In this document: piece by piece, positions 1 to 44,899 of the stretch
Numbering within the stretch: the first letter of the stretch is position 1
Layout: each line of letters begins with the position of its first letter
Assembly: GCA_027021785.1 (NCBI GenBank)
Contig: JALUTR010000180.1
Location: forward strand, 1 to 44,899
Length of the DNA stretch: 44,899 nt
Source: Fidelibacterota bacterium
GTDB taxonomy: Bacteria > Fidelibacterota > Marinisomatia > Marinisomatales > JAADGP01
Direction of reading: 5' to 3'
Program-made: the position numbers and the translations under genes
The notes under the pieces: model-generated
Seen by the model: the letters and a program-made list of their open reading frames with translations, nothing else
The model's database searches: none
Told to the model about the DNA's origin: nothing

Positions 1-1
1 A

Positions 2-169
2 AGCGAGGTATCGCACTATAACGGTTTGACCTGGTATATGTATCCGGAATTGAAAGCGTTGTTTAATGGCTCAATCTACTGGTACAGCGTTGATGTAAAG
101 GGTGATTTGGCGGCGGTGTGTGGACATCCGGGATTCAATCACGGCATCGTGGCGATTGGGAGGAGATAG
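2..169 (+). CDS. C-terminal fragment of a secreted/lipoprotein beta-propeller-like protein (truncated by window start), paralogous to the next gene
   Basis: Open frame from base 2 to TAG at 167-169: SEVSHYNGLTWYMYPELKALFNGSIYWYSVDVKGDLAAVCGHPGFNHGIVAIGRR. Closely resembles the C-terminus of 243..1550 (HFNGLTWDFNNELYEL...DLKGHVAAIVGYVKGGSHGVVARGYR). Confidence 0.65.
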   Translation, partial: SEVSHYNGLTWYMYPELKALFNGSIYWYSVDVKGDLAAVCGHPGFNHGIVAIGRR

Positions 170-242
170 ATCACTTAAATGAGTATGTTCCGGGTATTCA
201 CTTTTTTGTCTGATGTAACCGTAACCGTCAATCAATGAAAAG

Positions 243-1550
243 ATGTTGTCACTGAACACACCCCGGAAACCTTTTTTATCGTCCCTTGTTTTATTGGGTT
301 TCCTCCTCCTCACCGCCTGCCCGGATGGACCGGAACCCCCACAGCGCGACACCACCATTCGCTTGAGCATAATAAACACTGGTGTCACCACCGTGAGCCT
401 GAACGTGAGCGTGGAGGATACAACTGATTCCTGGACTTTCAGTCTCTCACGTAATGATTCCATTATACTTTCAGCGGAGGTCACCGGCGCGGACACGGTG
501 GTGCGGGACGGGGGGCTTGACCCGGCCACTGCCTATCGTTACCGGGCGTACTGGCTGAGAAATGGTGAAGCTGTCGATTCCAGCACGGAAGTCCTTGCCA
601 CGACCCTGGATACGACCAGTCATAATTTCGTCTGGACAATCGATACGCTGGGAAACTACGGCAGCTACCTGAACGATGTGGCCATAATTGACGAAAATAA
701 TATCTGGGTGGTGGGGTATATCAAAAACGACAGTGGAACTTATAATGCGGCCCGTTGGAATGGGACGGAATGGGAATTGGTACTAATCGACCGAGTTGTC
801 GATTTTGATGGTGTCTTTGCATTTAGCGAAGACGAAATATGGTTTAGTGATGGATGTTTCATTTATGAATATGATGGATTAGTATTTAGTAAAAAATGGG
901 AATGTGACTGGGAAACTTATGGTCCCGGTCAGGTAAAAAATATATGGGGTAGTTCAACGAATGATATTTACTTTGTAGGCAACTCAGGTAGCATCATCCA
1001 CTACGACGGCAGCGGATTTACGAAACTGGAAACGGGCAATGAGGTGCGCTTAATCGATGTGGAAGGAACGCCGGACGGGGAGTATGTATTTATTGTTGGC
1101 TATGACTTTGTATTACCTACCCAGACAGCGGCATACATGATTCATAACGGAACTGTTGAATTGTTATATTATTCTGATGATCTATTACCACAGAATAATG
1201 AGGATTTTGGAGCTGTTTCAGGAGTAAGCGTGTATGGTGATACAGCCTACTTTGTCACTTACCAGGGTTTATGGAAATATAATTTTGTTGATAATATTTC
1301 TATTATCGATAATGTGTTTGAAATGTATGATTATTATCCCATTATTGTGCAAACATCGAATGATATATTATTAATTGGGGGTGGATTTAAATATGTCCAT
1401 TTCAACGGATTGACTTGGGATTTTAATAATGAATTATACGAACTATATAATTTTTCCGATTATGGTGCCGACCTGAAAGGTCACGTTGCTGCGATTGTTG
1501 GATATGTTAAGGGCGGCAGCCATGGTGTTGTCGCCCGTGGATACCGTTGA
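243..1550 (+). CDS. Lipoprotein with N-terminal fibronectin-III-like domain and beta-propeller-like repeats
   Basis: Signal peptide with lipobox (LLLTAC); FN3-like 'LDPATAYRYRAYWLRNG'; repeated 'WVVGY/IYFVGNSGSIIHYDG' units. Confidence 0.75.
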   Translation: MLSLNTPRKPFLSSLVLLGFLLLTACPDGPEPPQRDTTIRLSIINTGVTTVSLNVSVEDTTDSWTFSLSRNDSIILSAEVTGADTVVRDGGLDPATAYRYRAYWLRNGEAVDSSTEVLATTLDTTSHNFVWTIDTLGNYGSYLNDVAIIDENNIWVVGYIKNDSGTYNAARWNGTEWELVLIDRVVDFDGVFAFSEDEIWFSDGCFIYEYDGLVFSKKWECDWETYGPGQVKNIWGSSTNDIYFVGNSGSIIHYDGSGFTKLETGNEVRLIDVEGTPDGEYVFIVGYDFVLPTQTAAYMIHNGTVELLYYSDDLLPQNNEDFGAVSGVSVYGDTAYFVTYQGLWKYNFVDNISIIDNVFEMYDYYPIIVQTSNDILLIGGGFKYVHFNGLTWDFNNELYELYNFSDYGADLKGHVAAIVGYVKGGSHGVVARGYR

Positions 1551-1604
1551 TAAGGAAACTTAAGGTGAATCAGGTTATGCTATAGAAAGACTTTATTAAA
1601 GAAG

Positions 1605-1646
1605 CAAGCCCCGGCAGGAAGGACAGCAAGCCGATGCCGGGGCTTG
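1605..1646. terminator. Perfect 12-bp hairpin CAAGCCCCGGCA / TGCCGGGGCTTG between two secreted protein genes
   Basis: Inverted repeat 1605-1616 / 1635-1646, 18-nt loop; no obvious T-tract. Confidence 0.5.
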
Positions 1647-1744
1647 GATTGAACACAACCTGATAACAGGGAGTATTCGTTTAAAGTTTACTTCCTGTGT
1701 CAGGTTGAGAACAAGTAAAACAACCTGCAACATAGGAGTTCGTT

Positions 1745-2662
1745 ATGAAATACATAAAACCCGTGCAAGCAATAGCCTTTGGGTTAATACTAAATGCTAT
1801 TTGCCTGGCTGATAATTACACGGTCACTTTACAATTTGAACAAACCGAAGAAGCTTTAAGCACACTGTTTAGAGCCCAGGTATTTCCTCACCCGTTGGGA
1901 GTTCACAACGGCGATGACTACGACATATATTTATGGAATCCGGACATAGATATTGAACCGGGAGTTGTCAAATTCAATTTTACCATCTTTGCAGACGTGG
2001 TTATCGGAGGAACGCCCATTCAATACAATTACCCGTTTTCATTACCCTTGAATATTCCAGCCGGTGAATTATCGATTACCGGCATAATTGCTTTTCTGGA
2101 AGGGATACCCGCTCAAATTAACAGTATGGATGGACCTCAATGGGTTAAGGACATTATCATAGCTGAATATGAAGGGTTGGAACTTACCGTATATCCGAAT
2201 TCGCTGTTGGAAGATGCAAACGCCAACATACCTGAAAGTTGGGATTTAACCGTTGGTAATTTTGGGTTTACCTGGGCTGCTGAAACCAATCTGTTGAAGT
2301 TTACAGTCTTCACAGAAATTGAATCAAAACCATTAACCATAAACTCTGAGTACAAAAGAGGAGATACGTGGATTGGAATTAGGATGAATCCCAATGTCCC
2401 CTTAACTGTGTTAGGATACAATATCGTTCTCATAGGAGGCACTATGTGGACTAATGATAGGGACCTAAATCTCAATCTCACTCCAAACACATATGAGGGA
2501 AATGCTTTTTACATAGATTTTGGGACAACCGTAGGATCGGGAGGCGACTGGCGATTAGAAGTAAGTCTGGGTTCAGATTATGGGTTGTGGATTTACACCT
2601 ATACATTTACCGCTGAATATAATTATTGGTCTACTTTGTCTTCTTACACGGTAATACCTTAG
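1745..2662 (+). CDS. Secreted protein of unknown function
   Basis: ATG with upstream AGGAG; N-terminal signal-like segment (MKYIKPVQAIAFGLILNAICLA); beta-rich sequence. Confidence 0.65.
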   Translation: MKYIKPVQAIAFGLILNAICLADNYTVTLQFEQTEEALSTLFRAQVFPHPLGVHNGDDYDIYLWNPDIDIEPGVVKFNFTIFADVVIGGTPIQYNYPFSLPLNIPAGELSITGIIAFLEGIPAQINSMDGPQWVKDIIIAEYEGLELTVYPNSLLEDANANIPESWDLTVGNFGFTWAAETNLLKFTVFTEIESKPLTINSEYKRGDTWIGIRMNPNVPLTVLGYNIVLIGGTMWTNDRDLNLNLTPNTYEGNAFYIDFGTTVGSGGDWRLEVSLGSDYGLWIYTYTFTAEYNYWSTLSSYTVIP

Positions 2663-2686
2663 CAAATTATTAGGAAAGGAATTACA

Positions 2687-5600
2687 ATGAACATTAAAAA
2701 TAAATTCTTGATTGTCCTGATAACTGTCTTCTGCATTCAAAGTAAAGCACAGAATAATTTCAATTTAGTCATTAGTGAGGAAAATACCATTCAATCAATC
2801 TTCGATGCTTTAGTGAATGCTAACGCTTTAAACTATGGATATTATGGTGCAGGACAAGATTGGGCAATGAATGTTAACAAAATTACCTTAGATCTTGTAA
2901 CAGGCAAATCTTATAATATGAAGTTAACTGTTGATGTTTCTTTTTATATGGACCTCGATATATTAAACGGAATATTTAGCAGTACAATTAACCGAACAAT
3001 TGCCCTTTATGCAGATATATACAGCCGATACGATGAATTAACCGGAGAATTTACATTAAACCTTAGGTTGGTTGATTTTAACATTAACGATTTTCCCGAT
3101 ACTATTGAAGACTTGGCCTTTATATATCTGGTGTTCGAAAATTTAACGGTTATGAATCTTATAGATTTTTACCCGAATATCGAACCTTTATATTTCAAAT
3201 CAAACTATCCTGAAATGACAGTCACCGATGATGCGATAATATTGTCAATCCAACTCAACGATGAGATTGTAGTAGCAAATAGATCTACTTCCGATCCGAC
3301 GGGTTTTATTTCAGGTGAATTATCAATCCAAAATGTAAGCACCCCACTTTTGACAAAGAATAATCTGGCTTCTCCTTCAATAGTTTTTGCCCGACTAAAC
3401 GATGAGTACATCGCCACAACAAATAACCGAACAATTGGTGCTGAAACACATCTCACTTGGACAAATAATATTGATCATAAACTTATCACCGATGAATTTC
3501 AATTAACACAACAATACTTCACTGATGGTTTAACAGCCTGGTACCAAGAACAACAAACCGCTAACATTGCCACGAATCCCGCGGGAATAGAAATAGACTT
3601 CCACGACCCCTGGTACTACGACGAAACAACCCAAACCCAGCCCGACAACTTCCGCCCCATTACCCCCGGCCAGTACCAGGTGTTCTTGGATCAACAACCC
3701 GACCAAGGAGCCCACTACCGCCTGAAGGCGCCGCTTTTGACCAGCGCTGACGGCGAGTATTATGTGTTCAACCGCTGGGTGGCCAAAGATGCAAACGGCG
3801 CCGAATTACCCTCCGGGGGAATTTTCGTCAACGGGGAGGATGACACAACCACGGCGGTGGTCTTCACCGCGGCAACCGCGACCGTCGAGGCGGAATATTA
3901 TACGGTAACCGTCAACGGCGGAGAATTGGAAGCCTCCAACGGAAAGGTCTATCTTAATACCTCCGATTATGCCAATCTGGACGGAATATGGGCATTTGAT
4001 CAATGGACGGTAACTTCCGGTTCGGCGACGATTACCAATATTAATTCCAGAAGAACCAAAGTCACGATCAACGCCGACAATACGGTATTAAAAGTTTCAT
4101 ATGTAAACGCCATCACCACCCAGGGCAAGACGGTGGAGATTACGGCCGGGGATACGGTGACGGTTCCGCCCGGAGCCAATTACACCATCACCAACACCGA
4201 CCTGGCGATTGACGTAAACGGGGGTGTTTTAAATATGATCGGCACGGCGGAGAACCGGATTGTTCTGGATATACCGCAAGGTGGAAGTCCCTGGAGGGGG
4301 ATTTACTTATTCTCCGGTGAGCTTAATATGGAGTATGTTGATATAGGAAATTCGGAAGAAATTGATATTTTTGGAGGAAGTGTCAATATTGAAAACACTT
4401 CCTTTATTGATAACCCGGGACAGGCAATCTATATTGAGGGATATGACGCTGTTGTAACCCTCCGGGACGTAACCATTTCCGGTTCCCCCTTCGGAATCTA
4501 TGCCGATGGCAATATCGGGAAATTAGTAGTTAATAATTCCACGCTGACCGGCACAAATTCGCCCGGGAGCATAGGCCTTTTTGCCTACCGGGACGCTTCC
4601 AACATAACAATCGAAAAATCTTCAATAACCGGTTTTTCCAAAGGTCTTAAGCTCCATTTGAATAGAAATGTTCTAAGCAGCCTGGAGATTATCAACTCAA
4701 CGATAGTCGCTGCCGATACGGGTCTGTTTATCGAAACGGATTTTGTGTTTGATGATTATGACAACTATTGGAAAGATACATTGATAATTAAGAACAACAT
4801 ATTTTCGGCAAACATCCCCTATTACAGTACTGATTCCGACCCGATTCAGAACAACCCCTATGATCCGACAAGGGTTATTGGCTATAACGACACCTACTCA
4901 ATGGACGGCTCGTCCTTTGATATTTTCAACTGGGTTGGCAATAACGGCAACATCTCTGCCGATCCGTTGTTTGTTGACCCGGTCAACGGTGATTACACCC
5001 TGCAATACACCAGTCCCTGCATCGATGCCGGTGATCCCGGTTCGCCCCCGGATCCGGATGGCACAAGGGCCGACATCGGCGCCTACTATTTCCCCCAACT
5101 GCAGGGAACACTCAGTTCCGACACCACGCTTACGCAATCCACCCGCATCTCCGGCGACCTGACGGCGCAGAATATCACCGTCTCCTCCGGCGCAACCCTG
5201 GTCGTTGATCCCGGAGTAACCGTAAAGTTCAACGGCGGCAAAAGGCTGCGGGTCTATGGCGCCTTAAAAGCCGAAGGGACGGCCGGCTCCCCCATCCGGT
5301 TTACCTCCGCCGGCACAACCCCCGGCCCCGGCGACTGGTACGGCATCGAATTTGGAGACTCCAGTGCAGATGAGGAATGCGTCATCAAGTACGCCGATAT
5401 CGAATACGCCGTAAACGGAATCAATTGTTACCGGGCCAATCCCAGGATTGAGAACAACACCATTTCCAACAGCTCAAATTACGGCATCTATCTCTATTAT
5501 TCCTCGCCAACCATAAAAAACAACAACATCCAATATTCCTATTGGAGAGGCATCTACGGCTACGCATCCGACCCGTATATTGAAAACGACACCCTCACCT

Positions 5601-7000
5601 ACAATTCGGATGGTGTTTATTTCTACTACTCTTCCAACCCCCGGTTGTACAATAACACCATCAACAACAACGACATTGGCGTCTATTCCGAAAAAAGCTC
5701 TCCCAAACTCGGTCCCATATCCGGTTCGGGTAAAGGGAACAATGTGATAACCGGGAATTATATTGGTATTTTTGCGTATTACTACGCCAACCCGTTTTTA
5801 GGAAGCACCGATTCGGAGAACAATCGGATCGGCGGACATAATTCCGTATATGGAGTAAATGGCGATATTGGTCATCAAAACGTAAGGGCCATTTCGAACT
5901 CCGATGTGGACGCCCAGTGGAACTGGTGGGGAGCCTTTCCTCCCCCTTCTAACCGTTTTTATACCGACGGCACTTCCACCATTGATTATTCGAATCCCCT
6001 TTCCTCCGATCCCAACGGCGGCGATCAGGGTGGTACCCTGGCCTTCGGGTTTGCCTCGGAACTTACGCGCAAGAAAACCACCCTGGCCGGCAGCCCCGCC
6101 GTGCGCGGGAACAAACCCGACACCACCACCGCGGCCGGACTTGCAGGATACGCCAAGGACCTCCGGCTGTACGGTAAACACGACCAGGCTATCCGGATGT
6201 ACAAATCCCTGATCCGCAAGTTCTCCGACACCCCCGAAGCACAGCAGGCCCTGGTACGCGTGATTTCACTCTACCGGGAAACCAAAACAAGGGGCTTAAG
6301 CGGATACCTAAACGGTCTGATTAACCGCCGCGGGATGGACGAACGCCTGCGAACCATTGCCTCCGACTTTCTCATCGGCGCCTATGTGGATGAGGGGGAC
6401 ATAAGCAAGGCCGTCGGCGCCGCGGGAAGGATCATCAAACGCTTTCCCGGTACCGAACATGAATACACGGCCCTGTTTGAACTGTTCACAATCTATCACA
6501 ATGAGTTAAACGACAGTACCAAAGCGGCGGAAACGTTGGCGGTAATGAAACGCAAGTATCCCGATTACCGACTGACCATGACAGCGCAGGTGGCCCTGGG
6601 CGAGGAGGTGGACCTCTCCAAACTCCGGGATTTCGGTAACCTGCGGGGTGGCAAGGAAACGGCCGCGGAGATGGAAGAGCCCCTGCCCAAGGAGTACCGT
6701 TTGGGGAACAACTATCCCAATCCCTTTAACCCCACCACGGTAATCCCTTACGAACTGCCGGTGGACTCTTACGTGAGCCTGGTGATCTATGACCTGCTGG
6801 GCAGGGAAATCGTTAAGCTCATAGACGGTGAAATGACCGCCGGTTTCCGCCAGGTTGAATGGAACGGGAAAGACCGCTTCGGGAACCAGGTCGGCAGCGG
6901 GGTCTATCTCTACCGCATCTCCGCCCGCGGTATGGACAGCAATGAGCCCGCCGGACAGCGATCCTTTGCCCGCTCGGGGAAGATGGTCCTGGTCAGGTAA
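2687..7000 (+). CDS. Large secreted right-handed beta-helix protein with a TPR-like segment and C-terminal FlgD-like/T9SS-type sorting domain
   Basis: Signal peptide; many parallel-beta-helix units (NNTISNSSNYGIYLYYSSPTIKNNNIQYS...); C-terminus YPNPFNPTTVIPYELP...VYDLLGREI...WNGKDRFGNQVGSGVYLYRI. Confidence 0.85.
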   Translation: MNIKNKFLIVLITVFCIQSKAQNNFNLVISEENTIQSIFDALVNANALNYGYYGAGQDWAMNVNKITLDLVTGKSYNMKLTVDVSFYMDLDILNGIFSSTINRTIALYADIYSRYDELTGEFTLNLRLVDFNINDFPDTIEDLAFIYLVFENLTVMNLIDFYPNIEPLYFKSNYPEMTVTDDAIILSIQLNDEIVVANRSTSDPTGFISGELSIQNVSTPLLTKNNLASPSIVFARLNDEYIATTNNRTIGAETHLTWTNNIDHKLITDEFQLTQQYFTDGLTAWYQEQQTANIATNPAGIEIDFHDPWYYDETTQTQPDNFRPITPGQYQVFLDQQPDQGAHYRLKAPLLTSADGEYYVFNRWVAKDANGAELPSGGIFVNGEDDTTTAVVFTAATATVEAEYYTVTVNGGELEASNGKVYLNTSDYANLDGIWAFDQWTVTSGSATITNINSRRTKVTINADNTVLKVSYVNAITTQGKTVEITAGDTVTVPPGANYTITNTDLAIDVNGGVLNMIGTAENRIVLDIPQGGSPWRGIYLFSGELNMEYVDIGNSEEIDIFGGSVNIENTSFIDNPGQAIYIEGYDAVVTLRDVTISGSPFGIYADGNIGKLVVNNSTLTGTNSPGSIGLFAYRDASNITIEKSSITGFSKGLKLHLNRNVLSSLEIINSTIVAADTGLFIETDFVFDDYDNYWKDTLIIKNNIFSANIPYYSTDSDPIQNNPYDPTRVIGYNDTYSMDGSSFDIFNWVGNNGNISADPLFVDPVNGDYTLQYTSPCIDAGDPGSPPDPDGTRADIGAYYFPQLQGTLSSDTTLTQSTRISGDLTAQNITVSSGATLVVDPGVTVKFNGGKRLRVYGALKAEGTAGSPIRFTSAGTTPGPGDWYGIEFGDSSADEECVIKYADIEYAVNGINCYRANPRIENNTISNSSNYGIYLYYSSPTIKNNNIQYSYWRGIYGYASDPYIENDTLTYNSDGVYFYYSSNPRLYNNTINNNDIGVYSEKSSPKLGPISGSGKGNNVITGNYIGIFAYYYANPFLGSTDSENNRIGGHNSVYGVNGDIGHQNVRAISNSDVDAQWNWWGAFPPPSNRFYTDGTSTIDYSNPLSSDPNGGDQGGTLAFGFASELTRKKTTLAGSPAVRGNKPDTTTAAGLAGYAKDLRLYGKHDQAIRMYKSLIRKFSDTPEAQQALVRVISLYRETKTRGLSGYLNGLINRRGMDERLRTIASDFLIGAYVDEGDISKAVGAAGRIIKRFPGTEHEYTALFELFTIYHNELNDSTKAAETLAVMKRKYPDYRLTMTAQVALGEEVDLSKLRDFGNLRGGKETAAEMEEPLPKEYRLGNNYPNPFNPTTVIPYELPVDSYVSLVIYDLLGREIVKLIDGEMTAGFRQVEWNGKDRFGNQVGSGVYLYRISARGMDSNEPAGQRSFARSGKMVLVR

Positions 7001-7020
7001 CCGCGGAAACAGTGACTTCA

Positions 7021-7056
7021 GGAAGCGCGCCGGGATTTACTCTCCGGCGCGCTTCC
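7021..7056. terminator. Perfect 13-bp GC-rich hairpin downstream of the beta-helix gene
   Basis: GGAAGCGCGCCGG (7021-7033) / CCGGCGCGCTTCC (7044-7056), 10-nt loop, 20 nt after the stop codon at 7000. Confidence 0.6.
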
Positions 7057-7197
7057 CGCCTGTGATATCCGGGAAATGATAGCATTTAAGGCCCAGGAAA
7101 TCGAATCCTTTTTGTGCAGGATCAGGAGATCCTGCACGATCATAAAAAGGACAAAGGACGTAGTCCGAACCCCGACCTTTTCGTTGCGATCTGCCAA

Positions 7198-9075
7198 ATG
7201 AAACCAAATTCCTCGCTGACAAATCGATTTTATCGATGGTCGATAACCGGAACGCTCGTTCTGGTCCTGCTTCTTTTTTATGATCGGATGATGTGGAGTT
7301 TTCAGGCCCCCAAAAACCTGTTTCTTCAAATTGCCGTTTTCGGAGTTCTCTTCCTCCATTTCTTAAAACCGAGAACGAATTTCCGGTTCGGCCTGCTCGA
7401 TTCCGTCGTCCTGTTCCGGCTGGTGTTTATTGTCCTGCTTACCGTTTTTTGGGGGAATACCGACGACCTTTTCACCCGGCTGGATGTGCTCGCGTACCTG
7501 ACCCTTTTTTATTTTCTGGTTCAACTGAGCTTCCCGACGGACGGGCACGGCCTCACTGACCCGGCCGGCAAGTATTTTTCGTGGCTATCACTTACCGGCA
7601 CGCTTATCGCCGTTTACGGCATCATGCAATATTTCGGAATGGACATTTTTTACCCGCGGGGATATTCGTACTATGAATCAAGAGTGGTCGGCACTTTTGG
7701 GAATGCCAATACAATGGGAGGCTTTCTGGCTGCGGTTTTTCCGTTTGCCGTCTATGTCACGTTCCTTGCGGCGAATAAAAAACAAAAAATCTTCCGGGTG
7801 GTCTGCTCCCTGTTGATGATTACGGCGATTATCCTGACCCTGAGCCGGGGGGCCTGGATGGCGTTGTCCGTGGTACTGTTGATTGCGGGATATTTCGCCG
7901 CGCGGAAAAGGATGGGAACACTTTTTGCCAAACGTTCCTACCGGGTCGGCACCGTTGTACTGGTTGCCGGGATTCTCCTCCTCCTGGCCTGGCAGGTTTA
8001 CCAGTTGAACCCCTCCTCGGCCAGGGGTAGATTTTTCGTGTGGAAAATAAGTTTGAAAATGATCGCCGATCATCCGCTGACCGGCATCGGTTACGGCCGG
8101 TACGGAACACGCTACCTGGACTACCAGGCGGACTACTCTGACGATCCGCGCAACGCCCCGGATTTCGACCGGGCGGCAAACATAAAACAGGCCCATAACG
8201 AGTATTTACAGGTCCTGGCCGAAACCGGCGTCATCGGATTCATCCTGTTTTTGTCCGTCTTTATTATCGCCTGCCGAAATATCGCAGATCTGGTCAAAGC
8301 GGCCGGAAAGGATAAAAAGGAACGGGCGCTGGCCTTGGCCCTGGCCTCATCCCTGACAATCACAGCGTTGCACTCGCTGGTCGACAGTCCCCTGCATACT
8401 TTGCCGGTGAATATCCTTTTTTACTTTGTTCTTGGTCTGATCTCGTTCGGAACCAAAAGTATCGGCCGTAAATATGAGCGGCTCCCGGAAAGAACCGGGA
8501 TCGAATTTTCGTTCAATAACCATTGGTCATTGGCGCTTATCGCCTTTGGAATCTTTGCCTGGGGTTCATTCGACGCGGTCAGAAAAGCGAACGGTTACAT
8601 TGCCTGGCGCAAGGGTCAGGATTACGTGGCGCGCGGGGAATGGTACAGGGGCATAGAAGAATACGAAAAAGCAACCCGGATATTGACCGGCGCGGGGGAA
8701 CTCCGGTTCCATCTCGGCGCCGCCTATGCCTACACCCGGCAGCCTGAAAAAGCATTGGCCTGTTTCAAAACGGCGCAGGCTACGTTTAACGATAAAAATC
8801 TTCATATAACGAAAGGTTCGGCGCTCTACCAAACAGGACGGTACGAGGAAGCGGAAGCAAGTTTCAGAACGGCCTTAAGAATGTACCCGAAACTTCTGCT
8901 TCCGCGTTTATGGCTCGCGGAAATGTACCTCAACAGGGGGAAAGTCCCGGACGCTGTCACGGAATTGAAAACCATTACAACCATCCAGCCAAAGGTAATT
9001 ACCGATGAAATCAGGAGTATCAAAAAAGATGCGGAAAAATTGCTTGAAATTTATGCTGCCGAAAAAACCCAATAA
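7198..9075 (+). CDS. O-antigen ligase/polymerase-like (Wzy/WaaL-type) membrane protein with C-terminal TPR
   Basis: Multiple TM helices; 'GTFGNANTMGGFLAAVFPF', 'LSRGAWMAL', 'TGIGYGRY', 'QAHNEYLQVLAETGVIGFILF' motifs typical of Wzy_C; C-terminal TPR. Start placed at internal ATG 7198 (track ORF begins at 7114). Confidence 0.8.
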   Translation: MKPNSSLTNRFYRWSITGTLVLVLLLFYDRMMWSFQAPKNLFLQIAVFGVLFLHFLKPRTNFRFGLLDSVVLFRLVFIVLLTVFWGNTDDLFTRLDVLAYLTLFYFLVQLSFPTDGHGLTDPAGKYFSWLSLTGTLIAVYGIMQYFGMDIFYPRGYSYYESRVVGTFGNANTMGGFLAAVFPFAVYVTFLAANKKQKIFRVVCSLLMITAIILTLSRGAWMALSVVLLIAGYFAARKRMGTLFAKRSYRVGTVVLVAGILLLLAWQVYQLNPSSARGRFFVWKISLKMIADHPLTGIGYGRYGTRYLDYQADYSDDPRNAPDFDRAANIKQAHNEYLQVLAETGVIGFILFLSVFIIACRNIADLVKAAGKDKKERALALALASSLTITALHSLVDSPLHTLPVNILFYFVLGLISFGTKSIGRKYERLPERTGIEFSFNNHWSLALIAFGIFAWGSFDAVRKANGYIAWRKGQDYVARGEWYRGIEEYEKATRILTGAGELRFHLGAAYAYTRQPEKALACFKTAQATFNDKNLHITKGSALYQTGRYEEAEASFRTALRMYPKLLLPRLWLAEMYLNRGKVPDAVTELKTITTIQPKVITDEIRSIKKDAEKLLEIYAAEKTQ

Positions 9076-11863
9076 AAAATTTGTCAAATCATTCCTCCTA
9101 TGCGTGCTTATTACAGGAATGTTCTTCCCTGCCGGTTGTTCGCGTAGCGGTGAGGAAAAATCAATTCAATATCAACTGTCAAGCCTGGACGGAATGAACA
9201 ATGAATTCCTGCGACAATGGCTTGTTTTGGGTCCCTTCCCCAAAGCCATTGATTTAAAATACGACCCGGATCACGGAAAACAATGTACCGGGTTTTATGC
9301 CGATTTCCTCGCGAACGCGGGGGGCGAACAAAATATCCGTCCGGTCGAAGGCAACACTCACATAACCGATTACGAAGACACCTTAACCTGGCGGTATCAT
9401 AAAACTTCCTCCAACATGGTAAATTTTAATGAAATATTTTCCCCCAATGATTACACCGTGGCGTACGCCTATTCTGAAATCGTTAGCCCGGACGACCGGG
9501 AAATATTGTTTGCCCTGGGCAGCGACGACGGCATAAAAGTGTGGGTTAACGGGGATGTGGTTCATGAGAATCACCGGGCCAGAGGGCTCCACTACGACCA
9601 GGATCGGGTGGTGGTAAAACTGAAAGCAGGCAACAACAGAGTACTTGTGAAAGTGGACGAAGGAGTAGGAGCCTGGGGCTTTGCGCTGCGCCTGGAATCC
9701 AGGGCCGATGCCTTTGAATATGCGAAATCCAACCCGGATAAAATGTGGCAATACGCCCTGGTCGACTACGTAATTCCTCCCGGCGACACTCTTTCGCTCA
9801 GAAAAGGGGACATGCGTTTGTCTTTGTTGCCGGAAATTCCGGACGCGCGACTGACAATTGAACATTCCGCAACAAAATACAGGAAGACGTGGGATGTGGA
9901 ATTCGGGCGGGCGCTGAAAATTCCTATGGAAAAACTGCCAATGGGACTGTATTCGCTGACGATTACATCCGGCCCGGCTGACGGTTCCGTCATATATCAG
10001 AGCAAATTTTACCACGGGGATACACAACCGTTGCGTGAATATTATCCCCGGCGGTTCGAACCATATCTGGCAGGGAGCGACCGTAAAACCGAAATCAATA
10101 TCACGGCGGTCCTGGAACGGTTAAAAGTATTGTATGAATATGGCAGGGATGGTTTCCGGCCGCGGTTGAATTATCGGCTGGTGGAACTGATTTCCGAAAT
10201 GGACGCCATTTTGGGATTCCTGGAGGCCGGGGAAGAACCGTTCAAACATCGGACGGGAACCCACATTCGCGGATATTATTCCGCGATTGATGACACGGCG
10301 CAATATTATCAGGTTTATGTCCCTGACAACTATGATAAAAACCGTCCCATGCCGGTGGTGATCCACCTGCACGGTATTTTCGGTGATGACCGGCCGTTTC
10401 ACAAAAGCATACCTCTCGACCGCACCCCGGTTCTCCGCACCATTGAAAAACACGCCCGCGACAACGGCTTTATCGCCATCTGGCCGCACGGCCGGGGCAA
10501 CGCCGTTTACAAAGGGATCGGGCGGGACGATTTCTTCGCGGTGCTTAACGAAGTGAAAAACGATTACAACGTGGATAAAGATCGAATATACCTGACAGGA
10601 TATTCGTACGGAGGGTCGGCGGCCCTGGAGATTGCTTCCCAATATCCCCACCTGTTCGCCGCCGTGGCGCCGATCGCGGCCTTTACGGATTACCGGTTGT
10701 CCCTGGACCCCCGGGAGGCGCTTCATGAAAGCGACCGGAAATGGCGGGACGCGAATAATATCATCCGCTACGCAAAGAACCTTGCGCACGTGCCGGTATT
10801 CATTCAACATGGCGACAATGACAACTATTGCGACCTGAAAAATTCCACCCGGCTTTACGACATCTTAAAATCGGTCGGTAACGACGTCAGGTTGAAAATA
10901 ATCCCCGGGGCCAACCACTTCAATTTCATCGGTGATCCCCTGGATTCCGTTTACCAATGGTTCAAAGACAAGCAAAGGGTGAAAAACCCTGAAAAAGTGT
11001 TCTTTTCCACTTCCAGACTGAAATACAACCGTGCGTACTGGCTGACCATCGAAAGCCTGACGAAACGCCTCGATTTGGCTTCGATCGAAGCGAAAATCAA
11101 AGGGAATACAATTTTCGTGAAAACCGGGAATGTTTCCTCCTATGGGCTGGAATTGAACGATGAACTCCTGGATACGAGCAGGGAAGTTGCCGTGATTACA
11201 AACGGCCGGGAAAGTTTTCGCGGTTATCTCCCGGCGGACGGAAAACTTTTAATCAATCTGGAAAAGGATACAATTTCCGGGAGTCAAAGCTCTGAAGGAC
11301 CGATCAGTGAAATCTTTGCCGCTCCTTTCGCGCTTGTGCCCGGAACGGCGGGGACGGAGGAACAGAAGAGAGCGAACCTTGAGGTAATGGATAATTTTCT
11401 TGATGCCTGGAAAGGAAGGTTTTTCACCAATCCGCGGATTATCGATGACGTGGATATCGGCGATGAGGAAATCGACAAATACAATTTAATCCTGTTGGGC
11501 GGTCCGGAATCGAACCTGATTGCCCGGAAAATAATCGCCGGTTTGCCGATTGCGCTTACCGACAGCATCCTTACTTTCGGGGGAAAAAGTTTTCGACAGA
11601 CGAGTCCGTACGGTTTGCAGTTGCTTTACCCGAACCCCCTGAACGGGAACAAACTTGTTCTATTATATGCGCGGTCCGGGTGGGAACCGGACAGCAGGGA
11701 AAGGAAATTATTTGACCGGTTTATGATCGATGCCTGGTATGATTTCCTTTTGTTTGACAGTCAGACCCGCGGTCCCGCCTCCGCCCCTTTAATAGGGTTT
11801 TTCGATTCGAACTGGCAAATTAACGACGCGCTGATGTGGAGCATACAGGAGTTGCCATACTGA
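9053..11863 (+). CDS. Lipoprotein: jelly-roll/PA14-like domain plus alpha/beta-hydrolase esterase domain
   Basis: Lipobox FPAGC; 'ALGSDDGIKVWVNGDVVHEN'; esterase motifs 'PVVIHLHGIFGDD', 'GYSYGGSAALEIA', 'IPGANHFNF'. Track ORF starts at 9005; ATG 9053 gives a better signal peptide. Confidence 0.75.
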   Translation: MLPKKPNKKFVKSFLLCVLITGMFFPAGCSRSGEEKSIQYQLSSLDGMNNEFLRQWLVLGPFPKAIDLKYDPDHGKQCTGFYADFLANAGGEQNIRPVEGNTHITDYEDTLTWRYHKTSSNMVNFNEIFSPNDYTVAYAYSEIVSPDDREILFALGSDDGIKVWVNGDVVHENHRARGLHYDQDRVVVKLKAGNNRVLVKVDEGVGAWGFALRLESRADAFEYAKSNPDKMWQYALVDYVIPPGDTLSLRKGDMRLSLLPEIPDARLTIEHSATKYRKTWDVEFGRALKIPMEKLPMGLYSLTITSGPADGSVIYQSKFYHGDTQPLREYYPRRFEPYLAGSDRKTEINITAVLERLKVLYEYGRDGFRPRLNYRLVELISEMDAILGFLEAGEEPFKHRTGTHIRGYYSAIDDTAQYYQVYVPDNYDKNRPMPVVIHLHGIFGDDRPFHKSIPLDRTPVLRTIEKHARDNGFIAIWPHGRGNAVYKGIGRDDFFAVLNEVKNDYNVDKDRIYLTGYSYGGSAALEIASQYPHLFAAVAPIAAFTDYRLSLDPREALHESDRKWRDANNIIRYAKNLAHVPVFIQHGDNDNYCDLKNSTRLYDILKSVGNDVRLKIIPGANHFNFIGDPLDSVYQWFKDKQRVKNPEKVFFSTSRLKYNRAYWLTIESLTKRLDLASIEAKIKGNTIFVKTGNVSSYGLELNDELLDTSREVAVITNGRESFRGYLPADGKLLINLEKDTISGSQSSEGPISEIFAAPFALVPGTAGTEEQKRANLEVMDNFLDAWKGRFFTNPRIIDDVDIGDEEIDKYNLILLGGPESNLIARKIIAGLPIALTDSILTFGGKSFRQTSPYGLQLLYPNPLNGNKLVLLYARSGWEPDSRERKLFDRFMIDAWYDFLLFDSQTRGPASAPLIGFFDSNWQINDALMWSIQELPY

Positions 11864-12174
11864 AAATTCCCAATGAATCAGGACGACAAAGTTGAAAAGC
11901 TCAATAGTACAGTGTATCGGGAGAATTATCTCCGGCATTTGTTCTTTTAAAATACTTTTGTGTTGGTGGCTTTTCTCCCGGATTATGCATTAACAACCAA
12001 TTAAACGAATTAAACGAAAAGAATATCAAAAGTTAAGTCAAGTTATTGAAGTAACCTTTTCACTTAGAAATACTGATTTGAATCCTATTCCGTTATCTTC
12101 GTTTACTTCGTTGTTCCTATTGTATCGTGTGTGGAACGAAATAGAATAATGCGTCGCACATTCCATTTCATCAC

Positions 12175-13065
12175 TTAACTTTTTCGTGTTTGCCCAACCC
12201 ACACTTTCAGAACCCGTTTGTCGCCGTTGTAATCGGCAATCAATTCCGGTTCGGAAAAGCATTTTCCTTTAAACAGCGCCGCCGCTTTGCGCGGATGGTC
12301 GCCTAGTCCCACTTCCAGCACCAGGCATCCTCCGTCCCTCACCAATTCAGGCGCCACTTCCGCCAGGCGGCGATAGAAACTTAATCCGTCGTTATTATCC
12401 GTCAGGGCATGGTGCGGTTCATAATCCACCACATCTTTCATTAAAGAGCTCATTTCGTCAACGGTAACATACGGCGGGTTGGAAACGACAATATCGAACG
12501 GACCGTCAACCGTGGATTTAAAAAAATCCATCCGGATAAAACGAACGTTGGTAATGTCCAGGTTTTGGGCGTTTAAGCGGGCCACTTCGAGGGCTTCTTC
12601 GGCGATATCAAGCGCCACAACCCTGGCTTGCGGCAGTTCATGCGCCATGGCCAGGGCGATACATCCGGAACCGGTTCCCACATCCAGAATACGCGGACTT
12701 TCCCGGTTGCCGGCGGCATGGATCGCCACATCCACCACCCGTTCGGTTTCGGGACGCGGAATCAACACGCCGGGATTTACGCTGAATTTCAGTCCGTAGA
12801 ATTCCGCGGTTCCGGTAATATATTGCAACGGCTCCCTGTTAAGACGGCGTTTTACCCATCCCCGCAGGGTTTCCAACTGGGATTTTTCGAGCGGCTCCTC
12901 GAAACGCAGGTACAGGTCAATCCGACTACAGTTCAGAAGGTCCCGGAGCAACCATTCGATTTCCCGGCGTGGATTCTCAAAGCCGCGGGAGGCGAAGTAC
13001 TCCTCCGCCCAATGAATCAGGTCAATCACCCGCCAAATTTTCCTGTCTGCGCGGGCCGGGGACAT
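12175..13065 (-). CDS. prmC: Peptide chain release factor N5-glutamine methyltransferase
   Basis: NPPY motif (VVSNPPYVTVDEM), 'LIPRPETE', 'ILDVGTGSGCIALA'; adjacent to prfA. Confidence 0.93.
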   Translation of the reverse strand: MSPARADRKIWRVIDLIHWAEEYFASRGFENPRREIEWLLRDLLNCSRIDLYLRFEEPLEKSQLETLRGWVKRRLNREPLQYITGTAEFYGLKFSVNPGVLIPRPETERVVDVAIHAAGNRESPRILDVGTGSGCIALAMAHELPQARVVALDIAEEALEVARLNAQNLDITNVRFIRMDFFKSTVDGPFDIVVSNPPYVTVDEMSSLMKDVVDYEPHHALTDNNDGLSFYRRLAEVAPELVRDGGCLVLEVGLGDHPRKAAALFKGKCFSEPELIADYNGDKRVLKVWVGQTRKS

Positions 13066-13068
13066 CGA

Positions 13069-14130
13069 TTACTCAGCCATTAGCTTGGCTTGTTGATCCG
13101 CCAGGCGAAGGCGTTCGATCAGTTCGTTCAAATCGCCGTCCAGGATGGCATCCAATTGATAGGATGTATAATTAATCCGGTGGTCGGTCAGGCGTCCCTG
13201 GGGAAAATTGTACGTCCTGATCTTGGCTGATCGATCGCCGGTGGAAACCAGCGATTTACGGACCTGGGCCCGCTCCCGGGCAATTCTTTCCTGCTCCAGG
13301 GCCAGTAACCGGGAACGGAGAACTTTCATGGCCGCGGCCCGGTTTTTATGCTGCGATTTTTCGTCCTGGCAGGTGACCACCAGGCCGGTGGGCAAATGCG
13401 TAATACGAATCGCCGACTCGGTTTTGTTCACGTGTTGCCCGCCGGCTCCGCTGGCACGAAAGGTGTCGATTTTCAAATCAACGTCTTTAACCTCCACATC
13501 GGCCTCTTCCGCTTCCGGGAGTACGGCCACGGTAGCCGCGGAAGTGTGTACCCGGCCCCCGGCCTCCGTTTTCGGCACGCGCTGAACACGGTGAACTCCG
13601 CTTTCATACTTCAATTTTCCGTAAGCGCCTTCCCCCTCCACCGCAAATACGATCTCCTTATACCCCCCGATCCCGGTCTCATTCACGGCCATTACGTTAT
13701 ATTGCCAATGGGACCGCTCGGCAAAGCGGGTATACATGCGAAACAGATCGGCGGCAAACAAGGCGGCTTCCTCGCCGCCGGTGCCGGCGCGAATCTCAAC
13801 AATGGTATTCCGACTGTCATTGGGATCTTCAGGCAACATCAATACCTTTAATTCATTCTCTTTTTGGACCAGGGCCGCTTCCAGTTCAACCAGTTCATCC
13901 TTGGCGATTTCCTTCAGTTCCTCGTCCCCGCCGACCAGGATTTGTTTGTCATCCTCGATCTGTTTATAAAGAGATATGTATTCCTTCCCCAGGAAAACAA
14001 TGGGTTCCAGACGGCGATGTTCCCGGGCCACTTCTTTCAGGCGGTCCTTATTCGTGATCACGGCCGGGTCGGTTAATTGCCGTCCCAACTCCTCGTAATG
14101 TTCGATTATGCTTTGTATTTTATTTATCAT
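13069..14130 (-). CDS. prfA: Peptide chain release factor 1
   Basis: GGQ motif '[25 protein letters not shown]', '[15 protein letters not shown]'. Confidence 0.96.
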
Positions 14131-15068
14131 TCAATGGCCTCAGCCAGGTATTCCTTCCCGATCACGTCTTCGTAACGTTCTCCGAAAGCCGATTTTAGAG
14201 CGGTAATGGCCACTTCCACCATGTTGTCTTCGGGCGGACGGGTGGTAATATTTTGCAACCACAATCCGGGGGCTCTCAACATCCGGACAAGCAGTTTATC
14301 TCCATGGCGGGCGGTAAACTTGATTACCTCGTAGGACACGCCGGCCACGAACGGGATTAAAGGGAGATGGAGCGCCAGGCGCGCAAACAGCGGCAGGGGA
14401 CCCACCAGGGCGATGGCGACCGTATCAATCAGCGCGAACACCAGGATCGCCGATAAAAGCACAATGAACAAAAAACTGGTGCCGCAACGAGGATGCTGGG
14501 TGGGAAAGGCCTGGGCGTTTTCCACCGTTACTTCCTGTCCCGATTCAAAATTATACACCACCCGGTGTTCGGCACCGTGGTTCTGGAATAAACGGCGCAC
14601 ATCCTTCAGTAAGGAAATGATTGCCAAATAGAGAACGAAGAATAAAATCCGAAACAATCCCGCGATTAAATTGAACGCCAGAGCATCTTTCCCCAACTGC
14701 AACAATTTACTGGTGATCCAGTAGGGCGCCACCATGAACAGGGAAACGGCCAGAACAACAGCCAGGGAGGTGGAAAAAAAGGCGGCCAGCCTGCCGGGTT
14801 TTTCTTCGGGAGTTTCGGGAGAAACGGCAATATCGGCGGACCATTGGAGGGTTCGAAAGCCGATCCGCATGGCTTCATAGAGGGAAATTATCCCGCGCAG
14901 GATCGGTTTTTTCCACTTGTCCGATCGCTCCATGCGGGAAATAAATTCATGCCGGTCAACCTGTATTTTTCCTTCCGGATCCCGAACAGCGGTCGCATAC
15001 GCTCCCGGGACCCGCATCATGACGCCTTCGATTACTGCTTGTCCTCCCACCAGAATGGAGGGTTTCAT
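14127..15068 (-). CDS. DUF1385 family membrane protein
   Basis: '[23 protein letters not shown]' N-terminus, '[15 protein letters not shown]', TM segments. Start placed at internal ATG 15068. Confidence 0.88.
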
Positions 15069-15103
15069 TACCGCGAGTGTCAGGAATCTTTTCATGTGCA
15101 TAA

Positions 15104-15152
15104 AAAAATGGCTTCCTGATGATGGTCCAAACCATCCCGCGAAGCCATTTTT
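15104..15152 (-). terminator. Rho-independent terminator downstream of rpmE
   Basis: AAAAATGGCTTC (15104-15115) / GAAGCCATTTTT (15141-15152), with inner GATGGT-ccaa-ACCATC; T-tract on the minus strand. Confidence 0.75.
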
Positions 15153-15163
15153 ATGTAGTTTGG

Positions 15164-15370
15164 CTACCGGCCTAATTTGCCATATTTTTTCTCGAACTGC
15201 TCAATCCGCCCGGCCGTATCCACCAGCTTTTGCTTGCCGGTGAAAAAAGGATGGCACTGATTGCAAATTTCAACGCGCTGGTCGCCCACCGTACTGAATA
15301 CCTGAAAAGTATTGCCACAGGCACAATGAACGGTTCCCAAAGTATATTCAGGATGAATTCCTGTTTTCAT
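15164..15370 (-). CDS. rpmE: 50S ribosomal protein L31 (zinc-binding form)
   Basis: MKTGIHPEY...CACGNTF...[32 protein letters not shown]. Confidence 0.96.
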
Positions 15371-15388
15371 TTTACTACTCCTGCCTAA

Positions 15389-16597
15389 TTAATCCAATTT
15401 TTCCAAAACATGTTTTACGCGGGCTATGCCTTTTCTTATTTGATCCTTGCTGGTTGCAAAGGAAAAGCGGACATGCCCCGGAGCGCCGAAACCGTCGCCC
15501 GGCACCGTAACCACTTTTGCCGAATTCAGGATATATTCACCCAAATCAAAGGTGTCCTCAATTATTTTTCCATTGGCCCGTTTTCCCAAATAGTATGACA
15601 TATCCGGGAAAGCGTAAAACGCACCGCCCGGCAGATTGCATTCAACCCCCGGAATATCATTCAGCAGTTGTACGATCAGATCGCGGCGTTCCAAAAATTT
15701 CTGCCGCATGAAAGCCACGGATGACTGATCACCCGTCAAGGCCTCTATCGCCGCTTTTTGCCCGATGGAATTGGCGCACGATGTAGCCTGCCCCTGAATC
15801 TTGGACATGGCTTTAATGAGCGTTTCATTCCCCGCCGCATAGCCGATCCGCCAGCCCGTCATGGCATAGGTCTTCGATAAACTCAGACATGTCAAAACCT
15901 CGGCTCCGACAGTATTCAGCTTCTCGGCGCTGACAAACGGATCGCCGTACACCAACTGCTCGTAACATTCATCCGCAATCACCAACCAATTATGTTCGGC
16001 TGCCAGTTCCAATACCCGCACAACAGCTTCTTTAGACCAGACACCACCGGTGGGATTGGACGGTGAATTGATAATCACGCCTTTTACCCGGTCGGTAATC
16101 TTAGCCTCCAGGTCATCGAAATCGGGTTCGAATTGCCGCTGGGCCACGGTTTTAACAATTACCGGTTCCGCGTCCGCCAAACGGACAAATTCAGGGAAGG
16201 AAACCCAGTAAGGAGCAAAAATCAATACTTCGTCACCTTTGTCAAACAGCGCCTGACAGGCGTTGTAAAGGCTTTGTTTTTCACCGTTTGAAACCAGAAT
16301 CTGGCTGGGTTCGTAATGCAAACCGTTTTCCCGTTCCAACTTCCGGCAAATCGCCTGGCGCAGTTCCAACATTCCCGACCCGGCCGTGTATTTCGTATAA
16401 CCTTCATCAATGGCGCGCTTGGCGGCCTCCCGTATGTTCTCAGGCGTATTGAAATCCGGTTCCCCGACACTGAAATTGATCACATCTTCTCCCTGTTCCC
16501 GCAATTCGGTTGCGCGGGTAGCCATTTCCAATGTGAAAGAAGGTTTTACTCTCCGGACTCGTTCTGCAAACTTAATTTTGGGTTGGTTCCGTTTCAT
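15389..16597 (-). CDS. Pyridoxal-phosphate aspartate-type aminotransferase (class I/II)
   Basis: 'INFSVGEPDFNTPENI', 'INSPSNPTGGVW', 'SLSKTYAMTGWRIGYAAG' (PLP lysine), 'RFSFATS'. Confidence 0.92.
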   Translation of the reverse strand: MKRNQPKIKFAERVRRVKPSFTLEMATRATELREQGEDVINFSVGEPDFNTPENIREAAKRAIDEGYTKYTAGSGMLELRQAICRKLERENGLHYEPSQILVSNGEKQSLYNACQALFDKGDEVLIFAPYWVSFPEFVRLADAEPVIVKTVAQRQFEPDFDDLEAKITDRVKGVIINSPSNPTGGVWSKEAVVRVLELAAEHNWLVIADECYEQLVYGDPFVSAEKLNTVGAEVLTCLSLSKTYAMTGWRIGYAAGNETLIKAMSKIQGQATSCANSIGQKAAIEALTGDQSSVAFMRQKFLERRDLIVQLLNDIPGVECNLPGGAFYAFPDMSYYLGKRANGKIIEDTFDLGEYILNSAKVVTVPGDGFGAPGHVRFSFATSKDQIRKGIARVKHVLEKLD

Positions 16598-17589
16598 ATG
16601 TTGTGTTGCTTTCTATGATATTCCTCGCGGTTGAATTTATCGTCCAGTTCCTCGTCTTCAGGAAGTTCGGTCCCGCTCTTTTCACTTTTTCTTTTCGGCG
16701 CGCTGAACGGCGGTTGTGACCCTTCCTCAACTTCGAATTCCTCGGAAAGAACCCGTTTGGTCGAACCGGTTTTGCGAATCGAACGCTTACGGGGTTTCGG
16801 CACTTCTTCCACCCGGACGCTTTCCAGTTCGAAGTCGTCTTCGGATATCTCCTCGACATCCGCCTTGGGAGCGTCGGATTGTAAAGCGTTTTCATCGAAA
16901 TGGAACATGTCGGGATTAAACAGACCGTAAATGGTACCGTAACCACGGGTAATTCCATTCCCTATTCCCAGATAATTGGGGAGGATGAAGTTGGTCCGGA
17001 ATTCGCCGTAAAAGGCGCCCCAGTTATTTTCGTCGACCGGGCGTGGGAACAACGAAGTTAAAGACGTCTTCGTGTACACTCGCTCTTCAAGGTCCAAACC
17101 CATCTCCCGTGCCAGAAACACGATGTTTTGACCCAGCAGACGGTTCAGGAAGATGACCCGTTCCGCATTATTCAAAAATCGATAACGGCTGCCTGTTGTC
17201 TGATTTAACGCCACCCAGGGGGTGATAAACCGGTAACGGATCAGACGATTAATGGGTTTAAAGCGATTATTGCTCTCTTCCAGATCCACATCCAGCACCT
17301 GGAAGGTTATGTTCCCGAAATCAAGGAAATTGAACTGTTTTGCCAACTCAAGTACCGGTTCTACACCTTCGCCGATCCCCACAACATATATCTGTTCGTT
17401 CAGGATTTTTACCTGCACACGGGGATAGAGAAAGCGTTCCCGGTACCGTCCGTCCAGCATGGGAACGATTTCCTCATCCGGGTATTGCTTCATAAACACA
17501 CCTTTAACCTGGTAAGGTGTCTTCTTTACTGGTTTGTCAGTTATCAGCTTGGCGATTACTGCACGTACCTCAGGATAGCTTTTTTGCAT
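16594..17589 (-). CDS. Cas6b-like (Cas6 superfamily) protein lacking catalytic histidines, with a charged C-terminal tail
   Basis: Motif order matches Cas6b-type endoribonucleases: G-x-(I/F)...FP/YP, 'YPRVQVKIL', 'YVVGIGEGVE', 'YRFITPWVALNQ', 'LNRLLGQNI', 'GAFYGEFRTNFILPNYLGIGNGITRGYGTI' (glycine-rich loop). Strong SD (GAGGTG) 5 nt upstream of ATG. No His in residues 1-229. Confidence 0.75.
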   Translation of the reverse strand: MQKSYPEVRAVIAKLITDKPVKKTPYQVKGVFMKQYPDEEIVPMLDGRYRERFLYPRVQVKILNEQIYVVGIGEGVEPVLELAKQFNFLDFGNITFQVLDVDLEESNNRFKPINRLIRYRFITPWVALNQTTGSRYRFLNNAERVIFLNRLLGQNIVFLAREMGLDLEERVYTKTSLTSLFPRPVDENNWGAFYGEFRTNFILPNYLGIGNGITRGYGTIYGLFNPDMFHFDENALQSDAPKADVEEISEDDFELESVRVEEVPKPRKRSIRKTGSTKRVLSEEFEVEEGSQPPFSAPKRKSEKSGTELPEDEELDDKFNREEYHRKQHNI

Positions 17590-17649
17590 TGCTACACCTC
17601 ACTAATATTTTAAAAAAACCTGCTACACACTTACTCAAATATAAACATT

Positions 17650-18897
17650 TTATTGACTCATAGTATCCAAAAATTCTTCATTGGATTTGGTCCTCCGCAT
17701 GCGTTCCTGCAGAAATTCCATCGCTTCAATAACATTCATTTCATTTAACAACTTCCGTAAGATCCAGATCCGTCCCAACCATTTCTTTGACAATAACAAT
17801 TCTTCCCGACGGGTGCCGGAACGAATCAGATCAAAAGAGGGATAAATCCGGCGATCACTCAGTCGTCGATCCAGGACCAGTTCCAGGTTTCCGGTGCCTT
17901 TGAACTCTTCAAAGATAACATCATCCATGCGGCTGCCGGTATCAATCAGAGCCGTGGCAATTATGGTCAGGCTTCCGCCTTCTTCCGTGTTCCTTGCCGC
18001 TCCGAAGAATTGCTTGGGTCGTTTTAACGCATTGGCGTCCACACCGCCGGATAAAATTTTACCGCTGTGAGGAATAACCGCGTTATGAGCCCGCGCCAGG
18101 CGGGTAATGCTGTCCAGCAGGATCACAACATCATCACCGAACTCCACCATTCGCTTGGCCTTCTGCAACACCATATCGGCCACCGACACGTGCCGTTCCG
18201 GCGGTTCGTCAAAAGTGGAACTGACGACCTCCGCGTCCACATTGCGCTTCATGTCGGTAACTTCTTCCGGCCGTTCATCAATCAGCAGTATTAACATTTT
18301 TGTCTTGGGGTGGTTCTGCCGAATACTGTTCGCCAATTTTTGGAGCAGAACGGTCTTTCCCGTCTTGGGTTGCGCAACAATCAACCCACGTTGACCCTTC
18401 CCAACGGGAGCAATCAGGTCCATGATCCGCATGGACATGTTTTTCGGGTCCGTTTCCAGGTTGAATTTTTGATCCGGGTATAAAGGTGTAAGATTGTCAA
18501 ACAGAATGGCCTGCTTTACGTCCGCGGGAGGGCGTTCATTGACCATATCAACTTTTAACAAAGCGTAAAACCGTTCTTTCGCTTTTGGCGGTCGGATCTG
18601 ACCGGCTATCTGATGCCCGGTTCGCAAACCAAAACGCTTGATTTGTGACGGGCTTACATAAATATCATCGGGGCCGGGGAGGTAATTAAAGTCGGGGCTA
18701 CGCAAAAATCCGTATCCGTCGGGCAAAACCTCCAATACACCACGCGCGTACAAAGACCCCTGCTTCTCCGCCTCTTCCTGGAGAATTTTTACGATTAGTT
18801 CCTGTTTATTCAGCCCTGAATACCCCTGGATTTCCATCCCCTGGGCGAGCTTGGTTAGCTCCTTAATTTTAAGGGCTTGCAGTTCATTGACATCCAT
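17650..18897 (-). CDS. rho: Transcription termination factor Rho
   Basis: '[38 protein letters not shown]', Walker A '[24 protein letters not shown]', '[12 protein letters not shown]', '[11 protein letters not shown]'. Confidence 0.97.
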
Positions 18898-19004
18898 AAA
18901 GAAATATCCCAATTGAGTTGATAGTTGTTCGGGAAGGAAAAAACCTATATAAAAATATGAAAAATCCTTCGACGAGTAGGTGAAAACCGAAGAGATAAAT
19001 TACA

Positions 19005-20294
19005 TCAAATGACCCCATTGTCAAAGGGAAATTCAAACTCCCGAAATACGGCTCCGGCAATATAATGACTTCCGAAAATCAGGCCCGGACGGCACTGATT
19101 TGACTCCCCGCGCAACTGACAAAAAGCCGCTCCAAACGGTTTAATTACCTGGCAGGTGACACCAAAATCACTAAGCGCACATTCCAATTTATTGGCCTTC
19201 ATAACTCCTGCCCCAGGTACATCGGTTATGATCAGTTCGGCAAAATGTTCCCGGAGAACCGGCGCTATCCTTCCCAATTCCTTATCTGCTTTCACCGCAA
19301 TAACGCCCCGCGGTTTGTTTTGATACAAATTCCGCAGGGTTCCGGCGGCGGCACCTATGCCCTGGGCATTGTGCGCCACATCGTAAAATATCGGTTTGGT
19401 CCGGTGCAGCCGCTGCAATCGTCCCGGCCACCGTACATTGACAAGTCCCCCGGCTATAAAATCCCCGGCTACTTCAGGATCCAGTACCCGCACCGTTTGA
19501 ATTGCCAGGGCCGCGTTTTCGACCTGATGTGCCCCTAATAATACGGTTACATAATTACATCCTTTAAATGCAAACCGACTTCCCGAATCTTTAATGGAAA
19601 AAATGCCCATATCTTTCTTCTTTACCCGGTAAACACGTGCCTTTTTTGCTGCGGCTTGTTCCAAAAGCACTTTTTCAACTTCCGGTGGTTGAGGGGCCAG
19701 AACCAGGGGGGTGTTTTCCTTGATGATACCGCTTTTTTCAAAAGCGATGGTCTTAAGGTCGGGCCCCAGCAAATCCGTGTGGTCCACATCTATGGAAGTA
19801 ATTACCGACACCTCCGGTGTCAGAACATTCGTGGAATCCAGCCGCCCCCCCAAACCGGTTTCAATTACCGCCATATCCACTTTCCGCCGGGCAAAATACC
19901 AACATGCCAGGGCTGTAGTCGCTTCGAAAAAGGTAGATTCCAGCGCCTCAAAGTCCGCCCGGTGTCGATTGACAAATTCCACAATCTCGTCATCGGAGAT
20001 CGGAATACCGTTTACCCGGATACGTTCATTGAAACGAACCAGGTGGGGCGATGTATAGAGCCCCACGCGGTAACCCGCCTGGCGCAGAATCGAAGCTGTC
20101 ATTGCCGCCGTTGACCCCTTCCCGTTTGTCCCGGCGATATGCACCGCGGAAAACAAACGGTGTGGGTTGCCGCATTTCTCCAGGAGAATCCGGGTATGTT
20201 CCAAACCCACCTTGATTCCCCGGCGACGGAGATTGTAAAGGTAGGTCAACAAATCCTGCAATCCGTTTTGCATTACGGTTTCTTCCGGGTTCAA
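19005..20294 (-). CDS. folC: Folylpolyglutamate synthase/dihydrofolate synthase
   Basis: 'HIAGTNGKGSTAAMTASIL', 'YTSPHLVRFNERIRVNG', 'ETGLGGRLDSTNVL', 'DVAHNAQG'. Confidence 0.93.
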   Translation of the reverse strand: MNPEETVMQNGLQDLLTYLYNLRRRGIKVGLEHTRILLEKCGNPHRLFSAVHIAGTNGKGSTAAMTASILRQAGYRVGLYTSPHLVRFNERIRVNGIPISDDEIVEFVNRHRADFEALESTFFEATTALACWYFARRKVDMAVIETGLGGRLDSTNVLTPEVSVITSIDVDHTDLLGPDLKTIAFEKSGIIKENTPLVLAPQPPEVEKVLLEQAAAKKARVYRVKKKDMGIFSIKDSGSRFAFKGCNYVTVLLGAHQVENAALAIQTVRVLDPEVAGDFIAGGLVNVRWPGRLQRLHRTKPIFYDVAHNAQGIGAAAGTLRNLYQNKPRGVIAVKADKELGRIAPVLREHFAELIITDVPGAGVMKANKLECALSDFGVTCQVIKPFGAAFCQLRGESNQCRPGLIFGSHYIAGAVFREFEFPFDNGVI

Positions 20295-20375
20295 TCGGTT
20301 TTCTTTGGCTGGTGATGTTTCACGCCGGGGGGACTTAAAATAAAAGGCTTGAACCGAATTCTTCTTAACAGGACA

Positions 20376-21179
20376 TCACGGCAGGTGAACCGTCTCTATT
20401 CCGGCCAGACCGGTTCCTAAAAAACGTCCGGCTACGGTTTCGAACCGGGCCGGCAAATCCGTCACGAAACAGTTAAATGTACCTTTTTCGGAACGATCAC
20501 TCCGTAATCCGTTTTTGTCCAACACCCGGGCTGTTTCCGCGGCTACAGCTTCCGCCGAATCGACCAGTACGGTACCCGGATTGACCTGTTCCTGCAACGC
20601 CGGTTTGAGCAACGGGTAATGGGTGCAGCCTAAAATCAGCGTGTCAACCCCGGCTTGATTAAGCGGTTGCAGATAGTGTTTAATGACAGCCGTTGTAACG
20701 TCTCCCTCCAACCAACCTTCCTCAACCAGGGGCACGAAAAGCGGACATGGTCGGCTGATTACTTTAACCGTCTTGTTTCGTTTTCTCAGCAATGTTTCAT
20801 AGGAACCGGATGAAACGGTGGCAATCGTTCCGATAACCCCGATATGGTGATTAAGGGTTGCTTTCAGGGCCGTTTCGACGCCCGGTTCAATCACGCCGAT
20901 AACGGGAACTTCCACGGTTTTCCGCAGCGCTTCCAACGCCAAGGCCGAGGCTGTATTGCAGGCCACCACAATCATTTTCGCGCCGGAGGACAAGAGGAAG
21001 TCGGTAATTTGTTGCGCATATTCCAACACCAGTGCGGGACTTTTATTTCCATACGGGACTCGGGCGGTATCACCTAAGTAAATTACCGCTTCCCGGGGAA
21101 GGGCTTCCCGAATCGCCCGTACCACCGTAAGTCCTCCCAAGCCGGAGTCAAAAATTCCGATGGGGCTATTGTTCGTCAC
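20376..21179 (-). CDS. murI: Glutamate racemase
   Basis: 'IGIFDSGLGGLTVVRAI', 'YLGDTARVPYG', 'VACNTASALAL', 'LILGCTHYPLL'. Confidence 0.95.
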   Translation of the reverse strand: MTNNSPIGIFDSGLGGLTVVRAIREALPREAVIYLGDTARVPYGNKSPALVLEYAQQITDFLLSSGAKMIVVACNTASALALEALRKTVEVPVIGVIEPGVETALKATLNHHIGVIGTIATVSSGSYETLLRKRNKTVKVISRPCPLFVPLVEEGWLEGDVTTAVIKHYLQPLNQAGVDTLILGCTHYPLLKPALQEQVNPGTVLVDSAEAVAAETARVLDKNGLRSDRSEKGTFNCFVTDLPARFETVAGRFLGTGLAGIETVHLP

Positions 21180-22667
21180 TTACCCCTCGGCCAACACCAG
21201 TTCGCGGGATTCTTTAAATTTCAGGATAGCGTTAAAGATTGCCTGGGCAATATTCTGGCGATAGGCTGCCTTCTTTAATTTTTTCTCTTCGCTGGGATTG
21301 GACAGGAACCCCACCTCGACCAACACATTGGGCATACTGGCACCGATCAGTACGTAAAACCCGGCTTGTTTTACCCCCCGGTCAGGAGATTTCGTTTTAC
21401 GCGACAATTCCGTTTGGATCATGGCTGCCAAATCTTCACTCTCTTTCATAAACATACTTTGCGCCATTGTGGCCATGATCAGGTTTTCACCGGTTAATTC
21501 CTTATATTTCCTGTTCGTCATATCCTCCAGCTTAATCGCCGCGTTTTCACGCGAAGCCACCTCGATCGCGTCATCCGTTTTTCCCGGACGAAGGAGGTAG
21601 GTTTCAAATCCCCTGGCGTTCCGGTTCGGATTGGAGTTGCAATGAATACTGACAAACAACTTGCCGTTATGTTCATTTGCTATCTTGGTTCGTTTCCAGA
21701 GGGGAATAAAAACATCCTCGTCGCGGGTGTAAATCACTTTAATCCGCGTGTTCTTCTCCAACAATAAACCGGTTCGTTTTACAATATCAAGGGTGATATC
21801 CTTCTCTTTGGTGCCGTATTTACCCCGGGTGCCGCCATCCTTGCCACCGTGGCCCGCATCCAATACGATTGTGTCCAGACGCCAACGGTTCTTTACTTCC
21901 TTGATCCGCGCCGCGCTCTTGGAAAGCGGCGTGCGTAAGGTTACCACCACTTCGCTGGGTTCGCTGTTTTCATAAAATTCATGACCCTCAATATCGGACC
22001 GTAATTGAAAGGCCAACTGTACCGATTCTCCCAATTGGTCCGCCACCACTCTTCGAATCACACCGCGCGTGTCTGTCTTTTTGATTTCCGTTGTATCGAC
22101 AATACCACCTTTAATGGTAATATAGAACCAACCGTTGGTGTTTTTAAAGGTACTGATGTTTCCTTCCCCGAAGTGCTCTCTGGTGCGTATTCGTAAAATA
22201 GTACCGTTGGCCTTTTCATCGATCGTCAGTCCGAGAATATTGAATTCCACCATATCGATGTCCAGCAACTGTTTCCGGGGATCGTACGTCAGACCGGGGA
22301 GGACGGTCATACGAAGAATCGGGAAGAAAGCTTCGGCCGGCAAATAGATGTCCCTACCCTCCATAATGGCATAGGCCGGCATCTGGTAGACTTGTTCATC
22401 AACAATGATAAAACTTGTTTCAGCCGATATTTTAATGCGATGATCGCCAAGATAAAGCACCATCTTCCGGCGTTTTTCATTCTCAAAAATCCGCGAAGCC
22501 AGCACTTGCGCCAAATCTCTGGCCGAGAAATAGTCCCCGGACATACGACTCAGGGTTTTGATTTCCGCTTCGCTGTTATTGGTACGATTGATTACCCGGA
22601 TCGGTGAAGCCGATAAAACCGTGCTGATAAGCAACCAAAGAAAAACGATCGTGTGCGGGCGTTTCAT
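21180..22667 (-). CDS. N-acetylmuramoyl-L-alanine amidase (Amidase_3), with N-terminal copper-amine-oxidase-like and AMIN-like regions
   Basis: 'IVLDAGHGGKDGGTRG', 'VSIHCNSN', 'VLVEVGFLSNPSEEK'; signal peptide. Confidence 0.9.
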   Translation of the reverse strand: MKRPHTIVFLWLLISTVLSASPIRVINRTNNSEAEIKTLSRMSGDYFSARDLAQVLASRIFENEKRRKMVLYLGDHRIKISAETSFIIVDEQVYQMPAYAIMEGRDIYLPAEAFFPILRMTVLPGLTYDPRKQLLDIDMVEFNILGLTIDEKANGTILRIRTREHFGEGNISTFKNTNGWFYITIKGGIVDTTEIKKTDTRGVIRRVVADQLGESVQLAFQLRSDIEGHEFYENSEPSEVVVTLRTPLSKSAARIKEVKNRWRLDTIVLDAGHGGKDGGTRGKYGTKEKDITLDIVKRTGLLLEKNTRIKVIYTRDEDVFIPLWKRTKIANEHNGKLFVSIHCNSNPNRNARGFETYLLRPGKTDDAIEVASRENAAIKLEDMTNRKYKELTGENLIMATMAQSMFMKESEDLAAMIQTELSRKTKSPDRGVKQAGFYVLIGASMPNVLVEVGFLSNPSEEKKLKKAAYRQNIAQAIFNAILKFKESRELVLAEG

Positions 22668-22759
22668 GTCGGTGAATTTATCTCCCGCGACGTCTCCCTT
22701 GCAACAGGGTTGGAAAATAGGTTTGCGGGACGCGGGAATACTGTATTTACTCTAATCGG

Positions 22760-24598
22760 CTACATAACAAACTCCGCGACCAACGCCCCTTCCGTTACCG
22801 GGTTACCGGCAAAACGTAAATCCGGCCAGGTCACTCTGTACCTCGCTCCGATTTTAAATCCCTCCGGGGATCGATAGAGTATTTTCAGTCCCGGCGCATG
22901 CCCGCTGACGGCATACATGCGAGTGCGCATCTCACCCGGTAAATTTACATCCCAGAAATAAATCCCGGCCTTGTAACCTTCAACCACGGTGGTTACCCAG
23001 TCAAGGGTAACGGTTGTCACTTCCCCGCTCCGAATCCACAGTAAATCAATCCCTTGTCCGGTGGCGGAAATCGGGCCGGACCGAAAATCTGTTTTATTCC
23101 AATTAAGTTTCCAAGTGGTGTTTTTGTCCCGTTTATACTTTACGATAATCTTCAATGTCCGTTTGAATGTTTTGCTTGGTATCATCCGGGGGAAATATGT
23201 AGTCTTATTTTCGTTGGTACGGATTTCTTCCTTCCACTGGAGCCGCCAGTCTGCGTGTGCCCATTTTCCCTCCCAACGCCAGGCACTGTCCCTTCCGCGG
23301 GACGGAAATTTTATGTCGTTTCTCAAAAGTCGCTCCGCGTATAAATCTCCGTACAGGGTGACTTTATATCGGCCCTTCCTGATAACAAGCCCCTGATACA
23401 CGCCGGTTTCACTGCGTTCACTGCCCGTCCATTCCGCGAAAGGATTGGAACGCAAAGCCCTGAAACCGGGCGTGTACGACCTGACGGTAAATAAATACTG
23501 AATTGTTTTGCTGCGAATCTGACCACCAAACAGATATCCCCAGGTGTCGTTGAACCCGGCCGCACATTCGCCGAAGATTAACCAATGGTTTCCATTCCGG
23601 GACCCGAAAATGGAATATCCGCGAAATAATTTTCTTTGCCGATCCTCACCTGTCCATTCGTCCGAAGCCACAACCAGGCCGATTTGACTTCGTGTCGCGC
23701 GCAAACTCCATTGCCCGACAATTGACGTTTCACGCAATTTCCCCTTTTGCGCCGTTGTCATTTCCCCCGTATGTAATCCCGTGTCCCGCACATGTATATT
23801 CCCGTCAGCGTCGATATATCCGTCCCGGGGATTACGGCCCAAAGAAACAAGCCATTCACCCCACGGAGTGTTGTAGGTGATCCCCGCTCCCCGCAGGTTC
23901 CATGATTCGTGGCTGGAACGATAGGGTTGCAATCCCCGCCCGGCACGGGCGAGTGATGTAATGGTTTCGAATCCTTTTTTCACGGGAACCGACCGCCAGA
24001 ACATCAGGCCATACCCCGACACGATTTGATGGTCTCCCAGGATCAATCGTCCTCTGGAATAGCGCCTGAGCAGGTAACCGGAACTCCGGTCGGTGATGAA
24101 ACTTTCCCCGGGGTCTCGTTCCATAAACATTCCCACCTCGACCGACGGAAACACAACGCGCCCCCGCCATTGATAGCGAATATCCCCTTTTGACACCAGC
24201 GTTTGTTTCCAACTGATTCGCGGGTCCTCCGATGCTTGACTTTTTGCCAGGAGCTTTAACAATTCCCGCAAACGATCGGAAATTTCCGGGCGTTCCGGCA
24301 ACGACGACACCCACCCGGAATCAGCGCCGGCTTGCAGAATCCGAACGTCACTTGCCGATAAAAACGAAAGCTGGGTCAATCGCGCGGCTTTTTCCGCCGT
24401 TATCCCCGGCGTACTCCGCGCCAACTCTTCCAGGACCAGGGCATCTTCCTCGGGAAGGATTTCCTCCGCGTCCCGACCCATTAGTACCGGGAGTTCTTCT
24501 ACGCCTTGGGCTTTCAGGGAATTAAGGGCGATCCAGAGAAACACCCATCCCCATTTGCATTGAAAAGCGATTAATTTGCTGATAAAAGACGATCGCAT
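22760..24598 (-). CDS. Secreted helix-hairpin-helix protein with C-terminal outer-membrane beta-barrel-like region
   Basis: Signal peptide (FLWIALNSLKAQ); HhH-like 'ALVLEELARSTPGITAEKAARLTQLSFLSASDVRIL'; long alternating aromatic/polar beta strands. Confidence 0.65.
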   Translation of the reverse strand: MRSSFISKLIAFQCKWGWVFLWIALNSLKAQGVEELPVLMGRDAEEILPEEDALVLEELARSTPGITAEKAARLTQLSFLSASDVRILQAGADSGWVSSLPERPEISDRLRELLKLLAKSQASEDPRISWKQTLVSKGDIRYQWRGRVVFPSVEVGMFMERDPGESFITDRSSGYLLRRYSRGRLILGDHQIVSGYGLMFWRSVPVKKGFETITSLARAGRGLQPYRSSHESWNLRGAGITYNTPWGEWLVSLGRNPRDGYIDADGNIHVRDTGLHTGEMTTAQKGKLRETSIVGQWSLRATRSQIGLVVASDEWTGEDRQRKLFRGYSIFGSRNGNHWLIFGECAAGFNDTWGYLFGGQIRSKTIQYLFTVRSYTPGFRALRSNPFAEWTGSERSETGVYQGLVIRKGRYKVTLYGDLYAERLLRNDIKFPSRGRDSAWRWEGKWAHADWRLQWKEEIRTNENKTTYFPRMIPSKTFKRTLKIIVKYKRDKNTTWKLNWNKTDFRSGPISATGQGIDLLWIRSGEVTTVTLDWVTTVVEGYKAGIYFWDVNLPGEMRTRMYAVSGHAPGLKILYRSPEGFKIGARYRVTWPDLRFAGNPVTEGALVAEFVM

Positions 24599-25391
24599 AG
24601 TCTATGTACAGTTTATTGACAGAGAAAAAAATCCCGGCGTTAATCCGGGCGGGCTCCGAGGCATACCCCCCGGAAAAACCAAACCAGGAAACCGGTTCAC
24701 AGGCCAGGCCGAACTCTAATCCGCCCCTATACTCCAGGTCCTGTTCCCATTCCAGTCGGGCCTTTAGGTTTTTTCGGTATTGCAATCCCAACCCGGTTGT
24801 AATGACTTGGGGCAGTCTCTCTCTTGTCCGGCCGATTTCCGGGGCGTTGATATTGCGAAGCGATGTGTTCCAATACCAGTCGGGTGCCGGGTAATAACGC
24901 CAGGATATGTTTATTCCCGTGGCAGCCGCCTGTCCGTAATTTCTTATCCGTACCTGGTAGTTCAGGATTGAAATTCCGATTTCAAGCCGCTTCATAATGG
25001 TTTTCCCGATCATCAGGGCCAATATGGATTCCCGATACAACGGATTCCCGAACGCACTCCCCCCAACTGCGATTCCCATCCCTAAAACGGGGGCGCTCAC
25101 AGACCAGACTTCATGTTTCAGCTCTTTAATCTGGAACAAACGGTTCCACGAAAAAACGCCGTTGATACTTCTTCGCGCGGATAATCGGGCCGGATCGCCG
25201 AACGCGTTCAGCAAATCACCGTTTACAGCGTACGAATCCCTTCCACCGATCCCGTAATAAGCATAGGAAACCGGGAAAACATCAAATGCGGCTCGTAATA
25301 ATTGCCCGGAGAAGAAGATTACCACGGGCAGAATCAGTAAACACCTGCGGCAGGACCTCCCACCACGGCGGATTGCCTTGGACCATTTCAT
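24522..25391 (-). CDS. Outer-membrane beta-barrel-like protein
   Basis: Signal segment (LLILPVVIFFSGQLLRA), beta strands, terminal aromatic-rich strand; adjacent to the barrel-like gene above. Confidence 0.6.
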   Translation of the reverse strand: MKWSKAIRRGGRSCRRCLLILPVVIFFSGQLLRAAFDVFPVSYAYYGIGGRDSYAVNGDLLNAFGDPARLSARRSINGVFSWNRLFQIKELKHEVWSVSAPVLGMGIAVGGSAFGNPLYRESILALMIGKTIMKRLEIGISILNYQVRIRNYGQAAATGINISWRYYPAPDWYWNTSLRNINAPEIGRTRERLPQVITTGLGLQYRKNLKARLEWEQDLEYRGGLEFGLACEPVSWFGFSGGYASEPARINAGIFFSVNKLYIDYAIVFYQQINRFSMQMGMGVSLDRP

Positions 25392-25527
25392 ATGCTAAAG
25401 GCCCCCATGTTAAAAAAGTCAATGAAAAGATCACATACAGTACAACACGAAAACAAAACGTATACTCCGATTATGAATTACATGTTTTTCTCCGATGAAT
25501 CGACGGAAACAAAAACCGGTTTGCTTA

Positions 25528-25662
25528 TTTGATGAAATTGCACGGTTTCAGCGAATAATATTTTGAAACCGAAACACCTTCTTCCGTGCGAATCCGTAGT
25601 TTTTCATCAAACCATCACGCGATAGTTTTAGCTATGAAATTCTCATCCCGTATCCACGGGAT
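25528..25662. ncRNA. Candidate structured RNA or 5'UTR element (strand uncertain)
   Basis: 10-bp outer stem TTTGATGAAA (25528-25537)/TTTCATCAAA (25602-25611) enclosing GCACGG/CCGTGC and alternative CGGTTTCA/TGAAACCG; further hairpin ATCCCGT-atcc-ACGGGAT (25645-25662). Confidence 0.35.
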
Positions 25663-25720
25663 CCGGAACAACAAAGGTCTCTTTACAATTTGATTTTAAT
25701 TATATTAAATATAGAACCTA

Positions 25721-25748
25721 TCACGCCCCGATTCTCATCGGGGCGTGA
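25721..25748 (-). terminator. Perfect 12-bp hairpin after the microprotein pair
   Basis: TCACGCCCCGAT / ATCGGGGCGTGA with TCTC loop, 21 nt after the stop of 25770..25985. Confidence 0.7.
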
Positions 25749-25769
25749 CCTCGTTACCTGTATACCGTT

Positions 25770-25985
25770 TTACTTTTTCTGGTACCACAAGGCGATGATA
25801 ATCAACGCCAGCAAACCGGCTAATCCACCATCCCCAAACTGGCCAACAACCTTTCCAATTCCCGCAATTACGCCAAAATAATCATCGAAAAGAATGCCTA
25901 TAATCACACCTAACACAACCAACATTTTCAACAGTTCGATCAGGTCGCCTAACCATTTATTAACGAGTGCCAAAGCGTCTTTCAT
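25770..25985 (-). CDS. Small (71 aa) membrane protein, paralog of the next gene
   Basis: Strong SD (AACAGGAGGCAGAT-ATG); two hydrophobic segments; motif DGGLAGLLALI shared with the neighbour. Confidence 0.75.
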   Translation of the reverse strand: MKDALALVNKWLGDLIELLKMLVVLGVIIGILFDDYFGVIAGIGKVVGQFGDGGLAGLLALIIIALWYQKK

Positions 25986-26051
25986 ATCTGCCTCCTGTTA
26001 GGCAGGGTGCGGAATCCCTCTTTCACGGGGACTCTACGCAAACCCCGTTAG

Positions 26052-26261
26052 TTATCCTAGGAATGCAATAAATACCAACAGCGCAAGTAATCCCGCGAAT
26101 CCACCATCCAGGAACGCGTTTACCAGGTCGATTAGTCCGCCTATGGGATCAAAGCCAGTCGCAAAAAGGATATTCGCGAACACAAAAAGCACGATTAATC
26201 CTTTTATTAAACTGACAATTCCGTTTACAACATTCTCTACGGTTGCACTTACATCAGCCAT
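26052..26261 (-). CDS. Small (69 aa) membrane protein, paralog of the previous gene
   Basis: Strong SD (CCAAGGAGGATAAC-ATG); motif DGGFAGLLALL. Confidence 0.75.
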   Translation of the reverse strand: MADVSATVENVVNGIVSLIKGLIVLFVFANILFATGFDPIGGLIDLVNAFLDGGFAGLLALLVFIAFLG

Positions 26262-26290
26262 GTTATCCTCCTTGGTTTAGTTGGTAACAA

Positions 26291-26316
26291 AAAACGGGGA
26301 CAGAACTCCCCGTTTT
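26291..26316 (-). terminator. Rho-independent terminator of the glycosyltransferase operon
   Basis: AAAACGGGGA / TCCCCGTTTT with 6-nt loop and T-tract on the minus strand. Confidence 0.85.
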
Positions 26317-26473
26317 GAAAGTCTTATGTGCTATAAATTGAATGTTGCTCAGGGTTCCTTCCCCACTCTTCGGTTGAACGGAATTTACATATATTTTTAA
26401 TTATTTCAACAACTTTATTCGCCTTGACCGGGCAAAAAATCTTTTTACCGCTTTAAATCTCAATTTTGATTTT

Positions 26474-27391
26474 TCACCCTGATTTACCGTAAAACCGTCG
26501 GGCGCCGCGAATTACACTATCCACCACCAGATAGCGAATCATGAGAGGGGCCGGATACATACGGCAGGCCCACCGAACCAACCGGCGTACGATACAATTG
26601 AATACCAACCGGCCCTTTAAAGAGTGAATCCAATCCCCGGCCAATCTTTTCCGGTGCTGCGGGTAGCGCTTCAGCAGGACCGGTAAATTTGTGTAACCAT
26701 ATTGTTCCATCGCACGGCAAAACCGGGCGACGGTTCGTTGGTGATGATGTTGCGAAACGGAGCGGTCGACAAAGCGTAACCGGTCCGGAAAAGATTCCCG
26801 AATACGAATAGCAAGATCGGTATCTTCACCGCCGTACGTGGTGATACTCTCGTCAAATAATCCCACCCGTTCAATTACCCAACGCTTCAGGGCCGTATTG
26901 TGAAACAGAAACCATTGGAAATCCAGGGGACGATTATTGCGGCTTTGTCTGGCACCGCGCCAGCGACTGTAAAGATAGCGGTCCAGCGAATTGGGTTTAA
27001 GACCGTCCGCCAAACGATTATCGCCCATGACTCCCACAACATCATCCACGGATAATTCCGACACCATGATCCGCAGCCAGTCCGGTGACACGCTCATGTC
27101 GCTGTCCAGAAAGCAAATCACTTCCGAATCGGTGGCCCGGATACCGGTATTGCGGGCGGCTGCCAGACCGCGGTTTTGTTCATGGTTTATCAGCATTACG
27201 TTTGGCGCCTGCTCAAATTCTTTCAGCCTGTCAGCCGTCGAATCGGTGGAACCGTCATTGATAAAAACTACCGTAAATTTGTCCTGGGGATAATCAAGCG
27301 CCAATAAACTGTTCGCACAACGATCCACCACGTGAGCTACGTTGTAACAGGGCACTATGATTGCCACCGTCGGTTCCCGGTTCACAGCCAT
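26474..27391 (-). CDS. Family 2 glycosyltransferase
   Basis: 'VAIIVPCYNVAHVVDRCANSLLALDYP', 'FINDGSTDSTADRL', 'NRGLAAARNTGI', 'CFLDSDM'. Confidence 0.9.
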   Translation of the reverse strand: MAVNREPTVAIIVPCYNVAHVVDRCANSLLALDYPQDKFTVVFINDGSTDSTADRLKEFEQAPNVMLINHEQNRGLAAARNTGIRATDSEVICFLDSDMSVSPDWLRIMVSELSVDDVVGVMGDNRLADGLKPNSLDRYLYSRWRGARQSRNNRPLDFQWFLFHNTALKRWVIERVGLFDESITTYGGEDTDLAIRIRESFPDRLRFVDRSVSQHHHQRTVARFCRAMEQYGYTNLPVLLKRYPQHRKRLAGDWIHSLKGRLVFNCIVRRLVRWACRMYPAPLMIRYLVVDSVIRGARRFYGKSG

Positions 27392-28467
27392 CCCAACTCC
27401 TCATAATACCCATACAAAACATCCGCCGTATTGTGCAAATCGTGATACTTCACGACCCAGTCCCGACTCTTGATCTTCTGTTCACGAATGCGATCCGGAT
27501 CCCGCACCAGATTCTCCAACGTTTCATACAGGGTATCGCCGGTTACGTTAACAAACGGGTGGTCGGGAATAAATTCAACATAATCCGGCACTAATTCCGT
27601 CACGCAACACAGTCCCAGCGCCAGTGCTTCCACCGAATTCATTCCGTATCCCCAACCGCCACGGTTATGCACCTGGTCAATCAGGATATCGCATTGCCGT
27701 TTGATTCTCAAAACTTCATCATAAGGTTTATTTTCTATTAAAACAAATTCAATCAGTTTCCTGGACTCGAGTTGTTCACACACCGGAATAATGGTATCGC
27801 TTCCCTTGTAATATCTGTCCGTCGGAGCGTGACAAACCCTGACCGGATCGTGAATTTCCATACTTGGTTCGCAGGCCTGTGTATCAAACGGCAGGAATAG
27901 GTATTTCAGGTTGGGATGTTTGCTTAACAAATCCAGCTCGCTGGTAACATTCAAACGGCTTACAGCGTCAATGACCGGGATTACACCCCGGGTGCGCAGG
28001 TCCTGACCGTGATAGGTACAGGCAATCGCCTTACCTTTTTCCGCCAACCGCCGCACAAAACGCCCGTCGCGATAAAACTCCAACCCCCATTCAAGATGAA
28101 ATATATCGTAGTTTTCCAGATCAAAATCCCGGATGGCTTTTTCCACCTTAAAATGCCATAGCCAATCACGAAACCGGAAATATTTGTCTTCCCACAGGGA
28201 ATGGGGCAACCATACCGGCGGATACCCGTCTTTTTCCCGGTAATCCCCCAATTCTCCACGGTAACGCTGGTAATATTTATGCCTGCCGCGTGTGTAATAA
28301 GGATGTGTCGTGACAAGCGGCAAATTCAGGCAGATTCCGGGATCGTATTCATTTCGGGTAGGATACAGGGTAATAAACAGGCATTGATTGCCCCGGGCTT
28401 CATGGGCCTTTTTCCACAGGCTCAACGTTCCAACGGTGTTCTCGGGTGCGATGTAAAGGATTTTCAT
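27382..28467 (-). CDS. Glycosyltransferase (GT4-like)
   Basis: 'MKILYIAPENTVGTLSLWKKA', 'ACTYHGQDLRTRG', 'GYGMNSVEALALGLCCVTE'. Start placed at internal ATG 28467. Confidence 0.75.
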   Translation of the reverse strand: MKILYIAPENTVGTLSLWKKAHEARGNQCLFITLYPTRNEYDPGICLNLPLVTTHPYYTRGRHKYYQRYRGELGDYREKDGYPPVWLPHSLWEDKYFRFRDWLWHFKVEKAIRDFDLENYDIFHLEWGLEFYRDGRFVRRLAEKGKAIACTYHGQDLRTRGVIPVIDAVSRLNVTSELDLLSKHPNLKYLFLPFDTQACEPSMEIHDPVRVCHAPTDRYYKGSDTIIPVCEQLESRKLIEFVLIENKPYDEVLRIKRQCDILIDQVHNRGGWGYGMNSVEALALGLCCVTELVPDYVEFIPDHPFVNVTGDTLYETLENLVRDPDRIREQKIKSRDWVVKYHDLHNTADVLYGYYEELGWL

Positions 28468-28625
28468 AGGGTTGTAATCTTCATCGTGCCTGGAGGGATT
28501 AGGTTTCCGTCTGTTCAAACCATTTCATTTTCTCAGGTAATTTACTTTAAACTAACCGTGGTCCGGGAGAGAGAAAATCATAAACGACTTAATTTGGATG
28601 AAAATTTAAAGCTGTCACTAATAGA

Positions 28626-29777
28626 ATGAAGCTATTTATTATTCCTTCCTGGTATCCCTCCGAAATCCACCCGGAAAGCGGAACCTTTTTCCGCGACCGC
28701 GCTCAAATCCTGCAAAGGGCCGGACATGAAACCATCGTAATCGCCGGCATTACCCATTCCCTGAAAAATGTTTTTCGCTGGTTACCTTATCAATCCCCTT
28801 CCGTACCAACGATTGAAAACGGTCTTTGCACCTACCGTGCGGAAATGGTAAACCTTTTTCCGAAATCACCCCGGTTAAGTTTTTTTCTCACTCAAAAAAA
28901 ACTACGTTATTTATTGCGTCGTGCCCTTGACGAACAGGGAGAACCCGATTTGATATTCGCGCATTCTTCCTTATGGGCCGGCGCGGCTTTGGCCGAACTA
29001 TCCAAACACACGGATATTCCTTTCGTGGTGTCCGAACACCTGAAAGAATTCCTGGTGCCGGAACAGTTTACTACCTTTCAAAAGGCCTGCATACAACGGT
29101 CACATACCGCCGCCAAGCGAATTATCGCTACCAGTACGGCGTTAAAATCGGCAATTGCCGCCCAATTCCCCGACACGCGCAAAAAACTGGTCCTGATTCC
29201 GAATCCGGCCGATATAAACGCTTTCTCACTAAAACCCCCGGGATCAACCCGGACCGACAGGTTTGTTTTTATGACCACAGCCCTGTTTCGACCGGAAAAA
29301 CGAATTGAACTGCTGTTGAATGCTTTTAAACAATTATTGCCATCGCACCCACAATCCTATCTCAGAATCGCCGGTGACGGACCGGAAAAACATAAGCTTT
29401 TGCGACTGGTTAAACGCTTAAACATTCATCATCGGGTCGAATTCTGCGGATTTCTGGATAAACACGCCTTAGCACAAAAATTGCGCCGGAGTGACGCTTT
29501 TGTGCTCGCCAGTGAAGTGGAAACTTTTGGTGTCGCCCTGATCGAAGCGATGGCCTGCGGTCTGCCGGTGGTTTCCACCCGGTGCGGCGGGCCGAACGAC
29601 ACCGTCACAGAGGAAACCGGACTATTGGTGGAACCCAACGATGCACCCGCTTTGGCTGCCGCTATGGGATTGCTGATTGAAAAATACGACCGCTTTTCAC
29701 CGGCCCGTATCCGGGAAATCACATTGGCAAAATACGGTGACCAGGCCTATGTAAAAGCGGTTGAAAACCTGATTTAA
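28626..29777 (+). CDS. Family 4 glycosyltransferase
   Basis: 'LFIIPSWYPSEIHPESGTFFRDRA', 'EVETFGVALIEAMACGLPVVSTRCGGPNDTV'. Confidence 0.92.
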   Translation: MKLFIIPSWYPSEIHPESGTFFRDRAQILQRAGHETIVIAGITHSLKNVFRWLPYQSPSVPTIENGLCTYRAEMVNLFPKSPRLSFFLTQKKLRYLLRRALDEQGEPDLIFAHSSLWAGAALAELSKHTDIPFVVSEHLKEFLVPEQFTTFQKACIQRSHTAAKRIIATSTALKSAIAAQFPDTRKKLVLIPNPADINAFSLKPPGSTRTDRFVFMTTALFRPEKRIELLLNAFKQLLPSHPQSYLRIAGDGPEKHKLLRLVKRLNIHHRVEFCGFLDKHALAQKLRRSDAFVLASEVETFGVALIEAMACGLPVVSTRCGGPNDTVTEETGLLVEPNDAPALAAAMGLLIEKYDRFSPARIREITLAKYGDQAYVKAVENLI

Positions 29778-29792
29778 CAACCTGCCGTTATC

Positions 29793-31247
29793 CTAACGGC
29801 CAAATATTTTTCCAAACATGCTTTTCACCACACGCAATTCCCCCGGTTTGAGAAATCCGGTGGCAATCAATCCCAACGGGTACAAGGCGGTCAAACCCAG
29901 ATTCCAGCCCCAGGTATGATCTCCAACCGTTGACAGGAAATAGACAATTAATATCCAACCCGCAATCCGGGTCAACCGCGTCCACTCATACGAAACCGGA
30001 AACAGGTTCCTATTGATGACGTAGATCATAACCGCCATAAGGAAGAAAGACAAACAGGTGGCCGCCGCAGCGCCAAGCGCTCCAAAATACGGAATGAGAA
30101 TCAGGTTTGCCCCGATGTTCAAGGCGGCGCCGAAACCGCGCGTTAAGGCTATCCACCTGGATTGTTCCCGCAGAAACACACCCGGTAATTGAAGCGAATA
30201 GGCGGCAAAAAATATATATCCCAGGGCGATTAACGGCACAATTCGGGTTGAGGACCAATATTCCGGTCCGTATACCGTTACCGGTCCGATTCTCAACCTC
30301 ACAAGGCTGTCCACCCATAAGAGAAGCAAAACCCAAAAGAAACCAAGGACCGTTAACACATACGTGGCAATCCGGGAATACATCTGTCTTTTCTCTTCCC
30401 CGTCCCCTTCCTTCAGAAAGAAGGGTTGCCAACCCATATTAAAGCCCATAACCAGGAGCATCATTAACATACCCAATTTATAGCCGGCGCTATACAGGCC
30501 GACCGTTTCCATGTCAGCAAGCGTCTTCAATATGTACCGGTCAGCCAACTCCATGAGCATGGCAAAAACCCCGGAGGGCAAAAACGGCAAACCAAAACGC
30601 ATAAGCCGTTTCCAGGTCGCCCAGGAGACGACACCACCACGGGTTCTTTTTACCACCAGGGGAGCGGTGATAAGCACTAGGCCGCCGGAAGTCAGAAGAT
30701 TGCTGAGCAAAACTCCCTCCACACCCATTTGATACTTCACAACCAGCAACAAATTCAAACTTAACGATGAGATTACATTTAAAAGGTTGAACAGGATAAA
30801 GGTGAGCGGTCGGCCCTCCGACCGCAACAGCAACATCGGCACCGACCACAATATATCCAGCGCCAAAATAGCGGCTATGTAAGCCAGGTAGCGGGGATAA
30901 TGCCCCCCCAGGAGCAAGTCGCTGGCAACCCCCCGGACCAAAAAAAGAAACAGCGCGAAACCGGCGGAGGTGATGATAAAAGAAAGATAGGCCGTTGTCA
31001 GCAGTCTTTTCCTTTCCGACTGATCGGCCGGGACGTAGTACCTCATCAACGCCGCATCGAGACCATAATGAAGAACGACGCTCATAAAGCCCATGAAAGT
31101 GTACGCCAGCGACACGACCCCATACTCGGCCGGAGAAAACGCGTTCGTGTACAGCGGCAACAACAGGAAGGTCACCATCCGGGCCAGGATATGTCCGGCT
31201 CCGTAAAGAAGCGTTTGCTGTGAAAGGGCCTTTATCCGGTCAAACAT
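29793..31247 (-). CDS. Polysaccharide flippase / MOP-family exporter (Wzx-like)
   Basis: 'LLYGAGHILARMVTFLLLPLYTNAFSPAEYGVVSLAYTFM', ~12-14 TM segments. Confidence 0.88.
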   Translation of the reverse strand: MFDRIKALSQQTLLYGAGHILARMVTFLLLPLYTNAFSPAEYGVVSLAYTFMGFMSVVLHYGLDAALMRYYVPADQSERKRLLTTAYLSFIITSAGFALFLFLVRGVASDLLLGGHYPRYLAYIAAILALDILWSVPMLLLRSEGRPLTFILFNLLNVISSLSLNLLLVVKYQMGVEGVLLSNLLTSGGLVLITAPLVVKRTRGGVVSWATWKRLMRFGLPFLPSGVFAMLMELADRYILKTLADMETVGLYSAGYKLGMLMMLLVMGFNMGWQPFFLKEGDGEEKRQMYSRIATYVLTVLGFFWVLLLLWVDSLVRLRIGPVTVYGPEYWSSTRIVPLIALGYIFFAAYSLQLPGVFLREQSRWIALTRGFGAALNIGANLILIPYFGALGAAAATCLSFFLMAVMIYVINRNLFPVSYEWTRLTRIAGWILIVYFLSTVGDHTWGWNLGLTALYPLGLIATGFLKPGELRVVKSMFGKIFGR

Positions 31248-31328
31248 AGGCCTGTTATGCAGGGAAGAAAATTGAAAGTACGGGATTTGAAAACACCACG
31301 GAATTCCGCATTAACCGGGAACCGGTAT

Positions 31329-32303
31329 TCAATTGTTTTTCCAGGAAATCTCCAGGGTATCGCGAAACATCCCGCTGGCGCCGAAATTTTCCTTGAACCG
31401 TCCGAGACCAAAATTCGGTTCTTCGTTCACGGTAAATATGCCGAAATCAAACACCTTGTACCCTGACTTAATCGCCCAGTCAAAAATCGAATAAAACAAA
31501 AGATTCAAGGGTCGGTATTCCTGGTAGGATTCATCATGGCTGATGTAGAAAGCCAATACCACCTCATCCGTGGCAATAAAATTCACGACCCCGGCAACCA
31601 TTCTTTCCTCGACATAAGCGCCAAACAAATTAATTCGCTCGGGGAACAGGTCCCTTAACCGCAATAATTCATCCAGAGTATGCGTCGGGGATACGTTGTG
31701 GCGGATTTTCAGGTTCCGTTTAAGGATTTCATAGAAACCCTTGTAATCCCGTGACGGCCGGACGACCACACCCGACCGACGCGCTTTTCGCACGGACCGT
31801 CGGTGTGAAGGTCGGAACTTGGCCAGGTTTTGCTCGACGTTTCGTTCCAGAAACAAAATACTGGACACCTCACGTTTGGTATAATGAAACCCGTGTTTCA
31901 AAAGGGCGAAATCGATATAATTGGAAAGCCGCCGACTATAAATGGTCGGTGGCAACGTTAATCGAATACCGTCAAATCCTTCTTGCCGGGCATACGCTTT
32001 AAGGGTTTGAACCAGCTTATAGGAATCGGCAAAAGCCAGGTCTTCCGGCACAACAAACGACCCCATGGATGCCCCGGGATGCGAAACCAATAATCTTGCT
32101 TCTTTGGTTTTAACCTCGGCCGCGGGGAACAAGACAAACGGTTTCTCTTTCTTATAAAAGATCAAACTATGGTCCGTAAATCGTCCCGGACGATGATAGC
32201 CGAGGAAACGACGGGTATGAAACAGGGTGCCGTTATTGGCCGCCCATACCATTGCATCCCACCAATCGGCGTGTTCGTTTTTAAATCGTCTGATATCCAG
32301 CAT
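31329..32303 (-). CDS. FemAB-like/GNAT-fold acyltransferase
   Basis: 'NVEQNLAKFRPSHRRSVRKARRSGVVVR', 'FYEILKRNLKIRHNVSPTHTLDELLRL', 'NLLFYSIFDWAIKSGYKVFDFG'; located in the polysaccharide block. Confidence 0.75.
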   Translation of the reverse strand: MLDIRRFKNEHADWWDAMVWAANNGTLFHTRRFLGYHRPGRFTDHSLIFYKKEKPFVLFPAAEVKTKEARLLVSHPGASMGSFVVPEDLAFADSYKLVQTLKAYARQEGFDGIRLTLPPTIYSRRLSNYIDFALLKHGFHYTKREVSSILFLERNVEQNLAKFRPSHRRSVRKARRSGVVVRPSRDYKGFYEILKRNLKIRHNVSPTHTLDELLRLRDLFPERINLFGAYVEERMVAGVVNFIATDEVVLAFYISHDESYQEYRPLNLLFYSIFDWAIKSGYKVFDFGIFTVNEEPNFGLGRFKENFGASGMFRDTLEISWKNN

Positions 32304-32455
32304 CTTGTAGAATCGGACACGAAATTAGCGGGGAAAGGTTCCACAAGCAATTGCAAGTTGATAGCCACGATCAGAACCTGTTCCATTGGATGTTCTCATG
32401 TTTCAATCTGAATGAAATCCGGGATTTAATCTCAATTTTTGCTAATTGCAGTTGA

Positions 32456-34143
<1,688 letters not shown>

Positions 34144-34153
34144 CTTTTATTGA

Positions 34154-34855
34154 TTATTGGCGTTTCACCAGGGTGGCATTGATAATGATTTCCACGCGGC
34201 GGTTTAAATCACGGTCAGCCGTGGAAGTATTGGCGCGAACGGGACGGTACTCTCCATAGCCGGAAACGGCAAACATGGCTTCCGGCAAGCGTGTAAATTT
34301 TTGCAGCATGCGCATGACCACCTGGGCGCGGGCCGCGCTTAATTCCCAATTATCCCGATAATTCGACCCTTCAATAATCGGAATATTATCCGTATAGCCC
34401 TCCACACGAATTTCCACTTTCCATTCCAAACCGTTTTTCACAAACTCGTCAATCCAGGAACGCAGATTCGGATTTTGTTCGAGATGCAATATGCCCAAAT
34501 CGCGGATCGCGTCGGCAATACTTTTTATATGTGTTTCCAGTTTGGGATTGGGATCCGCTTTCCCGGGATCAAACATTTTTTTATCATGAATAACTATCCG
34601 GACGCCTCTTGAATCGTGTCCTATTACCAGTCCCGCAATCCCGCGCTGTGTGATGGTTGCCGTAAGTTCATTTACCGCGTTTGATAATTGATCCGCTACC
34701 CAGGCATGCACTTTCGAGATTTCACCGGCTCTTATGGAGATCATCATGATAAAGAACGTAATCAGTAACGTAATCATATCCCCGTAACTCAACAGCCAAC
34801 TGCTGCGGGTTTTTACGGAACCTACATTCTTGTCTGTTTTAGCTTTAAATACGAT
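34154..34855 (-). CDS. motB: MotB-like/OmpA-domain protein retaining the TM Asp (true start uncertain; extended to ATC 34855)
   Basis: 'SSWLLSYGDMITLLITFFIMM' (Asp present), OmpA-like 'VEGYTDNIPI...NWELSAARAQVVMRML...NRRVEIIINA'. Track ORF starts at TTG 34792. Confidence 0.75.
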   Translation of the reverse strand: MVFKAKTDKNVGSVKTRSSWLLSYGDMITLLITFFIMMISIRAGEISKVHAWVADQLSNAVNELTATITQRGIAGLVIGHDSRGVRIVIHDKKMFDPGKADPNPKLETHIKSIADAIRDLGILHLEQNPNLRSWIDEFVKNGLEWKVEIRVEGYTDNIPIIEGSNYRDNWELSAARAQVVMRMLQKFTRLPEAMFAVSGYGEYRPVRANTSTADRDLNRRVEIIINATLVKRQ

Positions 34856-35543
34856 CGGTAACCTCTATCAACTGCACATCGATATAAATTTCGACCCGTC
34901 GGTTTTCATCCAGCCTCTCCCGGCTGCGGAGGGGGTGAAATGAACCATACCCCGCCAGGGAAAAATATTCCTTGGGAAGGGCCGTTTCCGATTGCAAAAA
35001 TTTCATCACCTGGTAAGAACGCGCCAAACTTAAATCCCAATTGGTTTTAAACCGGCCGGAAAGAACCGGTAAATAGTCGGTGTGTCCTTCCACCGTCAAT
35101 TCAATCGTAACTTTTTTTCCCGATTTTTCAAGGGCCTCAATTATCGGCCGGTAAGTTTGCTGGATTTTTTCCAACTCCAGTTGCTTGATGATATTGGCGG
35201 TTGTTTCCAGAAAACCGATAAAAAGGGGATTGATCTTGTCGTCTTCCGATGGAAACATCGGTTGTTTGCCGATTCTCGAAGGGATCAGTAATTTAATCCC
35301 CTTGGTTCCGGTGTTTTCAACGTATAACCAGTCCAATCGTTGGCTTTCTTTGTCTTCCAGAATCCGGGAATACAGCATATTTTTTATGCGTTCCGAAAAT
35401 TTAAACGTCGTTGCCGCCTCATGCTCGGCCCGCGTTACGAAAAGAATGAAAAAGGCCAGAACGGCCGTCAGGAGAGAGGCGTAAGTCATCATCCAACCGG
35501 CTCCAAGGGACCGGGTCCGGTCGTCCGTTATTTTATCTGCCAT
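34845..35543 (-). CDS. MotB-like/OmpA-domain protein with Ser replacing the TM Asp
   Basis: 'GWMMTYASLLTAVLAFFILFVTRAE'; OmpA-like 'VEGHTDYLPV...NWDLSLARSYQVMKFL...NRRVEIYIDV'. Start at internal ATG 35543. Confidence 0.8.
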   Translation of the reverse strand: MADKITDDRTRSLGAGWMMTYASLLTAVLAFFILFVTRAEHEAATTFKFSERIKNMLYSRILEDKESQRLDWLYVENTGTKGIKLLIPSRIGKQPMFPSEDDKINPLFIGFLETTANIIKQLELEKIQQTYRPIIEALEKSGKKVTIELTVEGHTDYLPVLSGRFKTNWDLSLARSYQVMKFLQSETALPKEYFSLAGYGSFHPLRSRERLDENRRVEIYIDVQLIEVTDRI

Positions 35544-36363
35544 TTGATCCCCGGTGTAAAGCCCGTGTATCCTTATCAAGGAAAGTCAGGAGCTTTTCTT
35601 CCATGATTACCGGGTGCTCCTTACTGTGGATACTTAAAATGCCCGCCAGGATTATTTCATTAACATGTGTTTCAAGTGCCGTGCGACCTTTTAATTTTCC
35701 CGCAATGGGAATAAAAATAAGATTAGCCAGGAGAACGCCGTAGAAAGTCGTGACCAGGGCAATGCCCATTCCGTCCAACAGTTGTCCCATGGAGTTCTCC
35801 ATTTGCGATGCGTATCCCGTAACGGAGCTTGACTGACCCTGTTGCGTCATCATCAGGATCAACCCCATCACCGTTCCCAGCAATCCGAAGGCCGGCGCAT
35901 AATTTCCCATATTATAAAACATCTCCTGTCCGTTTCGATGTCTTTTAATCATATTATCCAGTTCGTTCTCCAGGAAACTGCGTAACTTGCCGGCGTCCTT
36001 TTCGAGAATTGCGTTTTCAAGTCCCATCCGTAAGTAATTGTTTTCGATCGTCGGCAATAACTTCTCGATTGTCACGAAACCTTTCTTGCGGGCGATTTGG
36101 CTTAATTCAACCAGTTGGTTAATAATTTCAACCGCCGAATCTTCATTCTTTCCACCAAAGGCATTTCCGGCGACCCGGAACATACGCAACACGTTGGGCA
36201 ACGGATAGTTAATTGCCGTGGCGGCCAGGGTTCCGCCCAATACAATGGCAACTCCCTGAATATTTACGAAAGTTGACGGAATCATTTGGGTGTTTGGATC
36301 AAACATTCCAAACAGGATCAATCCCAGTCCGATGATCAGACCAAAAACAGTTGCAATATCCAT
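35533..36363 (-). CDS. motA: MotA-type stator subunit
   Basis: 'IVLGGTLAATAINYPL', 'ARKKGFVTIE', 'GNYAPAFGLLGTVMGLILMM', 'GMGIALVTTFYGVLLANLIFIPIAGKL'. Confidence 0.92.
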   Translation of the reverse strand: MDIATVFGLIIGLGLILFGMFDPNTQMIPSTFVNIQGVAIVLGGTLAATAINYPLPNVLRMFRVAGNAFGGKNEDSAVEIINQLVELSQIARKKGFVTIEKLLPTIENNYLRMGLENAILEKDAGKLRSFLENELDNMIKRHRNGQEMFYNMGNYAPAFGLLGTVMGLILMMTQQGQSSSVTGYASQMENSMGQLLDGMGIALVTTFYGVLLANLIFIPIAGKLKGRTALETHVNEIILAGILSIHSKEHPVIMEEKLLTFLDKDTRALHRGSNGR

Positions 36364-36611
36364 TGAAACCCCTTATCTAAAACCAAACAAATAACGTGCG
36401 ATGGTCGGTATAAAACGTATCTTAAAAGGGAAAAATGAAACCGGTTCTTCGGATCCCGTTTTCTCCCGTTATCATCACACTCGTATTTAGATTATACCAC
36501 CATTTTACTTTTCCCCGGAAAGTGACCGACTTACGATAATCCAATAGTTGTTCGGACCACCCCCGGCATCACGGAAACGATGACCATCGGCCGTGTTGGA
36601 AAGGGGATTAC

Positions 36612-37196
36612 CTAAAACCCTAAATTGTAATAGACTTCCTCACCGGTCAATTTTGATTTACAGATTAATTCCAGATCTCTGGGAGGCGTTTTAAAATCGA
36701 AGACCAATTCGGCAACTATCTTTTTCAGAGGCCTGATAATTGCCAGATTCTGATATTTCCCTTCAAAAGGGTTCAATTCACCACGGACTCCTCCGGAGCC
36801 GATTAATTTCACCATGGTCGTTGCTGAAAAATCAAAATTATTCGTTAAATTACTGTTGGTTATCTCCAACTTGATAAAAACCCTTTTCCCCTGCTTCCTC
36901 GCATCCAATAACGTGAACTTAACCTTATCCGCCAGTTGCTCGGTTCCCACCGGGAAAGCCACCCGGCTGTCTTCCAAAGCTTCAACAGGAATATAAAACT
37001 CCATTGTTGCCTTAACATATTTCTTACTCCGGTCCAATTCCAATTTCCGAACCGTTGTCCCGGCCTCAATCCGACCGATGACCACCTTGTCATACGGTTG
37101 ACTGAAAATTTCCGTGCCGGATTTCACTTTTGTCTCCTGTCCGACAAGAATTCCCAATAAACCAATCCAGAATAACCGACGAATAGTCAGCGTCAT
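36612..37196 (-). CDS. Secreted protein of unknown function with SH3-like N-terminal region, between two stator loci
   Basis: Short signal-like N-terminus; 'GTEIFSQPYDKVVIGRIEAGTTVRKLELDRSKKYVKATMEFYIPVEAL'; 8 nt after the upstream motB stop. Confidence 0.6.
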   Translation of the reverse strand: MTLTIRRLFWIGLLGILVGQETKVKSGTEIFSQPYDKVVIGRIEAGTTVRKLELDRSKKYVKATMEFYIPVEALEDSRVAFPVGTEQLADKVKFTLLDARKQGKRVFIKLEITNSNLTNNFDFSATTMVKLIGSGGVRGELNPFEGKYQNLAIIRPLKKIVAELVFDFKTPPRDLELICKSKLTGEEVYYNLGF

Positions 37197-37204
37197 TTTG
37201 CCTC

Positions 37205-37936
37205 CTACCCTGTAACCGTATTGGTTTTAACAAACGCATCAAGATAAATTTCCACGCGCCTGTTTTTGGCACGGGCTTCTTCGATATCCAGCGGATTCTT
37301 CCCGACGGCCTTTATGTCAATAACAGGACGAAATTCGCCATACCCCATGGCGGAAAACTTCGATTCCTCGATTTGCGAAAACCGGCTTAATAGTTTCACC
37401 ACGTTTAAGGCCCTGGCCGTGGACAAATCCCAGTTGCTTTGGTATAAGGAATTTTTCGGCAATGGGAGATCATCCGTATGTCCCTCACAACGTATTTCAA
37501 CATTCAGAAATCCCCCTCGTTTTTCGATTGCTTCCAACAGGTTCTTATAGCGTGGATCTTCGAATACCCGCATAATTTTCGATACCCGTATAATTCCCCC
37601 GATTTGTTGCAGAAGGGGATACACCTCCGGCTGTACTTCCGCATCCATGGATTTGAACAACCGACCACTGGCCATGGTAATTTTAACCCCCTTGGTAACC
37701 CGTTCAACACGCACATAGGAGGATTCGACGTTTTCCTTTAATTCCTTATATGTTTCATCCAAAAGCATGTTGATTACACGGTCAATATGCTTTTCAGCAT
37801 CGTTCATGATCACCAGCAACAATATAAAAAAGGTCAATAAAAGGGTTACCAGGTCAGCATAGGTCACCGCCCAGGCCGTGCTTTTCGCCTTGGCCTCCTC
37901 CGCCGAAAGCCCATCGTGAAGAATGGCGGTGGTCAC
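37205..37936 (-). CDS. motB: MotB-type stator subunit (canonical Asp)
   Basis: 'STAWAVTYADLVTLLLTFFILLLVI', 'CEGHTDDLPL...NWDLSTARALNVVKLL...NRRVEIYLDA'. Confidence 0.9.
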   Translation of the reverse strand: MTTAILHDGLSAEEAKAKSTAWAVTYADLVTLLLTFFILLLVIMNDAEKHIDRVINMLLDETYKELKENVESSYVRVERVTKGVKITMASGRLFKSMDAEVQPEVYPLLQQIGGIIRVSKIMRVFEDPRYKNLLEAIEKRGGFLNVEIRCEGHTDDLPLPKNSLYQSNWDLSTARALNVVKLLSRFSQIEESKFSAMGYGEFRPVIDIKAVGKNPLDIEEARAKNRRVEIYLDAFVKTNTVTG

Positions 37937-38745
37937 TTTATTTCCTGCCGTTTACTTTGGGGAACAAAAGTCATGAGTTTTTCCCGAATAAGAAGCGGGT
38001 GCTCCTTGGCATGGATACTGATGATTCCTTCCACGATTATATTCTTCAGCATCAGTTCCTCTTCGGATTTGCGTTTCAGCTTGCCCCCAATGGGCAGAAA
38101 CACAAGATTGGATAACAACACACCGTAAAAAGTCGTAATCAGGGCCAACCCCATTCCGCTTAACAACTCGGCGAATTTTTTGGCTACGTCAAACTCGATC
38201 GTGTCTACCGGGCTCCCACTCCCCCCGGAGAAATTATTCATCATTATAATCAATCCCATAACGGTTCCCAGCATTCCGAAAGCCGGCGCGTATGCGCCCA
38301 TATAGAAGAAAATTTCCTGTCCATTGCTATGGCGACGCACAATATTGTTCAATTCCAGATTGAGATATGTCCGGAGCCGACCGGCATCGCGTTCGTTAAT
38401 GGCCAGTTCAATTCCATTCCGTAAAAATTTATTGCTGATTTTATCCAGATCAGCTTCCAAAGACATAATCCCTGATTTCCGCGCCTTTTCCGCTTTTTCC
38501 ACCAATTCGTCAATCCAGTCCTGATAGCTGTAGTCCTCATCGGTAAATACGTTTTTTAATACCTTAAACAGGCCCAATACATTCTTAAGCGGGTAGTTCA
38601 CCAGCGTTGCCGCAATGGTACCACCCAATACAATCATAATCGAATTAAAACTGAAAAACCAATACAAATCACCACCACCACGCCAAACTCCGACACCAAT
38701 AATGCCCAGACCGGCAAGCAAACCAATGGCTGTTCCAAAATCCAT
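37933..38745 (-). CDS. motA: MotA-type stator subunit
   Basis: 'GGTIAATLVNYPLKNVLGLF', 'ARKSGIMSLE', 'GAYAPAFGMLGTVMGLIIMM', 'GMGLALITTFYGVLLSNLVFLPIGGKL'; ATGA overlap with motB. Confidence 0.92.
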   Translation of the reverse strand: MDFGTAIGLLAGLGIIGVGVWRGGGDLYWFFSFNSIMIVLGGTIAATLVNYPLKNVLGLFKVLKNVFTDEDYSYQDWIDELVEKAEKARKSGIMSLEADLDKISNKFLRNGIELAINERDAGRLRTYLNLELNNIVRRHSNGQEIFFYMGAYAPAFGMLGTVMGLIIMMNNFSGGSGSPVDTIEFDVAKKFAELLSGMGLALITTFYGVLLSNLVFLPIGGKLKRKSEEELMLKNIIVEGIISIHAKEHPLLIREKLMTFVPQSKRQEIK

Positions 38746-38916
38746 AAAAGTTCCCCGAATTAATTTAGTGGTGTGAAGTTATCGACTCCGCCGGTGGAAG
38801 GTCAAGCGTTCTCACATAACTTCCATGTTGAAATTTAGACCGCAGGAATATATATTCATCCGATTGTTTATCCTATAGCATAGTCTTTAACGGTAACAAA
38901 TATAAGGTACAATATT

Positions 38917-40305
38917 ATGAAATACCTATCGTGTATGTTCATTTACCTTGTGCTGAACTGTCATCTTTTCGGACAGGTTATCGATTCCTTTAGTGACGGT
39001 GATTTTTCCACAAATCCGGTCTGGACAGGTGAGACTGATTCGTGGCAAATCGTTACCAGAGCAAGTTCCGGTCCGAATGCGTCAAACTCATACACCCTGC
39101 GGCTTAACGCGCCGGATGATAATTCCACTTCCCAGTATATCGCCACTCAAAAATCCGGTTCCTGGGGAAGCGAGCAAACCTGGGGTTTTTGGTTGGGCCG
39201 AAGATCTTCCTCACCCGCAACCTCCGGCAACCACAGCGTGGTCTGGCTCTGGGCCAATGAATCCAACCTGGAATCCGCCACAGTGGACGGATATCGCATC
39301 CGGTTCGGCGACAGTTCCGGCGACGATGAAATTCTTTTGCAGCGCGTTGACAACGGTAACGCAACCACGATCCTGGCGTCCTCGGGTCCCGTCACCAACG
39401 GGTTGGATGATATCGGGTTTTTAATCCGGGTTACCCGGAACAGCGGTTCCGTCTGGACCCTTTTCACCTCGCAGTTGCCTACCGCCAGCGGCGAACTGTT
39501 CGGGGCTACCACCATTCCGAATGCGGACAACACCTCGCTTAATCAAGGCAATGTGACCGATAACACGTACACCTCGTTTAACAACGGTTATTTCGGGTTT
39601 ATGGCGATTCACACAACCAGTTTAACCGCGCGGCAGGGGGCCGAATTCGACCAGTTGTATTTCGATCCCAACAGCGATTCCTCCTTACCCGTCGAATTAA
39701 GCTTTTGGCGGGTCAGCAATAAAAACTCAGCGGTAATTCTTGATTGGGCCACCGAGTCGGAGATCAACAACCTGGGCTTTATGATATACCGCCGGCTGGT
39801 TGCCGGCGACCGGTACCCGTCGATTTCGCAAAGCGACTGGATGGAGATCGCCGGTTACAAAACCGATCCGGAATTGAAAGGGCAGGGATCGGTAACACAC
39901 CGCACCCGTTATTCTTTCAGTGATACGGATGTTCGCCCGAACCTCACCTACCAATATCAATTGTGCGACGTGGATTACTCCGGTAACGTGACCAACCACG
40001 GAACGAAAACCATTGTCGTTAAAAACAAATCCATTGTCTGGGGCATTGCTTATCCCAATCCTTTTAACCCGGATCTCCGGCTGCCATTGCAACTCGATGA
40101 GCCGTCTCCGGTTGCGGTTAACGTATACGATCTCCGCGGAGGCCATGTCGCATCGCTGATCAATCAAATGCTTTCGGAAGGAAGGCACACCATTAACTGG
40201 GACGGGACAGACAATCGTGGACTCCCGGTTCCCGCCGGCGTTTATTTTATCCGGCTACGGAGCAAATTCGACACAAAAACCCAAAAAGTCGTATTAACCC
40301 GTTAA
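38917..40305 (+). CDS. Secreted protein with T9SS-type/FlgD-like C-terminal sorting domain
   Basis: Signal peptide; 'SLPVELSFWRVSNKNSAVILDWATESEINNLGFMIYR'; C-terminal 'YPNPFNPDLRLPLQL...NWDGTDNRGLPVPAGVYFIRLRS'. Confidence 0.85.
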   Translation: MKYLSCMFIYLVLNCHLFGQVIDSFSDGDFSTNPVWTGETDSWQIVTRASSGPNASNSYTLRLNAPDDNSTSQYIATQKSGSWGSEQTWGFWLGRRSSSPATSGNHSVVWLWANESNLESATVDGYRIRFGDSSGDDEILLQRVDNGNATTILASSGPVTNGLDDIGFLIRVTRNSGSVWTLFTSQLPTASGELFGATTIPNADNTSLNQGNVTDNTYTSFNNGYFGFMAIHTTSLTARQGAEFDQLYFDPNSDSSLPVELSFWRVSNKNSAVILDWATESEINNLGFMIYRRLVAGDRYPSISQSDWMEIAGYKTDPELKGQGSVTHRTRYSFSDTDVRPNLTYQYQLCDVDYSGNVTNHGTKTIVVKNKSIVWGIAYPNPFNPDLRLPLQLDEPSPVAVNVYDLRGGHVASLINQMLSEGRHTINWDGTDNRGLPVPAGVYFIRLRSKFDTKTQKVVLTR

Positions 40306-41120
40306 TCCTTTTTTTCCTGTTCCCGGGATAATTTTTGGCTGGCGCTGTACAGATCCGCTTTTTCTTTTTCCGTCAAGCCTTCATACCCTACCCGGTTAAT
40401 TTTATCCAACAGCCGGTCGATTTCTTTTTGCAACTCCCTTCTTTTCTCCAAACGCCGTTCTTCCCGCAGGCTTTTTAAATCCACAACCCGTCGACGGAAA
40501 GCAATCTTCAGATCGCGCCATTGCTGATCAGACCGTAAATATAAATAACCGACCAACATACCGGACAGATGCGTCAAATTGCTGATTTTCGAAGTGGTAT
40601 CGAAAGATGAGAAAAATGCCAAAGCCCCGATCAGGAACACAAACCATTTTACTTTGACAGGGAACAGAAAATAGATGTACACCGTCCGGTTCGGGAACAT
40701 TAAACCGTAGGCCATCAGGATGCCGTAAATTGCTCCGCTTGCGCCTATCAGGATAGCATAAGGATTGGTAAGATTGAACAACAGCCAGATCAACCCCGAC
40801 CCGATACCGGTGATAAAATAATATTTCAGAAATGATTTTCGACCCCAAATCATTTCCAGTTCCGATCCAAACATCCACAACACAAACATATTAATGGCAA
40901 CATGCCAAAATCCGCCATGGATAAACATATAGGTTACCGGCTGCCAGACCATTGGGAATACGGTACTAGCGGAAAGCCCGAATACTCGTGTCAAAACAGG
41001 AGCCAGCGTCCGCATTATATACAAAACAATGTTTATGCCGATCAGAATTTTTATCGCGTCGGTAAAGACCCGGGGTTTCCAGGAAAATTGTCCGTATTCC
41101 GATTGAAACTGGTAGCGCAT
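40302..41120 (-). CDS. Rhomboid family intramembrane serine protease
   Basis: 'YMFIHGGFWHVAINMFVLWMFGSELE', catalytic 'GASGAIYGIL', 'THLSGMLVGYLYLR'. Confidence 0.9.
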   Translation of the reverse strand: MRYQFQSEYGQFSWKPRVFTDAIKILIGINIVLYIMRTLAPVLTRVFGLSASTVFPMVWQPVTYMFIHGGFWHVAINMFVLWMFGSELEMIWGRKSFLKYYFITGIGSGLIWLLFNLTNPYAILIGASGAIYGILMAYGLMFPNRTVYIYFLFPVKVKWFVFLIGALAFFSSFDTTSKISNLTHLSGMLVGYLYLRSDQQWRDLKIAFRRRVVDLKSLREERRLEKRRELQKEIDRLLDKINRVGYEGLTEKEKADLYSASQKLSREQEKKD

Positions 41121-41121
41121 C

Positions 41122-41979
41122 CTAATTCAGGTATTTTAACCGACGAACTTTAACACGATTCTTTACATTCATCAAGGGTGTCATTGCGCTGGGCGGCGCT
41201 TCCGGTACCATCAACTGTGGCATCCGGAAAATCGACACCTTTAGCTTCGGATCCTGCTGAAGGGCATAGGCCGCGCTCACAAACAGATCGCGGGGAAAGA
41301 TTCCTTTAATCCGGTCATAACCCAAAGCGTTCAAGCCGTCGCGAATGATGGTCGCGCAACTGCGGGTGAAAAAATTGAAATCAGCATACTTCTCCGGCCG
41401 TTTCGGATTGGGAGGTGTGTGTTTAATACGGTCCAGTTCGTCATGGTAGAAGGCCTTCAGTCGGTCGGTATCAATTCCTTCCACGTGTGCAACATGGATT
41501 GTACGCATGAAATTCCGACCGAACTTGTCGTAATAGGGGCGACCGTTCTCCTCTTCGACGAATTTGCCGGTTGTTGGGGACGGGGCAAACTCACCCAACG
41601 CCGGCCGGTAAAAATATTCTTCCTTCGTCATCGCCTCGTTTTCATTCGCCAAATGGGAAAAATTGAAAATCTCTCCGCAGATGTTTATCGCCGTATGTCC
41701 AAAAGCAGAAGCCCAATACTTTACTAACCGTTCGTTGTAATAAAGTTCCATGAAGGGCGTTTCCGGCAATGGATCGTCGGGCCACATGATTACAATGTGC
41801 GCTCCCGTCTCGTAATCGCGCTGCGGAATATGTCGCGCCAAAACCGGTTTTCCCGACCAGTGTTTAATGTAACCCTCCCAGATACGATCTTCTTCCAGGT
41901 AACGTTCTCCTCCCGCGCCAAGAAGATAGGATTTTTCATCTTTTACCGTCAGAATCCCCCTGTATACACTTCCCTCCAT
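41122..41979 (-). CDS. Uncharacterised protein, possibly papain/NlpC-like peptidase fold
   Basis: 'FGHTAINICGEIFNFSHL' followed by 'FNFFTRSCATIIRDGLNALG' resembles a His...Cys arrangement of permuted papain-like folds; no signal peptide. Confidence 0.45.
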   Translation of the reverse strand: MEGSVYRGILTVKDEKSYLLGAGGERYLEEDRIWEGYIKHWSGKPVLARHIPQRDYETGAHIVIMWPDDPLPETPFMELYYNERLVKYWASAFGHTAINICGEIFNFSHLANENEAMTKEEYFYRPALGEFAPSPTTGKFVEEENGRPYYDKFGRNFMRTIHVAHVEGIDTDRLKAFYHDELDRIKHTPPNPKRPEKYADFNFFTRSCATIIRDGLNALGYDRIKGIFPRDLFVSAAYALQQDPKLKVSIFRMPQLMVPEAPPSAMTPLMNVKNRVKVRRLKYLN

Positions 41980-41980
41980 C

Positions 41981-42667
41981 TCAGGTTAATATTTGTTTTA
42001 TTACGGAAAACGATTTCAAATTTTTCAAACCCTCAAAATGGTATTGCAAATATAAAGACAGATATTCACTAATTACTTTTCGGTCCCTCGCAGTAACCGT
42101 AACCTTCGGCAATGATTCCAGCGTTCCCCGCTGCAAACCATTCAGAATTGTCCTACTGTTGGGTCCCGAATAGGGATCCGGGAGCCGCAGCCCCGGGAAA
42201 TCACGTTTCTCAAAGTCCGGCTGAAAGCCGAGAATTTTTAACAGTTGTATTTCGTAGTGCCAAAAGACAAGATTGAGCTGTTCGGAACGGTCATTAAAGG
42301 TTCGTAAGGTTTGGACCAATTTATCGAACAAATCCCGGTGTGGGTCGTGATCGGTTACCGTCCTATCGGTGAGTTCTATTGCGGCCAGACTGTACGTGAT
42401 TTTCTTCAAATCGTCACGAATCCGGGGCCAGGTTTCAACAAAGCCGGCTTTCGATATCGTTTGCAACTCCCTGGTTTCTTTATAATAAAATATCAGGTCC
42501 AGATAGTTCGCGGGCTGGAAATAGGCCGCCAGCGGAGCTTTTTTCCTTCGCGCCCCGCGAACCAGCAAATTGATCTTACCCATTTCCCGCGTAAAACAGC
42601 GGGTGGTCAAACTGGTTTCACTATAGGGGAAACTCTTAAGGACGATGGCCGGTGTCTGGACAATCAT
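41981..42667 (-). CDS. recO: DNA repair protein RecO
   Basis: 'TPAIVLKSFPYSETSLTTRCFTREMGKINLLVRGARRKKAPLAAYFQPANYLDLIFY'. Start placed at internal ATG 42667. Confidence 0.85.
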   Translation of the reverse strand: MIVQTPAIVLKSFPYSETSLTTRCFTREMGKINLLVRGARRKKAPLAAYFQPANYLDLIFYYKETRELQTISKAGFVETWPRIRDDLKKITYSLAAIELTDRTVTDHDPHRDLFDKLVQTLRTFNDRSEQLNLVFWHYEIQLLKILGFQPDFEKRDFPGLRLPDPYSGPNSRTILNGLQRGTLESLPKVTVTARDRKVISEYLSLYLQYHFEGLKNLKSFSVIKQILT

Positions 42668-42845
42668 GGGAACCTTTGCAACTCCGTCCCCCCATTCCGA
42701 ACCGTTACTTGTTCCTGCAAACCGAACGCCTCCTTCCGATCCGTGATGAATGACCGCTCCTCCCCGCGCCAATCAACCCGTTATTATCATATCCGGTTGC
42801 TTCCGGGTTATTTAACGCTCATCCTGTTCGGAAAATTTTTTCAGA

Positions 42846-44315
42846 TTAATAAGCCTTAGCGAAAATTACCTCGTAGCGGGCCGGTTTTCCACTGTAAATA
42901 CAGGTCAGCCCTTCCGGGTTTCCGTCAAAAGGAATACACCGAATGGTGGCTTTCGTCTCCTCTTTGATTGCCGACTCCGTCTCTTCCGTACCGTCCCAAC
43001 CGCAACGGACAAAGCCCCCCTTGTTGGCAATGACATCGCGAAATTCCTCATAGGAGGTTAACCGGTACGTATTTTTTTCGCGGAATGCGAGAGCCTGTTC
43101 GAACAATTCCCGCTGTATGTCATCAAGCAAGGCCGGCACGATCTCACCCAACCTTTCTTTGTCCACCACGGTTTTTTCACCCTTGTCCCTTCTGGCCAGG
43201 ACGACCTTATTGTTGGCCACATCCCGGGGACCGATTTCCAATCGCAACGGCGCGCCTTTCATTTCCCATTCGTTAAACTTGAATCCCGGGGAATTGTCGG
43301 TCCAGTCTTCATGAACCCGGATTTCCTTTGCTTTGAGTGTCGCGACAATCGGCGCCAGGAATGAACGAACCGCTTCGCGATCGTCGTCGCTGCGGAAAAT
43401 GGGGACAACCACGACCTGATATGGCGCTATTCGCGGGGGCAACCGCAATCCTTTATCGTCTCCATGGGCAAGAATGACGGCTCCGATAAGCCGCGTACTT
43501 ACGCCCCAACTGGTCGCGTAAACGTACTCTTCCCGGTTTTCGCGGTTTTGAAAGGTAACATCAAATGCCTTGGCAAAGTTTTGTCCCAAATTATGGGAGG
43601 TTCCGGCCTGGAGCGCCCGCTTATCGCCCATCATGGCCTCGATGCACACGGTTTTTTCCGCCCCGGCGAATTTTTCCGATTCGGTTTTTACACCGGTAAT
43701 TACCGGAATTGCCAGGTAATTTTCCGCCAATTGTCGGTAGACCTCCAGCATTTTCAATGTTTCTTCTTCCGCCTCTTCAGCCGTGGCATGGGCGGTATGG
43801 CCCTCCTGCCATAAAAATTCGGTGGTTCGTAAGAAAAGGCGCGTTCTCATTTCCCAACGCACAACGTTGGCCCACTGGTTAATCAGTAACGGTAAATCAC
43901 GGTATGACTGGATCCATTTTTTGTACATGGACCAAATCACCGTCTCCGAAGTCGGGCGCACAATCACTTCTTCCTCCAGGCGTGATTCCGGGTCTACGAT
44001 AATATCCCCGTCCTCCGTAGCCTTCAAACGGGTATGAGTAACGATCGCGCATTCCTTGGCGAACCCCTCCACGTGGGCCGCTTCCCGCGCAAAAAACGAC
44101 TTGGGGATAAACAGCGGGAAATAGGCGTTGACATGCCCGGTTTCCTTAATCATGCTATCCAGGCATTCCTTGATATTGTCCCACAACGCAAACCCGTACG
44201 GTTTAATCACCATGGTCCCTTTCACGGGACCGTAATCGGCCAGTCCGGCCCGGCTGATTACTTCGGTGTACCAGGCAGCGTAATTTTTTGATCGGGGAGT
44301 AATTCCTTTAGACAT
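42846..44315 (-). CDS. proS: Prolyl-tRNA synthetase (archaeal/eukaryal-like ProS type)
   Basis: '[36 protein letters not shown]', '[13 protein letters not shown]', '[24 protein letters not shown]', C-terminal '...IFAKAY'. Confidence 0.93.
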
Positions 44316-44543
44316 AAAGTTTCCTTTTTTTTAACCGCAGTAATTTTGGTATTAATATCCGATAAACCCTACGGGCGATCCGAATACTAAGCATTAAAAC
44401 CGGTAATTTTAACCGAAAATAACCGACGGGAAAATTAGCGGGGATCGGAAGGGCTTTCCAACAGAAAGGTTTGGCTTTATGTAATGATTCATCTGTCCAA
44501 AACGTTGATCTTGAATTTTTATCAGAATTGATTGTATAAAAAA

Positions 44544-44567
44544 CCCTGCCGGTAATAGCCGGCAGGG
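44544..44567. other. 9-bp hairpin CCCTGCCGG / CCGGCAGGG upstream of the transposase gene
   Basis: Inverted repeat 44544-44552/44559-44567; may be the subterminal hairpin of the IS element or a terminator. Confidence 0.5.
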
Positions 44568-44604
44568 CGTATCTTTCCATTGGAAAAATATTTGGAGGAA
44601 AGAT

Positions 44605-44899
44605 ATGATAAATGTAACACTATTTGGACAAATAATAAGCAAATTAGATCGCTATTCATTTAAAAAGATTGTTGGAAAACATCAATCCGACAAGCACCAC
44701 AAAGGAATTAATAGTTGGACGCATCTCATTTCCATGTTGTTTTGTCACTTTTCAAAGGCCAACTCATTACGCGAGATCAGCAATGGTTTGCGCTCCGCAA
44801 CCGGCAATCTGAATCATTTAGGGATTTCCCTTGCGCCCAGCAAGTCTTCTTTATCGTATATCAATCAGCATCGCCATTGGGAAGTGTTCAGAGACTATT
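44605..44899 (+). mobile_element. 5' part of IS4-family transposase gene (DUF4372-type N-terminus), truncated by window end
   Basis: SD TTGGAGGAAAG; MINVTLFGQIISKLDRYSFKKIVGKHQSDKHHKGINSWTHLISMLFCHFSKANSLREISNGLRSATGNLNHLGISLAPSKSSLSYINQHRHWEVFRDY. Confidence 0.85.

Follow-up and report, generated by a model that had tools for sequence, protein, structure and literature searches.

Cas6b proteins are widespread in archaea and bacteria, and it is well established that transposons and others have exapted CRISPR systems as a whole. Cas proteins that were exapted or inactivated are described in the available portions of a CRISPR classification (PMC12669027), an essay on exaptation (PMC8730458) and a unification paper (PMC3150331), and solo-Cas4 and cas1-solo genes are examples of Cas family members outside CRISPR in the accessible parts of the respective reports (PMC5704561, PMC9939771). 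For the protein considered here, the closest described system is the type I-B endoribonuclease Cas6b of M. maripaludis (PDB 4z7k/4z7l), in which the catalytic residues are His38, His40 and Tyr47 (PMC3945376). Another point of comparison is Cas6 of Sulfolobus solfataricus (Sso1437), a CRISPR enzyme that cleaves pre-crRNA with an active site devoid of histidine (PMC3652601).

Directly downstream of rho in a member of the Marinimicrobia lies a gene whose product resembles the M. maripaludis enzyme in both Pfam domains, in its fold, in the motif YxFxTPWxALN and in the framework of the glycine-rich loop, but which lacks the three catalytic residues, the Lys/Arg of the loop and a CRISPR context. Its family is fixed beside rho and, in one order, carries an extra tail. 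The absence of an active-site histidine is shared with Sso1437, whereas the rho-linked family is CRISPR-free and no family-wide basic network was found in it; solo-Cas4 and cas1-solo genes encode different proteins. Judged by sequence and gene order, the family goes back to an ancient exaptation of Cas6b and has been inherited vertically, fixed behind rho, free of CRISPR and with both catalytic histidines lost, and a defence enzyme turned into a housekeeping factor related to RNA or to Rho is suggested. The most likely mechanism, to which we assign a probability of roughly 45%, would be that of a non-cleaving RNA-binding factor that acts with or on Rho.

A stand-alone, His-less, rho-linked Cas6 is not described in the available portions of the three surveys cited above, and nothing relevant was found in the open-licence literature on Cas6 combined with Rho or with Marinimicrobia; the exaptation is apparently undescribed. 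What appears to be new is that one Cas6 has become a fixed chromosomal housekeeping gene throughout a major phylum of marine bacteria, having lost its catalytic residues but kept its fold. The family offers a naturally His-less form of Cas6 whose evolutionary record is long, and it points to a novel Rho-tied factor in abundant uncultured ocean bacteria.

Gene organization and homology to Cas6b

The locus was analysed within a window, the whole 44.9 kb stretch of DNA, and its features are collected in Table 1. A preliminary description of this DNA had reported a Cas6b-like reading frame at 16594-17589, and the frame was recovered at these coordinates on the minus strand (331 aa, ATG start). Counts of promoter and terminator signals around the gene did not exceed those in shuffled sequences, with none in the gap behind rho, and no known RNA family was found in the window.

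Table 1. Features of the rho-linked Cas6b-like locus (positions are those of the window).
Feature	Position	Strand	Evidence or remark
Rho-linked Cas6b-like gene	16594..17589	-	331 aa, ATG start
Cas6b-fold core, residues 1-225, common to all rho-linked orthologues	16915..17589	-	Pfam, AlphaFold2 + Foldseek to 4z7k
Former active site, residues 43-53 PMLDGRYRERF, replacing His38-Asn-His40...Tyr47	17431..17463	-	alignment, His absence 55/55
Glycine-rich loop, residues 205-220 (NYLGIGNGITRGYGTI), N211 replacing the conserved basic residue	16930..16977	-	
Acidic/basic low-complexity linker, residues 226-317	16639..16914	-	mostly predicted disordered
Conserved C-terminal tail KFNREEYHRKQHNI, predicted helix	16597..16638	-	alignment + AlphaFold2 model
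60-bp gap, rho to Cas6b-like gene	17590..17649	-	
GTGTAGCA copy 1	17621..17628	-	inside the rho-gene gap
GTGTAGCA copy 2	17590..17597	-	abuts start codon, preceded by GAGG
rho	17650..18912	-	Pfam Rho_N, Rho_RNA_bind, ATPase; TIGR00767
Aminotransferase (aspC-like)	15389..16597	-	start overlaps Cas6b-like stop by 4 nt
folC-like, upstream of rho	19005..20294	-	
rpmE (bL31)	15164..15370	-	
DUF1385 gene	14127..15101	-	
prfA (RF-1)	13069..14130	-	
prmC	12175..13065	-	

The Cas6b-like identity first proposed from the order of motifs is upheld by matches far above chance, and all of the motifs quoted at that stage were found in the protein. Both Pfam domains score above their curated cut-offs (Cas6b_C, PF17262, 1.3e-24; Cas6b_N, PF17955, 7.7e-10), the PADLOC models for Cas6 and Cas6b match at E=7e-42 and E=4e-40, and the solved structure of M. 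maripaludis Cas6b, 4z7k, is matched by sequence at E=4.9e-29. An AlphaFold2 model of moderate confidence (mean pLDDT 67, pTM 0.63), built from 35 aligned sequences, has a tandem ferredoxin-like RAMP fold like that of 4z7k, which is also the best match of the model in the PDB (Foldseek E 7.6e-16, TM 0.78 on target); the fold check thus returned a Cas6b. Deep rho-linked orthologues match the Cas6b_N and Cas6b_C profiles too. The rho-linked protein is homologous to Cas6b by descent, yet falls short of that family as defined by function. Annotation calls for care in this respect, as PADLOC and Pfam label the gene as Cas6 in genomes without detectable cas1.

Loss of the catalytic residues

In an alignment with 4z7k, His38, Asn39, His40 and Tyr47 of the M. 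maripaludis enzyme correspond to Pro43, Met44, Leu45 and Phe53. Residues 41-60 read IVPMLDGRYRERFLYPRVQV, with PML in the place of HNH as had been noted from the sequence, and the first histidine of the protein is H230, leaving residues 1-229 without any. The loss is fixed among orthologues: across the alignment used for the tree, which holds 55 rho-linked and 20 other Cas6b proteins, H38 and H40 are absent in 55/55 rho-linked copies, and the other copies keep H40 in 20/20 and H38 in 19/20. The position of Tyr47 is occupied by a mixture of Phe, Tyr and Val across the rho-linked family. A cleavage-dead state is likely from these alignments, with some uncertainty, because a His-free Sulfolobus Cas6 still cuts (PMC3652601).

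The rho-linked family has changed beyond its catalytic residues. The Lys/Arg of the glycine-rich loop, found in 18/20 of the other Cas6b proteins, is replaced by Asn or Cys in 54/55 rho-linked ones, with the loop glycines retained. The glycine-rich RNA-binding loop of the preliminary description therefore stands as far as its glycines go, but not for the conserved basic residue, whose place is taken by N211, and an intact RNA-binding loop is not to be assumed. The Lys at position 186, again present in 18/20 other Cas6b proteins, is lost in the rho-linked family. Some of these co-altered positions are basic and possibly RNA-facing, and since they changed alongside the histidines, the claim of intact RNA binding has to be tempered. 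A framework common to rho-linked and CRISPR Cas6b comprises YP, QxK, YxF, PW, LN, N155, FxGxF, N200, P204 and the loop glycines. Gained in the rho-linked family are Y26, G47, R50, R57, F158, E162 and G191, with exceptions mostly in family f25.

These exchanges bear on the possibility that the protein is still a ribonuclease, in which a histidine-free basic site cuts a small number of cellular RNAs or just one, the message of the rho operon being a candidate, in a manner like that of Sulfolobus Cas6. SsoCas6 cuts with Lys25, Lys28, Lys51 and Arg231 (PMC3652601; PMC3945376), and the conserved Arg50 and Arg57 were gained near the old active site. Both arginines are missing in f25 orthologues, however, Tyr47 is lost, as are the conserved Lys residues 186 and 211, and no fixed alternative catalytic triad or family-wide basic network was seen across the rho-linked alignment, and we consider continued cleavage improbable.

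For a non-cleaving RNA-binding factor, the charge of the core is relevant. Its pI is 9.2 here and 8.9 in the family median, and orthologues in families f30 and f31 are acidic (5.1-5.5). RNA binding is plausible from the modelled fold and the basic core, and weakened by the loss of the loop Lys/Arg and of Lys186.

Distribution and linkage to rho

A 27-row profile built for the rho-linked family was run against 245 genomes of the Marinimicrobia (Candidatus Neomarinimicrobiota), and the rho-linked version was found in ~126 of them, a figure reached from 134 genomes with any match by removing 4 whose matches all had E>0.05 and 4 in which the CRISPR-type copy was the sole one. At all loci read (37 + 29 + 43, with some genomes counted twice) rho lies directly upstream on the same strand, across a gap of 1-94 bp, and the adjacency holds from 95% down to ~25% identity (~25-30% in families f25, f30 and f31). 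None of 147 sampled genomes from outside the phylum has a rho-linked Cas6b; Cas6b matches occur in 8 of them, 8/8 beside cas genes.

In most lineages the gene is followed by aspC-rpmE-DUF1385-prfA-prmC. Families f22 and f23 keep the pair with rho (gap ~10-16 bp), and folC, aspC, rpmE, prfA and the rest of the downstream operon are gone from the neighbourhood; the two families group together in the tree, so this rearrangement with rho retained counts as one event. The proposed link to rho is borne out by a synteny that has outlasted rearrangement of the remaining operon. The same gene order raises the possibility of a role in translation, within an operon that includes bL31, RF1 and PrmC, where the place behind rho merely reflects an old operon. 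The conserved downstream genes agree with such a role, as does a rho-aspC adjacency that is found even in lineages without the gene, but f22/f23 keep only rho beside it, and in genome G182 it is followed by a different aminotransferase. We consider a translation role unlikely.

Where the Cas6b-like gene is missing, rho is retained, and Rho therefore does not depend on it. In these lineages rho is followed by aspC or by other genes. Comparison of Rho residues with gene presence gave only weak, phylogeny-like differences. Co-loss of rho and the Cas6b-like gene was ruled out, rho being present nearly everywhere, including the gene-less lineages. The slot behind rho in gene-less loci L122, L123, L126, L132 and L133 is occupied by different genes, of which several look sensor-kinase-like on visual inspection. 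Family f8 (G035-G058) of the window's order, with small genomes of 0.4-1.0 Mb, yielded no Cas6b-like gene.

Independence from CRISPR and evolutionary origin

The window had been described as free of CRISPR repeats, and a search of it for regularly spaced repeats found none. A check for a CRISPR system with a separate Cas6 in the same genome (3.2 Mb, 99% complete) returned a single Cas6b_C copy, no Cas1 and no Cas7/DevR, with the array check covering the window. Among the ~126 rho-linked genomes cas1 was undetected in 114 and detectable in 12, and none of the rho-linked orthologues examined lies beside a CRISPR array or has the catalytic His. Ordinary Cas6b does occur away from rho in the same phylum, both at loci where the stretch also carries cas genes or an array (L097, L102, L104, L112 and L113) and at loci where a small cas query set found no cas neighbour (L075, L079, L111 and L114). 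Five genomes contain both kinds of Cas6b (G006, G007, G070, G083 and G179).

Type III systems frequently rely on a Cas6 supplied in trans, according to the available portion of the CRISPR classification (PMC12669027), and the rho-linked protein might in this way process crRNA for arrays elsewhere in the genome. The scarcity of detectable cas1, its absence together with that of Cas7/DevR from the genome of the window, the loss of His in all copies and the separate HNH-type Cas6b alongside in five genomes stand against this, and make it very improbable indeed.

In an unrooted tree (55 + 20 proteins) the rho-linked and the other, including CRISPR-linked, sets are split with UFBoot 100, and deep branching inside the rho-linked set follows taxonomy. 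Given that Cas6b is so widely distributed and that no other phylum was found to have the rho-linked form, the most parsimonious account is a single exaptation near the base of the phylum, followed by vertical inheritance and repeated loss, including in the reduced genomes of f8; the direction is inferred, the tree being unrooted. The core is under strong purifying selection, as estimated from pairwise dN/dS values of 0.01-0.09. The suggestion that this is a domesticated Cas6b is strongly supported: it is CRISPR-independent, vertical across the phylum, fixed in its His loss and strongly selected.

The C-terminal tail and the leader element

Beyond the core, the linker has pLDDT values mostly under 60-70 and varies in length among orthologues. 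It is followed by a conserved end, FN...(Y/H)HxKxH (HxxxH), and linker and end alike are confined to members of the window's order; N320, H325 and H329 are invariant in alignment A2, and the region is predicted helical. Short orthologues stop at the end of the core or just beyond, and no second copy of the tail was found in the genome.

Within the window GTGTAGCA has two copies, both on the sense strand and both inside the 60-bp gap between rho and the gene; as a spaced pair they occur nowhere else in the 3.2 Mb genome. In relatives (37 loci, 538 kb) 8/12 occurrences fall in the same gap. The shorter GTGTAG is present in 21/71 distinct gaps of the order, versus a mean of 0.8 in shuffles (maximum 5); since the shuffles ignore relatedness, this enrichment is suggestive and carries no probability. 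From its sequence and position, GTGTAGCA in this gap can be proposed as an RNA site for autoregulation. Family f13 and all deeper lineages are without the GTGTAG element. In genera g19, g22 and g18 it forms part of the loop of a small hairpin whose stems differ. A leader hairpin as a family-wide structure was rejected, with no fold in f1, f6, g17 or the window's own gap. Many gaps in g17, g18, g19 and g22 also have a TTAAATT-like stretch right after the rho stop (e.g. L004, L010, L022, L043 and L078).

Tail and leader are both relevant to a further possibility, that RNA binding has been lost and the fold now mediates contacts between proteins, with Rho, RNA polymerase or the ribosome for instance, the tail serving as a docking peptide. 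The invariant tail residues after a disordered linker fit this, as do the lost basic residues at 186 and 211, the acidic pI of f30/f31 and the family-specific conservation of non-basic residues (Y26, F158, E162 and G191). Yet the core is basic in most lineages, the glycine framework and aromatic motifs common to Cas6b are strictly kept, and the GTGTAGCA leader element suggests an RNA target. We regard a purely protein-binding role as rather doubtful.

A possible mode of action with Rho

Rho has known cofactors and regulators, such as NusG, Rof/YaeO and Psu. The likeness of the rho-linked family to these is limited to a possible role as a modulator of Rho, the proteins being unrelated as far as known.

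If the protein is an RNA-binding factor that does not cleave and that works with or on Rho, several steps can be proposed with differing confidence. The two-domain RAMP fold of Cas6b would, very probably, have been kept while cutting by the histidine route ended. The protein would then bind a specific short RNA in a mode unlike that of crRNA repeats, which we hold to be somewhat probable. Made together with Rho, it might act with or on it, for example by recruiting Rho to particular transcripts or barring it from them, a step to which we give a little less than even odds. More tentatively, the tail could dock onto a partner protein in the window's own order, and in part of that order the protein could regulate its own expression via GUGUAGCA in the leader. 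Counted against the RNA and Rho parts are the lost Lys/Arg and Lys186, the acidic f30/f31 and the retention of rho without the gene; counted against the leader site are the lack of GTGTAG in f13 and deeper lineages and a hairpin that does not form in the window's gap. In the widest form of this proposal, the dead Cas6b would regulate termination across the phylum: it would recognize short RNA elements, GUGUAGCA in its leader and different ones at other sites, and guide Rho, and the order-specific tail would recruit a further partner; as a whole, we think this unlikely.

Other features of the window

Two adjacent MotA/MotB-like pairs (34845-36363 and 37205-38745, minus strand) have stretches of DNA that are ~72% identical at a spacing of 2.4 kb, and look as if a stator-like proton channel pair had been duplicated in tandem. 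On the plus strand, 9005-11863 encodes a predicted lipoprotein of 952 aa in which an esterase/S9-peptidase-like alpha/beta hydrolase domain has long flanks.
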